From contig JABIWU010000090.1 of the NCBI GenBank assembly GCA_018701395.1, forward strand, positions 1-64,000: DNA of 64,000 bases, in the 5' to 3' direction. The stretch comes from Phycisphaerae bacterium. GTDB taxonomy: Bacteria; Planctomycetota; Phycisphaerae; Phycisphaerales; SM1A02. This document shows, one piece after another, positions 1-64,000 of this stretch. Position 1 is the first letter of the stretch; the number at the start of each line of letters is the position of its first letter. The notes under the pieces were generated by a model that did not search any database, had not been told where the DNA came from, and saw only the letters and a list, made by a program, of their open reading frames with translations. Both the position numbers and the translations under genes were made by a program.

Positions 1-1761
1 GAATCTATAAAAAATACAGAACCGGACCGTTCGTTTTATTATTTTAGTGGGCGTTCAAGTAACGAAGCAGGATTTTTATTACAGCTTGCTGCGCGTTTGC
101 GAGGAACAAATAACATAAATAACTGTTCTTTCTTTTGCCATCAAGCAAGCGGCGTTGGGCTAACAAGTGTTACTGGCTCAGGTGCAGCAACAGTCGTGCT
201 CGATGACCTGAACCACTGCGATGTTCTTTTTCTGATTGGTTGTAATCCCGCATCCAACCATCCACGTCTTTTAAAAACACTTATTGAAATACGCCGGCGC
301 GGCGGTAAGGTCATAGTCATTAATCCACTTCTTGAAAAAGGGCTATGTACTTTTAGGGTTCCGAGTGATTGGCGAAGTTTATTATTCGGTTCGAAAATAT
401 CTGATATATATGTTCAGCCAAACATTGGCGGAGATGTTTATTTGTTACTTGGTATTGTTAAATGGCTTTCTGAAAACGGTGGCATTGACGAGCCATTTAC
501 GCAAACACATGTAGATGATTTTGAAGAAGTTCTTGCACAGGCAAATGAAAATTCTTGGGATACGATTGTTCATCAAAGTGGAGTCGATAAAGAAACAATT
601 GAGAATGTCGCTTCCATGTATAAAAATTCTTCCAAAGCAATATTTTGTTGGGCAATGGGAATAACACATGTAAAAGGAGGCGTGGATTGCGTACGTATGA
701 TTGCAAATACTGCAATTGCAAGGGGAATGCTGGGCAAAAAAGGTGCTGGCTTGTTACCACTTCGTGGACATTCAAACGTGCAGGGTATGGGAACGGTCGG
801 CGTTGTGCCAACATTAAAAGGAGCGATGGCAGACGCAATCGAAAAACAACTTGGCGTTACATTGCCAAGGTCTTCAGGATTTGACACGATGTCTGGAATG
901 AAGGCGGCGCATAATGGCGAGGTGGATTTTGTTTTATGCTTGGGAGGAAATTTAGCTGGCGCAAATCCTGATACTCGGTTTGCAATGGATGCAATGGCAA
1001 ACGTTTCTCGCGTTGGATATCTATCAACAACCCTAAACCAAGGACACTTTTCTGGCCGAGGGGTCGAAACAATTCTGTTTCCTGTTCTAGCTCGTGATGA
1101 AGAACCACAGACTACAACCCAAGAATCAATGTTTAGTTTTGTGCGAAGAAGTTCTGGCGGCGAGCCTAGACATGATGGTCCAAGGAGCGAAGTCAATGTC
1201 ATCATCGATCTTGTAAAAGATAGTGTTGGACTAATTGATTGGGAACAATTTAGAAATTACGATTCAATCAGAGAATTGCTTGCGAGTTGTTTAGATGGAT
1301 TTAACCCAGATGAAGAACATCAAATTGAAGGTAGAACCTTTCACTCGTCTATATTTAAAACAAAAACAGGCAACGCCAAAGCACACCGGGTGAACTTGCG
1401 CGATATTCATCATTCAAATCAAGAAAAACTTCGGTTGATGACAATTAGAAGCGAGGGCCAGTTTAATACTGTTGTGTATGAAGAGGAAGATGTGTACCGA
1501 GGTCAAACTCGGCGAGACATTGTGATGATGCATAAAGACGATATCTCATCCCGTGGACTAAAAGAAGATGATCCTGTTTGTGTCATTGGTCCCTCTGGTG
1601 AATTACGTGTAATCGTTCGCGTTATGAATATTGCAAGAGGAAATTGTGCAATGTATTTTCCAGAAGTAAATAGCATTCTTTCGAATGCAGTTGATCAAGA
1701 ATCATTAACTCCATTTTTCAAGGGCGAGTTTGTTGATGTCGTCCCGAGAGTTAACGCTTAG
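1..1761 (+). CDS. FdhF/YdeP-family molybdopterin oxidoreductase, 5' end outside window
   Basis: The reading frame is open from base 1, so this is the C-terminal ~586 residues of a longer protein. The start of the visible part reads FYYFSGRSSNEAGFL and then CHQASG, matching the FdhF/YdeP branch of formate-dehydrogenase-like molybdoenzymes (family knowledge). The visible part covers most of the molybdopterin oxidoreductase domain and ends in a C-terminal molydopterin-dinucleotide-binding barrel (about the last 120 residues, with a QFNTVVYEEEDVYRG segment). Family members use a bis-MGD cofactor and probably act on formate or a small oxidised substrate; the substrate is not known here. A mobA gene converges on it, overlapping by 57 bases, and a MOSC gene follows, which fits a molybdenum-cofactor locus. 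Confidence 0.88.
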   Translation, partial: ESIKNTEPDRSFYYFSGRSSNEAGFLLQLAARLRGTNNINNCSFFCHQASGVGLTSVTGSGAATVVLDDLNHCDVLFLIGCNPASNHPRLLKTLIEIRRRGGKVIVINPLLEKGLCTFRVPSDWRSLLFGSKISDIYVQPNIGGDVYLLLGIVKWLSENGGIDEPFTQTHVDDFEEVLAQANENSWDTIVHQSGVDKETIENVASMYKNSSKAIFCWAMGITHVKGGVDCVRMIANTAIARGMLGKKGAGLLPLRGHSNVQGMGTVGVVPTLKGAMADAIEKQLGVTLPRSSGFDTMSGMKAAHNGEVDFVLCLGGNLAGANPDTRFAMDAMANVSRVGYLSTTLNQGHFSGRGVETILFPVLARDEEPQTTTQESMFSFVRRSSGGEPRHDGPRSEVNVIIDLVKDSVGLIDWEQFRNYDSIRELLASCLDGFNPDEEHQIEGRTFHSSIFKTKTGNAKAHRVNLRDIHHSNQEKLRLMTIRSEGQFNTVVYEEEDVYRGQTRRDIVMMHKDDISSRGLKEDDPVCVIGPSGELRVIVRVMNIARGNCAMYFPEVNSILSNAVDQESLTPFFKGEFVDVVPRVNA

Positions 1762-2259
1762 AAATGTACAGGCTTGTTTAGTATCAAGTGGAATGCTCGT
1801 GTGCTCAATGCTTAAAACAAAACCACGTATCGATTTTCCGCCCGAATCCAAATATTCTGAACATGCATCTTGTTCTTTCGCATGAATATGTAACGGTAAC
1901 CCAAGCAGTACATTGTTATGCGAGAACACAGCGTTACTATTAGATTCAAGGAGTGGCAGAATGTCTCTTTTAACAATACACGGCATATCGCATCCGAGTA
2001 CAAGGTAGTTTGAGTCTATATCTGAATGTAACAACGCCTCTATGCCACCGACTGGACCATGCTGTTTCCGAAGATCTTGTATGCACTTTTGTCCTTCGAC
2101 TTCACCGCCGAGAATAATTGTTTTGTTTCCAATTGACGATGCAATTTGTAACATAACATCAAGCATGGTTTTGCCATTTCGTAGCGTAACTAGATGTTTA
2201 GGCGAACCCATTCGCTTGCTTTGTCCGCCAATTAAAATTGCAACGGTGTGGGACCACAT
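1705..2259 (-). CDS. mobA: Molybdenum cofactor guanylyltransferase MobA
   Basis: A 184-residue nucleotidyltransferase that attaches GMP from GTP to molybdopterin to form the MGD cofactor in the cytoplasm. The N-terminal GTP-binding signature GGQSKRMGSPK is at residues 11-21, followed by GPVGGIEALL and a metal-binding LGCDMP segment, the classic MobA order. Length is normal for the family. Its 3' end overlaps the molybdoenzyme gene by 57 bases in convergent orientation, and the MOSC gene lies 2 bases upstream on the same strand, so these two probably form a cofactor operon serving the adjacent oxidoreductase. Confidence 0.92.
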   Translation of the reverse strand: MWSHTVAILIGGQSKRMGSPKHLVTLRNGKTMLDVMLQIASSIGNKTIILGGEVEGQKCIQDLRKQHGPVGGIEALLHSDIDSNYLVLGCDMPCIVKRDILPLLESNSNAVFSHNNVLLGLPLHIHAKEQDACSEYLDSGGKSIRGFVLSIEHTSIPLDTKQACTFLSVNSRDDINKLALEKWS

Positions 2260-2261
2260 TA

Positions 2262-2708
2262 TTAATCTGCTTTTTGTATTTCAATGGTTTCGCCGGTTGT
2301 TAACAATCCCTCTGTAATTACCCTTGCGAGGTATCCACAGCGACCAACGATGTCTTTCTTTAAAGTAACGCCAAGTGGGTCAAGAACATAACATGGCTTC
2401 CGTCTTTCCGCTAATTCGATGACAACGCCTCCAGAGAATGAAAGCCGATCATTTGGTTCTAGCGATTGTAGGTTTAGATTTTCAACGGTCAGATTTTCTC
2501 CGACAGCCCCTGCTGGAACCACATACCCTTCAGTTGTAAGTTGCTCAAGTATTTCTTTGTCAATTAAACTGACAGCTCTATCGAATTGAATATGTTTTTC
2601 ATGGTTGCGCCCGTCACCAGCAAGTCCTTCGTACGAAATTGCGCAGGAATCGACGGGCAATTTAGGAATTCCACCACTCGACACATTGATAGAAAGTACT
2701 GTTGGCAT
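2262..2708 (-). CDS. MOSC domain protein (molybdenum cofactor/sulfur carrier domain)
   Basis: A 148-residue stand-alone MOSC domain. The family binds sulfur or molybdenum cofactor through a conserved Cys, here in the RKPCYVLDPLG segment near residue 110, preceded by the typical GAVGENLTVENL motif. Single-domain MOSC proteins often work in molybdopterin-dependent metabolism. The gene sits 2 bases upstream of mobA and probably shares its transcript. The ATG at 2708 (MPTVLSIN) is preferred over an upstream in-frame ATG at 2744, because the family begins about there and the longer form would overlap the divergent gene starting at 2733. Exact role is inferred from context. Confidence 0.8.
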   Translation of the reverse strand: MPTVLSINVSSGGIPKLPVDSCAISYEGLAGDGRNHEKHIQFDRAVSLIDKEILEQLTTEGYVVPAGAVGENLTVENLNLQSLEPNDRLSFSGGVVIELAERRKPCYVLDPLGVTLKKDIVGRCGYLARVITEGLLTTGETIEIQKAD

Positions 2709-2732
2709 GAAGTAGACTATACTTAATTTACT

Positions 2733-3287
2733 ATGTTTTGCCACATTCCTTTTGCAAGTTTCATCGCTTATTTATTCATGATGTTGCAGCCAGAATTACC
2801 AGCGGAACTTATCCCCGTTGAAGCAGGCGTTGAAGATAGAGGTTCATTGAGTGAATCGTTACGCACTGCGACGCTAGATACGAGACAAGATCAATCCTTT
2901 GAGCGACTGTATAAGATTGAGGGTAGTGATGGCGTGTATGTTCGAAAAGCGGGCGGTTTGTATGCTGTATTCAAAAACTCAACGTATATTGATACACAAC
3001 AAGGTTCAATTGCAATTGTTCCAGCTGGAACGGTGTATAGCATCGGCTTAGTGAATGTTGCTCTATTGCAACAACTCGGTACGCTTTCAAAACCAACAAT
3101 TCCAAATGAGATGGTGCGCGCAGAGGATTTATTGTATTCACCAAATTCAATTCCCAAGAAACGGTATGCTTCAGCTTCTCCGGCTTTACCAAGAAACGGT
3201 TCTGTGCGTTTTGTAAGTGATGAAAATTACCGCCGAAACCGATTGGCGATGATGGTTTTAGAGACTGTGCTTCAAGATTCGAACTAA
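2733..3287 (+). CDS. Hypothetical exported protein
   Basis: A 184-residue protein that I do not recognise. It starts with a hydrophobic segment (residues 3-18, FASFIAYLFMM) that looks like a signal peptide or membrane anchor. The rest is soluble, with a central part rich in beta-type residues (residues 60-110) and a basic C-terminal tail near SDENYRRNR. It is divergent from the MOSC gene and ends 1 base before the convergent small gene at 3289. The GSIAIVPAGTVYSIG segment has a weak cupin-like look, but this is too short to support a call. Codon use resembles neighbours. Confidence 0.6.
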   Translation: MFCHIPFASFIAYLFMMLQPELPAELIPVEAGVEDRGSLSESLRTATLDTRQDQSFERLYKIEGSDGVYVRKAGGLYAVFKNSTYIDTQQGSIAIVPAGTVYSIGLVNVALLQQLGTLSKPTIPNEMVRAEDLLYSPNSIPKKRYASASPALPRNGSVRFVSDENYRRNRLAMMVLETVLQDSN

Positions 3288-3288
3288 G

Positions 3289-3537
3289 TCACGCAGCGTC
3301 TGGCTGATCACCGTCCCATGGAATCAGTCCCATTATTGAAGCAAGATTACGAAGTCGTATCTCTGCATCATCAAGCAAAACGAATTCGGAGTCATATCGC
3401 TTACTCCGTAGACAGGCAAGAGTCTTTGCTGCGTTGGCTGGAAATAGTAGCGATTCCTCTGGTGATAACTGAAGTGGGTCTGTAATAATTACATATCCAT
3501 TGTGCTTCATTCCATTAAAATTGCTTGCGTGTGTCAC
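3289..3537 (-). CDS. Small hypothetical protein
   Basis: An 82-residue frame, unrecognised, apparently cytoplasmic, with no signal peptide or cysteine motif. It opens with GTG at 3537; an ATG at 3510 (MKHNGYVII) is an alternative start. The middle (residues 20-75) is rich in Leu, Ala, Arg and acidic residues and reads like a small alpha-helical domain. It abuts the convergent gene ending at 3287. No strong ribosome-binding site is visible for either start, so the call rests on codon use and fit between neighbours. Confidence 0.45.
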   Translation of the reverse strand: MTHASNFNGMKHNGYVIITDPLQLSPEESLLFPANAAKTLACLRSKRYDSEFVLLDDAEIRLRNLASIMGLIPWDGDQPDAA

Positions 3538-3677
3538 TTATATTTCATCGGAGTGATTGCTTTAGATATTTTGTTCTGGCAATAGCAAGAAGGTATTTTC
3601 TGTTGCATTATCCGCATAACCCCCCTAAATTAGCAGAGTAACTTTAGCTCAGGGTTAAAGGTACGATACCGATATAT

Positions 3678-4841
3678 ATGACCACTTGTTGCGAAATAAA
3701 TATTACCGATACAACTCTTCAACGCATAGTTGATAAAGTAAAAAACCAAGAACGACTTACTAGAGAAGACGGTATTGCACTCTATGAAACACCAGACCTT
3801 TGGACGGTTTGTTCGCTCGCTGACTCCGTTCGTAGGCGGCTGCATGGCGAAACAACGTACTTCAATATTAATAGACATATAAATTATTCAAATGTATGTG
3901 CGTTAAGTTGTAAGTTTTGCGATTTTTATAGAAAGAAAGATCAAGAAGGCGCGTACGAACATTCACTTGATGATATTCGCAACGAAGCAACAACCGCACT
4001 TAAATCCGGCGCAACAGAAATCCATATTGTTGGCGGCTTACACCCTTGGCTACCATTTGAATATTACACAGACATGTTACGTGTTATTCGAGAAATTGCA
4101 CCGAACATCCACATTAAAGCATTTACTGCAGTTGAGATTGTTCATTTTGCGCGAATTACAAAACGAGGACGTGATGGAATTGCAGGTATTTCCTCTGTAT
4201 TAAGCGATTTAATGGCAAACGGACTCGGTTCATTGCCAGGAGGTGGCGCAGAAGTATTTGATGATAGAGTTCACGATGAAGTTTTCCGTGGAAAAATCGG
4301 AAGCGAAAAATGGATGGACGTGCACCGCTGTGCTCACGAACTTGGTTTGAATTCAAACGCAACAATGCTGTATGGACATGTTGAAACAAGAGCAGATAGG
4401 ATTAATCACATGCTAGTTTTGCGCGATGAACAAGATCGCGCAGAACAAAATGCAAGTGAAGGCAAATTTCAAACAATGATTCCTTTGCCTTTCATTCCTG
4501 GTGTTAGCGAGCTTTCACATTTGCCTGGACCAAGCGGCGTAGAAAATTTAAGAACCATATCAATTTCAAGATTGATGCTTGATAATGTTCCACACATAAA
4601 AGCGTTTTGGATTATGCAAACGTTACACATGGCGCAACACATGTTGCAGTGTGGGGCAAACGATATCGATGGCACCGTTGTTTGGTATGACATTACTAAA
4701 GTCTCTACAGAATCAACACACCAAGAATGCACGACCGAAGATTTAAAAAGAGCCATTTATGATGCTGGGTTTAATCCAGTTGAACGTGACACGCTGTACC
4801 GAAAAGTGATACGAACGGATAGCGGTTGGTCAGTTGAGTGA
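3678..4841 (+). CDS. mqnE: Aminofutalosine synthase MqnE (radical SAM)
   Basis: A 387-residue radical SAM enzyme that joins 3-(1-carboxyvinyloxy)benzoate to the adenosyl radical of SAM, giving aminodeoxyfutalosine, an early step of the futalosine menaquinone pathway. The iron-sulfur triad C74-x3-C78-x2-C81 follows the family hallmark YFNINRHIN. Downstream are EIHIVGGLHPW, typical of MqnE/MqnC, and a C-terminal half with PLPFIPG. MqnC is the main alternative, but the NINRHIN entry and the PWLPFEYY segment favour MqnE. A futalosine hydrolase gene (mqnB-like, 47267-47905) elsewhere in the window supports use of the same pathway. Confidence 0.88.
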   Translation: MTTCCEINITDTTLQRIVDKVKNQERLTREDGIALYETPDLWTVCSLADSVRRRLHGETTYFNINRHINYSNVCALSCKFCDFYRKKDQEGAYEHSLDDIRNEATTALKSGATEIHIVGGLHPWLPFEYYTDMLRVIREIAPNIHIKAFTAVEIVHFARITKRGRDGIAGISSVLSDLMANGLGSLPGGGAEVFDDRVHDEVFRGKIGSEKWMDVHRCAHELGLNSNATMLYGHVETRADRINHMLVLRDEQDRAEQNASEGKFQTMIPLPFIPGVSELSHLPGPSGVENLRTISISRLMLDNVPHIKAFWIMQTLHMAQHMLQCGANDIDGTVVWYDITKVSTESTHQECTTEDLKRAIYDAGFNPVERDTLYRKVIRTDSGWSVE

Positions 4842-4883
4842 CGTCCGATAACTAAATTTGGATTGTGGGCAAATTAATCTTGC

Positions 4884-5093
4884 TTACGCGGCTTTAACTT
4901 CAGTTCCTGGTTCTTTACTAAAAACTCCATATGTCACAGGCGGCAGTTTTTGTTGCTTGCTATGCAAAAGCAAATCTTGAGCCCAGTTTGCAAGCAACCT
5001 TGTGAATACTTTTGTTGCATATGCTGTTGCGCTCGACGAAGAGGCTTCATCTGGAACGGCTAACGTTAAATGACAGGGCTTGCTTACTTGCAT
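4884..5093 (-). CDS. Small hypothetical protein downstream of parB
   Basis: A 69-residue frame, unrecognised. It has a Ser/Ala-rich stretch (residues 16-25) and a short helical segment with Leu and Trp (RLLANWAQDLLL). It lies on the same strand as parB, 50 bases downstream, and could be on the same transcript. No convincing ribosome-binding site precedes the ATG at 5093. Codon choice is similar to neighbouring genes, which is the main reason to list it. Confidence 0.35.
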   Translation of the reverse strand: MQVSKPCHLTLAVPDEASSSSATAYATKVFTRLLANWAQDLLLHSKQQKLPPVTYGVFSKEPGTEVKAA

Positions 5094-5143
5094 GCCATGT
5101 CATCGAACGTTTCCGTGTTGTTATTTTGTCAAAATGTATGAAA

Positions 5144-6166
5144 TTAGGATTTTGCTTTAAAATTGAGTTTATCTAGAATTCCCTCAAATTGATCATTCGA
5201 GTAGAACTCCAACATTAGTTTGCCGGTGCCCTTTTTCTTTCCGAGGCCAATACTAACTTTTGTACCTAAATGAGCACCAAGCTGCTCTGCAAGATTTTGC
5301 ATGTACATGTCAAGAGCACCCTGCTCTTGCTGCACTTTGGTTGGTTTTTTGTTTGACAATTTTTTAAGTTGAACTTCAAGTTCTCGAACGGACCATTGTT
5401 TACGAGCACATTTGCGAGCAATTGCTTTACTTGTGCTGCTATCTGGAATGCCAAGCAGAACCTTGGCGTGACCCATTGAGAGCCGTCCATCACGAACTGC
5501 ATCTTTAATAATTGGCTCTAAGTCATTTAACCGCAAGATGTTAGCGACGGTCGAACGATCAATGCCAAGTTGTGTTGCTATTTCTTTTTGGGTTGCCTGG
5601 AAGTCGACAACTAAGCGATCAAAGGCTTCTGCCCTGTCGATTGGATTCAAATCTTCTCGTTGAAGATTTTCAATGAGCGCCCATTCGGCGGAAGTTTTGT
5701 CATCAATATCTTTGATGATCGCTGGGATTTGTTTCAGTCCGGCAATCTGAGCAGCTCGCCAACGGCGTTCGCCAGCTACTAATTCGTAACCACCCCCCTT
5801 TTTTGGCCTTGCGACAATTGGCTGCATTAGTCCAGCGTTTTGGATTGAATCTGCCAAAGCGGAGAGCCCATCATCATCAAACACCTGCCTTGGTTGCCTT
5901 GCATTTGGAGCAAGCGAATCAACGTCTATATAAACCAACTCTTCGGAGGGCTCGACCGATTTTTCGCCACTCTTGGGCTCAACTTTATCCGCCGCCCCTT
6001 TACTTAAAGGCGAAACGGAAGCTGTTGCGGCAGCTGTACTTTGTTCAACGTTTGTTTGAGTAGATTGACCTTCATTGTCTGGCGGCACAACCTCTACCGC
6101 AGAACCCAATAGACTTTGCAACCCCTTACCCAAACGACGAGATTTCTTTTTTGCTGGCGTTGCCAT
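5144..6166 (-). CDS. parB: Chromosome partitioning protein ParB
   Basis: A 340-residue CTP-dependent DNA clamp that loads at parS sites and organises the origin region for segregation. After a low-complexity Ala/Ser/Thr-rich N-terminus (residues 1-75), the ParB/Srx domain begins near VDSLAPNARQPR. The CTP-binding box GERRWRAAQ is near residue 130, and the helix-turn-helix (QKEIATQLGIDRSTVANI) is near residues 190-212. A C-terminal dimerisation segment follows. Two parS-like palindromes lie within 100 bases upstream of the start. The partner ParA is not adjacent; it is encoded 10 kb away on the other strand. Confidence 0.95.
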   Translation of the reverse strand: MATPAKKKSRRLGKGLQSLLGSAVEVVPPDNEGQSTQTNVEQSTAAATASVSPLSKGAADKVEPKSGEKSVEPSEELVYIDVDSLAPNARQPRQVFDDDGLSALADSIQNAGLMQPIVARPKKGGGYELVAGERRWRAAQIAGLKQIPAIIKDIDDKTSAEWALIENLQREDLNPIDRAEAFDRLVVDFQATQKEIATQLGIDRSTVANILRLNDLEPIIKDAVRDGRLSMGHAKVLLGIPDSSTSKAIARKCARKQWSVRELEVQLKKLSNKKPTKVQQEQGALDMYMQNLAEQLGAHLGTKVSIGLGKKKGTGKLMLEFYSNDQFEGILDKLNFKAKS

Positions 6167-6203
6167 ATTGGTTACTCCTTCAACCGCATAAACAAATTTT
6201 TAG

Positions 6204-6219
6204 TGTTCCACGTGGAACA
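6204..6219. promoter_or_regulatory. parS site 1
   Basis: The 16-base perfect palindrome TGTTCCACGTGGAACA matches the near-universal bacterial parS consensus, differing only by the common CC/GG variant. It extends to an 18-base palindrome with the flanking G and C. It sits 37 bases upstream of the parB start, so ParB loading here may also repress its own gene. Its position suggests that the replication origin is in the neighbourhood. Confidence 0.93.
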
Positions 6220-6248
6220 CAGTAATTAGCGCTTTAGTATTTATCCCA

Positions 6249-6264
6249 TGTTCCACGTGGAACG
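6249..6264. promoter_or_regulatory. parS site 2
   Basis: The sequence TGTTCCACGTGGAACG is a parS with one mismatch in the last base. It lies 45 bases from site 1, centre to centre. Paired parS sites this close suggest cooperative ParB loading, and they lie in the spacer between parB and the ABC transporter gene. The rest of this 278-base spacer (6167-6444) shows no other recognisable feature. Confidence 0.88.
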
Positions 6265-6444
6265 TCAACCGGCACCTTTCGAAAATAGCGTAATTAAATT
6301 GCACAAAGAGCGCCTAGAAACAGCACTGAAAGGCATCGAATCGGATATATAGAAATCACGTAGACGCACGTTAGCGACAATTAGAAGCAATTAGAGGCAT
6401 TATCCCGTAAATTGAGAACATATAAAAGAAGTCGCCAATTATAG

Positions 6445-7482
6445 TTACTTTGACAGTGGAACTACGTCTTTAGGGTTTACTGAGAGGTGCATCGTGTCCC
6501 CCAGTTTTCCAAGGTGGCTTGGGTTGACTTCGGTTACGCGTAAAATAAGATTTTTGTTCAATTCCACTTGGTGTTGGGCGACCTCTCCAAGATAAATGGT
6601 TTCAACGCAAGTTCCAGAAAAGCTATTTGTAGCAGCGGGGGTGTCATGAACTTTGATTGCTTCTGGCCGTATTGAACAGACGCTCGTATCCTTTGGAATC
6701 GAAGTTGAACAAGTTAGTAAACCAAGCGGAGTTTCGAGATCATTCCCTGAAGCAGAAGCATCAATGAAGTTAGTTTCGCCAATGAATTCAGCAACAAATT
6801 TAGAATTTGGGCTTCTGTATATTTCATTTGGCGTGCCAACCTGGTGCACTTGGCCATCTTTAAGAATGGCCATCTTATCAGCAATTGAAAGCGCTTCCTT
6901 CTGGTCATGTGTCACATAAACCGTTGTTATACCAAGAGTTGTGCATATTCTGCGAATTTCACAACGCATTTCTAATCGAAGTTTTGCATCGAGATTTGAG
7001 AGAGGTTCATCAAGCAACAAAACATCTGGTTCGACAACAATTGCTCTTGCAAGGGCTACTCGTTGTTGTTGGCCACCAGAAAGTTCATTTGGTTTTCGAT
7101 TGGCTAAATGTTCCATTTGAACAACATCAAGTGCGTGTAACGCTTTTTTAAGCCGCTCAGCAGGGGGTATTTTCCTTATTTTTAACCCATACGCAACATT
7201 TTCTACGACACTCATGTGTGGCCAGAGGGCATAACTTTGAAATACCATTCCCGTGTTTCGTTTATTTGGTGGCTCAAAGGTTACCTCTTTCTCTCCAAAA
7301 TAGACTGCGCCAGCGGTTGGTTCTATAAAACCAGCAAGCATTCGAAGAAGGGTAGTTTTTCCACAGCCCGAGGGTCCCAAGAGAAAAAATAGATCGCCGG
7401 CTTTAATTTCTAAGTCGACTTCATTGACAGCGATTGTCTCGCCAAACTTTTTAGTTAAACCTTTGAGGAATATTGCAGTCAT
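6445..7482 (-). CDS. ABC transporter ATP-binding protein, PotA/FbpC/UgpC type
   Basis: A 345-residue import-type ATPase. Walker A GPSGCGKTT is at residues 36-44, the Q-loop lies in GMVFQSYALWPHM, the signature LSGGQQQR precedes Walker B (LLLDEP), and the H-loop is in YVTHDQKEA. The C-terminal 100 residues form a TOBE-type regulatory domain (SIRPEAIKVHD), as in transporters for iron, polyamines, sulfate or sugars. No permease or binding-protein gene is adjacent, so the substrate cannot be named. The ATG at 7482 (MTAIFLKG) fits the family start better than an in-frame upstream codon at 7509. Confidence 0.88.
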   Translation of the reverse strand: MTAIFLKGLTKKFGETIAVNEVDLEIKAGDLFFLLGPSGCGKTTLLRMLAGFIEPTAGAVYFGEKEVTFEPPNKRNTGMVFQSYALWPHMSVVENVAYGLKIRKIPPAERLKKALHALDVVQMEHLANRKPNELSGGQQQRVALARAIVVEPDVLLLDEPLSNLDAKLRLEMRCEIRRICTTLGITTVYVTHDQKEALSIADKMAILKDGQVHQVGTPNEIYRSPNSKFVAEFIGETNFIDASASGNDLETPLGLLTCSTSIPKDTSVCSIRPEAIKVHDTPAATNSFSGTCVETIYLGEVAQHQVELNKNLILRVTEVNPSHLGKLGDTMHLSVNPKDVVPLSK

Positions 7483-7599
7483 AAGTCGAAACAATAACAG
7501 CACAAGCAAAGTGTTGCACGGACTTCTTGATTGAACAGGGCGACTTAATTTTCAAATATATTGCTTGGTTTTACGTTTCTTCAGAGTAGGATATGTTTT

Positions 7600-7941
7600 A
7601 TGGGCGACGGTACATCAAAACTTGAACAGATACGCAAATGGCGAAAGCGAAAATTCAGAGATACAAGTATTGACGCGAGCATTCTCGCATTCAGACGAAC
7701 GCTAAAAAAGACGAACAAGCAACTTTCTCAAGTGCTTGAAGCGTGGGATGAAATAGTACCGGAACAAATTAATAAGAGCGCAATTCCAACATCGCTTCGT
7801 TCAGGAGTATTAGAAGTATCGGTAAACGATTCTCCAACGGCGTACCAATTAAATCAATTGATACGAACGGGGTTGTTACACCAATTACAACAAAGAAGCT
7901 GCGGCACTTTAAAACAAATTAAAGTTCAACTCGCTAAGTAA
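7600..7941 (+). CDS. dciA: DciA-like (DUF721) protein, probable replicative helicase loader or operator
   Basis: A 113-residue small protein of the DUF721/DciA family. The family works with the DnaB helicase in the many bacteria that lack DnaC or DnaI. The core reads LSQVLEAWDEIVPEQI, then SLRSGVLEVSVNDSPTAYQL, then IKVQL, which is the usual DUF721 order (a W-containing helix, a beta strand with LxVxV, a helix with the LN-Q pattern). The N-terminus is basic (KWRKRKFR). The start is ATG 7600 (MGDGTSK). It lies close to parB and parS, fitting an origin-proximal location. Confidence 0.75.
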   Translation: MGDGTSKLEQIRKWRKRKFRDTSIDASILAFRRTLKKTNKQLSQVLEAWDEIVPEQINKSAIPTSLRSGVLEVSVNDSPTAYQLNQLIRTGLLHQLQQRSCGTLKQIKVQLAK

Positions 7942-7943
7942 TT

Positions 7944-8332
7944 TCATATACAACTCAAAATTGATGGTTGCACTTCGCTTGCATTTCCAATTGCATTCAC
8001 GCGTGCAAGAACAGTAGTTGCAGTTGTAATAGTTTGATTGCCAAGAATAAGATTGTATGAATGTATTACTTTACTCGGGTTGCTTCAGATAGAGCAGTGT
8101 CTAAAGTTAACTCGCCATCGCAATTTGTTGAAGTTTTATATTTGATATGTAATTTCGCCACTGCATGAAACAAGTTCTACGATGCCATCTTTTTGTAACT
8201 TTCCCTTTGAGTTTAGAGTAATTCTGTTCTTCCCATTTCAAACCAAGCAGAATAAATACTGCGATGTACAACCAGAATTGTGTTGCATTAGTTACATCTA
8301 ACTCTGATTAAAGTTTCTAGTTGCATCATCAT
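7944..8332 (-). pseudogene. Decayed acyl-CoA thioesterase (hotdog/4HBT, YbgC-FadM type)
   Basis: Reading the minus strand from an ATG at 8332 that overlaps the mnmE stop (ATGA), the three frames give an ordered but broken hotdog thioesterase. Frame 1 gives TLIRVRCN, a TAA (8288-8290), then VVHRSIYSAWFEMGRTELL, a second TAA (8213-8215), and SYKKM. Another frame supplies KDGIVELVSC. The first frame returns with AVAKLHIKY and GELTLDTALSEATRVK, and a further shift gives VIHSYNLILGNQTITTATTV, ending at 7944. The aligned catalytic Asp codon is Asn (8282-8284). With at least two stops and three shifts this cannot encode an intact enzyme. It fills the 387-base gap between dciA and mnmE. Confidence 0.82.
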
Positions 8333-9609
8333 TTTCCTATACAAAATGTAGAAAACACTTCGCCAATTATTTCATCAGGTGTGACGTGTCCGGTGATTGA
8401 ACCAATTGAATTTAAAGCTTCTCGAAGAGAAGCGGAAGCAAGTTCCGGGGTAATTATTTGTGAAAGTGTCTCTTTTAGTGCAACCAATGTATTTTCTAAA
8501 CATCTTTCATGTCGAGGCAGCAAAGCAAGTGCATCAAGTTTTGGAGTTTGTGTGCGAATCAATACATTAGAAACTTTCGCTTGCACCATAATAAGACCCT
8601 CGCCAGTTTGCGCGTTAATGGCATCATTGTGGGAATTGTTTTTATCTTTCATGGTGTGCACAATAATTGCATTTTCCAAAGAACATTCTGTTGCCTCGCC
8701 TGGCGCAACACACCAAAGAACAACATCAGCAGAATCAATTGAACGCTGCGCTGCAATCTGCATGGCTTCATTCAACTCGCCATTTGCAAACTCAAGCCCA
8801 GCAATATCTGTAAGCAGGGCATCTTTGCCGTTAAAACGAACTTGCTCTGTTATTACATCGCGAGTAGTTCCAGCAATAGAAGAAATGACAACGCGTTGTT
8901 TTTCGATAAGCGAATTAAATAAGGTAGATTTTCCAGCGTTAGGTTTCCCCGCAATGACAACGCTTGGTAATGCACAAAGGGCTGCCATTGAAATTTTGTT
9001 TTCCAAAATTGCATTAAGTAAGTGAATGCAATGTTCGACGGAGGTACGCAAATCATCTTTAGAAATCGCAACAACTTCTTCTTCATCAGTGAAATCTATG
9101 CCCGCCTCAACTAGAGCGAGTACTCGAATAATTTCTAGAGAAATAGGTTCAGTAGCATTCGCAAGAGCACCTTTTCGAAGCAATGTGGCTCCGAGTAGTT
9201 CGGCATCATTGCCAGCTGAGATAGTTGCGCAAACTCCTTCTGCGGCAGATATTGAAATGTTGCCGTTCAAAAAGGATCGTGCAGTGAACTCTCCAGCTTC
9301 AGCAAAGCGACCATTGGTCGCATTTATGAGTTCGTTCATAACGAAATCGACCACAAATGGATTATTTACAACTTGTATTTCTATTGTTTCTTGTCCAGTG
9401 AATGAAGAATTTGCCGGAAATGCGCTAATTAACACGGGAATTTCTTCGCTTTTGAACGAAATGCGAGATGCGATTATTCTTCTCGGCTCAAATTCTAAAC
9501 CAAGTTGCTTTGTTCCAAGCCAAGCATGCGGTCCAGTCGCTCGAATGAGAGCGTGCGTGGATCGACCACTTGGCGAACTAACAGCAACGATGGTTGTTTC
9601 ATGATCCAT
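8329..9609 (-). CDS. mnmE: tRNA modification GTPase MnmE (TrmE)
   Basis: A 426-residue GTPase which, with MnmG, makes the 5-carboxymethylaminomethyl group at U34 of tRNAs. The N-terminal folate-binding domain (EFTARSFLNG) is followed by an inserted G domain with G1 GKPNAGKST near residue 220, GTTRD and DIAG. The helical C-terminus ends in the conserved FCIGK motif with the functional Cys. It is somewhat shorter than the usual ~450 residues. It lies 12 bases downstream of yidC, as near many chromosomal origins, and its stop overlaps the ATG of the decayed thioesterase gene. MnmG is not in the window. Confidence 0.95.
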   Translation of the reverse strand: MDHETTIVAVSSPSGRSTHALIRATGPHAWLGTKQLGLEFEPRRIIASRISFKSEEIPVLISAFPANSSFTGQETIEIQVVNNPFVVDFVMNELINATNGRFAEAGEFTARSFLNGNISISAAEGVCATISAGNDAELLGATLLRKGALANATEPISLEIIRVLALVEAGIDFTDEEEVVAISKDDLRTSVEHCIHLLNAILENKISMAALCALPSVVIAGKPNAGKSTLFNSLIEKQRVVISSIAGTTRDVITEQVRFNGKDALLTDIAGLEFANGELNEAMQIAAQRSIDSADVVLWCVAPGEATECSLENAIIVHTMKDKNNSHNDAINAQTGEGLIMVQAKVSNVLIRTQTPKLDALALLPRHERCLENTLVALKETLSQIITPELASASLREALNSIGSITGHVTPDEIIGEVFSTFCIGK

Positions 9610-9621
9610 CGTAGTTTGCGA

Positions 9622-11808
9622 TTAATCTCGTTTCTTAAAGTTGCGCTTCTTGGCTTTGTTCTGAACTTTTTTTCTACGTGCTTCCATGGCATCAGTCCAA
9701 GCACGGCCCTGTTTATCTTTGCTCTTTTTGTTCTTCCCACTCGTAAGGGTGGCAGATTGTGGTTCAAGTGGTAATTGGTCAATGTGCTTACGAATTCGCT
9801 TGCTTTCAATAATACCAACCGAACTTGATGTCAAAATATAAAGGGTCAATCCAGAAGGCGCTGAGTACAACATCATCGGGAACAGAACTACCATCATGAT
9901 ACGCATGATTTTTTGTTGTGAGGCTTGTTCGGGTGATGTTGCCATACTTTGTGGCGACATATATTTTTGTTGTATAAAGAAAATAGCACCCATTAATATT
10001 GGTAGTAAGTTAATACCCGTTATATTCCAAAGAAAAAAATGTTTTGGCGTATCAAACTTACCAAAGAAGTGGTCAGCAGAACTTAAGTCAGCAAGGAATG
10101 GCCAGTCGCCCAACATCTGAAAAATGCCAAAGAAAGCGGGTTGCTGTCGAATGTCAAACATGAAATACAACAGCGCATACAGCGCAATCCAAATTGGCAT
10201 TTGTAAGAACATCGGCAAGCAACCAAGCATTTGGAATGGGTTGACCCCATATTTCTGCATCAGTACCATTTGTTCCGATTGAACACGTTTCGGGTCATTA
10301 GGATATTTTTGTTTTAGTTTGTCGATTTCTGGTTTTAACTTTTGCATTACTTTGCCAAAGCGTTGCATGTTAATTTGCGATTTTTTAGTAATCGGATGCA
10401 AAATTCCCCGGACAATAAGCACGAGTAAGACAATTGCCAGTCCCCAGTCGAATACCACATATTGATCAAGTGTTGTTAATACAACACCAAGAAAATCTGC
10501 AAGCCATTGGAACGTGCAAATTGCACACATAGATGACATTTGATAGAGAACCATCTCTCGCATGTTTAGTGCGATATATGGTTGTTTGTTGTCAAGTATC
10601 GAGCGCTGTAACGGTCCAGCGTACACGCCCATGGTAAGGTCATAGGTCGCTCCTCCTGCAACAGAAGTTGCAGGACTCCACAAACCAGTAAGAATAAACT
10701 GGTCGTCGTTTGCTCCTTTTACACTTGAAGTGATGGAATCAATCTTGTCTGTAATTATCCTATTGCCTTTGCCTTCGCCGTTGATGTTTGGCATTACAGC
10801 AAGAGAAAAATACCTGTTTGTTGACGCAAACCAAGACAATTTAAAACCGCCATCAGTGGTTTCTTCTGTTGGCCAGAGTGTTTCGGCGCTGTCTTTCGTT
10901 GCATCAGTAAATTCATATAAAAAATCGACTGATTGAATTGGCGCAGCATGGTCTGGGTCAAACTCATCGCTCAGTTCCCAGCCAAAACGAAACCGACGAC
11001 GGTCCATGTATCTTGAACGATCGACAGTTAAAGTAGCAGGCCCGTATTGCAACCACCGCACCGTAAATTCTTGTCCAGTCAAGTTTTTAATTGTTTGAGC
11101 AACATGTAATTCATACCCATCACTCAACGTCCAAATTCGCTGAATGACAGCAATGTTGTTTTCATTTGCGTCAACTACGTTTGCTTCAAAGGAAACACTG
11201 TTCTCAGTTGTGTTTGTTACTTCCCAAACATCACTTGATGTTAGCGATAGTTTTTGGTCGTTGATTACAACTTGATACGCGCCGAGAACTGTTGCAACAT
11301 GGTCATTGAAAACATCAGAAGTGGCGAGTAAATATAATTTTTCGAAGGATGGCTGTTCACCACCAGATTCACGGAATTGATTCCAAGCTAATTTGTCATC
11401 AACAGTTTCGTAAATATCAGAAAAACGAATGGATGTAATGCCAGCGCCATCGTTTGCAAACACGACTTCCATTTTCCAATTTTTATAATCAGTTAATGAC
11501 CCAAGAATAATGGGGTCTTGGCTTGTGCTGTATTTCTTTAAACTTAATACTTCAAATGGTTTTAAATTCGTGTTCGCAACTTTTGGATCTGCAGGAGCAA
11601 TCTTTGCCGCTTCTTTAGCGGCAGGCTTTTCTTCAGTATTTGTATTTTCTACTCCGCCATTTTCTGCAAGGGCAACAGACGTTTCTGGAATTGGTTGGTT
11701 TTGAGAGTCGTTTGGTTTTTTAGGACCGAAGATAAGTACAGACAAAACACTGCCCGCTAAAAAAACAACTAGTAATGGAATCAGCCGTCGACGTGCTTGT
11801 GGTGTCAT
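9622..11808 (-). CDS. yidC: Membrane protein insertase YidC
   Basis: A 728-residue inner-membrane insertase of the Gram-negative type. It inserts and folds membrane proteins alone or with SecYEG. An N-terminal transmembrane segment (residues 11-27) is followed by a low-complexity Glu/Ala/Asn linker (30-85), a large periplasmic beta-rich domain to about residue 420, and the conserved insertase core. The core has the amphipathic region with MQKLKPEIDKLKQKYP, the hydrophilic-groove helix containing VRGILHPITKKSQ, and further helices around 540-680. The C-terminal tail is strongly basic, which favours ribosome contact. The next gene in the operon is mnmE. Confidence 0.95.
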   Translation of the reverse strand: MTPQARRRLIPLLVVFLAGSVLSVLIFGPKKPNDSQNQPIPETSVALAENGGVENTNTEEKPAAKEAAKIAPADPKVANTNLKPFEVLSLKKYSTSQDPIILGSLTDYKNWKMEVVFANDGAGITSIRFSDIYETVDDKLAWNQFRESGGEQPSFEKLYLLATSDVFNDHVATVLGAYQVVINDQKLSLTSSDVWEVTNTTENSVSFEANVVDANENNIAVIQRIWTLSDGYELHVAQTIKNLTGQEFTVRWLQYGPATLTVDRSRYMDRRRFRFGWELSDEFDPDHAAPIQSVDFLYEFTDATKDSAETLWPTEETTDGGFKLSWFASTNRYFSLAVMPNINGEGKGNRIITDKIDSITSSVKGANDDQFILTGLWSPATSVAGGATYDLTMGVYAGPLQRSILDNKQPYIALNMREMVLYQMSSMCAICTFQWLADFLGVVLTTLDQYVVFDWGLAIVLLVLIVRGILHPITKKSQINMQRFGKVMQKLKPEIDKLKQKYPNDPKRVQSEQMVLMQKYGVNPFQMLGCLPMFLQMPIWIALYALLYFMFDIRQQPAFFGIFQMLGDWPFLADLSSADHFFGKFDTPKHFFLWNITGINLLPILMGAIFFIQQKYMSPQSMATSPEQASQQKIMRIMMVVLFPMMLYSAPSGLTLYILTSSSVGIIESKRIRKHIDQLPLEPQSATLTSGKNKKSKDKQGRAWTDAMEARRKKVQNKAKKRNFKKRD

Positions 11809-11832
11809 ATTGTCTTTCTTTCTATAAAGGTC

Positions 11833-12594
11833 TTACCGACCTTCACGGAGCCGATCGCCAAGCCAATTGCTGAGTTCGGGAATTGCATAAATTTTATCGC
11901 GTACTGTTTCGATGTCGTAATCAAGTCGGATAAAGTCGACCTTCTTTTCTTCGTCATCAAGGATGGCGTAACTGCTACGTGGATCAAGATCGCGCGGTTG
12001 ACCAATTGATCCTGGATTAATAATAATATGCTCTTCGTTTTCATAATTGAACGTGTCATCTATATCTTCTGGTGGGTAAAAATCTGGTTCGCTCGTAAAA
12101 ATTCCAGGAACATGGGTATGTCCTGACATAGAGTGCTTGGGAATTCGGTCAAAAATTTGTTTCATCTTCACCGGCGAGTTAATCGCATCATCAGGGAATA
12201 GATATTCATTTATTGGTCGACGAGGTGTTCCATGTACTGCTAAGAAATCGCCCATTTGGGTTCGTACACGAAGTCCACCAAGAAATTCCCAGCGTTTTGC
12301 AGCTACTTCTTTGTTTTGTTCAGCATCAAATTGTGCTCTTGTCCAATATGCAGCTTGCTCTGCCGCAGCATTAAAGTTGGTTGGTTCGTACAGTGCACCG
12401 TAGTCATGATTACCCAGAAGGCACCACTGACACAATTCGGCAATCATATCCACGCATTCGGCTGGGTTTGGCCCATATCCGAGTGTATCGCCAAGGCAAA
12501 CTATACGATCTACTGATCGGTCGGCAATATCCTCAAGTGCTCGTGTGAGAGCTTCAAGGTTTCCATGGATGTCACTAATTAACGCTGTTCGCAC
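11833..12594 (-). CDS. Metallophosphoesterase, calcineurin-like
   Basis: A 253-residue cytoplasmic phosphoesterase of the YfcE/MJ0936-like group. Metal-binding motifs are visible in order: SDIHGNLEAL (residues 8-17), CLGDTLGYGP, LLGNHDY, and later GHTHVPG. A distinctive NPGSIGQPRD motif follows near residue 200, typical for this subgroup of nucleotide-cleaving phosphodiesterases. The substrate is not predictable. It is the first gene of a minus-strand set with yidC 24 bases downstream and mnmE after that, and probably shares their promoter, which would lie in the 12595-12801 spacer. Confidence 0.85.
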   Translation of the reverse strand: MRTALISDIHGNLEALTRALEDIADRSVDRIVCLGDTLGYGPNPAECVDMIAELCQWCLLGNHDYGALYEPTNFNAAAEQAAYWTRAQFDAEQNKEVAAKRWEFLGGLRVRTQMGDFLAVHGTPRRPINEYLFPDDAINSPVKMKQIFDRIPKHSMSGHTHVPGIFTSEPDFYPPEDIDDTFNYENEEHIIINPGSIGQPRDLDPRSSYAILDDEEKKVDFIRLDYDIETVRDKIYAIPELSNWLGDRLREGR

Positions 12595-12801
12595 TGTGGT
12601 TTTCTTTCCTAACGAATCGGAGATGATACCGCAGACTGCTCACTTACGGAACATCATCTGGCCACGACTTAGTAATCAGGTTTTGGTTACAACGTAAGTT
12701 TATATATGACAATTAGTTACTATATGCCTCAGCAGTATGTTTTGGCTATGATAAAATGCCATTTTAAGACTGTTTCCCCAATTATTAGGAAGGTTATTAT
12801 T

Positions 12802-14277
12802 TTGTCTTCAGAACGTCATTTTGATTTACTTGTTATTGGCTCTGGCCCTGGTGGCTATGTTGCTGCAATTCGGGCCGCGCAACTTGGTTTAAAGGTTGCG
12901 TGCATTGACCGCGACAAACTTGGAGGAGTCTGTTTGAACTGGGGCTGTATCCCTTCCAAAGCTCTATTGCATGGTGCTGAAATTTACGATGAAGCGGTTA
13001 ACCACGGGAAAGAGTGGGGCATTAATATTGGTGAAATTACAGTTGATTGGAGCACATTTATTGGCCGCAGTAGAAAAATTACTGGGCAACTCAATGGGGG
13101 TGTTGCGTACCTATTTAAGAAAAATAATATTGAACACATTCAAGGCCACGCTCATATTGTTTCTGGAAACAACGGCATCACACCTTGCTCTGTTGAAGTA
13201 CAAACTCCATCTGGAGATTATTACAACGGCAACGGTGAAAATGTAATTGAAACAGTAACTGCTGACAGAGTGCTAATTGCAACTGGCGCTAAACCAAAAG
13301 AATTGCCGTTTGCTCTGTGTGATGGAAAAACAATTATAAATTCATCTCATGCAATGACTCTTGAAGAGCGACCAGAATCTCTCGTCATTATTGGCTCAGG
13401 TGCAATCGGCATGGAGTTTGCTTATGTGTACAACGCTTTTGGAACAAAGGTAACAATCATAGAAATGGTTGACCGTATTTTTCCAATTGAAGATGCAGAC
13501 ATTAGCAAATTAGCAGAGCGCGCATTCAAAAAACAAGGGATGAAATTCCACACGAACGCAGCGGTTAAATCGGTTGAAGTACAAGGCGATAGTGCAACAG
13601 TTACATTTTCTGATGTTAATGATGAGACAAAAACAGAAAGTGTTACAGGTGACAAAGTTCTCGTTGCAATTGGCGTTGGACCACGCTGTGATGGTCTTTT
13701 TGACGATTCGCTTGGAATTGAATTAGATAGCGGGTTTATTAAAACCGATGCACAAGAGGTTGATGAACCAACGTATAAAACAAGTGTTGCAGGCATTTAT
13801 GCAATCGGCGACATAATCGGACCTCCGCTTCTTGCGCACGTTGCATCGGAAGAAGGCGTGACTTGTGTTGAACGAATGGCCGGACATCACACCTTTGGTG
13901 TTGATTACAAATCAATTCCCGCTTGCACCTATACCAACCCGCAAATTGCATCCATTGGTATGACAGAACAACAAGTTATTGACGCTGGCGTTGATTACAT
14001 CAAAGGCGAATATTCTTTGAAGGCACACGGGAAAGCGATTGCAGTTGGCGCAGCAGATGGAATTGTAAAAATTATTGCAAGTAAACCTTATGGCGAAATT
14101 CTCGGCGCACATATTATTGGTCACGACGCTAGCGAACTTATTGCAGAAATTGGTTTAGCGATTCGACTTGAAGCAACAATTGAAGACATTGCATCAACAA
14201 TGCATGCACATCCAACGATGGCAGAATCTATTCATGAAGCAGCCCTTGGCACAGAGAACAGAATGATTCACAATTGA
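12802..14277 (+). CDS. lpdA: Dihydrolipoyl dehydrogenase (E3)
   Basis: A 491-residue flavoprotein that reoxidises dihydrolipoamide of 2-oxoacid dehydrogenases and the glycine cleavage system, passing electrons to NAD+. The FAD motif GSGPGGY is near residue 13, the redox disulfide is in GGVCLNWGCIPSK, the NAD motif is GSGAIGMEF, and the second FAD motif is IGDI. The C-terminal catalytic pair is in HAHPTMAE. The start is TTG at 12802, preceded by a strong AGGAAGG ribosome-binding site 7 bases upstream; the longer upstream reading lacks such a site and does not match the family. Its stop overlaps the next gene (TTGA). Confidence 0.94.
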   Translation: MSSERHFDLLVIGSGPGGYVAAIRAAQLGLKVACIDRDKLGGVCLNWGCIPSKALLHGAEIYDEAVNHGKEWGINIGEITVDWSTFIGRSRKITGQLNGGVAYLFKKNNIEHIQGHAHIVSGNNGITPCSVEVQTPSGDYYNGNGENVIETVTADRVLIATGAKPKELPFALCDGKTIINSSHAMTLEERPESLVIIGSGAIGMEFAYVYNAFGTKVTIIEMVDRIFPIEDADISKLAERAFKKQGMKFHTNAAVKSVEVQGDSATVTFSDVNDETKTESVTGDKVLVAIGVGPRCDGLFDDSLGIELDSGFIKTDAQEVDEPTYKTSVAGIYAIGDIIGPPLLAHVASEEGVTCVERMAGHHTFGVDYKSIPACTYTNPQIASIGMTEQQVIDAGVDYIKGEYSLKAHGKAIAVGAADGIVKIIASKPYGEILGAHIIGHDASELIAEIGLAIRLEATIEDIASTMHAHPTMAESIHEAALGTENRMIHN

Positions 14278-15494
14278 GTTTTATTTTTTCTGAAACAACT
14301 TTAGACAATGGTCTTCGAATTGCAGCGGAACATTCAGATTCTGCAGTTACCGCAGCGATCGGTTTTTTCGTTAAAGCAGGTGCACGAGATGAAACATCTA
14401 AATTAATGGGGGTTAGTCATTTTCTTGAACACATGATGTTTAAAGGCACCGAATCATTGAGTGCCGAAGAAGTTGATCTTGCTTTCGACGATATTGGCGC
14501 TGAACACAATGCATTTACTTCTGGAGAAATGACTGCTTATTGGGGCGCAGGGCTGCCCGAAGTGTTGGGTTCAATTCACAGAACTTTTGCCGATATTTTG
14601 CGCCCATCTCTTTGCCAAGAAGATTTTGATAACGAAAAAAAAGTGATTCTTGAAGAAATCGCAATGTACGATGACCAGCCGTTTTGGGTTTTGTACGAAA
14701 GTGCGATGGAGCAATATTACGGCGATAGTCCGCTTGGTCACCGAGTGCTTGGAACACCCGAAACAATAAACAACATGAAGCGGGATGAATTGGCGGGATA
14801 TTTCTCAGATCGCTACAGCGCAGACAACACAACAGTTGTTTTGGCAGGCAAACTTGACTTTGATGCAATGGTGGAACAAATTCAAGCGTTGTGTGGCGGA
14901 TGGGAACCGACCAAGGTTAAGCGATCTTATGAAAAAGTAATTCGAAACGAAGGCATGTTTGAAAAGCATATGCCTGATTTGCAGCAGCATTACCATTTAA
15001 TGATGATGCCAAGTGTTTCATTTCAAAGCGAACAAAAACACGCAGCATCTGCTCTTGCTGCAATTCTAGGCGGCGGTGATGGTTCACGTTTACATTGGGC
15101 GTTGGTAGACACGGGGCTTGCCGAAGCAGCAGCAGCGTCGGTTGACACGAATGATAAATATGGTGAACAACTTACCTATGCAGTTTGTGACCCAAGCAAC
15201 GCGCAGCAAGTTGCAGATATTATGCGTAATGAAATGGCAAACGTTGTAAACACACTTGTTCAAGAAGATTTAGACAAAGTAATTGCAAAAGCTGGAACGG
15301 CTGCAGCTGTTTCAAGTGAGCGACCAGCAGGTCGCATGCAACGGCTCGGTGGAATGTTGACGACTTCTGGCGAATATGTTTCATTAGAAGACGAGCTTAA
15401 AACTATCGAATCACTCACAATAAAAGACTTGCAGGTAGTAGCGGAAGCGTTTCCTTGGATTCCAAAATTCGAAACAGCGACGCTACATACGTAA
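14274..15494 (+). CDS. M16-family zinc peptidase
   Basis: A 406-residue peptidase of the pitrilysin/processing-peptidase family. The inverted zinc motif HFLEH is at residues 49-53 and the third ligand Glu is in VILEEIAMY near residue 129, so the protein is likely catalytically active. The C-terminal half is the usual non-catalytic M16 repeat. It carries no signal peptide. It starts at TTG overlapping the lpdA stop, so it is translated in the same operon, and recO follows 1 base after its stop. Substrate unknown; the subgroup typically trims peptides or processes signal-like sequences. Confidence 0.87.
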   Translation: MSFIFSETTLDNGLRIAAEHSDSAVTAAIGFFVKAGARDETSKLMGVSHFLEHMMFKGTESLSAEEVDLAFDDIGAEHNAFTSGEMTAYWGAGLPEVLGSIHRTFADILRPSLCQEDFDNEKKVILEEIAMYDDQPFWVLYESAMEQYYGDSPLGHRVLGTPETINNMKRDELAGYFSDRYSADNTTVVLAGKLDFDAMVEQIQALCGGWEPTKVKRSYEKVIRNEGMFEKHMPDLQQHYHLMMMPSVSFQSEQKHAASALAAILGGGDGSRLHWALVDTGLAEAAAASVDTNDKYGEQLTYAVCDPSNAQQVADIMRNEMANVVNTLVQEDLDKVIAKAGTAAAVSSERPAGRMQRLGGMLTTSGEYVSLEDELKTIESLTIKDLQVVAEAFPWIPKFETATLHT

Positions 15495-15495
15495 G

Positions 15496-16206
15496 ATGGC
15501 AATTCTCTTCGACACAGCTATTTGCTTACGTTGTTGGGATTATTCAGAGACAAGCCAAACAGTAAGCCTGCTTACAAAAGAGCACGGATTGATTCGCGGG
15601 ATTGCAAAAGGATCAAAAAGAGATAACGGAGCATTTTCTGGTGGCTTTGATCCGCTAACTCGTGGAAGTATAGTTGCACGTATAAAAACAAATAGTGACC
15701 TTGGGACATTAACCGAATGGCAACTAGAACATGTTTGGTGGACAACGAGAAATAATCTTGCGGTTAATCGTGGAGCAATTTATATGGTCGATCTCGTTGG
15801 AAGAATGTTGACTGATCAAGATCCACACACAAATGTTTACGACTCTTTACTTGAAGCGTTAAATCGGATGGAGGATGGTCATGAAATTGATTGGCCTCTC
15901 CTTCGTTTTCAATGGGCACTTCTCGTTGAAACAGGCTACCAGCCAACGCTCGAAACAGTTTGCGAAAATGAAACTGTAGTTGCATTTAGCTCTCAAACTG
16001 GCGGGGTTGTCGAAGACACCGGCGAAATTGATCGGGTTCGGGTTCGAAAGGAAACGGTGAATGTTCTTCGCATGCTTGAGGAAGGCAATTTGATTCAATC
16101 TACCGAGCCCGAGGCACTTCACCGTGCGAATCGACTTCTTGCACACTATCTACGCGACATCATCGGCAAAGAATCTTCCGCAATGCGCTGGATGTGGCAA
16201 AATTAA
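15496..16206 (+). CDS. recO: DNA repair protein RecO
   Basis: A 236-residue recombination mediator that, with RecR, loads RecA on SSB-coated gaps. The N-terminal OB-fold begins with LFDTAICLRCWDYSETSQTV, followed by GLIRGIAKGSKR, the conserved RecO entry. The C-terminal helical half includes WALLVETGYQP, and the end reads LLAHYLRDIIGKE. Typical zinc-binding cysteines of some RecO proteins are absent. The spacing from the M16 peptidase is a single base and parA starts 45 bases downstream, so recO is likely the third gene of the lpdA operon. Confidence 0.9.
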   Translation: MAILFDTAICLRCWDYSETSQTVSLLTKEHGLIRGIAKGSKRDNGAFSGGFDPLTRGSIVARIKTNSDLGTLTEWQLEHVWWTTRNNLAVNRGAIYMVDLVGRMLTDQDPHTNVYDSLLEALNRMEDGHEIDWPLLRFQWALLVETGYQPTLETVCENETVVAFSSQTGGVVEDTGEIDRVRVRKETVNVLRMLEEGNLIQSTEPEALHRANRLLAHYLRDIIGKESSAMRWMWQN

Positions 16207-16223
16207 TTAACCTGGGGTTAATT
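16205..16223. promoter_or_regulatory. Inverted repeat between recO and parA
   Basis: An 8-base inverted repeat, AATTAACC and GGTTAATT, separated by TGG. It begins inside the recO stop codon and ends 28 bases before the parA GTG. It could be an operator for parA or a weak RNA hairpin; there is no T-run after it. Function is inferred only from position. Confidence 0.3.
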
Positions 16224-16251
16224 CATTTGCAGTTCTATATATACTGAACAC

Positions 16252-17133
16252 GTGAGTAAAGCGAGAATCATTTCATTATTGAATCAAAAGGGCGGCGTTG
16301 GCAAGACAACGACGACAGTGAATTTGGCTGCTGGATTCGCAGCGGCAGGCAATAAAGTGCTCGTGATTGATCTTGACCCTCAAACTCATCTCGGGTTGCA
16401 TTTTGGCATCGATGAGACAGCTGCTTCAGTTTACGATTTACTCATGGATGAAGCTATAACGGTTACTGACGCGCTTGTAAACGCACGAGAAAATATTGAC
16501 CTCGTTACGAGTGAAGTAGATCTTGCTGCGGCAGAATCGGAATTGGCATCTAAAATAGACCGACACGATTTACTTTCAAAAAAAATCATTCCAATTTTAG
16601 ATGACTATGATTTTATTTTGATTGATTGCCCGCCGAGCCTTGGATTGTTGACTATTAACGCACTCGTCGCATCCAAAGAACTCATCGTTCCGATGCAAAC
16701 GCATTTTCTAGCATTACAAGGCGTAAGTAGATTGTTTGAAACAGTACAGATGCTTGTTGGTGGACTTAACCCAGGTCTTGAAGTCACCGGAATTGTGCTG
16801 TGCATGCACGAGAAGAACACGAAACTCGCTCGAGAAGTTGTGGATGATTTGCAACAGTTTTTCGATTCTTCCCGCGAGAGCAATGTCCCATGGAGCAACT
16901 GCGTTATTTTTGATCCGCCGATTCGCCGCAACGTAAAACTTGCTGAAGCGCCAAGTTTTGGTCAAACAATTTTTGATTATGAACCTAATTGTGCTGGCGC
17001 TAAAGATTACGCCAAACTTGCGGAAAGTGTGATGGCAATGACACGCGAAGTAACCATCGAAACTATCAAAACCATCGAAGTTGTTTCATCAACAAAAGCA
17101 GTTCCAACCGAAGTAGAAAATGATTCCACATGA
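16252..17133 (+). CDS. parA: Chromosome partitioning ATPase ParA (Soj)
   Basis: A 293-residue Walker-type ATPase that works with ParB in chromosome segregation. The deviant Walker A NQKGGVGKTTTTVNLA starts at residue 11, with the signature Lys in KGG, then VLVIDLDPQ and Walker B-like FILIDCPPSLG. A ~25-residue Thr/Val/Glu-rich tail is unlike most ParA proteins. The start is GTG 16252. The 3' end overlaps the VanZ-like gene by 14 bases. ParB lies on the opposite strand 10 kb away; MinD is excluded because the C-terminal membrane-targeting helix is missing and the ParA-style middle region is present. Confidence 0.92.
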   Translation: MSKARIISLLNQKGGVGKTTTTVNLAAGFAAAGNKVLVIDLDPQTHLGLHFGIDETAASVYDLLMDEAITVTDALVNARENIDLVTSEVDLAAAESELASKIDRHDLLSKKIIPILDDYDFILIDCPPSLGLLTINALVASKELIVPMQTHFLALQGVSRLFETVQMLVGGLNPGLEVTGIVLCMHEKNTKLAREVVDDLQQFFDSSRESNVPWSNCVIFDPPIRRNVKLAEAPSFGQTIFDYEPNCAGAKDYAKLAESVMAMTREVTIETIKTIEVVSSTKAVPTEVENDST

Positions 17134-17872
17134 ACTAGCTGTCCGCAATTGGCGAATTGTTTTTTTAATTTGGTTTGTATTGTTGGCAACAGCGACTCAC
17201 TTGCCCCAGCCACTACCAACGGATAATCCAACGTTCGTGTCGCCAGATAAACTCCTTCATTTTATCTGTTTTGGAATGCTTGCATTTTGTCTTATTGGAA
17301 CAGAGTGGATAAAGTCTCCGTTGCTATGTTGGCTGGTTCTAGCAGTATGGGCGATTGTTGATGAAATTACCCAAGACTTACTCCCATTAAATCGTACGTT
17401 TAGTTTTGAAGATTTAATCGCAGGCGAATTAGGTATAGCCACAATTATGTATTGGTCAGGAGCGCTTGGGAAAGAATCCACAAAAAAAATAAAAGAGGAG
17501 GTTACAGCAATTCTTGCTGTTCCCAAAAACTGGTATCAACTTGGATTTATTGGATTCATCGTTACCGCCATTCTATTTGTGAGTATTTGGTCTTTTCTTC
17601 GGGAGTTTTTTGACGAACAATATTCTTCAGTAGCTCTTTGTGTAGCTTTTTTAACGGGGCTTTTGTGTGTATTGCGCACAATTATCTGCAAAGGGAATTT
17701 GCAAATCGAGTCTCGAGTGCTTCTAAAAAGTATGGTTCCTTGGTTGATTGGGACGATTGGTATTGCAAGTATGACTGGTTTTCTGTTCAACAATGCATCT
17801 ATTAATGTTTCAGTCATCGTATTTGCAATTCTTGTTGTTGGATTTCGCATTGCATGGAATCGTGCAACATGA
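17120..17872 (+). CDS. VanZ-like membrane protein
   Basis: A 250-residue integral membrane protein with about seven hydrophobic segments. The first half carries the VanZ-family pattern: a transmembrane helix at 12-28, then SPDKLLHFICFGMLAF, then VDEITQDLLP with conserved acidic residues. The second half has four further hydrophobic segments with no recognised domain. VanZ-family proteins are linked to teicoplanin resistance in a few cases but are mostly of unknown function. The gene overlaps parA (14 bases) and murJ (ATGA), so it is part of that transcript and may act in envelope processes. Confidence 0.75.
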   Translation: MIPHELAVRNWRIVFLIWFVLLATATHLPQPLPTDNPTFVSPDKLLHFICFGMLAFCLIGTEWIKSPLLCWLVLAVWAIVDEITQDLLPLNRTFSFEDLIAGELGIATIMYWSGALGKESTKKIKEEVTAILAVPKNWYQLGFIGFIVTAILFVSIWSFLREFFDEQYSSVALCVAFLTGLLCVLRTIICKGNLQIESRVLLKSMVPWLIGTIGIASMTGFLFNNASINVSVIVFAILVVGFRIAWNRAT

Positions 17873-19434
17873 CAACCAACGATAATCTTGAAAAGAACAC
17901 GCGGACCAATAGCGTCCTTACTCTTGTATCAAGGTGTATGGGGCTTGTACGTGACAGTGCGATGTCAAGAATTTTTGGGGCTAGTGCATTCGCATCTGCT
18001 TTTTACTTTGCGTTTTTGATACCAAATTTGTTTAGGCGACTGTTCGGGGAAGGTGCGCTCTCTGCAGCATTTCTTCCAATTTATTCAAAACTCCATAGCG
18101 AAAATCCACAACGAGCAAAAGCGTTTGCGACATTAACCGTTGCAAAACTTGTCTTACTTCTTGGAACGATAACGCTTCTGAGCGAACTGGCTTTATGGTT
18201 GCTCATCTCAATGCAACAAGAGCCAAGCGCATCGTTGCAATTAACAATGATTATGTTGCCGTATATGCCGCTCGTTTGTTTAGTGGCAATATTCGGTGCT
18301 ATGTTGCACGTGCACGATTCATTTGGCCCGACAGCTTCTGCGCCAATCATCCTCAATGGTTTTATGATTGCAGCGGCGTATGGTTTTGTAAGTTTCTTTG
18401 ATAATCCATTTAATCACATGGTAGTGATTGGCTTGTCAGTTGTTCTTGCAGGTATTGTTCAAATTGTTTGGTCGCTTTTGGCACTTCGTAAACATGCTTG
18501 GTTTACAAAAGAAACGAAATCTGCCCAGAGTGACATTAGAAAAATGTTACGAAACATGATTCCAATGGTTCTTGGGCTCGGAACGTTACAAATTAATACG
18601 CTACTAGATGGCGTAGTAGCAAACTGGTCAAACTTATTTGGTCCATCGTTTTTTGGTTTTGTATATCCTTTGGGTGATGGCGCGATGGCTTCCTTAACAT
18701 GGGCGCAACGGCTGTATCAATTACCTCTTGGCGTATTTGGAATTGCACTTGCCACTGCAATTTATCCACTCCTTGCTAAACAAGTAAACGATGCTGCGCT
18801 GTTCGCATCAACGATGCGAAGGGGTTTGCGTACGGTTATTTTTATTGGCTTGCCAGCAAGTGCAGGATTGTTATTTGTTCGTGACCCGCTTGCGATGGTC
18901 GTCTTTAAAGGAGCAAACTTCACTGCGTCCGACGCCATGTTTGTAGGCTCAATTTTGCTTGGCTACGCACCTGCAGTTTGGGCTTATTCCATGACACAGG
19001 TAGTCACGAAAGGGTATTACGCCAAAAATGACACAATGACGCCCGTCAAAGTGGCAATTTTTTGTGTGTGTCTGAACTTTCTCCTCAATGTGACGCTCAT
19101 TTGGACACCGCTTGGCATAACGGGACTTGCATGGTCGACGGCGATTTGCGGGGTAATTCAAGTTTGCATTCTGTTGGCACTCTTTCGAAGGCATGTTCCA
19201 ATCCTCATTGACCGAAATGTGCTGAAATCATGGCTTTACACAGCGATATTAACGCTGATATTGGGCGTTTCTGTTGGATTACTCGTACAAATGACTTGGG
19301 ATCAGACCAGTTCTTGGACATATTCCTTGTTTGTATTAGTTGGAGCTGTAGTTTCAGGAATTGCCATCATGGTTTTAGGCGCTATTGCACTCAAAAGACC
19401 AGAATTGCACTGGTCCATTGGCAGACAACGATGA
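17869..19434 (+). CDS. murJ: Lipid II flippase MurJ
   Basis: A 521-residue polytopic membrane protein of the MOP superfamily that moves lipid II across the inner membrane for peptidoglycan synthesis. N-terminal NSVLTLVSRCMGLVRDSAMSR, then FRRLFGEGALSAAFLPIYSK, are family hallmarks, with about 13-14 hydrophobic segments spread over the length. The ATG at 17869 overlaps the VanZ-like stop codon and is preferred over a codon at 17854. Presence of murJ implies a peptidoglycan wall. The spacer 19435-19584 shows no clear feature beyond a short GCGGA/TCCGC inverted repeat. Confidence 0.93.
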   Translation: MTTNDNLEKNTRTNSVLTLVSRCMGLVRDSAMSRIFGASAFASAFYFAFLIPNLFRRLFGEGALSAAFLPIYSKLHSENPQRAKAFATLTVAKLVLLLGTITLLSELALWLLISMQQEPSASLQLTMIMLPYMPLVCLVAIFGAMLHVHDSFGPTASAPIILNGFMIAAAYGFVSFFDNPFNHMVVIGLSVVLAGIVQIVWSLLALRKHAWFTKETKSAQSDIRKMLRNMIPMVLGLGTLQINTLLDGVVANWSNLFGPSFFGFVYPLGDGAMASLTWAQRLYQLPLGVFGIALATAIYPLLAKQVNDAALFASTMRRGLRTVIFIGLPASAGLLFVRDPLAMVVFKGANFTASDAMFVGSILLGYAPAVWAYSMTQVVTKGYYAKNDTMTPVKVAIFCVCLNFLLNVTLIWTPLGITGLAWSTAICGVIQVCILLALFRRHVPILIDRNVLKSWLYTAILTLILGVSVGLLVQMTWDQTSSWTYSLFVLVGAVVSGIAIMVLGAIALKRPELHWSIGRQR

Positions 19435-19584
19435 TTTTTAATAATTACGAACTATTTCAAGCAGAAAATAGTATGTACTTACGTCCATATATCTTAAAAA
19501 AACTCAAAAGCGGATTATTCCGCCCAATAGTGCCGATTATGTGATTTTGAGACTTTTAACTACCGATAGTGATTTGGATAAATT

Positions 19585-20148
19585 ATGGATAATAATGAGA
19601 AAAATTTAGACCTTTCAAACCGCACTTCTGCAATGCAAAAAGCGCCACCAACTCGGCGTACTGCCTGGCCAATAGTTCAACTATTCCTCAGAGTGCTTTG
19701 GGGAACATTTGGCTGGGCTGTTTGGACCTTCTTCCCGTTTTTCCGCTCTGTATTACTACGCTTATTTGGCGCAAAAGTAGGGAAGAATTGTACGTTCGCA
19801 AGAACAGTACAAATCACCATTCCGTGGAACCTTATCATCGGAAATGACTGTCATTTTTCAGAACATTCAATTTTGTATTCGCTTGGAATAATCACCCTCG
19901 GCGACAGAGTTCGAGTTGATACACGGGCACATCTTTGCGCTGGTTCACATGATATGAAAGACACAACGTTCCCACTAACTCGTCCACCAATAACAATTGG
20001 AGACGATACTTTTATTGGTGTGGATGCTTATATTGCTCCAACAGTCACCCTTGCGCCTAAAACTATTGTCCACCCAAGAGCAAGTGTGTATGGAAGTTTC
20101 GATCACGCTGTTGAATTATTAGGAAATCCTGCAAGGGTTCTCGAGTGA
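19585..20148 (+). CDS. WcaF-type hexapeptide acetyltransferase
   Basis: A 187-residue left-handed beta-helix acyltransferase. The N-terminus (residues 28-65) is hydrophobic and helical. The hexapeptide coil runs from about 65 to 180 with IGNDCHFSEHS and ITIGDDTFIGVDA repeats. The catalytic His of the WcaF/NodL group is present (GSHD, His122). It probably acetylates an exopolysaccharide or lipid-linked sugar at the membrane. Its stop overlaps the GTG of the next gene (GTGA), so this is the first gene of a three-gene polysaccharide-modification operon. Confidence 0.83.
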   Translation: MDNNEKNLDLSNRTSAMQKAPPTRRTAWPIVQLFLRVLWGTFGWAVWTFFPFFRSVLLRLFGAKVGKNCTFARTVQITIPWNLIIGNDCHFSEHSILYSLGIITLGDRVRVDTRAHLCAGSHDMKDTTFPLTRPPITIGDDTFIGVDAYIAPTVTLAPKTIVHPRASVYGSFDHAVELLGNPARVLE

Positions 20149-21521
20149 GTTCTATTCGTCAGTTAATTTGGAAGACTGTTGGCCGTACTGTTTTTAAATG
20201 TAGCCCGCATAATGCGTACCTGTATCGAAGAACTATTTTACGAATGTTCGGCATGAAACTCGGGTACAACGCAAGAATTCGCAGAAGCGTTTCTATTGAC
20301 AAGCCTTGGAATGTCACAATTGGCGATTTGGTAATTTTTGGCGACTTTGTTGTTATTCAAGCTTCACAAACCGTGAGTATTGGCGACAGATCTTCTATCA
20401 GTCAGTACGTTATGCTTCTTACGGTTTGCGGAGATTGCAAAACATCTGGCACAACGAAACTGGAAGGCGCAATTACGATAGAAGAAGATTGTTGGGTTGC
20501 TACCGACACTGTAGTGATGCCAAACTCACATATTGAACAAGGCGTTGTTGTTGGCGCAAGGGGCTTGGTAGATGGGCGGTTGCCCGAGTGGAAAGTTTGC
20601 ACAGGTGAACCTGCAGTGGAACGGGCCGAGCGCGTTCTCTATGTCAACGAAATAGTTGCGCCACGCGATAAGTCAATTTCAAACATTGAAATTATAATTC
20701 CGGTTAAAGACGAAGAAATAAATTTACCGCACACGCTCGCAAGCGTAATGGAGTGGGCGGATAAAGTTTGGGTTGTTGATTCGGGTTCAACAGATAAAAC
20801 CCGTGAAATTGCTGAAGCGGCGGGCGCAGAGGTTATATGTCAGCCATGGTTGGGTTACGCAAAACAAAAAAACTGGGCGCTTGACAATATTCCACTATCC
20901 GCAGAATGGGTTTATTTTTTAGATGCCGATGAAACGATTTTGCCATTATTAAAAGATGAGATGCTTGCGATTGCATCCAAGCCAGCACGTGAAATTAGCG
21001 AGACGGCTTTTAATATTAATCGATATTTTATCTTTCTCGGAAAACGAATCCGACACTGTGGATATTATCCAAGTTGGAACGTGCGTTTTTTTAAACGCGG
21101 CAAAGCTTTTTATGAAGACAGAGATGTGCACGAACACATGATTGTCGATGGGAAAATTGGCAAACTAATAGGGCACATGGAGCATTTTGACCGACGCGGC
21201 CTTGAGTGTTACATTGAAAAACACAATCGTTATTCAACGATTGAAGCAAGAGAAATTATTATTCAGCCAGAGAAGCATGGCATAACAATTGATGCAAAGT
21301 TTTTCGGAAATGTTCAAGAGCGACGCCGTTGGGTAAAACAAAACATTTATCCATGGCTGCCCGCAAAATGGTTATTTAGATTTTTCTGGATGTTTATTAT
21401 TCGTCGTGGTATTTTGGATGGCGTCAATGGTTTCAGATTTTGCATGCTCGTCTCAACGTATGAAATATTCATTTCGTTAAAAATGCTTGAATATAAAAAA
21501 CAAATGGGGAATAAACAATGA
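20145..21521 (+). CDS. Fusion: WcaF-like hexapeptide domain plus family 2 glycosyltransferase
   Basis: A 458-residue two-domain protein. Residues 1-165 form a WcaF-like hexapeptide domain. Residues 181-458 are a GT2 glycosyltransferase of the WaaE/KdtX type, with IIIPVKDEEINL, VVDSGSTDKT, and the metal-binding YFLDADE near 260. In the hexapeptide part the catalytic His of its two neighbours aligns without gaps to Gly96, so acetyl transfer is probably lost. The C-terminal segment is basic and aromatic and is probably membrane-associated. It starts with GTG overlapping the previous stop, and its own stop overlaps the next ATG (ATGA). Likely role: sugar transfer in surface polysaccharide or LPS core assembly. 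Confidence 0.85.
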   Translation: MSSIRQLIWKTVGRTVFKCSPHNAYLYRRTILRMFGMKLGYNARIRRSVSIDKPWNVTIGDLVIFGDFVVIQASQTVSIGDRSSISQYVMLLTVCGDCKTSGTTKLEGAITIEEDCWVATDTVVMPNSHIEQGVVVGARGLVDGRLPEWKVCTGEPAVERAERVLYVNEIVAPRDKSISNIEIIIPVKDEEINLPHTLASVMEWADKVWVVDSGSTDKTREIAEAAGAEVICQPWLGYAKQKNWALDNIPLSAEWVYFLDADETILPLLKDEMLAIASKPAREISETAFNINRYFIFLGKRIRHCGYYPSWNVRFFKRGKAFYEDRDVHEHMIVDGKIGKLIGHMEHFDRRGLECYIEKHNRYSTIEAREIIIQPEKHGITIDAKFFGNVQERRRWVKQNIYPWLPAKWLFRFFWMFIIRRGILDGVNGFRFCMLVSTYEIFISLKMLEYKKQMGNKQ

Positions 21522-22057
21522 CCGAGAACCGACATATCAGCTCCTACACGTTACAGGAAAAAATATGGCGCTTGCTGTGGGCTATTGTGCAGGCAACTTT
21601 TTTTAGATATTCATTTCATACTTGGAGCGCATGGCGAATTTTTTTACTTAAATCTTATGGCGCAGAAATCGACAGCAGTTGCATCATTCGTAGAACAGTA
21701 AAAATTGAATGCCCTTGGAATCTAAAGATGGGGCGAAATAGTTGTTTGGGCGACGGAGTCATCGTGTATTCCCTTGGGAAAATTTTAATAGGCGATAGGG
21801 TTTCCATATCACAGTATGCACATCTTTGCGCCGGAACGCACGATTACAACGACAAGGATATGCCCTTATTACGTTTGCCAATAACAATAGAGAATGATGT
21901 TTGGCTAGCAGCAGGTTCATTTGTAGGCCCCAACGTAACCGTTGGCGAAGGTGCTATTCTCGGTGCTCGATCTGTAGCGATGCGTGATCTTGACCCTTGG
22001 ACTATTTACAATGGCAATCCCGCGGTAATCAGACGAACCCGCGATAAATTGGCGTAA
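21518..22057 (+). CDS. WcaF-type hexapeptide acetyltransferase
   Basis: A 179-residue acetyltransferase that closely parallels the hexapeptide half of the preceding fusion. The catalytic His is kept (GTHD, His108). After a basic and aromatic N-terminus (residues 15-50) the hexapeptide coil runs to the end, closing with YNGNPAVIRR. It is the third gene of the polysaccharide cassette, overlapping the fusion gene by 4 bases. The pseudopilin-like gene begins 43 bases later. It probably acetylates the product of the linked glycosyltransferase. Confidence 0.83.
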   Translation: MTENRHISSYTLQEKIWRLLWAIVQATFFRYSFHTWSAWRIFLLKSYGAEIDSSCIIRRTVKIECPWNLKMGRNSCLGDGVIVYSLGKILIGDRVSISQYAHLCAGTHDYNDKDMPLLRLPITIENDVWLAAGSFVGPNVTVGEGAILGARSVAMRDLDPWTIYNGNPAVIRRTRDKLA

Positions 22058-22100
22058 GCCACTATGACTTTTTGCCTTAATGGCGTATCCTCTTGTGGCT

Positions 22101-22988
22101 ATGAACAATTATACTAATCAAAAAGTTCGTCAAAAGAGCGGTTTTACAATAATCGAATTGCTCGTTGTCATTTCAATACTCGCTTTACTCGCCGCACTTT
22201 TACTTCCTGCCCTGGGCAAAGCAATGGCTGCCGCGCGAACAACGAAAGACAAATCACAAATTGGTGGCATTCATGGCGCTATGCTTTTGTACGCTTCTTC
22301 GAACGAGGGCGATTTGCCATTGCCAAGTGTTGTTGGAAGCGATCACGAAAATATTGCCCATGATTATTCAGACACAACAGCAAACCTTATGTCGTTGATG
22401 CTTGGAAGAAATTATTTTACAACTGCCACACTTATAAGTCCGGTCGAATCAAACACTTCGATTTTAGACATAAATGCAAACACACTAGCGTATGATTATG
22501 ACAGTATTGATGGCAACACGGTTTTATGGGATGAACTTTTCGAAGGCGATATTTCTACAAGCACAGTGTCAAGTCCTGCAAACAATTCATACGCGCACCA
22601 AGCGCTTTGGGGAGAACGGGTTCGATTGAAATGGAATTCTGGTTCAAGTTCTTCTGACATAATTTTGTCGAACAGAGGGCCAGAAAACGGTGTGCAAGAT
22701 TCACCTGCCTACACAAACAGCAACACATTAAAATTCCATGGTTCTGAATCTGTTTGGATTGGCGTTGTAGTTAGTGGCGATGGTTCAGTTAGAACGGTTA
22801 ACTCTGTTTTTCCAGAGGGCATTGCATACCAACCATTAAACGGCTTACCGCTTGGTCCAGATAATTTATTTAATCCAGACTGGGGCGATGTTGATCCGAC
22901 AGATGGAACAAAATCGGGCGACAATTGGTTAATCATCTGCATAGAAGCAGATGAGGAAACAGGCACTATTACCCCAGCGTGGGATTGA
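22101..22988 (+). CDS. Prepilin-type N-terminal domain protein (pseudopilin-like)
   Basis: A 295-residue exported protein with a type IV prepilin leader. The cleavage site is in KSG-FTIIELLVV (residues 12-14 before the cut), with the conserved Glu5 and a hydrophobic helix to about residue 42. The rest is a soluble domain with long Ser/Asn/Asp-rich segments and no recognised fold. Such proteins are numerous in planctomycetes and may be secreted or surface-exposed pilin-like subunits. ATG 22101 is preferred over an in-frame codon at 22080 because it gives a short, normal leader. It converges on the epimerase gene with a 20-base overlap. Confidence 0.82.
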   Translation: MNNYTNQKVRQKSGFTIIELLVVISILALLAALLLPALGKAMAAARTTKDKSQIGGIHGAMLLYASSNEGDLPLPSVVGSDHENIAHDYSDTTANLMSLMLGRNYFTTATLISPVESNTSILDINANTLAYDYDSIDGNTVLWDELFEGDISTSTVSSPANNSYAHQALWGERVRLKWNSGSSSSDIILSNRGPENGVQDSPAYTNSNTLKFHGSESVWIGVVVSGDGSVRTVNSVFPEGIAYQPLNGLPLGPDNLFNPDWGDVDPTDGTKSGDNWLIICIEADEETGTITPAWD

Positions 22989-23910
22989 CTAGTAATCGTA
23001 ACGATTCTGCTGTATCTACAACCGTTTCGTAACCCAGAACAGAAGTGATTTTGTCTATGCTTGCGCAAGAATGTAAAACATCACCAGTTCGCTTAGGCTG
23101 AAAGTCAATTTGTTTTGGCTTGCCATCAAACATGGCGTCTACTAAATCAAGCAACGAGAGCATTTTTCCTGTTCCAACATTAAATACTTCGCCGCACAAT
23201 GGCGAAGGATGTGCGGCGGCAAGTAAATTGGCATGAACAACATTAGAAACATTTGTGAAGTCGCGAGATTGTTTTCCATCTCCAAAAATTTTTGGCTTTT
23301 GATTAGAGGAGATAGCATTTACAAATGCTGAAACAACAGCGGCATATTGCGAATGTGGATCTTGTCGAGTGCCAAAGACATTAAAGTAGCGCAATGATAC
23401 GGTGTCGAGATTTGCATCGCGCATGAGTTGTTCGCCCATGACCTTTGATTGTGCATACGGTGACTCTGCAGAAATAGTATCAGTTTCAAGGCTAGGTAAT
23501 TGAGGGTTGCTTCCATAGCAGGCAGCAGACGCAGCAAAAATGACTCGCTGGCAACACTCTTTTTTAGCTATCTTGAGGACGTTGCTTGTGCCTTTGATAT
23601 TTATCTCGAAGCATTTGTCTGGGTTCTCAAAACTCTCAGGAACAGAAATAAAGGCAGCTTCATGAAAAACATGTGAACAGCCATCGACTGCTTCAGTAAT
23701 GGCATTTGTATCAAGAACAGATCCAGTTACAACGGAAACATCAAGTCCATCAAGGTTTGTACGATGCCCAGAACTAAAATCATCAAGCACGCGCACCTTT
23801 GCACCGAGTTGCACCAAATGTTGTGTAAGATGCGAGCCAATAAACCCTGCACCACCAGTAACAAGCACCGCGCGGTCATCAAAAAAATTATCGTAGTCTT
23901 TGGAATACAT
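22969..23910 (-). CDS. NAD-dependent sugar epimerase/dehydratase (GalE/WbpP-like)
   Basis: A 313-residue extended short-chain dehydrogenase. The NAD motif GGAGFIGSH is near residue 19, and the catalytic triad is visible as Ser-Ala in FAASAACYG and YAQSK. It resembles UDP-glucose/UDP-GlcNAc 4-epimerases, with a RYFNVFGTRQDP segment typical of WbpP/GalE relatives. It probably makes a UDP-sugar for surface polysaccharide, fitting the nearby transferase cassette. ATG 23910 (MYSKDYDN) is preferred to TTG at 23940, which would overlap the divergent cysS start by 6 bases. The 3' end overlaps the pseudopilin gene. Confidence 0.85.
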   Translation of the reverse strand: MYSKDYDNFFDDRAVLVTGGAGFIGSHLTQHLVQLGAKVRVLDDFSSGHRTNLDGLDVSVVTGSVLDTNAITEAVDGCSHVFHEAAFISVPESFENPDKCFEINIKGTSNVLKIAKKECCQRVIFAASAACYGSNPQLPSLETDTISAESPYAQSKVMGEQLMRDANLDTVSLRYFNVFGTRQDPHSQYAAVVSAFVNAISSNQKPKIFGDGKQSRDFTNVSNVVHANLLAAAHPSPLCGEVFNVGTGKMLSLLDLVDAMFDGKPKQIDFQPKRTGDVLHSCASIDKITSVLGYETVVDTAESLRLLVNPTLG

Positions 23911-23934
23911 AGTTAGGTCAACATCGTACCACCC

Positions 23935-25470
23935 ATGCAATTAAATCTGTACAACTCACTCACCCGAAAAACGGAACTCTTTACTCCGCTTGACCCGAAA
24001 AATAAACAAGTCACATTTTATTCATGTGGACCTACTGTTTATGATTATGCTCACATCGGAAATTTCAGAGCATTCCTCAATGCCGATGTGTTGCGTAGAA
24101 CACTAGAAAGCATCGGTTACGATGTGAAGCAGGTTATGAATATTACCGACGTGGGTCACATGACCCAGGACAATTTGGCTGATGGTGGCGGCGAAGATAA
24201 AATGGAAGTAGCAACTGTTAGGTTGCAAGAAGCAAAAAAATCTGGAACATTACCAAGCGATGTAGATATTGATCCAGGCGACCCGCTCGCTGTTGCAGAA
24301 TTTTATGCACAAGCGTTTATTGAAGACGCAAAGTCTCTTGGCTTGCGAATTGTGGATGACGCAAAAAACGATGCGAGCTTAATGCCACGACCAACAAACT
24401 ATATTCCACAAATGATTTCAATGGTGCAGTCGTTAGTTGGTTCAAACAACGCTTACGTTGCTTCGGACGGTGTGGTTTATTTTGATGTTGCATCGTTCCC
24501 AAATTACGGCGAGTTGTCAGGCAATACGATTGATGCACTTCGAAGCGGCGAAGGCGGAAGGGTGTCAAAAGAAACGCAAGCTGTAAAACGTAACCCCGCA
24601 GATTTTATGCTGTGGAAGCCCGATGCTATGCATGTGATGCGCTGGCCAAGCCCTTGGGGCGATGGATATCCTGGCTGGCATCTTGAATGTTCGTCAATGG
24701 CTACCGAGTTGCTCGGCGATGTAATTGATATTCACAGTGGCGGCGAAGACAACATTTTTCCTCATCATGAATGCGAAATTGCGCAATCGTGTTGTGCAAC
24801 GGGTTGTGATTCATTTGCAAACTACTGGTTTCACACCCGCTTTCTACTTGTAGATGGCGGAAAGATGAGTAAGAGTAAAGGCAATTTTTATACTTTGAGA
24901 GATCTTGTAGATAAAGGCGCAACGCCCGCAGCGATTCGTTTAGAGCTTATTCGAACGCATTACAGGTCAAACGCGAATTTCACGATGCAAGGTTTAAAAG
25001 ACTCACAACGTCAAGTAGACCGATGGCGTCGACTTGCGCAATGGTTGTGTGAACACGGCGATGTGAAAATAGATGGTGATGGTCCACTACAAACTACTGT
25101 GCAGAATTTTAAGTCTGCGATGTGTGAAGATTTAAACGTTGCAGGTGCAATCGGAGTTTTGAGCGAAGCGGTTTCTAATTATGTAGTAGATTCTGTGCCC
25201 AAATCTGGATGTGGTTGTACAACGCTTCGAGATGAATACAACGCTCTTCTTGAAATGGATTCTATACTTGGCGTATTAAACTTGTGCGACACAGCGTGCA
25301 CTGAAAGTTTAGATGTTTCAAAAATCGATTGTCTTATTGAGGAACGACTTTCAGCACGGGAGAATAAAGATTGGTCACGAGCAGATGAAATCAGAGACGA
25401 GTTGTTAGCGATCGGCATTGCAATTAAAGACAGTTCCGATGGTACAACCTGGACACGAATTGTTCAATGA
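23935..25470 (+). CDS. cysS: Cysteinyl-tRNA synthetase
   Basis: A 511-residue class I aminoacyl-tRNA synthetase that charges tRNA-Cys. The CGPTVYDYAHIGN segment (residues 31-43) holds the zinc-binding Cys and the HIGH-type motif. Later come LECSSMA and the SGGEDNIFPHHECE zinc region, and the KMSKSKGN loop near residue 310. The C-terminal half is the usual helical anticodon-binding domain. It is divergent from the epimerase and overlaps coaE by 4 bases (ATGA), so the two are co-translated. Confidence 0.96.
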   Translation: MQLNLYNSLTRKTELFTPLDPKNKQVTFYSCGPTVYDYAHIGNFRAFLNADVLRRTLESIGYDVKQVMNITDVGHMTQDNLADGGGEDKMEVATVRLQEAKKSGTLPSDVDIDPGDPLAVAEFYAQAFIEDAKSLGLRIVDDAKNDASLMPRPTNYIPQMISMVQSLVGSNNAYVASDGVVYFDVASFPNYGELSGNTIDALRSGEGGRVSKETQAVKRNPADFMLWKPDAMHVMRWPSPWGDGYPGWHLECSSMATELLGDVIDIHSGGEDNIFPHHECEIAQSCCATGCDSFANYWFHTRFLLVDGGKMSKSKGNFYTLRDLVDKGATPAAIRLELIRTHYRSNANFTMQGLKDSQRQVDRWRRLAQWLCEHGDVKIDGDGPLQTTVQNFKSAMCEDLNVAGAIGVLSEAVSNYVVDSVPKSGCGCTTLRDEYNALLEMDSILGVLNLCDTACTESLDVSKIDCLIEERLSARENKDWSRADEIRDELLAIGIAIKDSSDGTTWTRIVQ

Positions 25471-26078
25471 AACGCAAGCCGCCAATCATTGGGCTCACGG
25501 GTGGAATCGGCTCAGGCAAAAGCGCAGTTGCTTCTGTTTTTTTAGAACACGGCTGTATAGTTGCAAATGCGGACGAAAATGCAAAAGCAGTTTTATTAGA
25601 TTCTGAAGTTCGCGATACACTTGTGGAATGGTGGGGCGAAAAAATATTGAACATCGACGGGCATATAGACAGAACCATCATTGCAGATATTGTTTTTGAA
25701 GATGATGAGGCGTTGCAAAAACTTGAAAATCTTATTCATCCCCGCGCTCGGCAAATGCAAGAAGCTCAATTCGCCGCCGCGCCAGAAGGAACAAGAGGAT
25801 TGGTGATTGACGCTCCATTGCTGATTGAAGCGGGGCTGGATTCGCTTTGCGAAATCATTGTTTATGTTGAAGCATCGAGGGAAATACGCTTAAATCGTGT
25901 GCAAAAAACACGCGATTGGACAGCTGAAGAACTCAATAGAAGAGAAGCAGCACAATTGCCACTTGACACGAAGCGAAATAAAGCCGATTATGTACTTATC
26001 AATGAGAGCGAGCTCGGCGCGGTGCACCGCCAAGTCAAGCAACTTCTTGAAGATATGAATAACAGGCGACGAATTTGA
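25467..26078 (+). CDS. coaE: Dephospho-CoA kinase
   Basis: A 203-residue P-loop kinase that phosphorylates dephospho-CoA in the last step of coenzyme A synthesis. The ATP-binding loop GLTGGIGSGKSA is at residues 9-20. The CoA domain contains HPRARQM, then VIDAPLLIEAGLD, and the lid region RLNRVQKTRDWTAEE. Length and order are normal. It begins inside the cysS stop codon (ATGA). Between coaE and rho (26079-26187) there is a 109-base spacer whose only clear feature is the rho ribosome-binding site. Confidence 0.94.
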   Translation: MKRKPPIIGLTGGIGSGKSAVASVFLEHGCIVANADENAKAVLLDSEVRDTLVEWWGEKILNIDGHIDRTIIADIVFEDDEALQKLENLIHPRARQMQEAQFAAAPEGTRGLVIDAPLLIEAGLDSLCEIIVYVEASREIRLNRVQKTRDWTAEELNRREAAQLPLDTKRNKADYVLINESELGAVHRQVKQLLEDMNNRRRI

Positions 26079-26187
26079 TTGTCGCTAACTCAAACCCCTT
26101 TTACACATTAGAAAAAACAACTTGTTTCATCTTGGATGGTGAACATTAAAAAGAACCCCCAACTTTTGGGCGAGGAGAATTTAAGTA

Positions 26188-27624
26188 ATGGCTAAGAAAC
26201 GCAGAAGACGAAAAGGCAATCGCAGTTCAGATGGCGGCATGTCAACAATGTCACTGAAGCCGGGCGAAGTACCATCGGACGAAGAACTTGAAGCGGAAGC
26301 GTCGTCGCTTGATACAAAGCTGACCGCCGCGGCTCAGAAAAAATATGAAAAAGCAAAGAAGGAAGGTTTTAACCTTTCATCGCTTCAGCACATGAAAAGC
26401 AAAGACCTTGGCGAAGTAGCCAAGAAAGAAGAAGTTGGAAACTGGGCAGAGATGCCTCGCCAAAAACTAGTCTTTGAAATTCTAAAAGCCCAAGCAACTC
26501 GTCAAGGATTGATGATAGGCGAAGGCACTTTAGAAATTATGGCAGATGGCTACGGTTTCTTGAGAAGCCCAGAGTATTCATATGTTGCATCGCCAGACGA
26601 TGTGTATGTAAGCCCATCTCAAATTCGACGGTTTGGTTTACGAAAAGGGCAGGAAATCCGTGGCTTAATCCGCCCTCCAAAAGAAACCGAAACGTATTTT
26701 GCGATGCTTCGTGTTGAGGCGATTAACGGTCGAGATCCAAAAGAAGTTCACGACATTGCAACATTTGAAAACTTAATTCCATTGCATCCCGAGGATCGCA
26801 TTCACCTAGAAACAACAGGTGATGTTATTGAAACACGCGTGATTGACTTGGTTGCTCCTATGGGGTTTGGACAGCGCGCGCTTATTGTCGCGCCACCTCG
26901 CACAGGCAAAACAGTGTTGTTGCAAAAACTTACAACAGCAATTGCTACGAATCACCCAGAAGTTCACGTCATTGTTTTACTTGTCGATGAACGTCCAGAA
27001 GAAGTGACAGATTTTAAACGGTCGACTCCAGATTCAGTTGAAGTTGTAGCAAGTACATTTGATGAAGAAGCGACACGCCATATTCAAGTTGCAGAAATGG
27101 TTATGGAGAAAGCACGTCGGATGGTTGAATTTGGCGACAACGTTGTCATATTGATGGACTCGATTACACGACTTGCGCGTGGGTATAACAACGGCTTGCC
27201 TTCAACAGGTAAAATTGGTACTGGTGGCGTAGATTCAAAAGCACTTATTCGACCAAAGAAATTCTTTGGTTCTGCAAGAAATATTGAAGACGGTGGCTCA
27301 CTAACAATTATCGGGACAGCACTTGTTGACACTGGTTCAAAAGCAGACGAAGTAATTTTTGAAGAATTTAAAGGTACGGGTAACTCAGAGTTGCACCTCA
27401 CACGAAAGTTAGTTGAGAAGCGCATTTGGCCAGCAATTGATATTGCAGCGTCTGGTACTCGCCGAGAAGAATTACTTCTTGATCCTAAGGAACACGAACT
27501 AGTCGGTCGATTACGCAAGGTTGTCAGTGATATGAGTCCTGTTGAAGCGATGGAAATGTTGCGAACAAGAATGGTTAAGACCAATTCCAACGCAGAATTC
27601 TTGATGACAATGAATTTAGGATAA
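26188..27624 (+). CDS. rho: Transcription termination factor Rho
   Basis: A 478-residue RNA-dependent helicase that ends transcription. A very basic start (KKRRRRKGNR) and an Ala/Glu/Lys-rich helical extension (residues 20-85) precede the RNA-binding cold-shock-like domain (LEIMADGYGFLR). The ATPase part has Walker A APPRTGKT near residue 235, VLLVDERPEEV, ILMDSITRLARGYN and a GGVDSKALIRPKKFFGSARN secondary-site segment. A GAGGAG ribosome-binding site lies just upstream. The N-terminal extension is longer than in E. coli Rho and may bind nucleic acid non-specifically. Confidence 0.96.
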   Translation: MAKKRRRRKGNRSSDGGMSTMSLKPGEVPSDEELEAEASSLDTKLTAAAQKKYEKAKKEGFNLSSLQHMKSKDLGEVAKKEEVGNWAEMPRQKLVFEILKAQATRQGLMIGEGTLEIMADGYGFLRSPEYSYVASPDDVYVSPSQIRRFGLRKGQEIRGLIRPPKETETYFAMLRVEAINGRDPKEVHDIATFENLIPLHPEDRIHLETTGDVIETRVIDLVAPMGFGQRALIVAPPRTGKTVLLQKLTTAIATNHPEVHVIVLLVDERPEEVTDFKRSTPDSVEVVASTFDEEATRHIQVAEMVMEKARRMVEFGDNVVILMDSITRLARGYNNGLPSTGKIGTGGVDSKALIRPKKFFGSARNIEDGGSLTIIGTALVDTGSKADEVIFEEFKGTGNSELHLTRKLVEKRIWPAIDIAASGTRREELLLDPKEHELVGRLRKVVSDMSPVEAMEMLRTRMVKTNSNAEFLMTMNLG

Positions 27625-27669
27625 TACGAGCCAATTCGACGCTACTTGCGTACAGTGTGGAACATACAA

Positions 27670-28611
27670 ATGTCTGACTATCAAAAACGAGCATTTACGC
27701 TCATAGAAATACTTGTTGTAATCACCATTATTGCTCTGCTTTCAGCGATGTTACTTGTTGCAGTGAATAGTGGGCGAGGTGCGGCAAATTCAGCCAAGAC
27801 GGTTGTAAAGCTGAAGCAAATTAGCGAGTGGATGAACCTATGGTCCGGGGAAAACAACAATCAAGTGTTGCCGAGCCAGTTTGATTTTTCCCACGAGGCA
27901 GATGCGGGCACTCCAATTTCTGTTCGCAGGGATGAACATGCCGAGGATGATAATCCTTTCGATTCGCTTGATCGAGGTCAATACCAAGGTACTTGGGCGG
28001 ATCTTTTGTGGACAGAGAACGGCCTACACAGGACGTTTGGTCTGCTTGATAAGGAAGAGGGAGAGCCACACCTTATTTGGGAATCAAATTCACCCGACAA
28101 TGATATTTACGATATACATGAAAATTTCGATAACCCATTCCGCTCAACATTCAGCAACACCCGTGGTCCTGCTGCGGGGTTACCGGGTTACTTTGCGGCA
28201 AATGATTTCTTTGACGCTCGCAGTGCAGTAGACCAAGATCCATTCGGCGAACAAACCTCAAGCATAGATAGGTACTACACTTATTCGATGATTCACGCAC
28301 CTTCTCGCTCGCTGTATCTTGTTGATTCGGTTGCCGGCGAAACTATTTCGCAGCAACCTGAGCCATGGGTGCATGATTTTGGTGCCGATGCAGATGGTGC
28401 AATTATTGATCCAAATGCCTCGACAGCTGGTGAAGTGGATTATCGTTATAAAGGTGAGTGTCAGATACTTTTGCTTGACGGTTCAACTAAGCGCATGGCC
28501 CCATGGACAGAGCGCGGACCGGAAGACCCACCATCCACTGGTACAGACACATCGTTGCTTGGCCGTGGTATTCGTGTCCATCAACTTGATAAAAGAAAAA
28601 GTCTACCGTAA
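27670..28611 (+). CDS. Prepilin-type N-terminal domain protein (pseudopilin-like)
   Basis: A 313-residue protein with a prepilin leader of only 8 residues (MSDYQKRA) before FTLIEILVV; the hydrophobic helix runs to about residue 32 and Glu5 is kept. The large soluble domain has many Asp, Gly and aromatic residues (for example RYYTYSMIHAPSR) and ends in a basic tail. The processing residue is Ala instead of the usual Gly at -1, a tolerated variant. ATG 27670 is chosen over a TTG 24 bases upstream. It follows rho and precedes a terminator-like hairpin. It does not resemble a complete pilus operon component. Confidence 0.75.
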   Translation: MSDYQKRAFTLIEILVVITIIALLSAMLLVAVNSGRGAANSAKTVVKLKQISEWMNLWSGENNNQVLPSQFDFSHEADAGTPISVRRDEHAEDDNPFDSLDRGQYQGTWADLLWTENGLHRTFGLLDKEEGEPHLIWESNSPDNDIYDIHENFDNPFRSTFSNTRGPAAGLPGYFAANDFFDARSAVDQDPFGEQTSSIDRYYTYSMIHAPSRSLYLVDSVAGETISQQPEPWVHDFGADADGAIIDPNASTAGEVDYRYKGECQILLLDGSTKRMAPWTERGPEDPPSTGTDTSLLGRGIRVHQLDKRKSLP

Positions 28612-28723
28612 CGGTATCACAAAGTTGAGTATTGCCCCAATTTTTGCACCTATAGAGGGTTTTTGACAATAATCTCTCTGTTTAGGGGTTGCGATTTTGT
28701 GGGTTTTCGTTACACTTTCCCTT

Positions 28724-28745
28724 CCGTCCTTTAGGGCGGCTTTTT
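28724..28745 (+). terminator. Rho-independent terminator after the pseudopilin gene
   Basis: A six-base stem, CCGTCC and GGGCGG, with a TTTA loop is followed directly by C and five T residues. One stem pair is G-T. It lies 113 bases after the stop codon of the pseudopilin-like gene and before tRNA-Thr. The remaining bases of the 28612-28878 spacer show no other clear feature except an eight-G run at 28801-28808. Confidence 0.6.
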
Positions 28746-28878
28746 AAATAGGGGTGGTTCATTCTCGGAACAATTCGGGAGAACATTGCGGGGTTTCCCT
28801 GGGGGGGGTTCGGAGGCGTGTAGGGAGTACACGTTGAGCGGCCAAGGATGGTCGATGTTGCATGACGGTTCCCAATTT

Positions 28879-28950
28879 GCCACCGTAGCTCAGTGGTAGA
28901 GCGCACCCTTGGTAAGGGTGAGGTCACGGGTTCAACTCCCGTCGGCGGCT
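28879..28950 (+). tRNA. tRNA-Thr (GGT anticodon)
   Basis: A 72-base cloverleaf. The D arm is GCTC with GAGC, the anticodon arm is CACCC with GGGTG around anticodon GGT, which reads threonine ACC/ACU codons, and the T arm is ACGGG with CCCGT around TTCAACT. The discriminator base is T. The acceptor stem has one A-C mismatch at pair 4-69 (GCCACCG against CGGCGGC). Its position upstream of tuf is the common tRNA-Thr-tuf arrangement. CCA is not encoded. Confidence 0.93.
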
Positions 28951-28963
28951 TAGGTAATGATGC

Positions 28964-28988
28964 GTTGTTGTAGACGGTCTACAACAAT
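28964..28988 (+). promoter_or_regulatory. Stem-loop between tRNA-Thr and tuf
   Basis: A perfect 10-base inverted repeat, TTGTTGTAGA and TCTACAACAA, with a three-base loop CGG; a G-T pair extends it by one. It begins 14 bases after the tRNA 3' end and has no following T-run. It is probably an RNA processing or stability hairpin in the tRNA-tuf leader. A shorter inverted repeat (CGGTA/TACCG) lies just downstream, before the tuf ribosome-binding site. Confidence 0.5.
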
Positions 28989-29095
28989 TAGAGATTATGT
29001 GTCGGTACTGTTACCGGCAGAAGAAAATGGCTGGTTGGTATGTCAACTATGTGTAAACAATAGTTACTGCCACCTTTTGAAACGGAGAACTCACG

Positions 29096-30295
29096 ATGGC
29101 TAAGGACACATTTGTTCGAAATAAACCCCACGTGAACATTGGCACGATTGGTCACATTGACCACGGGAAAACTACTCTTACTGCTGCGATTACAACTCGC
29201 CAATCTGCGAAGGGACTAGGCGACGCTCGTGCGTTTGATCAAATTGACAACGCACCTGAAGAAAAAGCGCGTGGTATTACCATTGCTACAAGTCACCAGG
29301 AATATGAATCAGACACACGTCACTACGCACATGTTGACTGTCCAGGTCACGCTGACTATGTGAAGAATATGATTACAGGCGCTGCTCAAATGGACGGCGC
29401 GATTCTTGTTGTTGCAGCAACCGATGGCCCTATGCCACAAACACGTGAGCATATTTTGCTTGCTCGCCAAGTTGGTGTACCAGCACTTGTTGTATACATG
29501 AATAAGTGCGATATGGTTGACGATGAAGAACTACTAGAACTCGTTGAAATGGAAATTCGTGATTTGCTAAGCAGTTACGACTTCCCAGGCGACGATATTC
29601 CAATTGTTCGCGGTTCAGCGCTTAAGGCACTTGAATCAGAGGGCAAAGATGACGAAGTTTGCAAATCAATTGATGAGCTTATGACAGCTTGCGATAGTTT
29701 CATCCCAGAACCAGAACGCGAAGTAGACAAAGCATTCTTAATGCCTGTTGAAGATGTGTTCTCAATTAAGGGCCGTGGTACTGTTGTAACAGGTCGTATC
29801 GAGCGTGGACTTGTAAAAGTTGGTGACGAAGTTGAAATCGTTGGTTTGAACGAAGCAACGGCTAAAACAACAGTTACTGGCGTGGAAATGTTCCAAAAGA
29901 TTCTTGAAGATGCGCAGGCTGGAGACAACGTTGGTTGTCTACTTCGTGGTGTTGACAAGGACGATATTGAACGTGGTCAAGTGCTTTGTAAGCCAGGATC
30001 AATTCAACCTCACACAAAATTCGAAGGCGAAGTTTATATTCTTACTAAAGAAGAAGGTGGTCGTGCGACTCCATTCTTCAGTGGTTACAAACCTCAGTTC
30101 TACTTCCGTACAACTGACGTAACCGGTAAGTTGGACTTAATGGGTGGTGCAGAAATGTGCATGCCTGGTGACAACATTCAAATGGCAATTGACCTTGAAG
30201 ACAAGCCAATTGCAATGGAAGAAGGCCTTCGATTCGCGATTCGCGAAGGTGGCCGTACTGTTGGTTCAGGTGTTGTAACGAAGATTGTTGAGTAA
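29096..30295 (+). CDS. tuf: Elongation factor Tu
   Basis: A 399-residue GTPase that delivers aminoacyl-tRNA to the ribosome. The P-loop GHIDHGKTT is near residue 19, the switch I ARGITI near residue 59, DCPGH near 81 and the MNKCD guanine motif near 135. Domains 2 and 3 follow with [13 protein letters not shown] and the C-terminal [10 protein letters not shown] segment. The start is preceded by a CGGAG ribosome-binding site. Family-typical length; the opening [12 protein letters not shown] resembles planctomycete EF-Tu. tRNA-Thr lies upstream and rpmG downstream. Confidence 0.98.
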
Positions 30296-30310
30296 CTTTA
30301 TTTAATGTTT

Positions 30311-30353
30311 CGTTTGTTATGGAGAGGGCAATAGCCCTCTCCATAAGCAAACG
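30311..30353 (+). promoter_or_regulatory. Long stem-loop between tuf and rpmG
   Basis: A 13-base perfect stem (TTATGGAGAGGGC with its reverse complement) around an AATA loop, extended by CGTTTG and CAAACG with one unpaired G (30347), making about 19 base pairs. The rpmG ribosome-binding site (AGAAGAGG) follows immediately after. There is no T-run, so it is not a classical terminator. It probably sets relative expression or mRNA stability between the highly expressed tuf and rpmG. Confidence 0.7.
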
Positions 30354-30368
30354 AGAAGAGGTTTAATA

Positions 30369-30545
30369 ATGGCCAAGTCAAAAGATAGAGAATATGTTTG
30401 GCTCCAATGTACGGAGTCAGGTGATTTTAATTATCGAACAAGCATCCGCGTGAAGGGCGGCATTGACGAAAAGGTAAAAGAGGGTTTTAAAAAGTATTGC
30501 CCACGCCTTCGTAAGCACACACTTCATAAGATTAAGCGGAAATAA
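30369..30545 (+). CDS. rpmG: 50S ribosomal protein L33 (bL33)
   Basis: A 58-residue basic ribosomal protein. It ends in YCPRLRKHTLHKIKRK, the conserved bL33 C-terminus, with VWLQCTESGDFNYRT earlier. In zinc-binding bL33 the two halves carry CxxC pairs; here each pair has lost its second Cys (C14 with S17, C44 with L47), so zinc binding is unlikely. It starts with ATG 30369 after a good AGAAGAGG site. The gene order tuf-rpmG-tRNA-Trp-secE-nusG is the classical translation cluster. Confidence 0.93.
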   Translation: MAKSKDREYVWLQCTESGDFNYRTSIRVKGGIDEKVKEGFKKYCPRLRKHTLHKIKRK

Positions 30546-30588
30546 ATAACGCGCCTGCTTCTAGCTTTTGCATGAAGTAGGCGTAAGG

Positions 30589-30661
<73 letters not shown>

Positions 30662-30694
30662 TTTGGTTAGAAAACAGAGAAATACGAGAACAAC

Positions 30695-31105
30695 ATGAGC
30701 GTAGGCATTTACAAACAAGGACAGGGTTACTGGGTAAGGCTAATGTCTGCAATTGGCTTTGGTCTTTTAGTCATGATGGGTGTTATTTGGCTTTGGGATC
30801 AACTTGCAGCCGTTCGATTTGGCACGCTTGAGCCAGTGTATGTTCAGGGCGGTATCTCAGTGATTGTTATCGCAATCTGTGGCCTAATCGGATACCAACT
30901 TATTGGTCGAAAACCAAAGTTCATCGATTTCATGATTGCCACTGAAGGCGAAATGCGAAAAGTAAACTGGTCTACTCGCCGTGAAATTTTTGGTTCGACA
31001 ATCCTCGTCATCTTATTGACTCTTTTAATCGCCGTTTTTTGTAAGGTTGCGGATTTAGCATTTTCCGCATTCTTTCAATGGATTGACGTACTCCAGTCTT
31101 CATAA
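30695..31105 (+). CDS. secE: Preprotein translocase subunit SecE
   Basis: A 136-residue inner-membrane protein with three hydrophobic segments (about residues 20-34, 50-68 and 108-124). The conserved amphipathic cytoplasmic helix EGEMRKVNWSTRREIFGST lies just before the last membrane segment, as in all SecE proteins. It stabilises SecY in the translocon. Three-membrane-segment forms occur in E. coli and others. nusG starts 15 bases downstream. Confidence 0.94.
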   Translation: MSVGIYKQGQGYWVRLMSAIGFGLLVMMGVIWLWDQLAAVRFGTLEPVYVQGGISVIVIAICGLIGYQLIGRKPKFIDFMIATEGEMRKVNWSTRREIFGSTILVILLTLLIAVFCKVADLAFSAFFQWIDVLQSS

Positions 31106-31120
31106 AGGGAAGGGAACGTA

Positions 31121-31846
31121 ATGACTGAGACAGAAAATAATACAGAAGCAACTCCAGAAGTGACTCTAGAAGCAACTCCAGAAGTGACTCTAGAAGTTAG
31201 CACTGAAACCGTTTCTGAAACCACGACTGATTTGAGTGCTGAGGATGCTCAAGAAACCGAAGAGCCAAGCAACGAAGAGCTTCCTCAAACACAAGAGGGC
31301 ATGAATTGGTTTGTGCTTCGCGTTGCATCGAACAAAGAAGATTTTGTACGAAATGCTTTAGAAAAGAAAGTGCAAATCGAAGGTGTGCAAGGCCTCATTG
31401 GCCGCATCATGGTTCCAACTGAAAAGACCAAGACGCTTTCAAAAAATAATAAAGTGAAAATCACAGAAACAAAGCTGTACCCTGGGTACATTTTTGTTGA
31501 AATGAAACTTGTTGACGCCCGCATTTCCCAAGATGTTTTCTTCATCATTAAAGAAACAACTGGAGTAGGCGATTTTGTCGGCACGGCTGGTAAGCCAACT
31601 CCAATGTCTGACGAAGAAGTAGATAAAATGTTGTATGACTCACAGGCACCCGAGGAAGTCACTGAAGTCAAACTTGAATTTGCCAAGGGTGATCATGTCA
31701 ATGTTAAAGATGGCCCATTCATGGGATACGAGGGTACAGTTGACGAAATATTCCCAGATAAGGGTGTAGTTCGAGTTCTTGCTACAGTGTTTGGTCGACA
31801 AACACAAATCGATATTGAATATTGGATGATCGAAAAAGCGGAATAA
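31121..31846 (+). CDS. nusG: Transcription termination/antitermination protein NusG
   Basis: A 241-residue transcription factor linking RNA polymerase to Rho and ribosomes. The NGN domain starts at about residue 62 (MNWFVLRVASNKED) and the KOW domain is at the end (FAKGDHVNVKDGPFMGYEG). The first ~60 residues are an acidic Thr/Glu/Val-rich extension, partly built by a tandem duplication. A strong AAGGGAAGGG ribosome-binding site precedes the ATG. No rplK follows; instead a terminator ends the cluster after 20 bases. Confidence 0.95.
   Translation: MTETENNTEATPEVTLEATPEVTLEVSTETVSETTTDLSAEDAQETEEPSNEELPQTQEGMNWFVLRVASNKEDFVRNALEKKVQIEGVQGLIGRIMVPTEKTKTLSKNNKVKITETKLYPGYIFVEMKLVDARISQDVFFIIKETTGVGDFVGTAGKPTPMSDEEVDKMLYDSQAPEEVTEVKLEFAKGDHVNVKDGPFMGYEGTVDEIFPDKGVVRVLATVFGRQTQIDIEYWMIEKAE
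31145..31192 (+). repeat. 24-base tandem duplication in the nusG 5' region
   Basis: Two perfect copies of a 24-base unit (31145-31168 and 31169-31192) encode the repeated ATPEVTLE peptide in the disordered N-terminal extension of NusG. The copies are identical, so the duplication is recent or actively homogenised. Length variation between strains would be expected. Confidence 0.95.
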
Positions 31847-31866
31847 CACAACAGTGTAAAACTATC

Positions 31867-31899
31867 AAAAAGCCCATGCGTGAAGCGTGGGCTTTTTAT
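31867..31899 (+). terminator. Rho-independent terminator after nusG
   Basis: A 13-base stem, AAAAAGCCCATGC with GCGTGGGCTTTTT, has one G-T pair and a GTGAA loop; the T-run forms part of the stem and is followed by ATTT. It ends the tuf-nusG transcript, 20 bases after the nusG stop and before the moxR start. Confidence 0.88.
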
Positions 31900-31923
31900 T
31901 TGGTTTGATGGTATCGTGCACAC

Positions 31924-32922
31924 ATGTCAACAGAAACGATAGCGCTTGACACCGCAGCAAATTCATTTAGCGAAGATTATGCAAAGTTGCGCACAGAAAT
32001 TGCAAAAGTGGTTGTCGGGCACGAAGAAATTGTCGATGGCGTACTAATCTGTTTGTTTGCCGGAGGTCACGCACTACTCGAAGGTGTTCCTGGGCTTGGA
32101 AAAACATTATTAATTAGAACATTGAGTGATGCCTTAGATTTAGATTTTTCTCGAATTCAATTTACTCCCGATTTAATGCCAGCAGACATTACAGGCACAA
32201 CGGTTGTTGTTGAATCTGAAAAGGGTCGCGAATTCGAATTTCGCAAGGGCCCATTATTTGCACAAATGGTTCTTGCAGATGAAATAAATCGTGCAACACC
32301 AAAAACCCAGTCTGCCCTATTGGAGGCAATGCAGGAGCGCACAGTTACAGTTGGCGGGGAAACGCATTTGCTAAAGAAACCATTTTTTGTGATGGCCACG
32401 CAAAATCCAATTGAGCAAGAGGGAACCTATCCGTTGCCTGAAGCACAACTCGATAGGTTTTTCTTTAAGTTGCATGTAGGTTATTCTGGACGAAGTCAAT
32501 TAATGGAAATTATCGACAGAACGACAAGTGGCAAGACGCCAGCAGTGCAACGTGTTCTTGATACGGAAAAAATTATCGCATATCAAAAAGTGGTTCGGGA
32601 AGTCGAAATCTCAAACGAAGTTCAGGACTACGCAGTCCGAATAGTTCTCGCAACGCACCCAGACGAGCAACTCGCAACACCGCAAGTAAAATCGTTTTTA
32701 CGGTTTGGCGCTTCGCCAAGAGCTGCGCAGACATTGGTGCTTGCGGGTAAAGTTAATGCTCTGCTGGAACGAAGAAAAGAAGTTTCAATTGAGGACATTC
32801 GAAAAGTTATTCTGCCTGCATTGCGACATAGATGTATTTTGAACTTTGAAGCAGAGGCGGAAGCCGTTTCTTGCGACGATATTTTGACGAGCTTAATCGA
32901 AACCTTACCAACAACAACTTGA
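31924..32922 (+). CDS. MoxR-family AAA+ ATPase
   Basis: A 332-residue AAA+ ATPase. Walker A is in EGVPGLGKTLL near residue 57, Walker B is in VLADEINRA, sensor I is in FVMATQNPIEQEGTYPLPEAQLDRF, and the C-terminal lid is basic and helical. MoxR proteins are chaperone-like and usually act on VWA-domain or DUF58 partners in envelope functions; neither partner gene is visible here. It starts after the nusG terminator and is followed after 10 bases by a beta-barrel gene, with which it may be co-transcribed. Confidence 0.92.
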   Translation: MSTETIALDTAANSFSEDYAKLRTEIAKVVVGHEEIVDGVLICLFAGGHALLEGVPGLGKTLLIRTLSDALDLDFSRIQFTPDLMPADITGTTVVVESEKGREFEFRKGPLFAQMVLADEINRATPKTQSALLEAMQERTVTVGGETHLLKKPFFVMATQNPIEQEGTYPLPEAQLDRFFFKLHVGYSGRSQLMEIIDRTTSGKTPAVQRVLDTEKIIAYQKVVREVEISNEVQDYAVRIVLATHPDEQLATPQVKSFLRFGASPRAAQTLVLAGKVNALLERRKEVSIEDIRKVILPALRHRCILNFEAEAEAVSCDDILTSLIETLPTTT

Positions 32923-32932
32923 GAATTAAAAC

Positions 32933-33811
32933 ATGTTTCAAATCGTAGCAACAATTTGCGTTCTGTTAACCCAAGCCGATGCACCACAAAAAGTGCAAAA
33001 GTTCACCCTTGACTTACATTATGCGCATCAATTTGATGCGTCAGTAAATAACGGTGGTGAAGTTGGCGTTACACAATTTGGTTTTGAATTACGATTTGAT
33101 ACACCAATATCTGACAGCGATGACCTAAAGTGGCACTTCCAATACCAACGTGACGATTGGGATTTTTCGGGCTCAACTGGCATGGGTCTTATTGATCCGT
33201 GGAGTTCAATCGAAACCATCGATGCATCTGCTACTTGGTTTCATGAGTACAACCAGAAAACACAGTGGTTTGTTGGCGGGATCATAAAGGCAAGTTACGA
33301 AGATTCAGCATCACATAGCACAGTGCTAGGTGGAACGGTTGGAGTAATCCATTCATACTCTTCAGACTTGACACTCGGCGTTGGAGTTGGCGTTCTTGAT
33401 CAAGTTTTAGACGATGCTCGAGTGTTTCCTATCTTTGTTGTTGAATGGAAATTGTCGGATGATCTACGATTAACCAGTGATATTTCCACTCGTTTTGGAA
33501 GTCGTACAGGCTTGGAACTTGTTTGGACTCCGCGAAAAGACTGGACACTGGGCGCGGGTGTTTCCTATAGTTATAGTCGGTTTAAACTTGACAGTTCTGG
33601 CTTTGCACCAAATGGTGCAGGGGAAGCAAGCTCAGTTCCAATAACCTTTAGAGCAACGTATCACGCCTCTCCAACATTTGACGTAACAATATTCGCTGGC
33701 ATTATGTACGGTGGGTCTCTCGAAATAACAAACCAAGCGAGTCTTCAAGTTCTTTCAGAAGATTATGACCCTGCCGGCGCTTTCGGCATCTTTGGAAATA
33801 TTAAGTTCTAA
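32933..33811 (+). CDS. Outer-membrane beta-barrel protein, DUF6268-like
   Basis: A 292-residue exported protein. It opens with a short signal-like segment (MFQIVATICVLLTQA) followed by alternating hydrophobic-polar strands with many aromatic residues, such as WTLGAGVSYSYSRF, and ends with Phe (IFGNIKF), as outer-membrane barrels do. The strand pattern suggests about 12 strands. DUF6268 is suggested from the overall look only; a porin-like protein is an alternative. It directly follows moxR. Confidence 0.7.
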   Translation: MFQIVATICVLLTQADAPQKVQKFTLDLHYAHQFDASVNNGGEVGVTQFGFELRFDTPISDSDDLKWHFQYQRDDWDFSGSTGMGLIDPWSSIETIDASATWFHEYNQKTQWFVGGIIKASYEDSASHSTVLGGTVGVIHSYSSDLTLGVGVGVLDQVLDDARVFPIFVVEWKLSDDLRLTSDISTRFGSRTGLELVWTPRKDWTLGAGVSYSYSRFKLDSSGFAPNGAGEASSVPITFRATYHASPTFDVTIFAGIMYGGSLEITNQASLQVLSEDYDPAGAFGIFGNIKF

Positions 33812-33820
33812 GTATCGCTG

Positions 33821-35458
33821 TTATTTAACTGGATGTGTTGGGAATCGTTTTATATTATCCCACTCAGAAAGATCCACAACAATTGATGATGGTTGTATAT
33901 TCCATGGAACACAGGGCAATGGCCCAGTTTCAATATGGCTTGAATCGCCATGTGTACGCAAAATAGAAAATGCAAAAGTTTCATTTTTAATCCATGCAAC
34001 AGGAAGCTCAATTCGGGCCGTCCAACTTGTGCTCGATGTCGATTGAGACACGTTTGTATCTAGTGGTATATTTGAAGTGACTACGTCGCCTTGGGGCGGG
34101 ATAAATAACTCTCCACCAGTACTTGGGTGGAAGAGAGTTATTCCCTCGATGCCAATGGTGTTTTCTTTTGGAAGACCATCGCACGTAATAAAGACTTCCC
34201 ATTTTTTTTGAAGTTTCCGAAGTTGCACGGTCGTTTTATTCTTGTTCGAAACAATTACAGGTACTTGCGTGTGTATTGTTTGTAAATTCCAAACTGGATG
34301 TAGCGTTTGCAGTTGCACGCTTGGTGGAAGGGCTGTTATAGATTCTGGAACAATTGGTACAGATAGCGACCGGTTTCCAATCTGCATATCTAGCCATTGA
34401 ATTTGCGAACCAATAGTAGTTGGACCAAATACAGAGAGGTCCATTGTATGAATCCTATGGTGCAATACTCGCGTAGTTGCTTTTGTTGGCAGTTCGGTGA
34501 CAAGTGGAATGTCGTTTCCTTCTCTCCATTTCAGTGCGATAAAACCAATCTCATGCGTAGGGTTTGCGATAGCAAGTTCAATTTCATTTCCATATGCTTT
34601 TTCTAGCCAGTGCATATAAACTTGTTGTTCTGAACACCAATTCAATGCTCGCATTGCTAGTTGCCTTGAAGAAGCCTTTGAATCGAGAATAATTGAAAGC
34701 AGCCGTTGCAAAGAATCGGAGTGCGTGTTCCAACAAGCAAATGTATGTCCGTTGTCATTAGCTGTATTAGTAAGTAAATCTCTGCATTCGGCAGCAACGC
34801 CACGACTGCTTTTTGCCAATCTATCGAAACCGATTCTCCATAATTGCTCTCCTTGCAACGCAGCAAGTCGACTAACTTCGTTTGCCGATGGAAGCGGTGG
34901 TGGCAAAATTCCTTTGCGAGAGGCAATGAGTACCCACCTCCAATATTCAAGTGGTGTCCACTGCGGCATATCGTCAGCCAAAGCTACTAGCATTGTTTTT
35001 GAAGTGTCGATTTCAGTGAGGTCGAGTTTTGGAAGTTCGCTAGGAAGGTCCATCCAGACAGGATCAATCGCATCTCCACCAAAACGGATAATACCTTCGG
35101 TTTTGTTTTGAAGATCAACAAGCAGAACTGGGCCTGTAGAATTATCCTTTGGGTTGATGTTGGAAGTATCATCGCCGGGCAAAATGGGCCTAATGTTAAA
35201 AAGTGAGTTTGCCCAATTTGTGTTGTCGTTATTTAATTCAATCCATGCAACGTGCCCTTGCAAGATTTCGCCATCTTCCGTTGTTACGTCAATAACGGTG
35301 GGCCAATTATCGCCAAGTATTTCAGAAATTAACTGCACCATTAACACGCCATTTCGTGGAATAATTGGAGAAGAATAATTTGCAGCAATACTTTCAACAG
35401 GGACGGTTGAAGTGATCTGCGCAATGCTGATTACAACTGTCGAACAACAAAAACTCAT
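33821..35458 (-). CDS. Large hypothetical exported protein coupled to gmk
   Basis: A 545-residue protein that I do not recognise. It begins with a short hydrophobic stretch (residues 3-16) that may be a signal peptide. A helical middle region (residues 170-330) has TPLEYWRWVLIASRKG and RQLAMRALNWCSEQQVYMHW. The C-terminal half is beta-rich with Pro, Thr and Ser and contains STGGELFIPPQGD. It starts inside the gmk stop codon (ATGA), so it is translated with gmk, and it ends 9 bases from the convergent barrel gene. No catalytic motif is visible. Confidence 0.75.
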   Translation of the reverse strand: MSFCCSTVVISIAQITSTVPVESIAANYSSPIIPRNGVLMVQLISEILGDNWPTVIDVTTEDGEILQGHVAWIELNNDNTNWANSLFNIRPILPGDDTSNINPKDNSTGPVLLVDLQNKTEGIIRFGGDAIDPVWMDLPSELPKLDLTEIDTSKTMLVALADDMPQWTPLEYWRWVLIASRKGILPPPLPSANEVSRLAALQGEQLWRIGFDRLAKSSRGVAAECRDLLTNTANDNGHTFACWNTHSDSLQRLLSIILDSKASSRQLAMRALNWCSEQQVYMHWLEKAYGNEIELAIANPTHEIGFIALKWREGNDIPLVTELPTKATTRVLHHRIHTMDLSVFGPTTIGSQIQWLDMQIGNRSLSVPIVPESITALPPSVQLQTLHPVWNLQTIHTQVPVIVSNKNKTTVQLRKLQKKWEVFITCDGLPKENTIGIEGITLFHPSTGGELFIPPQGDVVTSNIPLDTNVSQSTSSTSWTARIELPVAWIKNETFAFSILRTHGDSSHIETGPLPCVPWNIQPSSIVVDLSEWDNIKRFPTHPVK

Positions 35459-36051
35459 GAAGAACTGGCTGCTTCATTTCGAGACTTTTTAATAATCGCA
35501 ACAGTTTCTTCAACTGCAAGTTTTAAATTGTCGTTTGTTATGAAATATTCGTAAGCATTACTTTGTTTAGAAAGTTTTATTTCTTGTTGTGCTTCGCGGA
35601 ACCTTCGTTGAATAGAATCGAGATCTTCCCGGCCTCTCGCCTCAAGGCGACGCAACAATTCTTCCTCGCTTGGTGGAAGAATAAAAATACGAATGGACTC
35701 TTTCATGTTGTCTCGAATTTGCATCCCGCCTTGAACATCAATGTCAAGTAGGATGACACGACCAGCACGTAAGACATCATCCACTTGGTTACGAAGCGTT
35801 CCGTATTTATGGCAACCAAATACTTCAGCATGTTCTAAAAAAGAATCATCATCGATTTTTTTTTGGAATTCTGCCTCTGTAATGAAAAAATAATCTGTCC
35901 CATCAATTTCTTTTTCGCTTTTAGGTCTTGTCGTTGCTGAAATGCTAAAGACAGCATCAAAGGCTTCTCGTACTCGATGGACGATTGTTGTCTTTCCAAC
36001 CCCTGAAGGGCCTGAAATTACCACTAATAAACCTTGTTCTTGACCTGCCAT
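35455..36051 (-). CDS. gmk: Guanylate kinase
   Basis: A 198-residue nucleotide kinase that converts GMP to GDP. The P-loop GPSGVGKTT is at residues 14-22. The GMP-binding region has ATTRPKSEKEIDGTDYFFI, followed by the VILLDIDVQGG and IFILPPSEEELLRRL segments. Length is normal. It is divergent from der (65 bases between starts) and overlaps the unknown exported gene downstream (ATGA). The common omega-subunit gene that often follows gmk is not seen. Confidence 0.95.
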   Translation of the reverse strand: MAGQEQGLLVVISGPSGVGKTTIVHRVREAFDAVFSISATTRPKSEKEIDGTDYFFITEAEFQKKIDDDSFLEHAEVFGCHKYGTLRNQVDDVLRAGRVILLDIDVQGGMQIRDNMKESIRIFILPPSEEELLRRLEARGREDLDSIQRRFREAQQEIKLSKQSNAYEYFITNDNLKLAVEETVAIIKKSRNEAASSS

Positions 36052-36115
36052 ATGGCGATTATATCGAATGCAAGCAATCTACAGAGCTTGCTTGGTTGTT
36101 GGTACAATAGACGGA

Positions 36116-37627
36116 ATGTCTTTACCTAGAGTAGCCATTGTCGGAAGGCCAAATGTCGGCAAATCCAGTCTATTAAACCGCCTCGCAAGGCGGCGGGTAT
36201 CTATTGTTGACCCAACTCCTGGGGTCACAAGAGATCGCGTGAGCGCGGTTATTGAAATTGATCCGCCATCTAGGACACCAAAGGGTACAGAATCTCGAAT
36301 TGCTGAAATACACGATACGGGTGGATGGGGAGTGTATGTAGTCGACGGAAATCATATTGACGATGCCGGCAAAGACCTTCGAGATTTGACTGAGGACATT
36401 GAATTTCAAATTAAAGAGGCGATGCATAAGTCGGACATCATTATTTATGTCGTCGACGCGCAATCTGGCATAACCCACCTTGATGAAACGGTTGCAGAAA
36501 TGTTACGCAAATCGGGTGCTGGCGATCGAATACTCGTAGTTGCAAACAAAGTAGATTCTCGTTCTTGGGAAGCACATGGTCATGAAGCAGCAGCGCTTGG
36601 TCTGGGTGAAGCAATTTGCATCTCGTCCACAAGCGGTCATGGGATACGATATTTCACCGATATTTTGTGGGGCCGTCTCGAAGGCTTAACCGGCGAACTC
36701 GCAGACGACCCAGATATGAAACTTGCAATTATTGGCAAACGTAATGCGGGGAAATCATCTTTGACAAATGCGTTGGCGGGAGAAAATCGCGTTATCGTTT
36801 CTGAAATAGCAGGGACGACTCGCGACTCTGTCGATGTGCAGTTTGAAATAGACGGAAAATCGTTTACGGCAATTGACACCGCTGGAGTTCGGAAGCAAAA
36901 AAGTTTTGCAGACGACATCGAATACTACGCCTATCGAAGAATGATTCAATCTATTCGACGTGCTGACGTTACGTTGTTGTTAATTGACGCAACGGACCGT
37001 ATTTCGCAAGTGGATAAAAAACTGGCTATGGAATTGCAGAGGCAGTTTAAGCCAACGGTTATCGTTGTTAACAAATGGGATTTAGTAGATGATTCAGTTA
37101 GTCCAGAAGATTATCTAGATTATTTAACCAAAGAATTACGAGGTTTAGATTTTGCGCCAATTGTGTTCATTAGTGCGGCGGAAGGCAAGGGGATTGATGA
37201 TGCTGTGACAATGGCATTTAACCTAAAAACACAATCTGAACATAGAGAAACAACTGGCAAACTAAATGCAGTTATTAAAAAGATTTTGCAAGACAGAGGT
37301 CCGTCTTCAAGACTTGGAACCATTGCAAAATTGCTGTATGTTTCTCAAATTGCGGTAAAACCGCCCACAATTGCAATGGTAGTAAATGAACCTTCAATGT
37401 TTGAAGGGCAGTACGAGCGGTATTTAATGAATAGACTTCGCGAAGAACTTCCCTTTAGCGAAATTCCAATTCGATTGTTATTCACAAAACGGAAACGAAA
37501 ATCGTTACACGAACTAAAACATGGTCAAAAAGACGATACAATCTCAGAGCTATCGCGTTCAAACCCATCTTCTGGTCAGGCGGATGATGGAGCTATAAAC
37601 CTTCCTGACGACATTGAAAACCAATAA
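36116..37627 (+). CDS. der: Ribosome biogenesis GTPase Der (EngA)
   Basis: A 503-residue tandem GTPase for 50S subunit assembly. The first G domain has GRPNVGKSS near residue 10, TPGVTRDR and DTGG; the second has GKRNAGKSS near 207, GTTRDS and DTAGV. The C-terminal KH-like domain ends with RLLFTKRKRKS. The ATG at 36116 (MSLPRVAIVGRPN) fits the family; an upstream codon at 36068 would add 16 unrelated residues. A disordered tail of about 30 residues follows. Confidence 0.95.
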   Translation: MSLPRVAIVGRPNVGKSSLLNRLARRRVSIVDPTPGVTRDRVSAVIEIDPPSRTPKGTESRIAEIHDTGGWGVYVVDGNHIDDAGKDLRDLTEDIEFQIKEAMHKSDIIIYVVDAQSGITHLDETVAEMLRKSGAGDRILVVANKVDSRSWEAHGHEAAALGLGEAICISSTSGHGIRYFTDILWGRLEGLTGELADDPDMKLAIIGKRNAGKSSLTNALAGENRVIVSEIAGTTRDSVDVQFEIDGKSFTAIDTAGVRKQKSFADDIEYYAYRRMIQSIRRADVTLLLIDATDRISQVDKKLAMELQRQFKPTVIVVNKWDLVDDSVSPEDYLDYLTKELRGLDFAPIVFISAAEGKGIDDAVTMAFNLKTQSEHRETTGKLNAVIKKILQDRGPSSRLGTIAKLLYVSQIAVKPPTIAMVVNEPSMFEGQYERYLMNRLREELPFSEIPIRLLFTKRKRKSLHELKHGQKDDTISELSRSNPSSGQADDGAINLPDDIENQ

Positions 37628-37685
37628 GCAACGATTTTTCGGCTGCTTGTTGTAAAATAACGCGATAAAAATAGATTGATTCCTT

Positions 37686-38891
37686 ATGTCAAACTCCACC
37701 CCAGGCTCTATGCAAATAGTTCCATTACCAGTATTTGAGGAAGATGCAGATCCATCCAGACGAGATGCATTAACACTTGAAGAACAATTCGATAAATTAG
37801 AAGCACCAGAAACCATTGTGGTTAAATTTGGCGCACTTAAGTTAATCGGTGAGTATAAACAAGCCGGTGGCATTAAAGCTGGATGCGGATCTAAACTTGT
37901 TGCAAGAACACACCGAGGCACCGAATTAGTAGAAATGTTGACAACAACATGTTCAAACTCTGGGTGTGGCAAATCTATCAGCCGAAAAGAAATGCTCGAG
38001 TACATCGAAAATTCAGGCGGAAAGGACTTTCCGTTTCATACTAATGGTCGAGTGATCAGAATTGCAACAACAGACGATTTAAATTCAATGGACATGCTCC
38101 GAAGTACGATTGATGAAAAAATCCGAAGTGCTCGGCAGTTAGTCGAAGAACATCGGCTCTCAATGAAAATTGTTGATGTTGAGCCAATTCTTGGGGAAGA
38201 ACTTTTAACTTTTTATTATCTGAGTGAAGACAGGGTTGATTTTAGAAAGATAGTCTCTGACTTGGCATCAAAATATTCAACACGAATTGAAATGCGACAA
38301 GTTGGTACCCGCGACGAAGCGCGTTTAGTTGCAGACTATGAAAAATGCGGTCAACACTGCTGTTGCAAGGGTTTCTTGAAAGTGCTTTCTCCAGTTTCGA
38401 TGCGCACTGCAAAACAACAAAAACAAACGTTAGACCCGAAAAAGATTTCAGGTCGCTGCGGTCGATTGATGTGTTGTCTTCGGTATGAAGACCAAACGTA
38501 TCGTGAGTTGAAAAAAAACTTACCGCACAAGAAAACGCGAGTTGGCACAGCAGAAGGCCCCGGCATAGTTATCGATGGCAAAATTTTAACGCAGCTAGTT
38601 ATGGTTGAGCTTGAGAATGACAGAAGAAGAATCGCTGTGCCGATTGAAGAATTACTCGATCCAGAGACATGCCCACGTCCTTGGGAAGAAGTTGTTGATC
38701 ACAAAGAAGCTAAACCAAAAAATAATCGTAGAAAAAATCGTTCTAAAAATTCCAATAAGGACATGCCCAAGGATCAAAAACAAGACGAAAATGTTGAGGG
38801 TAATGCGGCCCCTTCGGCAACAAAGAAAAAGAGACGAAGACGAAGGCGTTCTCGCAAAAGAAACAAAAGCGAAAAGCCCGATAAGGCATAA
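37686..38891 (+). CDS. RicT/YaaT-like PSP1-domain protein
   Basis: A 401-residue protein with the PSP1 C-terminal domain (about residues 95-320) seen in RicT (YaaT), part of the iron-sulfur RicAFT complex that promotes RNase Y mRNA maturation in Firmicutes. Conserved Cys clusters are visible in EKCGQHCCCKGFL and SGRCGRLMCCLRYE, likely iron-sulfur ligands. An N-terminal extension (residues 1-90) and a strongly basic tail (KKKRRRRRRSRKRNK) flank the domain. It is followed 3 bases later by lepB. RicA and RicF genes are not visible. The exact role outside Firmicutes is unknown. Confidence 0.83.
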   Translation: MSNSTPGSMQIVPLPVFEEDADPSRRDALTLEEQFDKLEAPETIVVKFGALKLIGEYKQAGGIKAGCGSKLVARTHRGTELVEMLTTTCSNSGCGKSISRKEMLEYIENSGGKDFPFHTNGRVIRIATTDDLNSMDMLRSTIDEKIRSARQLVEEHRLSMKIVDVEPILGEELLTFYYLSEDRVDFRKIVSDLASKYSTRIEMRQVGTRDEARLVADYEKCGQHCCCKGFLKVLSPVSMRTAKQQKQTLDPKKISGRCGRLMCCLRYEDQTYRELKKNLPHKKTRVGTAEGPGIVIDGKILTQLVMVELENDRRRIAVPIEELLDPETCPRPWEEVVDHKEAKPKNNRRKNRSKNSNKDMPKDQKQDENVEGNAAPSATKKKRRRRRRSRKRNKSEKPDKA

Positions 38892-38894
38892 TGA

Positions 38895-40448
38895 ATGACA
38901 ACAAACGAAAGAAAATGTCAATCCGGAGTAATTGAAACATTGCAATCATTAATCGTTGCGTTTGTGCTTGCGATGGTTTTTCGAGGTTTTGTTGTAGAGG
39001 GTTTCGTTATTCCAACGGGTTCAATGGCACCGACGCTACTCGGTCAACATTTACTTAAACACAGCGATCAGACTGGGCAAGATTTTCCAGTTGGTTTTGA
39101 TCCAAGGCGCTCTGTATCACCGGATAAATTTTCCGATCCTCTTCTTGGCAGGAATATTCCACTTTCCATGTCAGAAGCAAAAAAGTTAGAGCCAAGGGCA
39201 GGCGATCGAGTAGTTGTTCTTAAAACACTATTTCCATTTTTTGGACCAGAAAGATTTGACGTGGTCGTTTTTAAAAACCCAACGGATACGCAGGGCCTTT
39301 CGGCAAATTACATAAAGCGTCTTATTGGGCTTCCAGGAGAGACGCTATGGATCGCAGACGGAGATATTTTTGCAAAACGCGGGGATGATGCTTTTGTGAT
39401 TCAGAGAAAACCAGAACATGTCCAACGAGCTCTCTGGATGCGAGTCTCAGATAGTGACGCAATACCAACAGACATGCTAGCGCTCTCACGGCCTTGGCGA
39501 GGTCCACCTTGGACAGGTAATCCGCAAAGTGCATGGAATTACGAAAATCGAATGTGGGTTTGCAATACTTCCGAGCCAAGTTCACTTGTTTGGGACCAAA
39601 ATAAAATACACATCGACGATTGGTCATCCTACAACATGCTCATGCCGAAACAACGACAAAAGCCCGTTTCAGATATTCGAGTGTCGGCAACAATTACACC
39701 CGAGTCAGAAAAAATCACTGCAAGTTTTACACTTCAAGCGATTGGGCATCAATTTCAATGGCTATTATCAAACGATTCAAGTTCGTTAGTAGTTCGAACT
39801 TTGAGCGGCGAACTTGTTCAAAAAGTCGAATTTGATTGTACTTGTTTTGAAAACAATATACCAACCCGTGTTGAATTTTGGCATGCTGATCAAATGATGT
39901 CGTTATATATAGATGGCGAACGAATAGGTACGCTTCTTTATAATTTCAGTCCGGAAGAACGATTGCGTTTTGCAGCGAATGTTGTAGACAGTGTTCCAAT
40001 TGAAGATATTGCAACAAGAAGTGGCAAGGATGCAAAACTGACCTTGCAATTTGATGGATCGCCGCTTGCAATTACTCGTTTGCAAGTTGATCGCGATTTG
40101 TATTATCGAAGTTCGCCTTTGCCTTCTATTGCAACGAAAAATCCAACAGCCAGCGGCAACGAATCTCTTGTTAAAGCAGGAACTCCAGCATTTGGAACAT
40201 ACCCAAAGTTGGCTGTTCTTGGAAAAGATCAGTTCATGATGGCGGGCGACAACAGCGCCTATTCTCTTGATGGCCGGTTATGGGGCAATCCTGATGAGTT
40301 TGTTGCAACTCAAATTGACGATGCGCCATTTGTAGTACATCGCAATTTACTGATCGGTAAAGCGTGGAGTGTGTATTGGCCAGCGGCACTTATTGACTTC
40401 GGTATACCGGTAATTCCAGACTTCGGACGAATCCGTTTTATTAGATAA
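38895..40448 (+). CDS. lepB: Signal peptidase I with a large insertion
   Basis: A 517-residue S26 peptidase that removes signal peptides from exported proteins. A membrane segment (residues 14-38) is followed by the catalytic Ser43 in PTGSMAPT, the basic catalytic Lys141 in YIKRLIGLPGE, and the final conserved MMAGDNSAYSLDGRLWG near residue 447. Between residues about 165 and 435 is an insertion of about 270 residues whose C-terminal part (VEFWHADQMMSLYIDGERI) resembles LamG/concanavalin-like beta domains. Usual LepB proteins are 180-330 residues long. A second membrane segment is not obvious. Confidence 0.88.
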   Translation: MTTNERKCQSGVIETLQSLIVAFVLAMVFRGFVVEGFVIPTGSMAPTLLGQHLLKHSDQTGQDFPVGFDPRRSVSPDKFSDPLLGRNIPLSMSEAKKLEPRAGDRVVVLKTLFPFFGPERFDVVVFKNPTDTQGLSANYIKRLIGLPGETLWIADGDIFAKRGDDAFVIQRKPEHVQRALWMRVSDSDAIPTDMLALSRPWRGPPWTGNPQSAWNYENRMWVCNTSEPSSLVWDQNKIHIDDWSSYNMLMPKQRQKPVSDIRVSATITPESEKITASFTLQAIGHQFQWLLSNDSSSLVVRTLSGELVQKVEFDCTCFENNIPTRVEFWHADQMMSLYIDGERIGTLLYNFSPEERLRFAANVVDSVPIEDIATRSGKDAKLTLQFDGSPLAITRLQVDRDLYYRSSPLPSIATKNPTASGNESLVKAGTPAFGTYPKLAVLGKDQFMMAGDNSAYSLDGRLWGNPDEFVATQIDDAPFVVHRNLLIGKAWSVYWPAALIDFGIPVIPDFGRIRFIR

Positions 40449-40549
40449 GCCCTAATAAACGGTTGACTAACGGGATTAACCGGCACAGCCGGTACGCTTG
40501 GCCTGCTTTGTTGTGTAGAACAGCACAGCATAAGCCGACCTAATCTCTC

Positions 40550-41566
40550 ATGGGATTACCTCAATGGCTAACACGCAGTCTTTCATCTCAACCAATCGCA
40601 GTGCATTTTGGCAGGGACATGGTTCGTATGATGCAGATAAAAGGCACGAAAGCGCGCTCATTACACAGTGCGGTTGAAGTACCAGCAATAGATAAAAATG
40701 CAATCGGAATCGCACTGAATTCTTTTAAAGGGAAACGTTGTGTTGCAAGTATCGGATGTGAAAGTGTGCTCGTACAACACATTAGAGTTCCGCTTGAAAT
40801 CGAAGACCTAGAATTACGAGAACGACTCGTGAAACACGATCTTCGTTGGGGCGATTCTGAAATACGTAAATTGTGCATAACGACTACCGGTGATTCTGGA
40901 AACCCAAAACAAGAAATACTTTGTGTTGGGATTGAGCGGGAAGTTGTACGACAGGCATTTGATGCTATTGAGTCTGCAGGAGGCGAAGTGGTTTCCGTAA
41001 CAGTTCCACTGTATGCATCTCTGCGCGCATTCGATAGTTTGTATCGTAGAGACGGCGACGAAAAAATTACTTCACTTCTCATCGATATGGACGAAGCATC
41101 CTCGATCGTAATGATTGCTCACGGTGCGAATTGCGTTTTTGCGCACCATCTTGATACTCAAATAAAAGCAGAAACGCACGAAGCAAAATGGGAAGCGACT
41201 CCTTCGCTTACTCCAATTACATTGCTTAACAACGAAAGCGAACGTCGCAATGAAAACGAACCGCGCGGATTGCAAGGAATGCAAGCTAGTGGTGGTTCTA
41301 TCGAAAAACTTCTTGAATGTGAAATTGCAAGTTGCTTGCGACATCATGATGCGTTATTTCCTAATCGCGCAGTGGACCGCATTATTTTTACTGGCGTCGG
41401 AGCAGGCAATACCGATAGTTGTGCAGCAATTGCTTCAAGTCTAGGAATCGCAGGTTTCATTGCCGACCCTTCAGCATGGATAGAGGGTGCAGAAGATTAT
41501 GCAGCAGGTCCAGCGTGGACAACAGTTGCTGGCATTTGTATGCGTTACTCGGAGAAAGCAGCATGA
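40550..41566 (+). CDS. pilM: PilM-like type IV pilus/T2SS assembly ATPase-fold protein
   Basis: A 338-residue actin-fold protein. It begins with SQPIAVHFGRDMVRMMQIKG, the PilM/GspL-like phosphate-binding entry, and has a long regulatory middle and a C-terminal FTGVGAGNTDSC segment. In pili, PilM is a cytoplasmic ring linked to PilN. A 101-base spacer (40449-40549) separates it from lepB. pilN begins inside its stop codon (ATGA), so the set pilM-pilN-pilO-pilP-like-pilB is one operon. Confidence 0.8.
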   Translation: MGLPQWLTRSLSSQPIAVHFGRDMVRMMQIKGTKARSLHSAVEVPAIDKNAIGIALNSFKGKRCVASIGCESVLVQHIRVPLEIEDLELRERLVKHDLRWGDSEIRKLCITTTGDSGNPKQEILCVGIEREVVRQAFDAIESAGGEVVSVTVPLYASLRAFDSLYRRDGDEKITSLLIDMDEASSIVMIAHGANCVFAHHLDTQIKAETHEAKWEATPSLTPITLLNNESERRNENEPRGLQGMQASGGSIEKLLECEIASCLRHHDALFPNRAVDRIIFTGVGAGNTDSCAAIASSLGIAGFIADPSAWIEGAEDYAAGPAWTTVAGICMRYSEKAA

Positions 41567-42165
41567 AGCACCCATTTGATGATTTTATTCCACACGAATG
41601 GCAAGCGCAACGAGCGGACAAGCGCGTTATTCGCATTGGCATTTTATTAGTTGCAGTTGTATCAATTGCAACAGCTGCAGCTTTTGCTACAACCTTAACT
41701 GGCTGGAGAGGCATTCTAAAAGATCGCGAAAGCGTCGCGTCTCGTTGGGATGATGCCAAGGGCCGAGTAAGTGCATATGTTAGAGTTCAGAAAGAAATAG
41801 AAGATGCAATTGATGAGACAGATGAAATCAAATATTTAGCAAACTGCATTCCTCGCTCGCTTTTGTTGTGGCAGCTTACTCAAAATTTACCAACGGGCAG
41901 TCGTCTTGATGATTTGCGTGTAGAAACAAGAAAGCGAACTGGCGAAAATGAAGAAGTCATTTTCTCTGAAAAAGTCATGGTTCTTGGCGTTGCTCCGAAT
42001 GATTCAAGCATCTCTTCTTATATAGATCAATTAGCATCATCGCCACATTTCATAAATGTTTCGTTGCTGTATGCACAACTTGATGCAGATGGACATAGTC
42101 GCAATTTCTCAATTCAAATGGAAGTTGGCGAAAAGAAACAAGTAGCAATGGAGAGTTTAGAATGA
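41563..42165 (+). CDS. pilN: PilN-like inner-membrane assembly protein
   Basis: A 200-residue bitopic membrane protein. The cytoplasmic N-terminus HPFDDFIPHEWQAQRADKR carries the PilN-like PilM-binding motif, a single membrane segment follows (residues 25-43), then a periplasmic coiled coil and a ferredoxin-like domain typical of PilN/GspL. The start is ATG 41563 (MKHPFDD), overlapping the pilM stop. Its stop overlaps the next ATG. Confidence 0.8.
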   Translation: MKHPFDDFIPHEWQAQRADKRVIRIGILLVAVVSIATAAAFATTLTGWRGILKDRESVASRWDDAKGRVSAYVRVQKEIEDAIDETDEIKYLANCIPRSLLLWQLTQNLPTGSRLDDLRVETRKRTGENEEVIFSEKVMVLGVAPNDSSISSYIDQLASSPHFINVSLLYAQLDADGHSRNFSIQMEVGEKKQVAMESLE

Positions 42166-42695
42166 ATGTCCCAACTCGATATTTGGCTTTAGTTATGTTG
42201 CTTATTGCAGTACCGGTTTCAGCTTGGGCGATTGCATATCGACCGATGAATAATGCAATGCACGGGGCAGCGAATGAAATTAAAGACCGCACAAATAAAT
42301 TAATTAATTATGATGAAGTGAATTCGCAATATAGAAAAATGAAAAATCTTTCAAAGTCTCTTTCCATTGCAAACAACAAAGCATTTGGTCGAATTCCTAC
42401 CTCCCACAATGCTGAGCAGTGGCTCGAATCGGCTTCTGAAGCGGCACTTGATTTTGGTCTCATAGTAAAGTCTGTCACAACAGCGGGTGAGCGCGAAGAA
42501 GGTAGATATAAAATTCTCCCAGTCGACTTTAATGTAAGCGGTAAATTTTTAAGTGTTTATAAATTAGTCCAACACCTAGAACAAATGCAACGGTTGACAA
42601 GAATCGATCGTATTTCAATTCGCAGGGTTGATGACGAAAATGTTGAAGCGCGAATTGTTGTAAACCTCGCATTTGGAGTCGGCGAAGAAAAATGA
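42162..42695 (+). CDS. pilO: PilO-like inner-membrane assembly protein
   Basis: A 177-residue bitopic protein with an N-terminal membrane segment (residues 8-27), a coiled-coil linker (residues 35-70) and a periplasmic domain with FNVSGKFLSVYKLVQHLEQMQR, matching PilO/GspM. It pairs with PilN in the periplasmic platform. It overlaps both neighbours by 4 bases. Confidence 0.8.
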   Translation: MNVPTRYLALVMLLIAVPVSAWAIAYRPMNNAMHGAANEIKDRTNKLINYDEVNSQYRKMKNLSKSLSIANNKAFGRIPTSHNAEQWLESASEAALDFGLIVKSVTTAGEREEGRYKILPVDFNVSGKFLSVYKLVQHLEQMQRLTRIDRISIRRVDDENVEARIVVNLAFGVGEEK

Positions 42696-43297
42696 TAAAA
42701 CTATTTGAACGTCTAATTCAAGAATACGAAGCAGCCACAGTATTTGTTGGCGCGGCAACAATCGTTGTAATTATCGAACTTTCAATGATGCGAGTGTTAG
42801 TTCCAGCCCCGGCATCTGCGGACAATTACGATGCGGGCGTTTTGATGGAGCAAGTGTATAGTGAAGATTCCGTGAATCAGACAGCATCAAAATTAATTCA
42901 GTGGACAAATAAGTCAGAATTATTTATTACTCAACAGTCAGTAACTCCAATGGCATGGCAAAAAGAGTTACAAAGTTCGTATGTATTTGGATTTGAGAAA
43001 GACAAACAAACACAGTTAATCGCTGAAGATACGACATTGCAAAATAATATTGCTGAAGTTAATTATGCAGTGTCTCAATTGCAATTGCAATCAGTAATGA
43101 CTGGTAGCAATCCGCTGGCGAATATCAATGGCGAAATTTACCGCATTGGTGATGACGTCCCAATACGGGGCGGTGAGATTGTAGTGTTAATTAAAGAATT
43201 AGGAAATGACTTCGCAATCATCGAATTGGCTGGCTGTAAAGAAATGCAGCGAACAATTTATATTTCGCGGGATATGCGAATTGCAAACGGAGAATGA
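42692..43297 (+). CDS. PilP/GspC-like inner-membrane protein
   Basis: A 201-residue protein with one membrane segment (residues 16-36) and a periplasmic part that ends in a small beta domain. LQLQSVMTGSNPLANINGEIYRIGDDV resembles the homology region of PilP and GspC, which connect the inner platform to the secretin. No lipobox is seen, which favours a GspC-like topology. Position after pilO and before the ATPase gene supports the role. Confidence 0.65.
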   Translation: MIKLFERLIQEYEAATVFVGAATIVVIIELSMMRVLVPAPASADNYDAGVLMEQVYSEDSVNQTASKLIQWTNKSELFITQQSVTPMAWQKELQSSYVFGFEKDKQTQLIAEDTTLQNNIAEVNYAVSQLQLQSVMTGSNPLANINGEIYRIGDDVPIRGGEIVVLIKELGNDFAIIELAGCKEMQRTIYISRDMRIANGE

Positions 43298-45021
43298 ATT
43301 CTATGAAACCACTTGACTCTATAAAAATACAACCGGTTGAATCTCACTCAAAAAAATTGGTAAATCTTTTAGTAGAGAGAGGATGCCTAGATGAGGATGG
43401 GCAACAATTTGTTGCTCGACTTCAACGCCAATCTCGAAATCGTTCAATCGACACCCTTTTAATGGATGCAGGTATTGACGAAGTAACAGTTCAACATGCA
43501 ATTGCCGATATTTCGAATCTTTTCTTTTCAAAAATTAGCATGGAGAACCTCGTTCCAGAGTTGCTAGAACGATTGGGTTTGGGATGGTGCAAGGAGCACA
43601 CCGTGTTGCCGATTTGCATAGAAGGCAACAGGTACATCGCATCAACATCTGTTGACGAGTTGTTTTTGACGAATGATGTACGGCTGGAGATAGGCCAAAA
43701 TGTTGGACAGATGTTGGCAACTAAAAGTGAAATACTTAGCATTATTGAGCAACTTGATAAAGATATGTATAGCGAACAAGATGACCCGGTTGATCAACAA
43801 GATGAGTTATATTCAGATGCTATAGAAGAAACAAATGGAGTAATTGATTTAGAAGAAGCGGCCTCAGATGAAGGATCATCTCCTGTTGTTCGCTTAGTTG
43901 GTGAAATGATTACACGAGCAGTTCGAGAGGATGCATCAGACGTTCATTTTGAATCGGGCGATGATGTATCACGTATGCGTTTTCGAATCGACGGTGTGTT
44001 GCATGAATTAATGCAATCGCCAAAAAGTTTACACGGGCCAGTTGTCAGCCGAATAAAAATATTGGCTAATCTTGATATCGCAGAACGCCGTCTTCCACAG
44101 GATGGCAGAATTAGAGCGACTGTTCTTGGCCGTCCGATTGACTTGCGTGTTTCAACTGTTCCAACTCCAAAAGGCGAGAAAGTAGTTATGCGATTGCTTG
44201 ATGATCGTAACATCCGCATTGGTTTAGATGAACTTGGCTTTCATCCTGAAGCGTTAGAATCATGGAAAAACGAAATTGCCTCACCGCACGGAATTATTCT
44301 TGTCACGGGTCCAACTGGTTGTGGTAAAACAACCACGCTGTATTCATCCCTTCAACAGATGGACCGTAAGCGATTAAATATTTCAACGGTTGAGGATCCT
44401 GTTGAGTACGAGCTCTCGGGTATTACACAGATACAAGTACATGACAAAATAGATATGACTTTTTCACGTACACTTCGTGCTCTTTTAAGACAAGACCCTG
44501 ATGTGATTTTGCTTGGTGAAATTCGCGATATGGAAACTGCAAGCGTTGCAATTCAAGCAGCGATGACAGGCCACCTTGTGCTTTCTACACTGCATACAAA
44601 CGATGCTCCAAGTTCATTGACACGTTTGATTAATATTGGCATTGAACCATTCCTTGTTGCCTCTGCAGTAAACGGGGTTCTTGCACAGCGGCTTGCTCGG
44701 CGTGTTTGCCCAAAGTGTGTAACGATGCGTGCGCCAACCGAAAAAGAATCCAAACTTATAGCTGGTTACGAATGTGAACTAGTTCCGCACGCAGTTGGTT
44801 GCTCAGCTTGTCGAGGCAGTGGTTATTCTGGTCGTCTTGGTGTGTATGAGTTACTAACCATGGACGATGAATTGCGCGATGCGATTGCGAGTAATCCAAC
44901 AATAACTTCGTTTAGAAATCTCGCCATAAAACGAGGCATGAAAAATTTACGTCATGATGGATTCGCAAAAGTTGTTGATGGCTTGACTACCTTCGATGAA
45001 ATACTACGACTGACTGCATGA
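43294..45021 (+). CDS. Type IV pilus/T2SS assembly ATPase (PilB/GspE)
   Basis: A 575-residue hexameric motor ATPase. The N-terminal MshEN-like domain (residues 15-150) is followed by an acidic linker, the N2 domain, Walker A GPTGCGKTT near residue 338, the Asp box, Walker B VILLGEIRD near 405 and the His box THLHTND-type segment (LSTLHTNDAPSS). A zinc tetra-Cys motif is present (RVCPKCVTM and GCSACRGSG), typical of PilB/GspE and absent in PilT. It is the last gene of the pil operon. No pilC, pilT or secretin gene is nearby. Confidence 0.9.
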   Translation: MNSMKPLDSIKIQPVESHSKKLVNLLVERGCLDEDGQQFVARLQRQSRNRSIDTLLMDAGIDEVTVQHAIADISNLFFSKISMENLVPELLERLGLGWCKEHTVLPICIEGNRYIASTSVDELFLTNDVRLEIGQNVGQMLATKSEILSIIEQLDKDMYSEQDDPVDQQDELYSDAIEETNGVIDLEEAASDEGSSPVVRLVGEMITRAVREDASDVHFESGDDVSRMRFRIDGVLHELMQSPKSLHGPVVSRIKILANLDIAERRLPQDGRIRATVLGRPIDLRVSTVPTPKGEKVVMRLLDDRNIRIGLDELGFHPEALESWKNEIASPHGIILVTGPTGCGKTTTLYSSLQQMDRKRLNISTVEDPVEYELSGITQIQVHDKIDMTFSRTLRALLRQDPDVILLGEIRDMETASVAIQAAMTGHLVLSTLHTNDAPSSLTRLINIGIEPFLVASAVNGVLAQRLARRVCPKCVTMRAPTEKESKLIAGYECELVPHAVGCSACRGSGYSGRLGVYELLTMDDELRDAIASNPTITSFRNLAIKRGMKNLRHDGFAKVVDGLTTFDEILRLTA

Positions 45022-45022
45022 T

Positions 45023-45559
45023 TTAGAAAAACGGTGCAATCAAAAGCACACAAAAACAAATAGCGGCAATCCCAGATTTTCCAAGAATGCCTAGCACTCT
45101 TCCTATTGCTGCACCTGTTGCAGACTTCGCAAGACTGCCCGCGCTTGCCGGTTCTTTGTGCAATAGTTCGCCAACAAGGGCACCGCCAAATGCACCAAGC
45201 ACGGCTCCAATGAGCGTGCCAATCAAGGGTATAGGAATTGTAAAGGTCGCAATGAACGCACCAATCATACTTCCTAAAATGGCGCCAACCATGCCACGTT
45301 TTGTGCCGCCTCCCGCTTTTGCACCAAGACCAGCGGCAGCTGTTTCTAAAATTTCACCACAGACGGCAAGACCAAACGCAATTCCAATGGCGGACCAACT
45401 CCAAATTAAATTGTCACTCCAAAGAGGGTTGCATAACATAACCACTAGCGATCCTGCGACCATCAACCACGTGCCAGGCAAACCAACAAGGGTAATTAGC
45501 ACGCAGATTGATGCGTACAAAACAAAAATTACTAGTATTACTATAGAAATCCAATCCAT
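45023..45559 (-). CDS. DUF456 membrane protein
   Basis: A 178-residue membrane protein with four or five hydrophobic segments and Gly-rich motifs AGLGAKAGGGTKRGMVGAILG and GAVLGAFGGALVGELL, which define DUF456. The Gly zippers suggest a tight membrane bundle. Function unknown. It converges on pilB (1-base gap) and starts 12 bases from the divergent gene at 45571. Confidence 0.82.
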   Translation of the reverse strand: MDWISIVILVIFVLYASICVLITLVGLPGTWLMVAGSLVVMLCNPLWSDNLIWSWSAIGIAFGLAVCGEILETAAAGLGAKAGGGTKRGMVGAILGSMIGAFIATFTIPIPLIGTLIGAVLGAFGGALVGELLHKEPASAGSLAKSATGAAIGRVLGILGKSGIAAICFCVLLIAPFF

Positions 45560-45570
45560 TACGTTCTCAC

Positions 45571-47292
45571 TTGCTTATTGGGATACTCTCTGCAATCATG
45601 TTGGGCATGGTACTAGCAACAATACTTCCATGTATAGTAAGTTGTTGTTTTGTCGAGCCTCCAAACGCTGCAGATGCGTGGCGGGATTTTTTTGTCGAGT
45701 TTAGCAACTATGATTTTCCATCTATAGAACATGAAGATGGTTTTGAGATGTTGTATTACGAAAACGAAGAGTGGAGCGACGCATCGCACGCGATTCGAGT
45801 GCAACTGACCCCGCTTATTGAGAGGGCTCGCTCCATTGCTTCGAGTGAACAGTGTGATTGGCAACTCGAATACTCTCAAGGTCTCGACCTACTTGTGCCA
45901 CACTTTGGGCATTTGCGTGAAGTGCAAAAAATGCTTCATTATTCAATGCGTGGCGAATTGGATCTTGGGAATACTTCAGCTGCATTGACAGAAATGAATG
46001 CCATGATTGGAATTACACAACATAGTGCAGAATCTGATTTGCTTATTGGTTCCTTAGTCGCTCATTCCAGTTTCAAATTAGCAACATCCGACACGACTGT
46101 TATTGATTCAGCCACTGAAGCGGAATACGTAGAAACTGTTCTTGCTTCCGTAAATAATTTTGAAGATTTCGACCCATTTGGGGCTCGAGAGAATATTTCA
46201 AATGAAAAAAATATAATACTCAATTGGCTGAACAAAACGGATAGCCCAGATTTTGCTATCTTCCAATCCATCACAGGCCAGCCAATTGATACAACGAGTT
46301 TAGATATGGATGTAGAAATTGAACGATATTCGTATGCGATTGGAGAAATGGAAAAGATTTTTCAAATAAAAGACAAGGACGTAGCACTTGCAGCTGCAGA
46401 TCAATTAGACAAGGAACTGCAAGATGGGAAGTTGGGATTTTTGGCAACGGCTCTGTGTCCCACCGCAAAGAACCTGCTGAAAAACACATTTGCAGGCGAA
46501 AAACTAGTTACTGATTTTAAAAAGGTACTTCGAACCAAAATAGATATGCTTCGTAACCCAAATTCAGCAACGTATTTTTTAAAAGCCGTGTGTGCATACA
46601 ACGCTCTTGATGCAGTAGAAAGAAAGAAAGCAATTGCCGAAGGCAATTTTACAGTAGTTGAAGAACCACTTCGATTGTTCGCCAAAGCATGCTCGATGCC
46701 AGTAACACAAATTACGCTTGCTGAAACACCAGCAACCCCAGGGTGGATTGCACCTCTTTATTCGCTCGCCCTTGATTGTGCCGCTCGTGGGACACTAGAA
46801 GATAGCGCAACGCTTGCTGAGTTCATCGGGCACATGAGCATGCAATCTCGTTTTGCATCGTCCATTATTGCAGGTAAATTATTTTCTATGCTCAAATGGC
46901 ACGAAATTTCAATTGCTATAGAAAAAATTCCGATTGCGGATGCGTTTGGTCTTCATGGAAGTGCTCGAAGTGACCGAGAACGACTAAAAAAGTATTTTGA
47001 GATAGATGAAAAGTGGGATCCATCAAAAGCAAATGTGCTCGCGATGACATTAACTATTGCGAAAGAGATCAGCGCTCCTGACGAAAACCCTTCTGCGTGG
47101 AGGACACTCGTTGATGCTCTTGGAATTCCAGATGATGACATAGTTATTGAGGCAGTGCTTGAAGAATGGATACCAAAATCCCTACCAGACTTCGAATTGA
47201 AACAGGAGCAAGCGTTTAACGAAATGCTAAAGGAATTCAAAACAAAACTCGCAAGATCAGTTAAATCTATTCGCTCCAAAGGGCGTGAATAG
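45571..47292 (+). CDS. Hypothetical exported lipoprotein-like protein
   Basis: A 573-residue protein, unrecognised. The N-terminus is hydrophobic (residues 4-26) and ends in IVSCC, a possible lipobox-type Cys near residue 26. It has a mostly helical body with many Ala, Leu and Glu residues and no catalytic motif; repeated helix pairs suggest TPR-like or HEAT-like packing, but no consensus is met. The TTG start at 45571 is uncertain; ATG 45598 (MLGMVLAT) is an alternative. It is divergent from DUF456 and overlaps mqnB by 26 bases in convergent orientation. Confidence 0.72.
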   Translation: MLIGILSAIMLGMVLATILPCIVSCCFVEPPNAADAWRDFFVEFSNYDFPSIEHEDGFEMLYYENEEWSDASHAIRVQLTPLIERARSIASSEQCDWQLEYSQGLDLLVPHFGHLREVQKMLHYSMRGELDLGNTSAALTEMNAMIGITQHSAESDLLIGSLVAHSSFKLATSDTTVIDSATEAEYVETVLASVNNFEDFDPFGARENISNEKNIILNWLNKTDSPDFAIFQSITGQPIDTTSLDMDVEIERYSYAIGEMEKIFQIKDKDVALAAADQLDKELQDGKLGFLATALCPTAKNLLKNTFAGEKLVTDFKKVLRTKIDMLRNPNSATYFLKAVCAYNALDAVERKKAIAEGNFTVVEEPLRLFAKACSMPVTQITLAETPATPGWIAPLYSLALDCAARGTLEDSATLAEFIGHMSMQSRFASSIIAGKLFSMLKWHEISIAIEKIPIADAFGLHGSARSDRERLKKYFEIDEKWDPSKANVLAMTLTIAKEISAPDENPSAWRTLVDALGIPDDDIVIEAVLEEWIPKSLPDFELKQEQAFNEMLKEFKTKLARSVKSIRSKGRE

Positions 47293-47905
47293 AATCACTG
47301 ACTGCCTTGCTAAGGTTTCTCAGTGCAAGTTCGACATCCCATTGTTGCGAGTCGCGGTCGCCAGTTGTATTTGAAATTGCACGAATTTCAATAGCAGATG
47401 CACCAACTCTTTTCGCGGCGTGTACAACGGCGGCACCTTCCATTGCTTCACAAACGCAACCAGTTCTCGCTTCGATACATTCTGCTTGTTTGTTCGTACC
47501 ACTGCAAGTCGCTACTGTTGCAATCGGTGCCACGGTTCCGATGTTTGACAATCGTTTTAACATCCAATCATCAACAGGCACTTCATTGCCTTTAAAGTCA
47601 CCTAGGGAAAAGCCCATCTCTTCCATATTTTGAAAACCACTTGGTGTTTCCAGACCCTCTTCAGCGTAGACACATTTATTTGCAACAACAATATCGCCCA
47701 GTTGCACGCCGCCATTTGGAAGTGCGCCAGCAATGCCTGCGCTTATAATCCATTGAAAAGGACCGTCCGCCATAATTGCAGCAGTTGTTGCCACCGCCGC
47801 GTTTGTTCTTCCTATTCCACCCGCAACAACAAACGTGCCACTAGGGTTTCCGATTGCGTCTGCTTCTTCCTTCACAGCAGTGATGATGAGGATTCTGCGT
47901 GCCAT
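47267..47905 (-). CDS. mqnB: Futalosine hydrolase MqnB-like
   Basis: A 212-residue nucleoside phosphorylase-fold hydrolase. It opens with RRILIITAVKEEADAI and has SAGIAGAL and a C-terminal EMEGAAVVHAAKRVGASAIEIRAISNTTGDRD, in which the catalytic Glu and Asp of the futalosine/MTA-SAH hydrolase family are present. The NTTGDRD ending is typical of futalosine hydrolase rather than MtnN. It cleaves futalosine or aminofutalosine in the menaquinone pathway, consistent with mqnE in this window. The start is ATG 47905, 1 base after the hisS stop. Confidence 0.82.
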   Translation of the reverse strand: MARRILIITAVKEEADAIGNPSGTFVVAGGIGRTNAAVATTAAIMADGPFQWIISAGIAGALPNGGVQLGDIVVANKCVYAEEGLETPSGFQNMEEMGFSLGDFKGNEVPVDDWMLKRLSNIGTVAPIATVATCSGTNKQAECIEARTGCVCEAMEGAAVVHAAKRVGASAIEIRAISNTTGDRDSQQWDVELALRNLSKAVSDSIHALWSE

Positions 47906-47906
47906 T

Positions 47907-49151
47907 TTATTTTTTAATGTGTGAAATAATATCGCAGAGCGCAATTTCAGTTTGGTCGCCAGAATCCATGTCTTTGATAACCACATTGCCTTGTTCAAGT
48001 TCTTCGCCAAGAATGACAGCGAATCGTGTGTTCGTTTTAGCGGCCTCTGTTAGCAACTTGCCAACATTTCGAGTTGCGCGGTACGTCATTCTTGCGTGCA
48101 ATCCAGCTTGACGAAGAGTCGTGATAGTCGGCGCAAGTTGTTTATCCGCATCGCCACCTGCGCTGATCACAAAAACGTCTGGTCGTGGCAGGAATTCACT
48201 GCCATCTCCGAGTAATCCTTTGTCGCGTAAGACGAGCGAAAGGACGACGTCGCCCATCCCAAAACCTACGGCGGGCATTGATGGTCCGCCAAACATTTCA
48301 ATAAGTTTGTCGTATCTTCCACCGCCGGCGATTGCTCGTTCGTCACCAGAAGATTCGTGAATTTCAAAAACGATGCCTGTGTAATACGCTAGGCCTCTAA
48401 CAATGTTGAAGTCAAATTTGCACCACTCTGAAATTCCCCAAGCAATTAATTCTTCTTGTAAAGAAGTTAACTCTTCGTGGTCTACAACAGTTTCGCCATC
48501 AAATTGCGTAAAGGAAGCAAGGTCGAAGCCGTTCTCTTTAATTTTCGCCAAAAAGACATCGGGCGCCATTTTTTCACGTTTATCAAGCAACGTTAATGCG
48601 ATTTGCATTTTGTCGGCGCTAACGCCGCTTTTCTCCAACATGCTTACAACAACATCACGATGGCTTATTCGTACTACAACGTCGTTTTGTGTTAACCCAA
48701 GATTTGCCAGCGCTCGTATTGCAGTTGCAATTACTTCTGCATCCGCAGAGGGATTATCAACACCGAGAAGGTCAACATTCCACTGTTTAAATTCACGAAG
48801 GCGGCCTCGTTGTGGCCTCTCAGCTCGGAAGTGGCTGGGAATGCCAAACCATTTTGTTGGAAGTGTGAGTGAACGTCCTTTTGCTGCAGCCATTCTTGCG
48901 AGCGTAGGGGTAAACTCTGGTCGAAGAGCATAATCAATATCACCACCTGCTCGTTTGAAACTGAAAAGTTCGTTTACAATTCCGTCGCCGCTTTTGACAG
49001 TGTATAAATTTAAATGTTCAAAAGTTGGACCCTCAATTTCATCGAAGCCCGCGTTGATGGATGCGTTTCGCCAAGCTGCTTCAACATGTTGAAGCGCAGC
49101 TAAATCAGGAGGAAAAAAATCTCTCGTACCTTTTGGTGATTGGTATGCCAT
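47907..49151 (-). CDS. hisS: Histidyl-tRNA synthetase
   Basis: A 414-residue class II synthetase. Motif 1 starts near YQSPKGTRDFFPPD, motif 2 is in FRAERPQRGRLREFKQWNVD, the His-specific AIAGGGRYDKLIEMFGG motif and motif 3 follow, and the C-terminal anticodon-binding domain is present. The start is ATG 49151 (MAYQSPKG). The mutase gene ends 2 bases upstream; mqnB follows downstream, so the three are likely co-transcribed. Confidence 0.96.
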   Translation of the reverse strand: MAYQSPKGTRDFFPPDLAALQHVEAAWRNASINAGFDEIEGPTFEHLNLYTVKSGDGIVNELFSFKRAGGDIDYALRPEFTPTLARMAAAKGRSLTLPTKWFGIPSHFRAERPQRGRLREFKQWNVDLLGVDNPSADAEVIATAIRALANLGLTQNDVVVRISHRDVVVSMLEKSGVSADKMQIALTLLDKREKMAPDVFLAKIKENGFDLASFTQFDGETVVDHEELTSLQEELIAWGISEWCKFDFNIVRGLAYYTGIVFEIHESSGDERAIAGGGRYDKLIEMFGGPSMPAVGFGMGDVVLSLVLRDKGLLGDGSEFLPRPDVFVISAGGDADKQLAPTITTLRQAGLHARMTYRATRNVGKLLTEAAKTNTRFAVILGEELEQGNVVIKDMDSGDQTEIALCDIISHIKK

Positions 49152-49153
49152 AT

Positions 49154-50767
49154 TTACCACTCAGGCCCGCCACCATAGCGACCAAATACATCGGCCATTG
49201 CCTGCACCATTTCGCCAAGTGTGCACCGCGCTAGTGACGCTTCAACCAAACTGGTCATTACGTTTTGATCGCTGCGAGCAGTTTCACGAATGGTGTCAAG
49301 TGCCGCCATCGCAGCATCATCATCTCTCGATTTCATGAAATCGTTGAGACGTTCGCACTGATTAGTTTCAACCGAGTGTGGAATTTGCAGCAGGTTTACT
49401 TGTTCGTCGTCATTTCCATCAGGGTATGCATTCACACCAACAACGATTCGGTCGCCGGCTTCCATTTCTTGTCCAAACCGATACGATGCTTCTGCAATCG
49501 AACGCCTGAAATATCCCTTATGGATTCCTTGCACAACGCCACCAAGGTCATCTATCTCTGCCATAAGTTTGTTTGCATCGGATTCCATTTGGTCAGTGAG
49601 TGACTCGACAAAATAACTTCCTGCAAGTGGATCTACTGTTCGGTGAATACCAGTTTCATGCGCAAGAATTTGTTGAGTACGAAGTGCAACTCGAACAGCA
49701 GTTTCAGTTGGAAGACCAAGCGTTTCATCCATTGAATCAGTATGTAAACTCTGGCAACCTCCAAGAACTCCAGCCATTGCTTGGTAAGCAACGCGGACGA
49801 TATTATTGAGAGGTTGTTGTTCAGTTAACGAACATCCAGCGGTTTGAACATGAGTTCGCATTAGCCATGAACGTTCATTTTTTGAACTAAATCGGTCACG
49901 CATAGCGTGCGCCCAAATTCTTCTTGCGGCACGAAGTTTGCAAATTTCTTCAAAGAATTCATTGTGGCTGTTGAAGAAGAATGAAAGTCGAGGAGCAAAT
50001 GTGTCTACATCAAGACCACGCTTCATGCACGCTTCAACATATTCCATCCCATCACGAAGTGTAAATGCTAATTCCTGCGTTGCAGTCGAACCCGCTTCAC
50101 GGATGTGGTAACCACTAATGGAAACACTATTCCATTTTTTTGTATTATTTGTTGCAAATTCAATCGTGTCGACGACTAGTTTTACAGAAGCTTCTGGTGG
50201 ATAGATGAACTCGTTTTGGCTGTGAAATTCTTTGAGAATATCGTTTTGCAATGTTCCGCCTAGCGAGTTCCAATCGATGTCACGCTCTGTTGCCATTGCA
50301 AGATACATCGCCCAAATGACACAAGCCGGACCGTTGATTGTTTGGCTGACTGTTACTTTGTCGATCGGGATGTCTGCGTATAAACGGTGCATATCGTCAA
50401 TGGTGTCAATCGCAACACCGCAACGGCCAACTTCACCAGCTGACAAGGGGTCGGTACTATCTCGCCCCATGAGTGTAGGAAGGTCAAAAGCAGTTGAAAG
50501 GCCTGTGTTTGTTTTTCCACCTTTTGCATTTTCAAGTAAATATTTGAAACGGCGATTGGTGTCTTCGGCTGAACCAAATCCAGCAAACTGGCGCATAGTC
50601 CAGAGACGCGACCGATACATGGTTTCATGGACACCTCTGGTGTACGGGAATTGCCCTGGTAGGCCGATATTTGGGTCAATATCGCCATTTTTAGGGTTGT
50701 AGATGGGGTCAATGATGTATCCAGAAAGCGATACAGCATCTGCGTCATGTTTTTGCACCGTGGTCAT
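49154..50767 (-). CDS. Acyl-CoA mutase large subunit (IcmA-like; MCM family)
   Basis: A 537-residue B12-dependent mutase catalytic subunit without the C-terminal cobalamin-binding domain. TIM-barrel motifs include WTMRQFAGFGSAE, TLQNDILKEF, WNSVSISGYHIREAGS and THVQTAGCSLTEQQPL. The two substrate-pocket positions that are Tyr and Arg in methylmalonyl-CoA mutase are Phe61 and Gln184 here, as in isobutyryl-CoA mutase. A small subunit with the B12 domain is not in the window. It is the first gene of a minus-strand set with hisS and mqnB. Substrate assignment is an inference. Confidence 0.9.
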   Translation of the reverse strand: MTTVQKHDADAVSLSGYIIDPIYNPKNGDIDPNIGLPGQFPYTRGVHETMYRSRLWTMRQFAGFGSAEDTNRRFKYLLENAKGGKTNTGLSTAFDLPTLMGRDSTDPLSAGEVGRCGVAIDTIDDMHRLYADIPIDKVTVSQTINGPACVIWAMYLAMATERDIDWNSLGGTLQNDILKEFHSQNEFIYPPEASVKLVVDTIEFATNNTKKWNSVSISGYHIREAGSTATQELAFTLRDGMEYVEACMKRGLDVDTFAPRLSFFFNSHNEFFEEICKLRAARRIWAHAMRDRFSSKNERSWLMRTHVQTAGCSLTEQQPLNNIVRVAYQAMAGVLGGCQSLHTDSMDETLGLPTETAVRVALRTQQILAHETGIHRTVDPLAGSYFVESLTDQMESDANKLMAEIDDLGGVVQGIHKGYFRRSIAEASYRFGQEMEAGDRIVVGVNAYPDGNDDEQVNLLQIPHSVETNQCERLNDFMKSRDDDAAMAALDTIRETARSDQNVMTSLVEASLARCTLGEMVQAMADVFGRYGGGPEW

Positions 50768-50838
50768 TGCCTCATTGTAACCAACTAGCCACCATCAGTC
50801 ATCACGCTCTGTGTGCTTTGGGAAAGTCCCAAATGGAA

Positions 50839-51351
50839 TTACGGGTCGTATCCGTTAGAAGGGTTTGAGTTATCCATTTTACCGCCCTCTGCAGTCCACC
50901 AATCTGGTTGATCGTTTACTTCATCAACCCGCAAAGGCCGATCGGCGATTGGGTTTGCATATTCGCTGGAATCGCGCATTGTGACATCGATTCGGCGGGA
51001 CCATCTGTTGGGTACGGTCATTGAATTAGAAAGTGGGCCGTATGTCACATCGTCAGAAAATACTTCCCAGGACATCAAATCAGGGGTTAATACCGTATTA
51101 TCGCCGGAATCCGTCACGAAATCGATAACGAGTTTCTTGCCAACTGGTATTTCCATGACGAACAAGCGCTCGCCACTTCGAGTGTCGATTAAAGTGACCG
51201 TTTTTGGAAATTCCTCAGACGATTGGTAGGTCGCCGCGCTATCTGGGCCATTGGTAAATGGATTTCCACCTGGCGTGTACATTTGGCAACTTGGTAGAAA
51301 ACCGGCAATCGCGATTAATATTGTGCTTTTGATATGTTGCATAGTTGTCAT
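50839..51351 (-). CDS. Hypothetical lipoprotein
   Basis: A 170-residue protein with a probable lipoprotein signal: MTTMQHIKSTILIAIAGFLPSC, with lipobox LPSC and the lipidated Cys at residue 22 from this start. The mature part is Pro/Asn/Ser/Asp-rich with LIDTRSGERLFVMEIPVGKKL and a WSRRIDVTM segment. Function unknown. It is divergent from ispF and 71 bases downstream of its stop lies the mutase gene; a 7-base inverted repeat (50817-50833) sits in this gap. ATG 51351 is used; the next one at 51342 is possible. Confidence 0.7.
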   Translation of the reverse strand: MTTMQHIKSTILIAIAGFLPSCQMYTPGGNPFTNGPDSAATYQSSEEFPKTVTLIDTRSGERLFVMEIPVGKKLVIDFVTDSGDNTVLTPDLMSWEVFSDDVTYGPLSNSMTVPNRWSRRIDVTMRDSSEYANPIADRPLRVDEVNDQPDWWTAEGGKMDNSNPSNGYDP

Positions 51352-51391
51352 GGTACATCGGCATTTCGATTCAGGGGAGTACAATACTCAA

Positions 51392-51874
51392 ATGGATATT
51401 AGAGTTGGACACGGATATGACCTGCACCGATTAGGCACGCCAACCGATGGAGGCAAAAAGATGGTTATAGGAGGCGTATTGTTTGATTGTTCGGTTGGAC
51501 CAATCGCACACAGTGATGGCGATGCAGTAATGCACGCGGTTACAGACGCAATCCTTTCAGCAATTGGCGCACCAGATTTAGGCACATTATTCCCAAATAC
51601 TATTTCTGAAAATGAAAATAGAAACTCAGCTGAATTTTTAAACGAAGCGGTCATGCGATCAATTGAAAGCGGGTGGGTAATCGGAAACATCGATATCACC
51701 GTTATTTGCGACGCGACAAAAATTTCTCCGTTTAGAGAGCAAATTTGCGCAACCCTTCAATCACTAATCGGTGCACCTGTAAATATCAAAGGAAAAACAT
51801 TCGAAGGCACAAGCAAAGAGGGTGCAATCGAAGTGCACGCTGTTGCGTTAGTACAAAGAGGAAAGCACGAATGA
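51392..51874 (+). CDS. ispF: 2-C-methyl-D-erythritol 2,4-cyclodiphosphate synthase
   Basis: A 160-residue enzyme of the non-mevalonate isoprenoid pathway that forms the cyclic diphosphate from CDP-ME phosphate. The metal-binding start GHGYDLHRL is near residue 6, and GPIAHSDGDAVMHAVTDA and GTLFPNT follow, with NIDITVICDATKI and the C-terminal EGAIEVHAVALV. The start is ATG 51392 (MDIRVGHG). It overlaps the HD-domain gene by 4 bases. Confidence 0.95.
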   Translation: MDIRVGHGYDLHRLGTPTDGGKKMVIGGVLFDCSVGPIAHSDGDAVMHAVTDAILSAIGAPDLGTLFPNTISENENRNSAEFLNEAVMRSIESGWVIGNIDITVICDATKISPFREQICATLQSLIGAPVNIKGKTFEGTSKEGAIEVHAVALVQRGKHE

Positions 51875-52374
51875 AAGCACTTTGGCAAAATGCAGCAGCG
51901 TTTGCGGCGCAAGCACACCGCAACCAAACCCGTCACGATAAGCGACCATATGTTTCACATTGTTTTAGGGTTGCGATGACAGCGAGTATTGTTTTTGGTT
52001 TTGATGATCCAGAAATAATTGCTGGTGCTCTATTGCACGACACAATTGAAGATTGCGATGTTGATTACGATGAAATCTTAGAAGAGTTTGGACGAAACGT
52101 TGCAAATTATGTTGCAGCGATGACCAAGGACATGCGGCTCGAAGAAGAAGAAAGAGAAACGAAGTATGACATGCAACTCGCCGATGGTCCATGGCAGGGT
52201 AGGCTCATCAAACTTGCGGATGTCTTTGATAATCTAACAGACACTCTTCCTAAAAAACGAAAAAAGTTTATGGAAAAAGTTGATCGAATTCTTTTTCTCA
52301 CCGAAAATGATGAACAATTACAAGATGCTCGCGAACAACTTCGCGGGTTAATGCACGAGATGACATCGTGTTAA
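51871..52374 (+). CDS. HD-domain hydrolase, SpoT/MESH1-like
   Basis: A 167-residue HD hydrolase. The catalytic His and HD pair are in SHCFRVA and LLHDTIEDCDVDYDEI, followed by NYVAAMTKD, the pattern of single-domain (p)ppGpp hydrolases (MESH1-like). It is likely a small alarmone hydrolase or related nucleotide phosphohydrolase. The start is ATG 51871, inside the ispF stop codon (ATGA); its stop overlaps the next gene by 7 bases. Confidence 0.8.
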   Translation: MKALWQNAAAFAAQAHRNQTRHDKRPYVSHCFRVAMTASIVFGFDDPEIIAGALLHDTIEDCDVDYDEILEEFGRNVANYVAAMTKDMRLEEEERETKYDMQLADGPWQGRLIKLADVFDNLTDTLPKKRKKFMEKVDRILFLTENDEQLQDAREQLRGLMHEMTSC

Positions 52375-53120
52375 TTCAATTCGCAATTGGTTTTTTGCTT
52401 GCGCTTGTTTCATCATGTATTCCTGCGCAATCTAATTCTGTTGATAAAATCCTCGACAACATTGAAAAAGCAGATGTCACTTCACTGACTGCAAAGATTT
52501 CTTACATAAGAACAGATCCTATATTAAACCGACGGGAAATTAGAACTGGTAGAGTATTGTTTCGTAAAACTGATTCTAATACTCGCGAAGCAGCAATTTT
52601 GTTTGACACACTAATTATTGGGCGAAGGCGTGAAGAAAAACTAAAGCACTACATCTTTTCAGGCAGATGGATGGCAGAGGTTGATCACGACAATAAACAA
52701 TTCATCAAACGAGAACTTGTCGCGCCTGGTTCTGAAAATATTGATCCATTTGAACTTGGAAACGGGCCAATCCCCTTACCCATAGGACAAACAAAAGAGT
52801 CTGTTCTTTCAAAATTTACAGTGACGCGGATTGCTAAACCAAGTGAGGGCTCATTGTCAAAATTAGATGATGCTATTGTCGGTTTGCACCTTGTTCCTAA
52901 AACGGAGGGTGAATGGGAATACATCGATTTGTATTACGACCCATCCAATTGGTTGCCAGTAGCAGTACGCACGGTTGAGGACGACGGGACGAAACGAGTT
53001 AGCCGCCTTAGTGATGTGCATGTTGATGCGTTAAGTGATGACGACAAAAAATTATTAAACATTGAAACGCCAAATCCAAAAGAGTGGTCAATTGATATAC
53101 GTCCTTGGTCAGAGGATTAA
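52368..53120 (+). CDS. LolA-like outer-membrane lipoprotein carrier/sorting protein
   Basis: A 250-residue exported protein with a signal-like segment (residues 2-20) and an unclosed beta-barrel type pattern. SLTAKISYIRTD and GRVLFRKTDSNTREAAILF resemble LolA/LolB-fold carriers that bind lipoproteins. Length is longer than classical LolA. It starts with GTG 52368, overlapping the HD gene by 7 bases. Plausible LolA-like periplasmic function, but the similarity is structural only. Confidence 0.6.
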   Translation: MLIQFAIGFLLALVSSCIPAQSNSVDKILDNIEKADVTSLTAKISYIRTDPILNRREIRTGRVLFRKTDSNTREAAILFDTLIIGRRREEKLKHYIFSGRWMAEVDHDNKQFIKRELVAPGSENIDPFELGNGPIPLPIGQTKESVLSKFTVTRIAKPSEGSLSKLDDAIVGLHLVPKTEGEWEYIDLYYDPSNWLPVAVRTVEDDGTKRVSRLSDVHVDALSDDDKKLLNIETPNPKEWSIDIRPWSED

Positions 53121-53163
53121 TCGGTTTCGGTAGTAACTAGCCAACCATAAAACAGGAAGTACA

Positions 53164-53943
53164 TTACGAAACTCTGCTAAGAATTCTGTTGGCAATTCTT
53201 GGGAATGCGCCAAAGCTTGTGCTTAACAGTCGCATCGTTACGCTTGTCCAAACCTCAGTCTTTGGTTTTTGTAAACAACGCACGACTGCGTTAGCTACTT
53301 TATCGGGCGATTGCATTAACCACGACGGGGTTTGAGTAGCAAAGTCAGACGTTTTTTTGCCACTTCGTTGTGCGCTTTCGTCGAAGAATTCTGTTTTTGT
53401 ACCTATCGGGTGGACAGTGCTTACGTAAATGCCGTCACCCTTAACTTCCATTCGAAACGATTTTGCGATTGCTTCAAGTGCCGATTTACTTGCGCTATAC
53501 GCACCGTGGCTTGGCGTCGCAAATTTTGAAAGGCAACTCGTGCAAAAAATGATATGCCCACTTTTGATCTTCACCATTTGATTTGCGGCAAGCGATGCAA
53601 GTTCAATTGCAGAAAATAGATTTAATTCAAACAAGTGTTTGACTTGGTCTGGCTTGTAATCAAGCATTTTTTGATCAAGACCGTGACCAGCATTGGCAAA
53701 GAGTGCGTACACATCACCAGTTTCCTCAAGAAGGTGTTGGTTAAAGCCTTGCTCGGTAACATCTCCGACAATATACGTACACATTTCGCCAAGGTCCGTC
53801 GCAAGATTTTTCAACCGATCTTCTCTTCGCGCAGAGATAATGCATTTCATTCCAGCATTAACACACGCATGCGCTGTTGCAGCGCCGATGCCACTGCTTG
53901 CGCCTGTTATTAGAATCGACTTCCCCTCAAGGGAAACTTTCAT
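53164..53943 (-). CDS. Short-chain dehydrogenase/reductase
   Basis: A 259-residue classical SDR. NAD(P) motif TGASSGIGAATA is at residues 13-24, NAG in FANAGHG near 85, and the catalytic Ser and YxxxK in CTSCLSKF and YSASK near 150. The basic residues after the second beta strand (SARREDRLKNL) suggest NADP(H). Substrate unknown. It overlaps the carboxyltransferase stop by 4 bases (ATGA) and probably belongs to that operon. Confidence 0.88.
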   Translation of the reverse strand: MKVSLEGKSILITGASSGIGAATAHACVNAGMKCIISARREDRLKNLATDLGEMCTYIVGDVTEQGFNQHLLEETGDVYALFANAGHGLDQKMLDYKPDQVKHLFELNLFSAIELASLAANQMVKIKSGHIIFCTSCLSKFATPSHGAYSASKSALEAIAKSFRMEVKGDGIYVSTVHPIGTKTEFFDESAQRSGKKTSDFATQTPSWLMQSPDKVANAVVRCLQKPKTEVWTSVTMRLLSTSFGAFPRIANRILSRVS

Positions 53944-55574
53944 GTTTGTAAAACGCCGGTTTTATATTCTTTTGCAATTTCAAAAGTAGATGCGATTGAC
54001 AGAGCATGGATTAATTCTTCTCGTGTGTCATCTGGATTAATCATTCTGTCTACCCAGCCTCTTGCTGCACCGTAAAAAATATCTTGCTGTTCGTTGTAAC
54101 TAGCACTAATTGCATCTAGTAATTGTTTGCTTTCTTTTGGGTCAACTTCTTCGCCGCGACGCTTTCTTGCCGCAAGATCAATTTGCAATAGCGTATTCGC
54201 AGCGGCGGAACCGCCCATGACTGCGTATTTTGCATTTGGCCAAGCAATTGTTAAGAACGGGTCGAAAGCGCGGCCACACATTGCATAATGTCCAGCACCG
54301 TAACTGCTACCAACAATTAAACTAATTTTTGGAACGATGCAATTACTCATCGCGTTGACCATTTTTGCGCCGGAACGAATGATGCCCGCTTGTTCACTGT
54401 CACGACCAACCATAAATCCAGTTGTATCATTTACAAAAATGATCGGGATTCTTTTTTGATTGCAATCCATGATAAAACGCGCTGCTTTGTCTGCTGCTTC
54501 AGTGTAAATAACTGCAGGCATGTTTGCAGAAGTAGATGGACCCGCCTTGCCGCCGGGCATTTTCTTTTGCGTCATGCACCGCTGGTTTGCAACAACACCG
54601 CAAGGCCAACCACCGATGCGTGTGTACGCACATACCATTGACTGACCATATTCTGATTTGTATTCGTTGTAACTTTCATCATCGACAATGCAAGACAAAA
54701 GTTCATTCATATTATATTGTTCGTGAGTATCGCATCGGAAAATCGAATCGATATCTGTAGCTTTCTTCGCTGGCGCAACAACCTCATAGGGCGGCTCTGC
54801 AACTGGCAGTATGGACATGTCGCTGTGCATGAGCGCTTGGAGCCGCTTGATACACGCCTCATCATCTGCTTCTAAAAAATCAATAGTCCCGGAAATTTCC
54901 GCATGCATTTCTGCGCCGCCAAGTTCTTCATTGCCAACTTCTTGACCGATGGCCGCTTTGACAAGTGCCGGTCCCGCAAGGTAAAGCCCACTCCCCTCTG
55001 TCATTAAGAGTGTGTCGCAAAGTACTGGCAAGTACCCACCACCCGCAACGCAGTTTCCCATTATGGCAGCGATTTGAGAAATGCCTTTTGCAGAAAATAC
55101 TGCGTTGTTTCTGAATATTCTTCCAAAGTCATCTGTGTCTGGAAAGACATCTTCTTGCAGTGGGAGAAAAACACCTGCAGAGTCTACAAGATACAAAAGT
55201 GGAAGTCGTGCACGTTCGGCGATTGTTTGTGCTCGAATAATTTTCTTGCAAGTCATTGGGAAAAATGCGCCAGCCTTTACTGTTGCATCGTTGGCAATAA
55301 TCATGCATTGTTTTCCACCAACATGCGCAATCGTTGTTACAACTCCTGCTGATGGTGCACCACCATATTCTTGGTACATGTTGTGCGCATATAAAAGACC
55401 GCATTCAAATTGTGGCGAGCCTTTATCAGCGAGTTTTTCAATTCGTTCGCGGGCGGTTAATCGACCATGACGATGCTGTCGTTCTATGCCCCTGTCGCCA
55501 CCACCAAGTTTAATTTGCTCTGTTACTTCGAGAAGTGTTTGCGCTGCTTGTTTCAATTGGGAGAGTTCAGTCAT
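53940..55574 (-). CDS. Biotin-dependent acyl-CoA carboxyltransferase (MccB/PccB-like)
   Basis: A 544-residue carboxyltransferase beta subunit. The N-terminal RHGRLTARERIEKL and the LVDSAGVFLPLQEDVFPD and DFGRIFRNNAVFSAKGISQIA segments resemble methylcrotonyl-CoA/geranyl-CoA carboxylase. The second half has the KCMTQKKMPGGK-type region and VPKISLIVGSSYGAGHYAMCGRAF with oxyanion Gly pairs. The biotin-carboxylase partner (alpha subunit) is not in the window. It is the first gene of an operon with the SDR. Confidence 0.9.
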   Translation of the reverse strand: MTELSQLKQAAQTLLEVTEQIKLGGGDRGIERQHRHGRLTARERIEKLADKGSPQFECGLLYAHNMYQEYGGAPSAGVVTTIAHVGGKQCMIIANDATVKAGAFFPMTCKKIIRAQTIAERARLPLLYLVDSAGVFLPLQEDVFPDTDDFGRIFRNNAVFSAKGISQIAAIMGNCVAGGGYLPVLCDTLLMTEGSGLYLAGPALVKAAIGQEVGNEELGGAEMHAEISGTIDFLEADDEACIKRLQALMHSDMSILPVAEPPYEVVAPAKKATDIDSIFRCDTHEQYNMNELLSCIVDDESYNEYKSEYGQSMVCAYTRIGGWPCGVVANQRCMTQKKMPGGKAGPSTSANMPAVIYTEAADKAARFIMDCNQKRIPIIFVNDTTGFMVGRDSEQAGIIRSGAKMVNAMSNCIVPKISLIVGSSYGAGHYAMCGRAFDPFLTIAWPNAKYAVMGGSAAANTLLQIDLAARKRRGEEVDPKESKQLLDAISASYNEQQDIFYGAARGWVDRMINPDDTREELIHALSIASTFEIAKEYKTGVLQT

Positions 55575-55598
55575 GCTGTGCAGGATATCAGAGTCAAG

Positions 55599-55634
55599 AA
55601 AAAAACTCGGCGGTTACTTGAAGTAACCGCCGAG
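55599..55634 (-). terminator. Rho-independent terminator after ftsK
   Basis: A 14-base perfect inverted repeat, CTCGGCGGTTACTT and AAGTAACCGCCGAG (55606-55634). On the minus strand it is followed by seven T residues (A-run on the plus strand at 55599-55605). It lies 42 bases after the ftsK stop and upstream of the carboxyltransferase gene start, so it separates the two transcripts. Confidence 0.9.
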
Positions 55635-55675
55635 CAATAGTCCTATAGCAGACAAATTGGGCATTGAACTTGAAA

Positions 55676-58063
55676 TTATTCCAAGCCCGGTTCGTCTTCC
55701 GCTTCAAGATGTTGCATTTCTTCCCAATCTTCGAGTGAAATTAGGATTTCACGGGCAACTGACCCTTTGTGCTCACCGACAATGCCAGCAACAGCCATTT
55801 GATCAACGAGGCGTGACGCTCTTCCGTATCCAATTCCCATGCGCCTTTGAAGTAGCGACACAGAACCTCTGCCAGATTCAATCATGATTCGTACCCCGTC
55901 ATCAAACAAATCATCTCGTTCCTGTACATCGCCAGAAGCATCTACATTTAAGCTACCTCCAGGTTTAATCTGAACTAAGCTTCGTTCAAAGTTAGGCGCA
56001 GCAACTTCTTTCAAATGTTTAACAACAGAGCGAATTTCTTTTGGAGAAACAAATGTTCCTTGTGAACGGTTTGCAGTTGTTGATCCGGGCGAGATGTAAA
56101 GCATGTCACCGTTACCAAGAAGTAATTCAGCACCTTTTGTGTCCAAAACAATACGGCTGTCCATCCCACTACTAACTTTGAAGGCAACACGGCAAGGCAT
56201 ATTTGATTTAATCAGACCGGTGACAACTTTTGCCTCAGGACGTTGGGTCGCGAGGATTAAGTGAATGCCAACCGCTCTAGCTTTTTGAGCAATTCGCACG
56301 ATTGATTGCTCAACATCTTTTGCAGTCATCATTAAGTCTGCAAGTTCATCAATGATGAAAACAATATATGGAAGTTTAACTGGGATGCGCGCCTTTTCCT
56401 CTTCGGATTGCGGGTCGAAAATGTTGTAAATTTCATCTTCTGTTAATTCGTTGAACCCAACTAAATCACGCACGCCAAGTTTGCGGAATATTTGGTATCG
56501 TTCTTCCATTCTTGCAACCGCCCACTCAAGAATGGCAGCGGCACGGCTCATTTCAGTTACAACTGGGCAAGCAAGGTGAGGAATATCCGAGAACTGACTA
56601 AGTTCAACCATCTTCGGGTCGACCAAAATAAGTTTAAGTTCATCAGGTCGTTTGGTGTACATCCAACCCGCAATAATCGAATTGATACAAACGCTTTTGC
56701 CAGAGCCAGTTGTCCCTGCAACAAGCATATGTGGCATTTTTGTTAAATCCTCGACCATCGGTTCGCCAGAAGCATCCTTGCCAAGAAACATCGGTAGTTT
56801 CATTTTGTCAGTTTTTTTACTGCTCATCAATTCTTTAATGCACACAGTTTCACGTTCGAGATTTGGAACTTCAATGCCGACGGTTTTTCGACCTGCAGTG
56901 TTAGGAACGATGCGAATGTTTGGAGCGCCTAAACTTCGCGCAATATCACTTGCTACTCCGTTGATGCTTGAAACTTTTGTTCCAGGCGCAAGTTCAATGG
57001 AATACAGGGTGATGGTCGGTCCAGCTTCAATGCCCGCCACCTCGCCATCGATGCCATACATTTGTAATGTTTCTTCAAGTTCAACCGCTTGTTGGCGAAC
57101 TAGTTCTTCTATTGAATCACCAAAACTTTCTTTTGGATCTTCAAGTAAATCTAGGGATGGAAATATATACCCTGCGAAATTATCTGGCCGTTGAATGTCA
57201 GAATCTTTTGCAGTTTTTCCATTAGAAGCAACACGCACTGGAAGCTTCGCCATTTTCTTCTTCAGTTCGGTTGCAGTTAATCGTTTCCGAGGTTCTTCTT
57301 CTTCATCATCTTCGTATTCATCATCTTCGTATTCATCATCTTCGTATTCATCTTCTGCAATTCCTTCTTCCCACTCTTCTTCTACTTCTTCACCTTGTTC
57401 AAGAACGGCGCCGCGTTCGAATCGAATGAATGGCAATGTAGGAACTGTAAATTTTGGTGTGCGTATTTTTGTTGTTCGTAAAAGTGCATTCCAGATGAAA
57501 TGTGGAATTGCGAATGCTATTTTTTCTGCACCAACAACAAGGCCTATGGAAAATGCACCAAAGACAATGATGAAAGCACCAAAGTTGCTAAAGGACGCAG
57601 TCAATTGTGTCACAATAGTTTTTGCAATCAGCCCCGCTTTTGCTCCTGCAAGCGACCCGATATTTGGAAATAATAGATCATGGAAGCAAGAAATTGCAAT
57701 TGCCATAATGAGAAAACCAAGGGCACGAATTGCTGTGTGTGTTATTTCTGTCCCGCGAAACACAAGGGTGACCCAGCAACTTAGCCCAGCGATGAGCACC
57801 CAGACGCCAAAACCAAGCACGTGGTATGTCCAGTATGCAATCCACGCTCCAACAGCGCCGCACCAGTTTGAGACTGGATCGTTGTGGTTTGCGACGACGT
57901 GTGATGGTGCGTCTCCAACATCAAACGACAAAAGTGCAATTGTCACAAAAAGCGCAATTACAGCACTGGAAATCCACAAAATTCTTGATTTAAGATCGGC
58001 GGAGGTTAATGATGAAGGCCCTGATAAGCGCCGACCCTGTGTTCGTACTGCAGTTGTTGCCAT
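55676..58063 (-). CDS. ftsK: DNA translocase FtsK/SpoIIIE
   Basis: A 795-residue septal DNA pump. Four membrane segments lie in the first 190 residues, then a short linker that contains an acidic DEYED-type repeat (about residues 237-252). The motor domain has Walker A GTTGSGKS near residue 450, ILVDPKMVELSQF, FIIDELADLM and ATQRPEAKVVTGLIK. The C-terminal winged-helix gamma domain (about residues 705-780) with SVSLLQRRMGIGYGRASRLVDQM recognises KOPS-type sites. The linker is short compared with E. coli FtsK. Downstream is a rho-independent terminator. Confidence 0.96.
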   Translation of the reverse strand: MATTAVRTQGRRLSGPSSLTSADLKSRILWISSAVIALFVTIALLSFDVGDAPSHVVANHNDPVSNWCGAVGAWIAYWTYHVLGFGVWVLIAGLSCWVTLVFRGTEITHTAIRALGFLIMAIAISCFHDLLFPNIGSLAGAKAGLIAKTIVTQLTASFSNFGAFIIVFGAFSIGLVVGAEKIAFAIPHFIWNALLRTTKIRTPKFTVPTLPFIRFERGAVLEQGEEVEEEWEEGIAEDEYEDDEYEDDEYEDDEEEEPRKRLTATELKKKMAKLPVRVASNGKTAKDSDIQRPDNFAGYIFPSLDLLEDPKESFGDSIEELVRQQAVELEETLQMYGIDGEVAGIEAGPTITLYSIELAPGTKVSSINGVASDIARSLGAPNIRIVPNTAGRKTVGIEVPNLERETVCIKELMSSKKTDKMKLPMFLGKDASGEPMVEDLTKMPHMLVAGTTGSGKSVCINSIIAGWMYTKRPDELKLILVDPKMVELSQFSDIPHLACPVVTEMSRAAAILEWAVARMEERYQIFRKLGVRDLVGFNELTEDEIYNIFDPQSEEEKARIPVKLPYIVFIIDELADLMMTAKDVEQSIVRIAQKARAVGIHLILATQRPEAKVVTGLIKSNMPCRVAFKVSSGMDSRIVLDTKGAELLLGNGDMLYISPGSTTANRSQGTFVSPKEIRSVVKHLKEVAAPNFERSLVQIKPGGSLNVDASGDVQERDDLFDDGVRIMIESGRGSVSLLQRRMGIGYGRASRLVDQMAVAGIVGEHKGSVAREILISLEDWEEMQHLEAEDEPGLE
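57311..57355 (-). repeat. 15-base tandem repeat coding an acidic linker in ftsK
   Basis: Three tandem copies of a 15-base unit, TTCGTATTCATCATC on the plus strand, the third ending in TTC. They encode the DDEYE repeats in the FtsK linker. Near-identical copies suggest slippage expansion; copy number probably varies between relatives. Confidence 0.9.
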
Positions 58064-58161
58064 AGCAACCTACATATCGGCATTGAGAGGCTCTTTTCAT
58101 TTGGTTTTTCGTGAAATATACGTCGCTATTCTAATTACGCAACCTGTTGCAAATAAAGAGT

Positions 58162-58959
58162 TTACACAGTTGATTTCACGTTATTTGTTATTGAGAGCAG
58201 GCGAGAACACCTGTCCTGACAGGTTATCGTTACAGAATTGTAAAGATGGGCAAGATTGTCTTGGTATAAATCACGAATAATCTGTGGGGAGTTGCACTGC
58301 CTAGAGAGGTGTAAAAGCACAATTTGCTGAAGGTCAGATTTAGAGGCAATATGGCAGATTGCAGCGAGTGCCTGCTCATTTGAGAGATGTCCTTCACCAT
58401 CCATGATTCTTGATTTTAAAGACTCGGGCCGGTTGCTCATTTCTTGCATTCTTGGGTCGTAATTCGATTCAAAAGCGATTCCATCAAGATTTACAAAACA
58501 GTCAAGCAAGTTTTGCGGCACTCTACCAAGATCAGTCGCGAAACCGAATCTTGTTGAACCAGTGTCAAATATGAATCCAATGGTGCCAAGAACATCATGC
58601 GAAAAATGTACAGCTTCAACATCTGTACCATGTATTTCCAAATGATTTTTGAAGGCACAGATGCACGATGCATCTAGCCCTGCGCGGATAGCCCTTGGTA
58701 CATGGCTTTCGTGCATATGGACACGAATGCCTCGCAGTAAAAAGGAACGACACCAAACTGGATTAAAATGATCACGGTCCAGGTGCGTCAAGACTACATC
58801 TTGAATTTGTTCAAGTTGAACGCTGTGCGTTCGCATCCGTTCTTTAGTTTGTTTCATTGAAAAACCACAGTCAATCATGACCCAATTGCCGTTAACTTGC
58901 AGCAAACTACAGTTCCCAGAGGATCCACTTCCTAATACAAAAAATTCTAAATTGCTCAT
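58162..58959 (-). CDS. MBL-fold metallo-hydrolase, WalJ/YycJ-like
   Basis: A 265-residue metallo-beta-lactamase fold protein. It begins with FFVLGSGSSGNCSLLQ, the typical YycJ/WalJ entry, and has the metal motif in VVLTHLDRDHF. The usual HxHxDH is changed to HLDRDH, with Asp at the second His position. Later ligands are in VHFSHDVLG, FATDLG and the final LHLSRQCNS. It may be an exonuclease-like hydrolase. The start is ATG 58959 (MSNLEFFV), divergent from lipB. Confidence 0.83.
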   Translation of the reverse strand: MSNLEFFVLGSGSSGNCSLLQVNGNWVMIDCGFSMKQTKERMRTHSVQLEQIQDVVLTHLDRDHFNPVWCRSFLLRGIRVHMHESHVPRAIRAGLDASCICAFKNHLEIHGTDVEAVHFSHDVLGTIGFIFDTGSTRFGFATDLGRVPQNLLDCFVNLDGIAFESNYDPRMQEMSNRPESLKSRIMDGEGHLSNEQALAAICHIASKSDLQQIVLLHLSRQCNSPQIIRDLYQDNLAHLYNSVTITCQDRCSRLLSITNNVKSTV

Positions 58960-59039
58960 TCGAAAAAGTAAATCCTTGGTATGCATTGTAATGTCGGATG
59001 AATCTCAAGCACAGTACGGGTATCATCTCAAGAATAACG

Positions 59040-59729
59040 ATGTCGTGCCAACTTAATATTCAAGATCTTGGAAAAATTCCATACATGCAAGCGTTGGAGA
59101 AACAGCGAGATTTGCAGAAGATAGTGATTGAAAGTAGAGAATCGACCCCAACACCATTTCATTTGCTTTTATTAGAACACGAACCAGCAGTAATCACGAT
59201 GAGTAAGAGGCCCAGCTCCAAAGAACATCTGCTCGCCAGTGCAGTACAACTCGAAGAAGCAGGGGTTGAGCTTTGCGTGACTGACCGGGGTGGGGATATT
59301 ACATACCACGGTGCTGGGCAACTCGTTGGGTATCCAATTTGTGACTTGAATGCGTTGTCACTTCGAATACACAGTTACATGCGCTTTTTAGAATCTACCA
59401 TCATCGAAGTTCTTGGTAATTTTGGAATTGAAGCGCATCGTGATTCTTGCGCGACGGGAGTTTGGGTAGGCGACGCAAAGATTTGCGCAATGGGCGTGCG
59501 CGTTTCCCGTTGGGTTTCGATGCATGGATTTGGGCTGAACGTGAATCCAAACATGGAACACTTCAATTTAATTGTTCCTTGCGGTCTCGCTGGTAGAAAT
59601 ATAACTTCCATGCAACTACTTCTGGGAGATAGTTGCCCGAGCATGAATAAAGTCAAAGAGGTTGTATCTGAAAGTTTCCGAGTTGCAATTACTCGTCAAT
59701 CCCAAGTTCAGCGAGAACCTCGTCAGTAA
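59040..59729 (+). CDS. lipB: Octanoyltransferase LipB
   Basis: A 229-residue transferase that moves octanoyl from acyl-ACP to lipoyl domains. The RGGDITYHGAGQLVGYP segment, GDAKICAMGVRVSRWVSMHGF with the catalytic Lys, and IVPCGL with the catalytic Cys are all present. The start is ATG 59040 (MSCQLN). It converges on the OmpH-like gene with a 41-base overlap. It supplies lipoate for enzymes that use LpdA, encoded elsewhere in the window. Confidence 0.94.
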   Translation: MSCQLNIQDLGKIPYMQALEKQRDLQKIVIESRESTPTPFHLLLLEHEPAVITMSKRPSSKEHLLASAVQLEEAGVELCVTDRGGDITYHGAGQLVGYPICDLNALSLRIHSYMRFLESTIIEVLGNFGIEAHRDSCATGVWVGDAKICAMGVRVSRWVSMHGFGLNVNPNMEHFNLIVPCGLAGRNITSMQLLLGDSCPSMNKVKEVVSESFRVAITRQSQVQREPRQ

Positions 59730-60381
59730 TATCTAAACCTTCTGGCGCACGAAGTGCACTTCGTAAACGAATTTGCATGATGATTGAGTCGGGATTCCCC
59801 TGTTCAAATTCATCATCTGGTGGAATAAACCGAAGGACCATGTCGACGCTAAGGCGTTCTGCAACTACATTTACGGCCTCAACTATTTCTTTGTAAGACT
59901 CTTGCATTTGTTCAGAATAAAGCGCGCCTCGTGCTTCAGCTGCAAGTTGTTGCATCTGAGTAAACTCGTCATAGAGCAGTTGCCATCGTTGTCGCATTTC
60001 GCCAAAGTTTGGGTCGCTGGGCGTGAGCATTTGTGCTTCTTTAGTCAACTCGTCTAGAGCTTCGCGAGTTCCAGAAATATTATCTTCAATTTCAGCGTTT
60101 AGGTCTTCTCGCGATTCCTTGAAGTGGTCGGCTTTGAGTAATACCTTAAGTGCTTTGCCGGTTTCCATAAAGCCAATAGACCAAATTGTGCTGGTTTTTT
60201 CTTTACCCCACGACATTCTGCCATCGCTATTTTTAATAGTTACGTCACCGTTTGAACCGGAAAGAACAAGCGAGTCAACAGGGCCAAGTATCCCAGTGTC
60301 GTCGTTGCTTATGAGCGAAGTGGTAATAACACCCGCAAAAAGCAAGGCGCCAATCCAAAGTTGTGTTATTCGATTATTCAT
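59689..60381 (-). CDS. OmpH/Skp-like periplasmic chaperone
   Basis: A 230-residue exported protein. A signal peptide (residues 7-25, WIGALLFAGVITTSLI) is followed by a long helical coiled-coil part (residues 80-180) rich in Glu, Leu and Gln, such as ISGTREALDELTKEAQ, as in Skp/OmpH tentacle chaperones. It begins 6 bases after the lepA stop and is probably co-transcribed with lepA. It may guide outer-membrane proteins across the periplasm. Confidence 0.72.
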   Translation of the reverse strand: MNNRITQLWIGALLFAGVITTSLISNDDTGILGPVDSLVLSGSNGDVTIKNSDGRMSWGKEKTSTIWSIGFMETGKALKVLLKADHFKESREDLNAEIEDNISGTREALDELTKEAQMLTPSDPNFGEMRQRWQLLYDEFTQMQQLAAEARGALYSEQMQESYKEIVEAVNVVAERLSVDMVLRFIPPDDEFEQGNPDSIIMQIRLRSALRAPEGLDITDEVLAELGIDE

Positions 60382-60387
60382 GTTAGG

Positions 60388-62193
60388 TTAATCTCCTTGT
60401 TCTAGAACTGATAAAAATGCAGACTGAGGAATATGAACATTGCCAACGGCTTTCATACGACGCTTGCCCTTCTTTTGTTTCTCAAGCAATTTTCTTTTTC
60501 GAGAAATATCTCCACCGTAACATTTTGCCGTTACGTTCTTCCGGAAACCTTTGACTGTTTCTCGAGCGATAATTTTACCGCCAATCGCTGCTTGAAGTGC
60601 AATTTCAAATTGGTGCCGGTCAATCTGTTTGCGTAATTTTAATAAAATTGCTCGCGTTCGCACTTCTGCTTTATCTTTGTGGCATATAACGCTTAACGCC
60701 TCTACTGGAGTTCCATTCACAAGAATGGAAACTTTTACGAGCCTGTCCACACGGAACTCGATGATTTCATAATCCATGGTTCCGTACCCACGGGTAATTG
60801 ATTTTAGTTTGTCATAGAAGTCATAGATAATTTCAGCTAACGGTAACTCGTAGTCAAGCATTTGCCGACCTTCGGATACAAATCGCTGACCTTTAAAAAT
60901 GCCTCTTCTGCCTTCGCATAAACGCATGAGATCGCCGATGGACTCATCCGGACAAATGATCTCGACTTTTACAATTGGTTCACGAATGTATTTAATTTGT
61001 GAGGGGTCTGGCAAGTCCGCCGGATTATGAATGTCAACAATTATTCCGTCGGTTAATTCAATTTGATAATTAACGGTTGGAGCCGTCTGGACTATTTCTG
61101 CACCACCTTCACGTTCAAGTCGTTCTTGCACAATTTCCATATGCAATAGACCAAGAAAACCGCAACGGAAACCGAAGCCGAGCGCTTCACTGTGTTGTGT
61201 TTCAAAAGTAAAACTTGAATCGTTAAGACGTAATTTTTCAATCGCTTCCCGTAGTGTTTCAAATTCAGTCTTCTTACTACCGCTTTCACTTGACGCGGGA
61301 TAAAAATCACAGAACACCATTTGCTTTGGTTCTTCATACCCAGGCAACGCTTCTTCAGCCGGGTGTGCATCAAGTGTAATCGTGTCACCTATTCGAACAT
61401 CGTCAAGCGTTTTAATCGCCGCCACCATGTAGCCAACCTCACTCGTTCCAATAGTGTTTGTTTGGATAGGCTGCGGGGTATAGCGCCCAAGTTCTGTAAT
61501 GGTGAAAGTTCGATCTGTTCCCATCATTCGAATTCTGTCACCTTTGGTAAGCAAGCCGTCGAATATACGAAAGTAAACTATGACACCGCGGTAATCATCG
61601 TAATGAGAGTCGAAAATTAAGGCACGCGTTTCTTTAGTGACAGAAGGCTTCGGTGGAGGCAACTTTTCACAGATAGCATCAAGCAGTTCTTCAATTCCCT
61701 CGCCTGTTTTTGCAGAGCAATTGATGCAATCTTCTGCAGGCAAGCCAAGTATTTGTTCAATTTCCATTGCAACTTTTTCGGGATCTGCAGAAGGCAAATC
61801 AATTTTATTTACAACTGGAATAAGTTCTAAATTATTTGCAATTGCTAAATATGCGTTTGCAACAGTTTGGGCTTCTACGCCTTGTGAAGAGTCAACAACT
61901 ATGAGGGCGCCTTCGCAAGCAGTTAAGGCGCGAGAAACTTCGTAGGTAAAATCAACATGCCCAGGCGTGTCAATAAAATTCAGTTGATACTCTTCGCCTT
62001 TATAGGTGTGATGAACAGTTACCGCTGACGCTTTAATAGTAATGCCGCGTTCACGTTCTAAATCCATCGAGTCAAGTAATTGAGCTTTGGCCTCGCGTTC
62101 ACTTACAGCTTTTGTGGCTTGCAATAACCGATCGGCAAGTGTGCTTTTGCCGTGGTCAATGTGTGCGATGATTGAAAAGTTTCTAATGAACAT
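60388..62193 (-). CDS. lepA: Elongation factor 4 (LepA)
   Basis: A 601-residue ribosomal GTPase that back-translocates or remodels stalled ribosomes. The P-loop AHIDHGKST is near residue 10, the ERGITI switch near 47, FIDTPGH near 80 and NKIDLP near 130. Domain 4-like and the LepA-specific C-terminal domain (SRKRKLLEKQKKGKRRMK) follow. The start is ATG 62193 (MFIRNFSIIAHID); an upstream in-frame codon at 62235 would overlap the rimO 3' end. Confidence 0.97.
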   Translation of the reverse strand: MFIRNFSIIAHIDHGKSTLADRLLQATKAVSEREAKAQLLDSMDLERERGITIKASAVTVHHTYKGEEYQLNFIDTPGHVDFTYEVSRALTACEGALIVVDSSQGVEAQTVANAYLAIANNLELIPVVNKIDLPSADPEKVAMEIEQILGLPAEDCINCSAKTGEGIEELLDAICEKLPPPKPSVTKETRALIFDSHYDDYRGVIVYFRIFDGLLTKGDRIRMMGTDRTFTITELGRYTPQPIQTNTIGTSEVGYMVAAIKTLDDVRIGDTITLDAHPAEEALPGYEEPKQMVFCDFYPASSESGSKKTEFETLREAIEKLRLNDSSFTFETQHSEALGFGFRCGFLGLLHMEIVQERLEREGGAEIVQTAPTVNYQIELTDGIIVDIHNPADLPDPSQIKYIREPIVKVEIICPDESIGDLMRLCEGRRGIFKGQRFVSEGRQMLDYELPLAEIIYDFYDKLKSITRGYGTMDYEIIEFRVDRLVKVSILVNGTPVEALSVICHKDKAEVRTRAILLKLRKQIDRHQFEIALQAAIGGKIIARETVKGFRKNVTAKCYGGDISRKRKLLEKQKKGKRRMKAVGNVHIPQSAFLSVLEQGD

Positions 62194-62212
62194 AAGAGGG
62201 GGATTGAGTAGT

Positions 62213-63673
62213 TTACCGCAATGGGAGCGATACAACCTTTTCTAACTCTTCTGTTGGTCGTGCAATTAAGTCGTAGCCGTCGCTATCTGTAATAGTGCAA
62301 CGAATTAATGAACCGATTATCTGTTTATTTTCAGCCATTAAAATGGTGCATGCGTCAACATCAGGTGCCTGTTGTTTCGTTCGACATTGATACAGATGAA
62401 TTTCGCCTTCGCCGGTTTCCCCAAGGTACGAGTCGACAAGAATTTCGTGCTGTTCTTCGTTGGAAGCCGCGGATTCCGCTCGCGAAAAAGCAATTTCTTG
62501 CTGTGCAAGCATGAGTTCTTCTTCCCGCTGTTGTTTCACTTCATTAGGTACGCGGAGCGATTCGTCGTTTTCCATTGTTCCGGCAACTGTGCCTTCTTCT
62601 TTTGAGTATTGAAAAACACCCATTGCTTCAAATGAATGTTTTCGAATGAAAGCGAGTAATTGTTGGTGGTCTTCTTCTGTCTCGCCAGGAAAACCAGTAA
62701 TCATTGTCGTTCGAATGCCGACATTTGGAATAGTTGTTCGAATGTCATCTAGTAAGTTGGACTGTATTTCTGCAGAAACATTTCTTCGCATTGCACCAAG
62801 CATCGCATCGCTTGCGTGTTGAAGCGGAATGTCAATGTAAGGAAGAACGTGTGGTAATCGTGCCATTGCATCAATCATTTCTTGTGTAAAGAAAGTGGGG
62901 TATGCATACATGAGCCGAATCCAACCGCCGCCTGCGGTAGCAACAGTCTCGTTAAGCGCTTCAAGCAAGCCGACTAGTCCAGCTTCGTACTTGATGTCGT
63001 ACCCAAAACTTGTCGTGTCTTGACCAATTAAGTTTAACTCGAAAACTCCAGAGGCAAGTAACTTTTTAGCTTCCGAAACAATTTTGTCCACAGGTTTTGA
63101 GCGCATTTTTCCACGGATAGAAGGGATGGTGCAGAACGAGCAATTTTGATTGCATCCTTCACTAATTCTAAGGTATGCCCAATGGCGGGGTGTTAATTGA
63201 ATTCGGTTTGAATCATCTTCAAAATAACCAGAAGCATCTTTGATGCCACGTGCTCTTGCAGCAAGCAATGCGTTTGCTTCAATCCACTGCGGTGCTTTTT
63301 CTTTTTCGTTGTCATCTTGCATTGCATCAACGATGTGGTCTCGATCGAACACGCCAATTAACGCGTCAATCCCAGGGCACCATTCGAGCAAGTTAGCTCG
63401 GTACCGTTGCACGAGACATCCGGCCGCGATGACTCGCTTAACATTTGAAGATTCTTTTAATGCGACGGCTTCGTTAATTACTTCAACAGATTCATCTTTT
63501 GATGCTTCGAGAAAACCACACGTGTTAATGATGATGGCATCCGCTTCGTTGTGGTCAGCAACAAGTTCATAGCCCGCATCCACCAAGGTGGCGAGCATCT
63601 GTTCGCTGTCCACAAGGTTCTTTGGGCAACCAAGCGAGACAAATCCAATTCGTGTAATTGTTGCGGTGGTCAT
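62213..63673 (-). CDS. rimO: Ribosomal protein S12 methylthiotransferase RimO
   Basis: A 486-residue radical SAM methylthiotransferase that modifies Asp88 of uS12. The N-terminal domain has three Cys in LGCPKN, NTCGFL and AGCLVQR for an auxiliary cluster. The radical SAM triad is in ISEGCNQNCSFCTIP. The C-terminal TRAM domain binds RNA and is followed by a short tail. Choice of RimO over MiaB rests on the VSLGCPKNLVDSE start, typical of RimO. It lies 19 bases upstream of lepA and 11 bases after the nadD stop. Confidence 0.93.
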   Translation of the reverse strand: MTTATITRIGFVSLGCPKNLVDSEQMLATLVDAGYELVADHNEADAIIINTCGFLEASKDESVEVINEAVALKESSNVKRVIAAGCLVQRYRANLLEWCPGIDALIGVFDRDHIVDAMQDDNEKEKAPQWIEANALLAARARGIKDASGYFEDDSNRIQLTPRHWAYLRISEGCNQNCSFCTIPSIRGKMRSKPVDKIVSEAKKLLASGVFELNLIGQDTTSFGYDIKYEAGLVGLLEALNETVATAGGGWIRLMYAYPTFFTQEMIDAMARLPHVLPYIDIPLQHASDAMLGAMRRNVSAEIQSNLLDDIRTTIPNVGIRTTMITGFPGETEEDHQQLLAFIRKHSFEAMGVFQYSKEEGTVAGTMENDESLRVPNEVKQQREEELMLAQQEIAFSRAESAASNEEQHEILVDSYLGETGEGEIHLYQCRTKQQAPDVDACTILMAENKQIIGSLIRCTITDSDGYDLIARPTEELEKVVSLPLR

Positions 63674-63684
63674 AGCCCACTATT

Positions 63685-64000
63685 TTACATATATAGCTTG
63701 TTCTGTGCGATATATTGAGCAACTCGGGGGTGAACAAGTGCATCGATGGATTCACCACGGTTGAGCATCGCTCTAATTTCAGTTGAAGTTGCAGAAAGGG
63801 TGTCAATTGGCAACAGAGTTGCATCATTAGTTTCAAAACCAACCCTTGGCATGATTGCGGGGTTTGCAAGTTTCACGATGTCTTCCCAACGGTTCCACTT
63901 CGAAAATTGCGCCCACTGGTCAGACCCGATTAATAATCGTAGTTCAGCATATGAATTACGTAGGGCTTCGATGGTGTCAATCGTGTAACTCATTCCACCT
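63685..64000 (-). CDS. nadD: Nicotinate-nucleotide adenylyltransferase, 5' end outside window
   Basis: The visible C-terminal part (about 104 residues) continues to the end of the window without a stop. SYTIDTIEALR, LIGSDQWAQFSKW and the final ATSTEIRAMLNRG motif match NadD, which makes deamido-NAD. The N-terminal nucleotide-binding HxGH region lies beyond the window. It is the first visible gene of the nadD-rimO-lepA-ompH set on the minus strand. Confidence 0.88.
   Translation of the reverse strand, partial: GGMSYTIDTIEALRNSYAELRLLIGSDQWAQFSKWNRWEDIVKLANPAIMPRVGFETNDATLLPIDTLSATSTEIRAMLNRGESIDALVHPRVAQYIAQNKLYM

Follow-up and report, generated by a model that had tools for sequence, protein, structure and literature searches.

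The lepB gene of a Phycisphaerae bacterium encodes a signal peptidase I that carries, between its catalytic lysine and its GDN box, a domain predicted to fold as a lectin-type beta-sandwich, and the same enlarged form of the enzyme is found across the Planctomycetota sampled. The gene lies at positions 38895–40448 of the window, i.e. the whole 64,000-nucleotide stretch of DNA that was analysed, on the forward strand, to which all coordinates below refer. We are highly confident of the anatomy of this long planctomycete LepB and of its housekeeping role. The long form gives the impression of a housekeeping enzyme redesigned throughout a phylum, and not of a peculiarity confined to one protein.

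The lepB open reading frame has an ATG start, begins three bases after the upstream gene and encodes 517 amino acids that include two inserts. Judged by its sequence, the product is a type I signal peptidase (MEROPS S26A, LepB) with an intact Ser-Lys dyad and GDN box. It matches Pfam PF10502 with 77.1 bits (cut-off 22.9) and NCBIfam TIGR02227 with 71.9 bits (cut-off 47), and the family landmarks occur in order. The Ser box IPTGSMAPTL (residues 39–48, 39009–39038) includes the catalytic Ser43; the Lys box NYIKRLIGLPGE (residues 138–149, 39306–39341) includes the catalytic Lys141, which is constant in the alignments; and box E, GDNSAYSLDGR (residues 451–461, 40245–40277), includes the GDN motif at 451–453 together with S457, D459 and R461. 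The S26 landmarks that the initial annotation had claimed were thus all confirmed. Thirty-eight of 39 aligned long forms have the catalytic serine, the remaining one being truncated ahead of it, and the residue is invariant across the 36 sequences of a second alignment, A2. GDN, S457, D459 and R461 are present in all 39 aligned long forms and in all 36 sequences of A2. A hydrophobic stretch at residues 12–30 (38928–38984) was read from the sequence as an N-terminal membrane helix, the only one apparent in the protein; the structural model has a helix at residues 12–28, where pLDDT is low. The LepB of E. coli has two membrane helices.

The distance from Lys141 to the GDN box is 310 residues in the window protein, compared to about 127 in E. 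coli (by alignment to 1t7d) and 51–89 in 29 parsed ordinary planctomycete copies, so that the window protein is longer here by about 180 residues than E. coli LepB and by about 220–260 than these ordinary copies. An insertion of about 270 residues had been proposed for this region; a large insertion is real, but that figure also counts residues that correspond to the normal Domain II. The added domain (insert 2) occupies the Domain II, or cap, site between the Lys box and the GDN box. The entry motif IQRKPEHVQ (residues 169–177, 39399–39425) leads into the insert, which spans residues 179–404 (39429–40106) and is followed by a linker to the catalytic domain (residues 405–440, 40107–40214) that has low pLDDT. 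Alignments to E. coli chains covered only the catalytic boxes, and the best stretch of the A2 profile against the PDB was 112–151. Since all eight relatives found in a scan of genome contigs retain the insertion, it is not a product of chance. Its retention in these eight and across the phylum also rules out a peculiarity of one MAG, or a chimera.

The structural models indicate that insert 2 is a folded beta-sandwich of the ConA/LamG lectin type. Two AF2 models were obtained, one of the window protein from an alignment of nine sequences and one of a tandem paralogue that is 37% identical to it, for which ten sequences were used. In the model of the window protein the insert consists of nearly all strands, with pLDDT of 75–91 at residues 201–240, 87–92 at 261–350, 61–70 at 351–380 and 86–87 at 381–400. 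This confident sandwich rules out a disordered loop, and the structure prediction that the initial annotation had called for supports its lectin-like reading of the fold; that reading was too narrow in confining the fold to the later part of the insertion, as it spans residues 179–404 approximately. The best Foldseek matches were levanase/CBM66 domains, the putative glycosyl hydrolase 3u1x (which we take to be DUF1080-like), galectins and the sandwich part of neurotoxin binding domains, with E values of about 1e-6 and TM-scores by target of at most 0.66. VIA-align placed ERGIC-53 and related lectin domains (4ygb, 3whu) at the top. The match to 4ygb had a Z of 14.0 and an rmsd of 3.1 over 161 residues at 6% identity, covering the model range 179–402, and the 50 top rows were, by title, mainly lectin-type, CBM or GH16 domains. 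In the second model the core of the sandwich has pLDDT of 81–91. Its best Z was 6.4, under the level that VIA-align calls clear, and its rows again comprised legume-lectin-like, GH16, galectin and LG domains, the same fold class. The catalytic part has pLDDT mostly below 50 in both models, and the placement of the sandwich relative to the active site follows from the insertion point alone. Sequence profiles gave fainter signals: the A2 profile found galectins in the PDB at E 0.009, a Pfam search found Laminin_G_2 at E 0.14 in one of 36 relatives, and the window protein had no lectin or LamG Pfam match at E 1.

Profile comparisons indicate that insert 2 is one homologous domain across the Planctomycetota sampled. 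When the inserts of the window's group were compared with those of eight proteins from other classes, hhalign gave a probability of 99.3 and an E of 7.6e-21 over 240 columns, and a third group, from the window's class, matched the two others at E 3.6e-15 and 6.4e-15; the reversed control gave 0.06. Thirty-seven of 39 proteins entered this comparison, as L073 and L084 could not be cut. The proposal to look for the insertion in other planctomycete LepB proteins was therefore borne out, with long forms across the phylum and homologous inserts.

Conservation within the insert was scored in 105 long-form open reading frames that exceed 140 bits and have both ends closed; tandem copies and close relatives counted at full weight. 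Six residues of the insert are nearly constant in this set, namely K172 (98%), D260 (99%), D332 (97%), R400 (90%), D401 (99%) and Y404 (92%), and are as constant as many residues of the catalytic boxes; next come W214, Q177, G341 and P368, at 81–86%. In the model, K172 precedes the sandwich, R400 to Y404 are on its last strand and D332 is in a tight turn between two strands. Four of the six (K172, R400, D401 and Y404) thus lie where the chain enters or leaves the domain, as would suit a rigid connection to the catalytic domain, and we infer that these four would hold the sandwich in place against it. A ligand site need not be constant throughout a phylum, and this pattern of constancy may be compatible with one. 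Sequence change has been quicker in the sandwich than in the catalytic boxes: compared with the relative L004, identity is 93% in the Lys part and 81% in the GDN part but 63% in the sandwich. The closest relative, L003, supplies the only one of four pairs without synonymous saturation; there dN/dS is 0.02 in the Lys part, 0.18 in the GDN part and 0.20 in the sandwich, the last value indicating purifying selection on this domain.

The initial annotation had overlooked another, smaller insert, which is located between Ser and Lys (insert 1, residues 51–101, 39045–39197). In the window protein this segment of about 50 residues has no cysteines, and thus none of the two CxxC knuckles of a zinc ribbon; comparison with its relatives suggests a degenerate zinc-ribbon segment. 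Its SDQTG aligns with CPQCG or CAECG in L082, L083 and L087, which belong to the window's own order, and L090, from another class, has an analogous DEETG. No cysteines were found in the Ser-Lys segment of L090, L093 and L098. Among 101 parsed long forms, 39 have a Ser-Lys spacer with at least two CxxC motifs, 30 have a spacer of similar length that is free of Cys pairs, the kind to which the window protein belongs, and 32 are without the segment. The Cys-bearing kind follows the zinc-ribbon-like pattern CxxCG...CPxC, and the count of 39 was repeated with a second pattern. Zinc-ribbon Pfam models (Zn_ribbon_8, IBR_1 and others) gave weak matches in single relatives. The label Cys or no Cys requires seven changes among the segment-bearing rows of a weakly resolved tree, and well-supported branches force at least three for the Cys label; repeated loss of the cysteines, with the segment retained, is therefore probable. 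The spacers of L149 and L150 contain six CxxC motifs and that of L160 contains four.

The long form is widespread. The S26 profile gave a match in 193 of 195 genomes across the phylum and in 243 of 247 genomes of the class; a search with P0001 gave a match in 191 of the 195, a count to which ordinary copies can also contribute. Sixty regions were chosen from these listings for long frames and family spread, and not as a random sample. Fifty-eight of them include a long form: 56 score above 140 bits against the A2 profile, and two weaker ones (L122 with 110 bits and L128 with 107 bits) were recognised by eye. The remaining two, L115 and L117, are enzymes of the ordinary type whose N-terminal tail is long. 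The best ordinary copies reach 82 bits against the same profile among the parsed sequences and 87 bits among all. In L128, a frame of 425 amino acids, GDF replaces GDN in box E, possibly with altered activity. Ordinary copies are common in the Planctomycetota.

Spacers were parsed in 130 of 183 sequences (101 long and 29 ordinary). Many of the 53 that were missed are ordinary, and 12 of the 53 score above 140 bits, some being cut at locus ends. The tree was built from 125 rows, five short forms with a doubtful Ser being excluded, and 107 columns, and has many open forks. The later sets skip the duplicate loci L001, L002, L071, L075, L094, L095 and L097, as well as L111. Long versus short requires two changes on this tree, which is compatible with a single origin of the long form. 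Beyond the Planctomycetota the survey consisted of one scan of genome contigs, of a kind that picks up close relatives. Carriage by viruses was considered and rejected, as none of 24 pattern matches in viral contigs was a relative.

Long LepB proteins are also found as tandem pairs, in L010 (3162–6542) and in L103, L104, L105, L106, L107, L108 and L110. In L103–L108 and L110 each copy retains the Ser, Lys and GDN boxes, ruling out dead paralogues there. The Ser boxes, which were partly read by eye (such as IPTGSMAETL and ISTGSMAPSL), differ within the pairs of L103, L104 and L108, one copy having IPTGSMAP and the other ISTGSMAP. Both copies of L103, L104, L106, L107 and L108 have the Cys4 segment between Ser and Lys.

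The source genome (1.94 Mb in 102 contigs, 97.7% complete) was searched with the S26 profile, and both matches lie within the lepB open reading frame itself; no other S26 protein was found. The check for additional standard LepB copies that had been recommended therefore came out in favour of the window protein, with no normal-length LepB found in this genome. A second LepB hidden among S24 proteins was ruled out as well, since the two proteins found with the S24 profile read as LexA-like (L102) and UmuD-like (L101). The UmuD-like frame of L101 (G000:C98:10500-11500) is followed by a UmuC-like frame, in a genome of 1.94 Mb. The family to which the window belongs was represented by 61 genomes; the S26 profile matched 57 of them, and the four others are 55%, 74%, 88% and 97% complete (the last is G456). 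By hand count, the match is in a frame of at least 400 amino acids in 54 of the 57. An ordinary full-length copy was counted by hand in five, in four of them beside a long form; G429, which is 80% complete, has an ordinary copy only. No ordinary full-length copy is listed in the other 52, one of which, G455, has a 94-residue fragment that is possibly ordinary. Since it is the only signal peptidase I found, the window protein should handle general Sec and Tat cargo. The suggestion that it serves a special set of exported proteins is thus not supported, and such a role is unlikely.

The genomic neighbourhood contains nothing that points to a special cargo. Directly upstream, and probably co-transcribed, is a PSP1-domain gene (37686–38891; PF04468, 90.2 bits), which precedes lepB in all eight relatives L003–L010 (in L010 it precedes the tandem pair) and in four of 13 further loci, whose flanks are much shorter. 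This gene encodes a long basic C-terminal tail and is the most constant lepB neighbour among the relatives checked. The gene directly downstream of lepB has no Pfam match. A type IV pilus operon with PilO and T2SSE matches is located 3' of lepB and is kept in place in six of the eight relatives. The gap between lepB and this operon (40445–40550) folds better than shuffled sequences, with a z of -2.7 (two of 200 were as good). A known riboswitch was considered for this gap and rejected, there being no Rfam match of note and no stem evidently kept, by eye, in six relatives.

We propose that the window LepB is the general, and apparently the only, type I signal peptidase of its organism, cleaving by the ordinary Ser-Lys mechanism. 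The sandwich would serve the catalytic domain as an immobile platform for docking on the external face of the membrane, and it may hold the enzyme near the Sec/YidC exit or hold the emerging mature part of the substrate, probably through protein contacts and not through sugar binding. The simplest task that could account for the retention of the sandwich in a whole phylum is docking, either to the translocon exit or to the emerging chain. As a whole, the picture of a general signal peptidase I with a docking sandwich as its cap seems to us evenly poised between right and wrong; docking, taken by itself as the task of the sandwich, is offered tentatively, at somewhat less than an even chance. 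The faster evolution of the sandwich relative to the catalytic parts is also what one would see if it were no more than structural filler, a Domain II that was inherited in enlarged form, props up the catalytic fold and its membrane-facing sheet and has no further task. Domain II of known signal peptidases differs in size from enzyme to enzyme and is devoid of conserved motifs (PMC4049620), and the persistence of the Ser-Lys segment in proteins that are without its cysteines would likewise suit a filler. Retention throughout the phylum, with K172, D260, D332 and D401 at 97–99% in the 105 long forms, speaks against it, although constant structural residues would give the same pattern; we consider this reading possible but on the doubtful side.

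The sandwich may instead be a true lectin or CBM that binds envelope or nascent glycans, and thereby tethers the peptidase to the envelope or biases it to glycosylated substrates. That so many of its best structural matches are sugar-binding domains (ERGIC-53, CBM66, galectins, legume lectins) is in keeping with this. However, the fold also occurs in non-lectins, four of the six most constant residues are at the domain entry and exit and D332 is in an inter-strand turn, and the Pfam search for lectin or LamG domains was negative for the window protein at E 1, so we regard sugar binding as unlikely. Going further, a lectin-fold sensor and a zinc ribbon fused into an export enzyme could couple signal peptide removal to recognition of an envelope component, or to whether the cargo is folded or glycosylated, zinc being an older switch that was lost repeatedly; this is a speculation to which we give little credence. 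Least probable of all, and very improbable indeed, is that the true signal peptidase would be a LepB of normal length, with the window protein as a specialised side copy. Ordinary copies are common in the phylum and four of the 57 family genomes have both forms, but no second S26 protein was found in this 97.7% complete genome, and 52 of the 57 are without a listed ordinary full-length copy (counting G455 with its 94-residue fragment).

Signal peptidase I is essential, and its Ser-Lys chemistry is established for the family (PMC9360617). A literature search found no title or abstract that describes a lectin-fold or zinc-ribbon insert in a planctomycete signal peptidase, subscription papers being mostly outside its scope. 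The insert was not found in the accessible text of PMC1586193 and PMC1403754, both of which name signal peptidase and Planctomycetes. According to PMC4049620, Domain II is a non-catalytic 'cap' that is variable in size and in which conserved motifs are absent; the planctomycete cap, by contrast, is predicted to have a definite fold, and some of its residues vary hardly more than the catalytic ones. Its function becomes testable by simple domain swaps. The insert also offers a marker by which planctomycete LepB can be recognised from its sequence; the current Pfam model aligns to this protein only in disjoint segments. The chlamydial signal peptidase I, CT020, is likewise long, at about 630 amino acids. 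Chlamydial signal peptidase I is reported to be greatly diverged from its non-chlamydial counterparts (PMC1403754).

The window protein shares with E. coli LepB (1t7d) the order of the boxes, the Ser-Lys dyad, the GDN box and the location of Domain II between the Lys and GDN boxes (PMC4049620). It differs from that enzyme in the 310 residues, versus about 127, between Lys and GDN, in the predicted ConA/LamG-fold sandwich, in the extra Ser-Lys segment of about 50 residues and in its one apparent membrane helix. With S. pyogenes SipA and the Gram-positive signal peptidases it shares the catalytic fold and a cap domain at the same place (same source), whereas their cap is minimal and SipA is without the dyad that is intact in the window protein. 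The likeness to zinc ribbons appears in the sequences of those 39 of 101 parsed long forms that have at least two CxxC knuckles after the Ser box; the segment of the window protein, in contrast, is Cys-free. To the ConA/LamG-like lectin domains (4ygb, 3whu, CBM66, galectins) the resemblance is one of predicted fold, whereas identity to 4ygb is only 6% and the planctomycete domain sits inside a protease.
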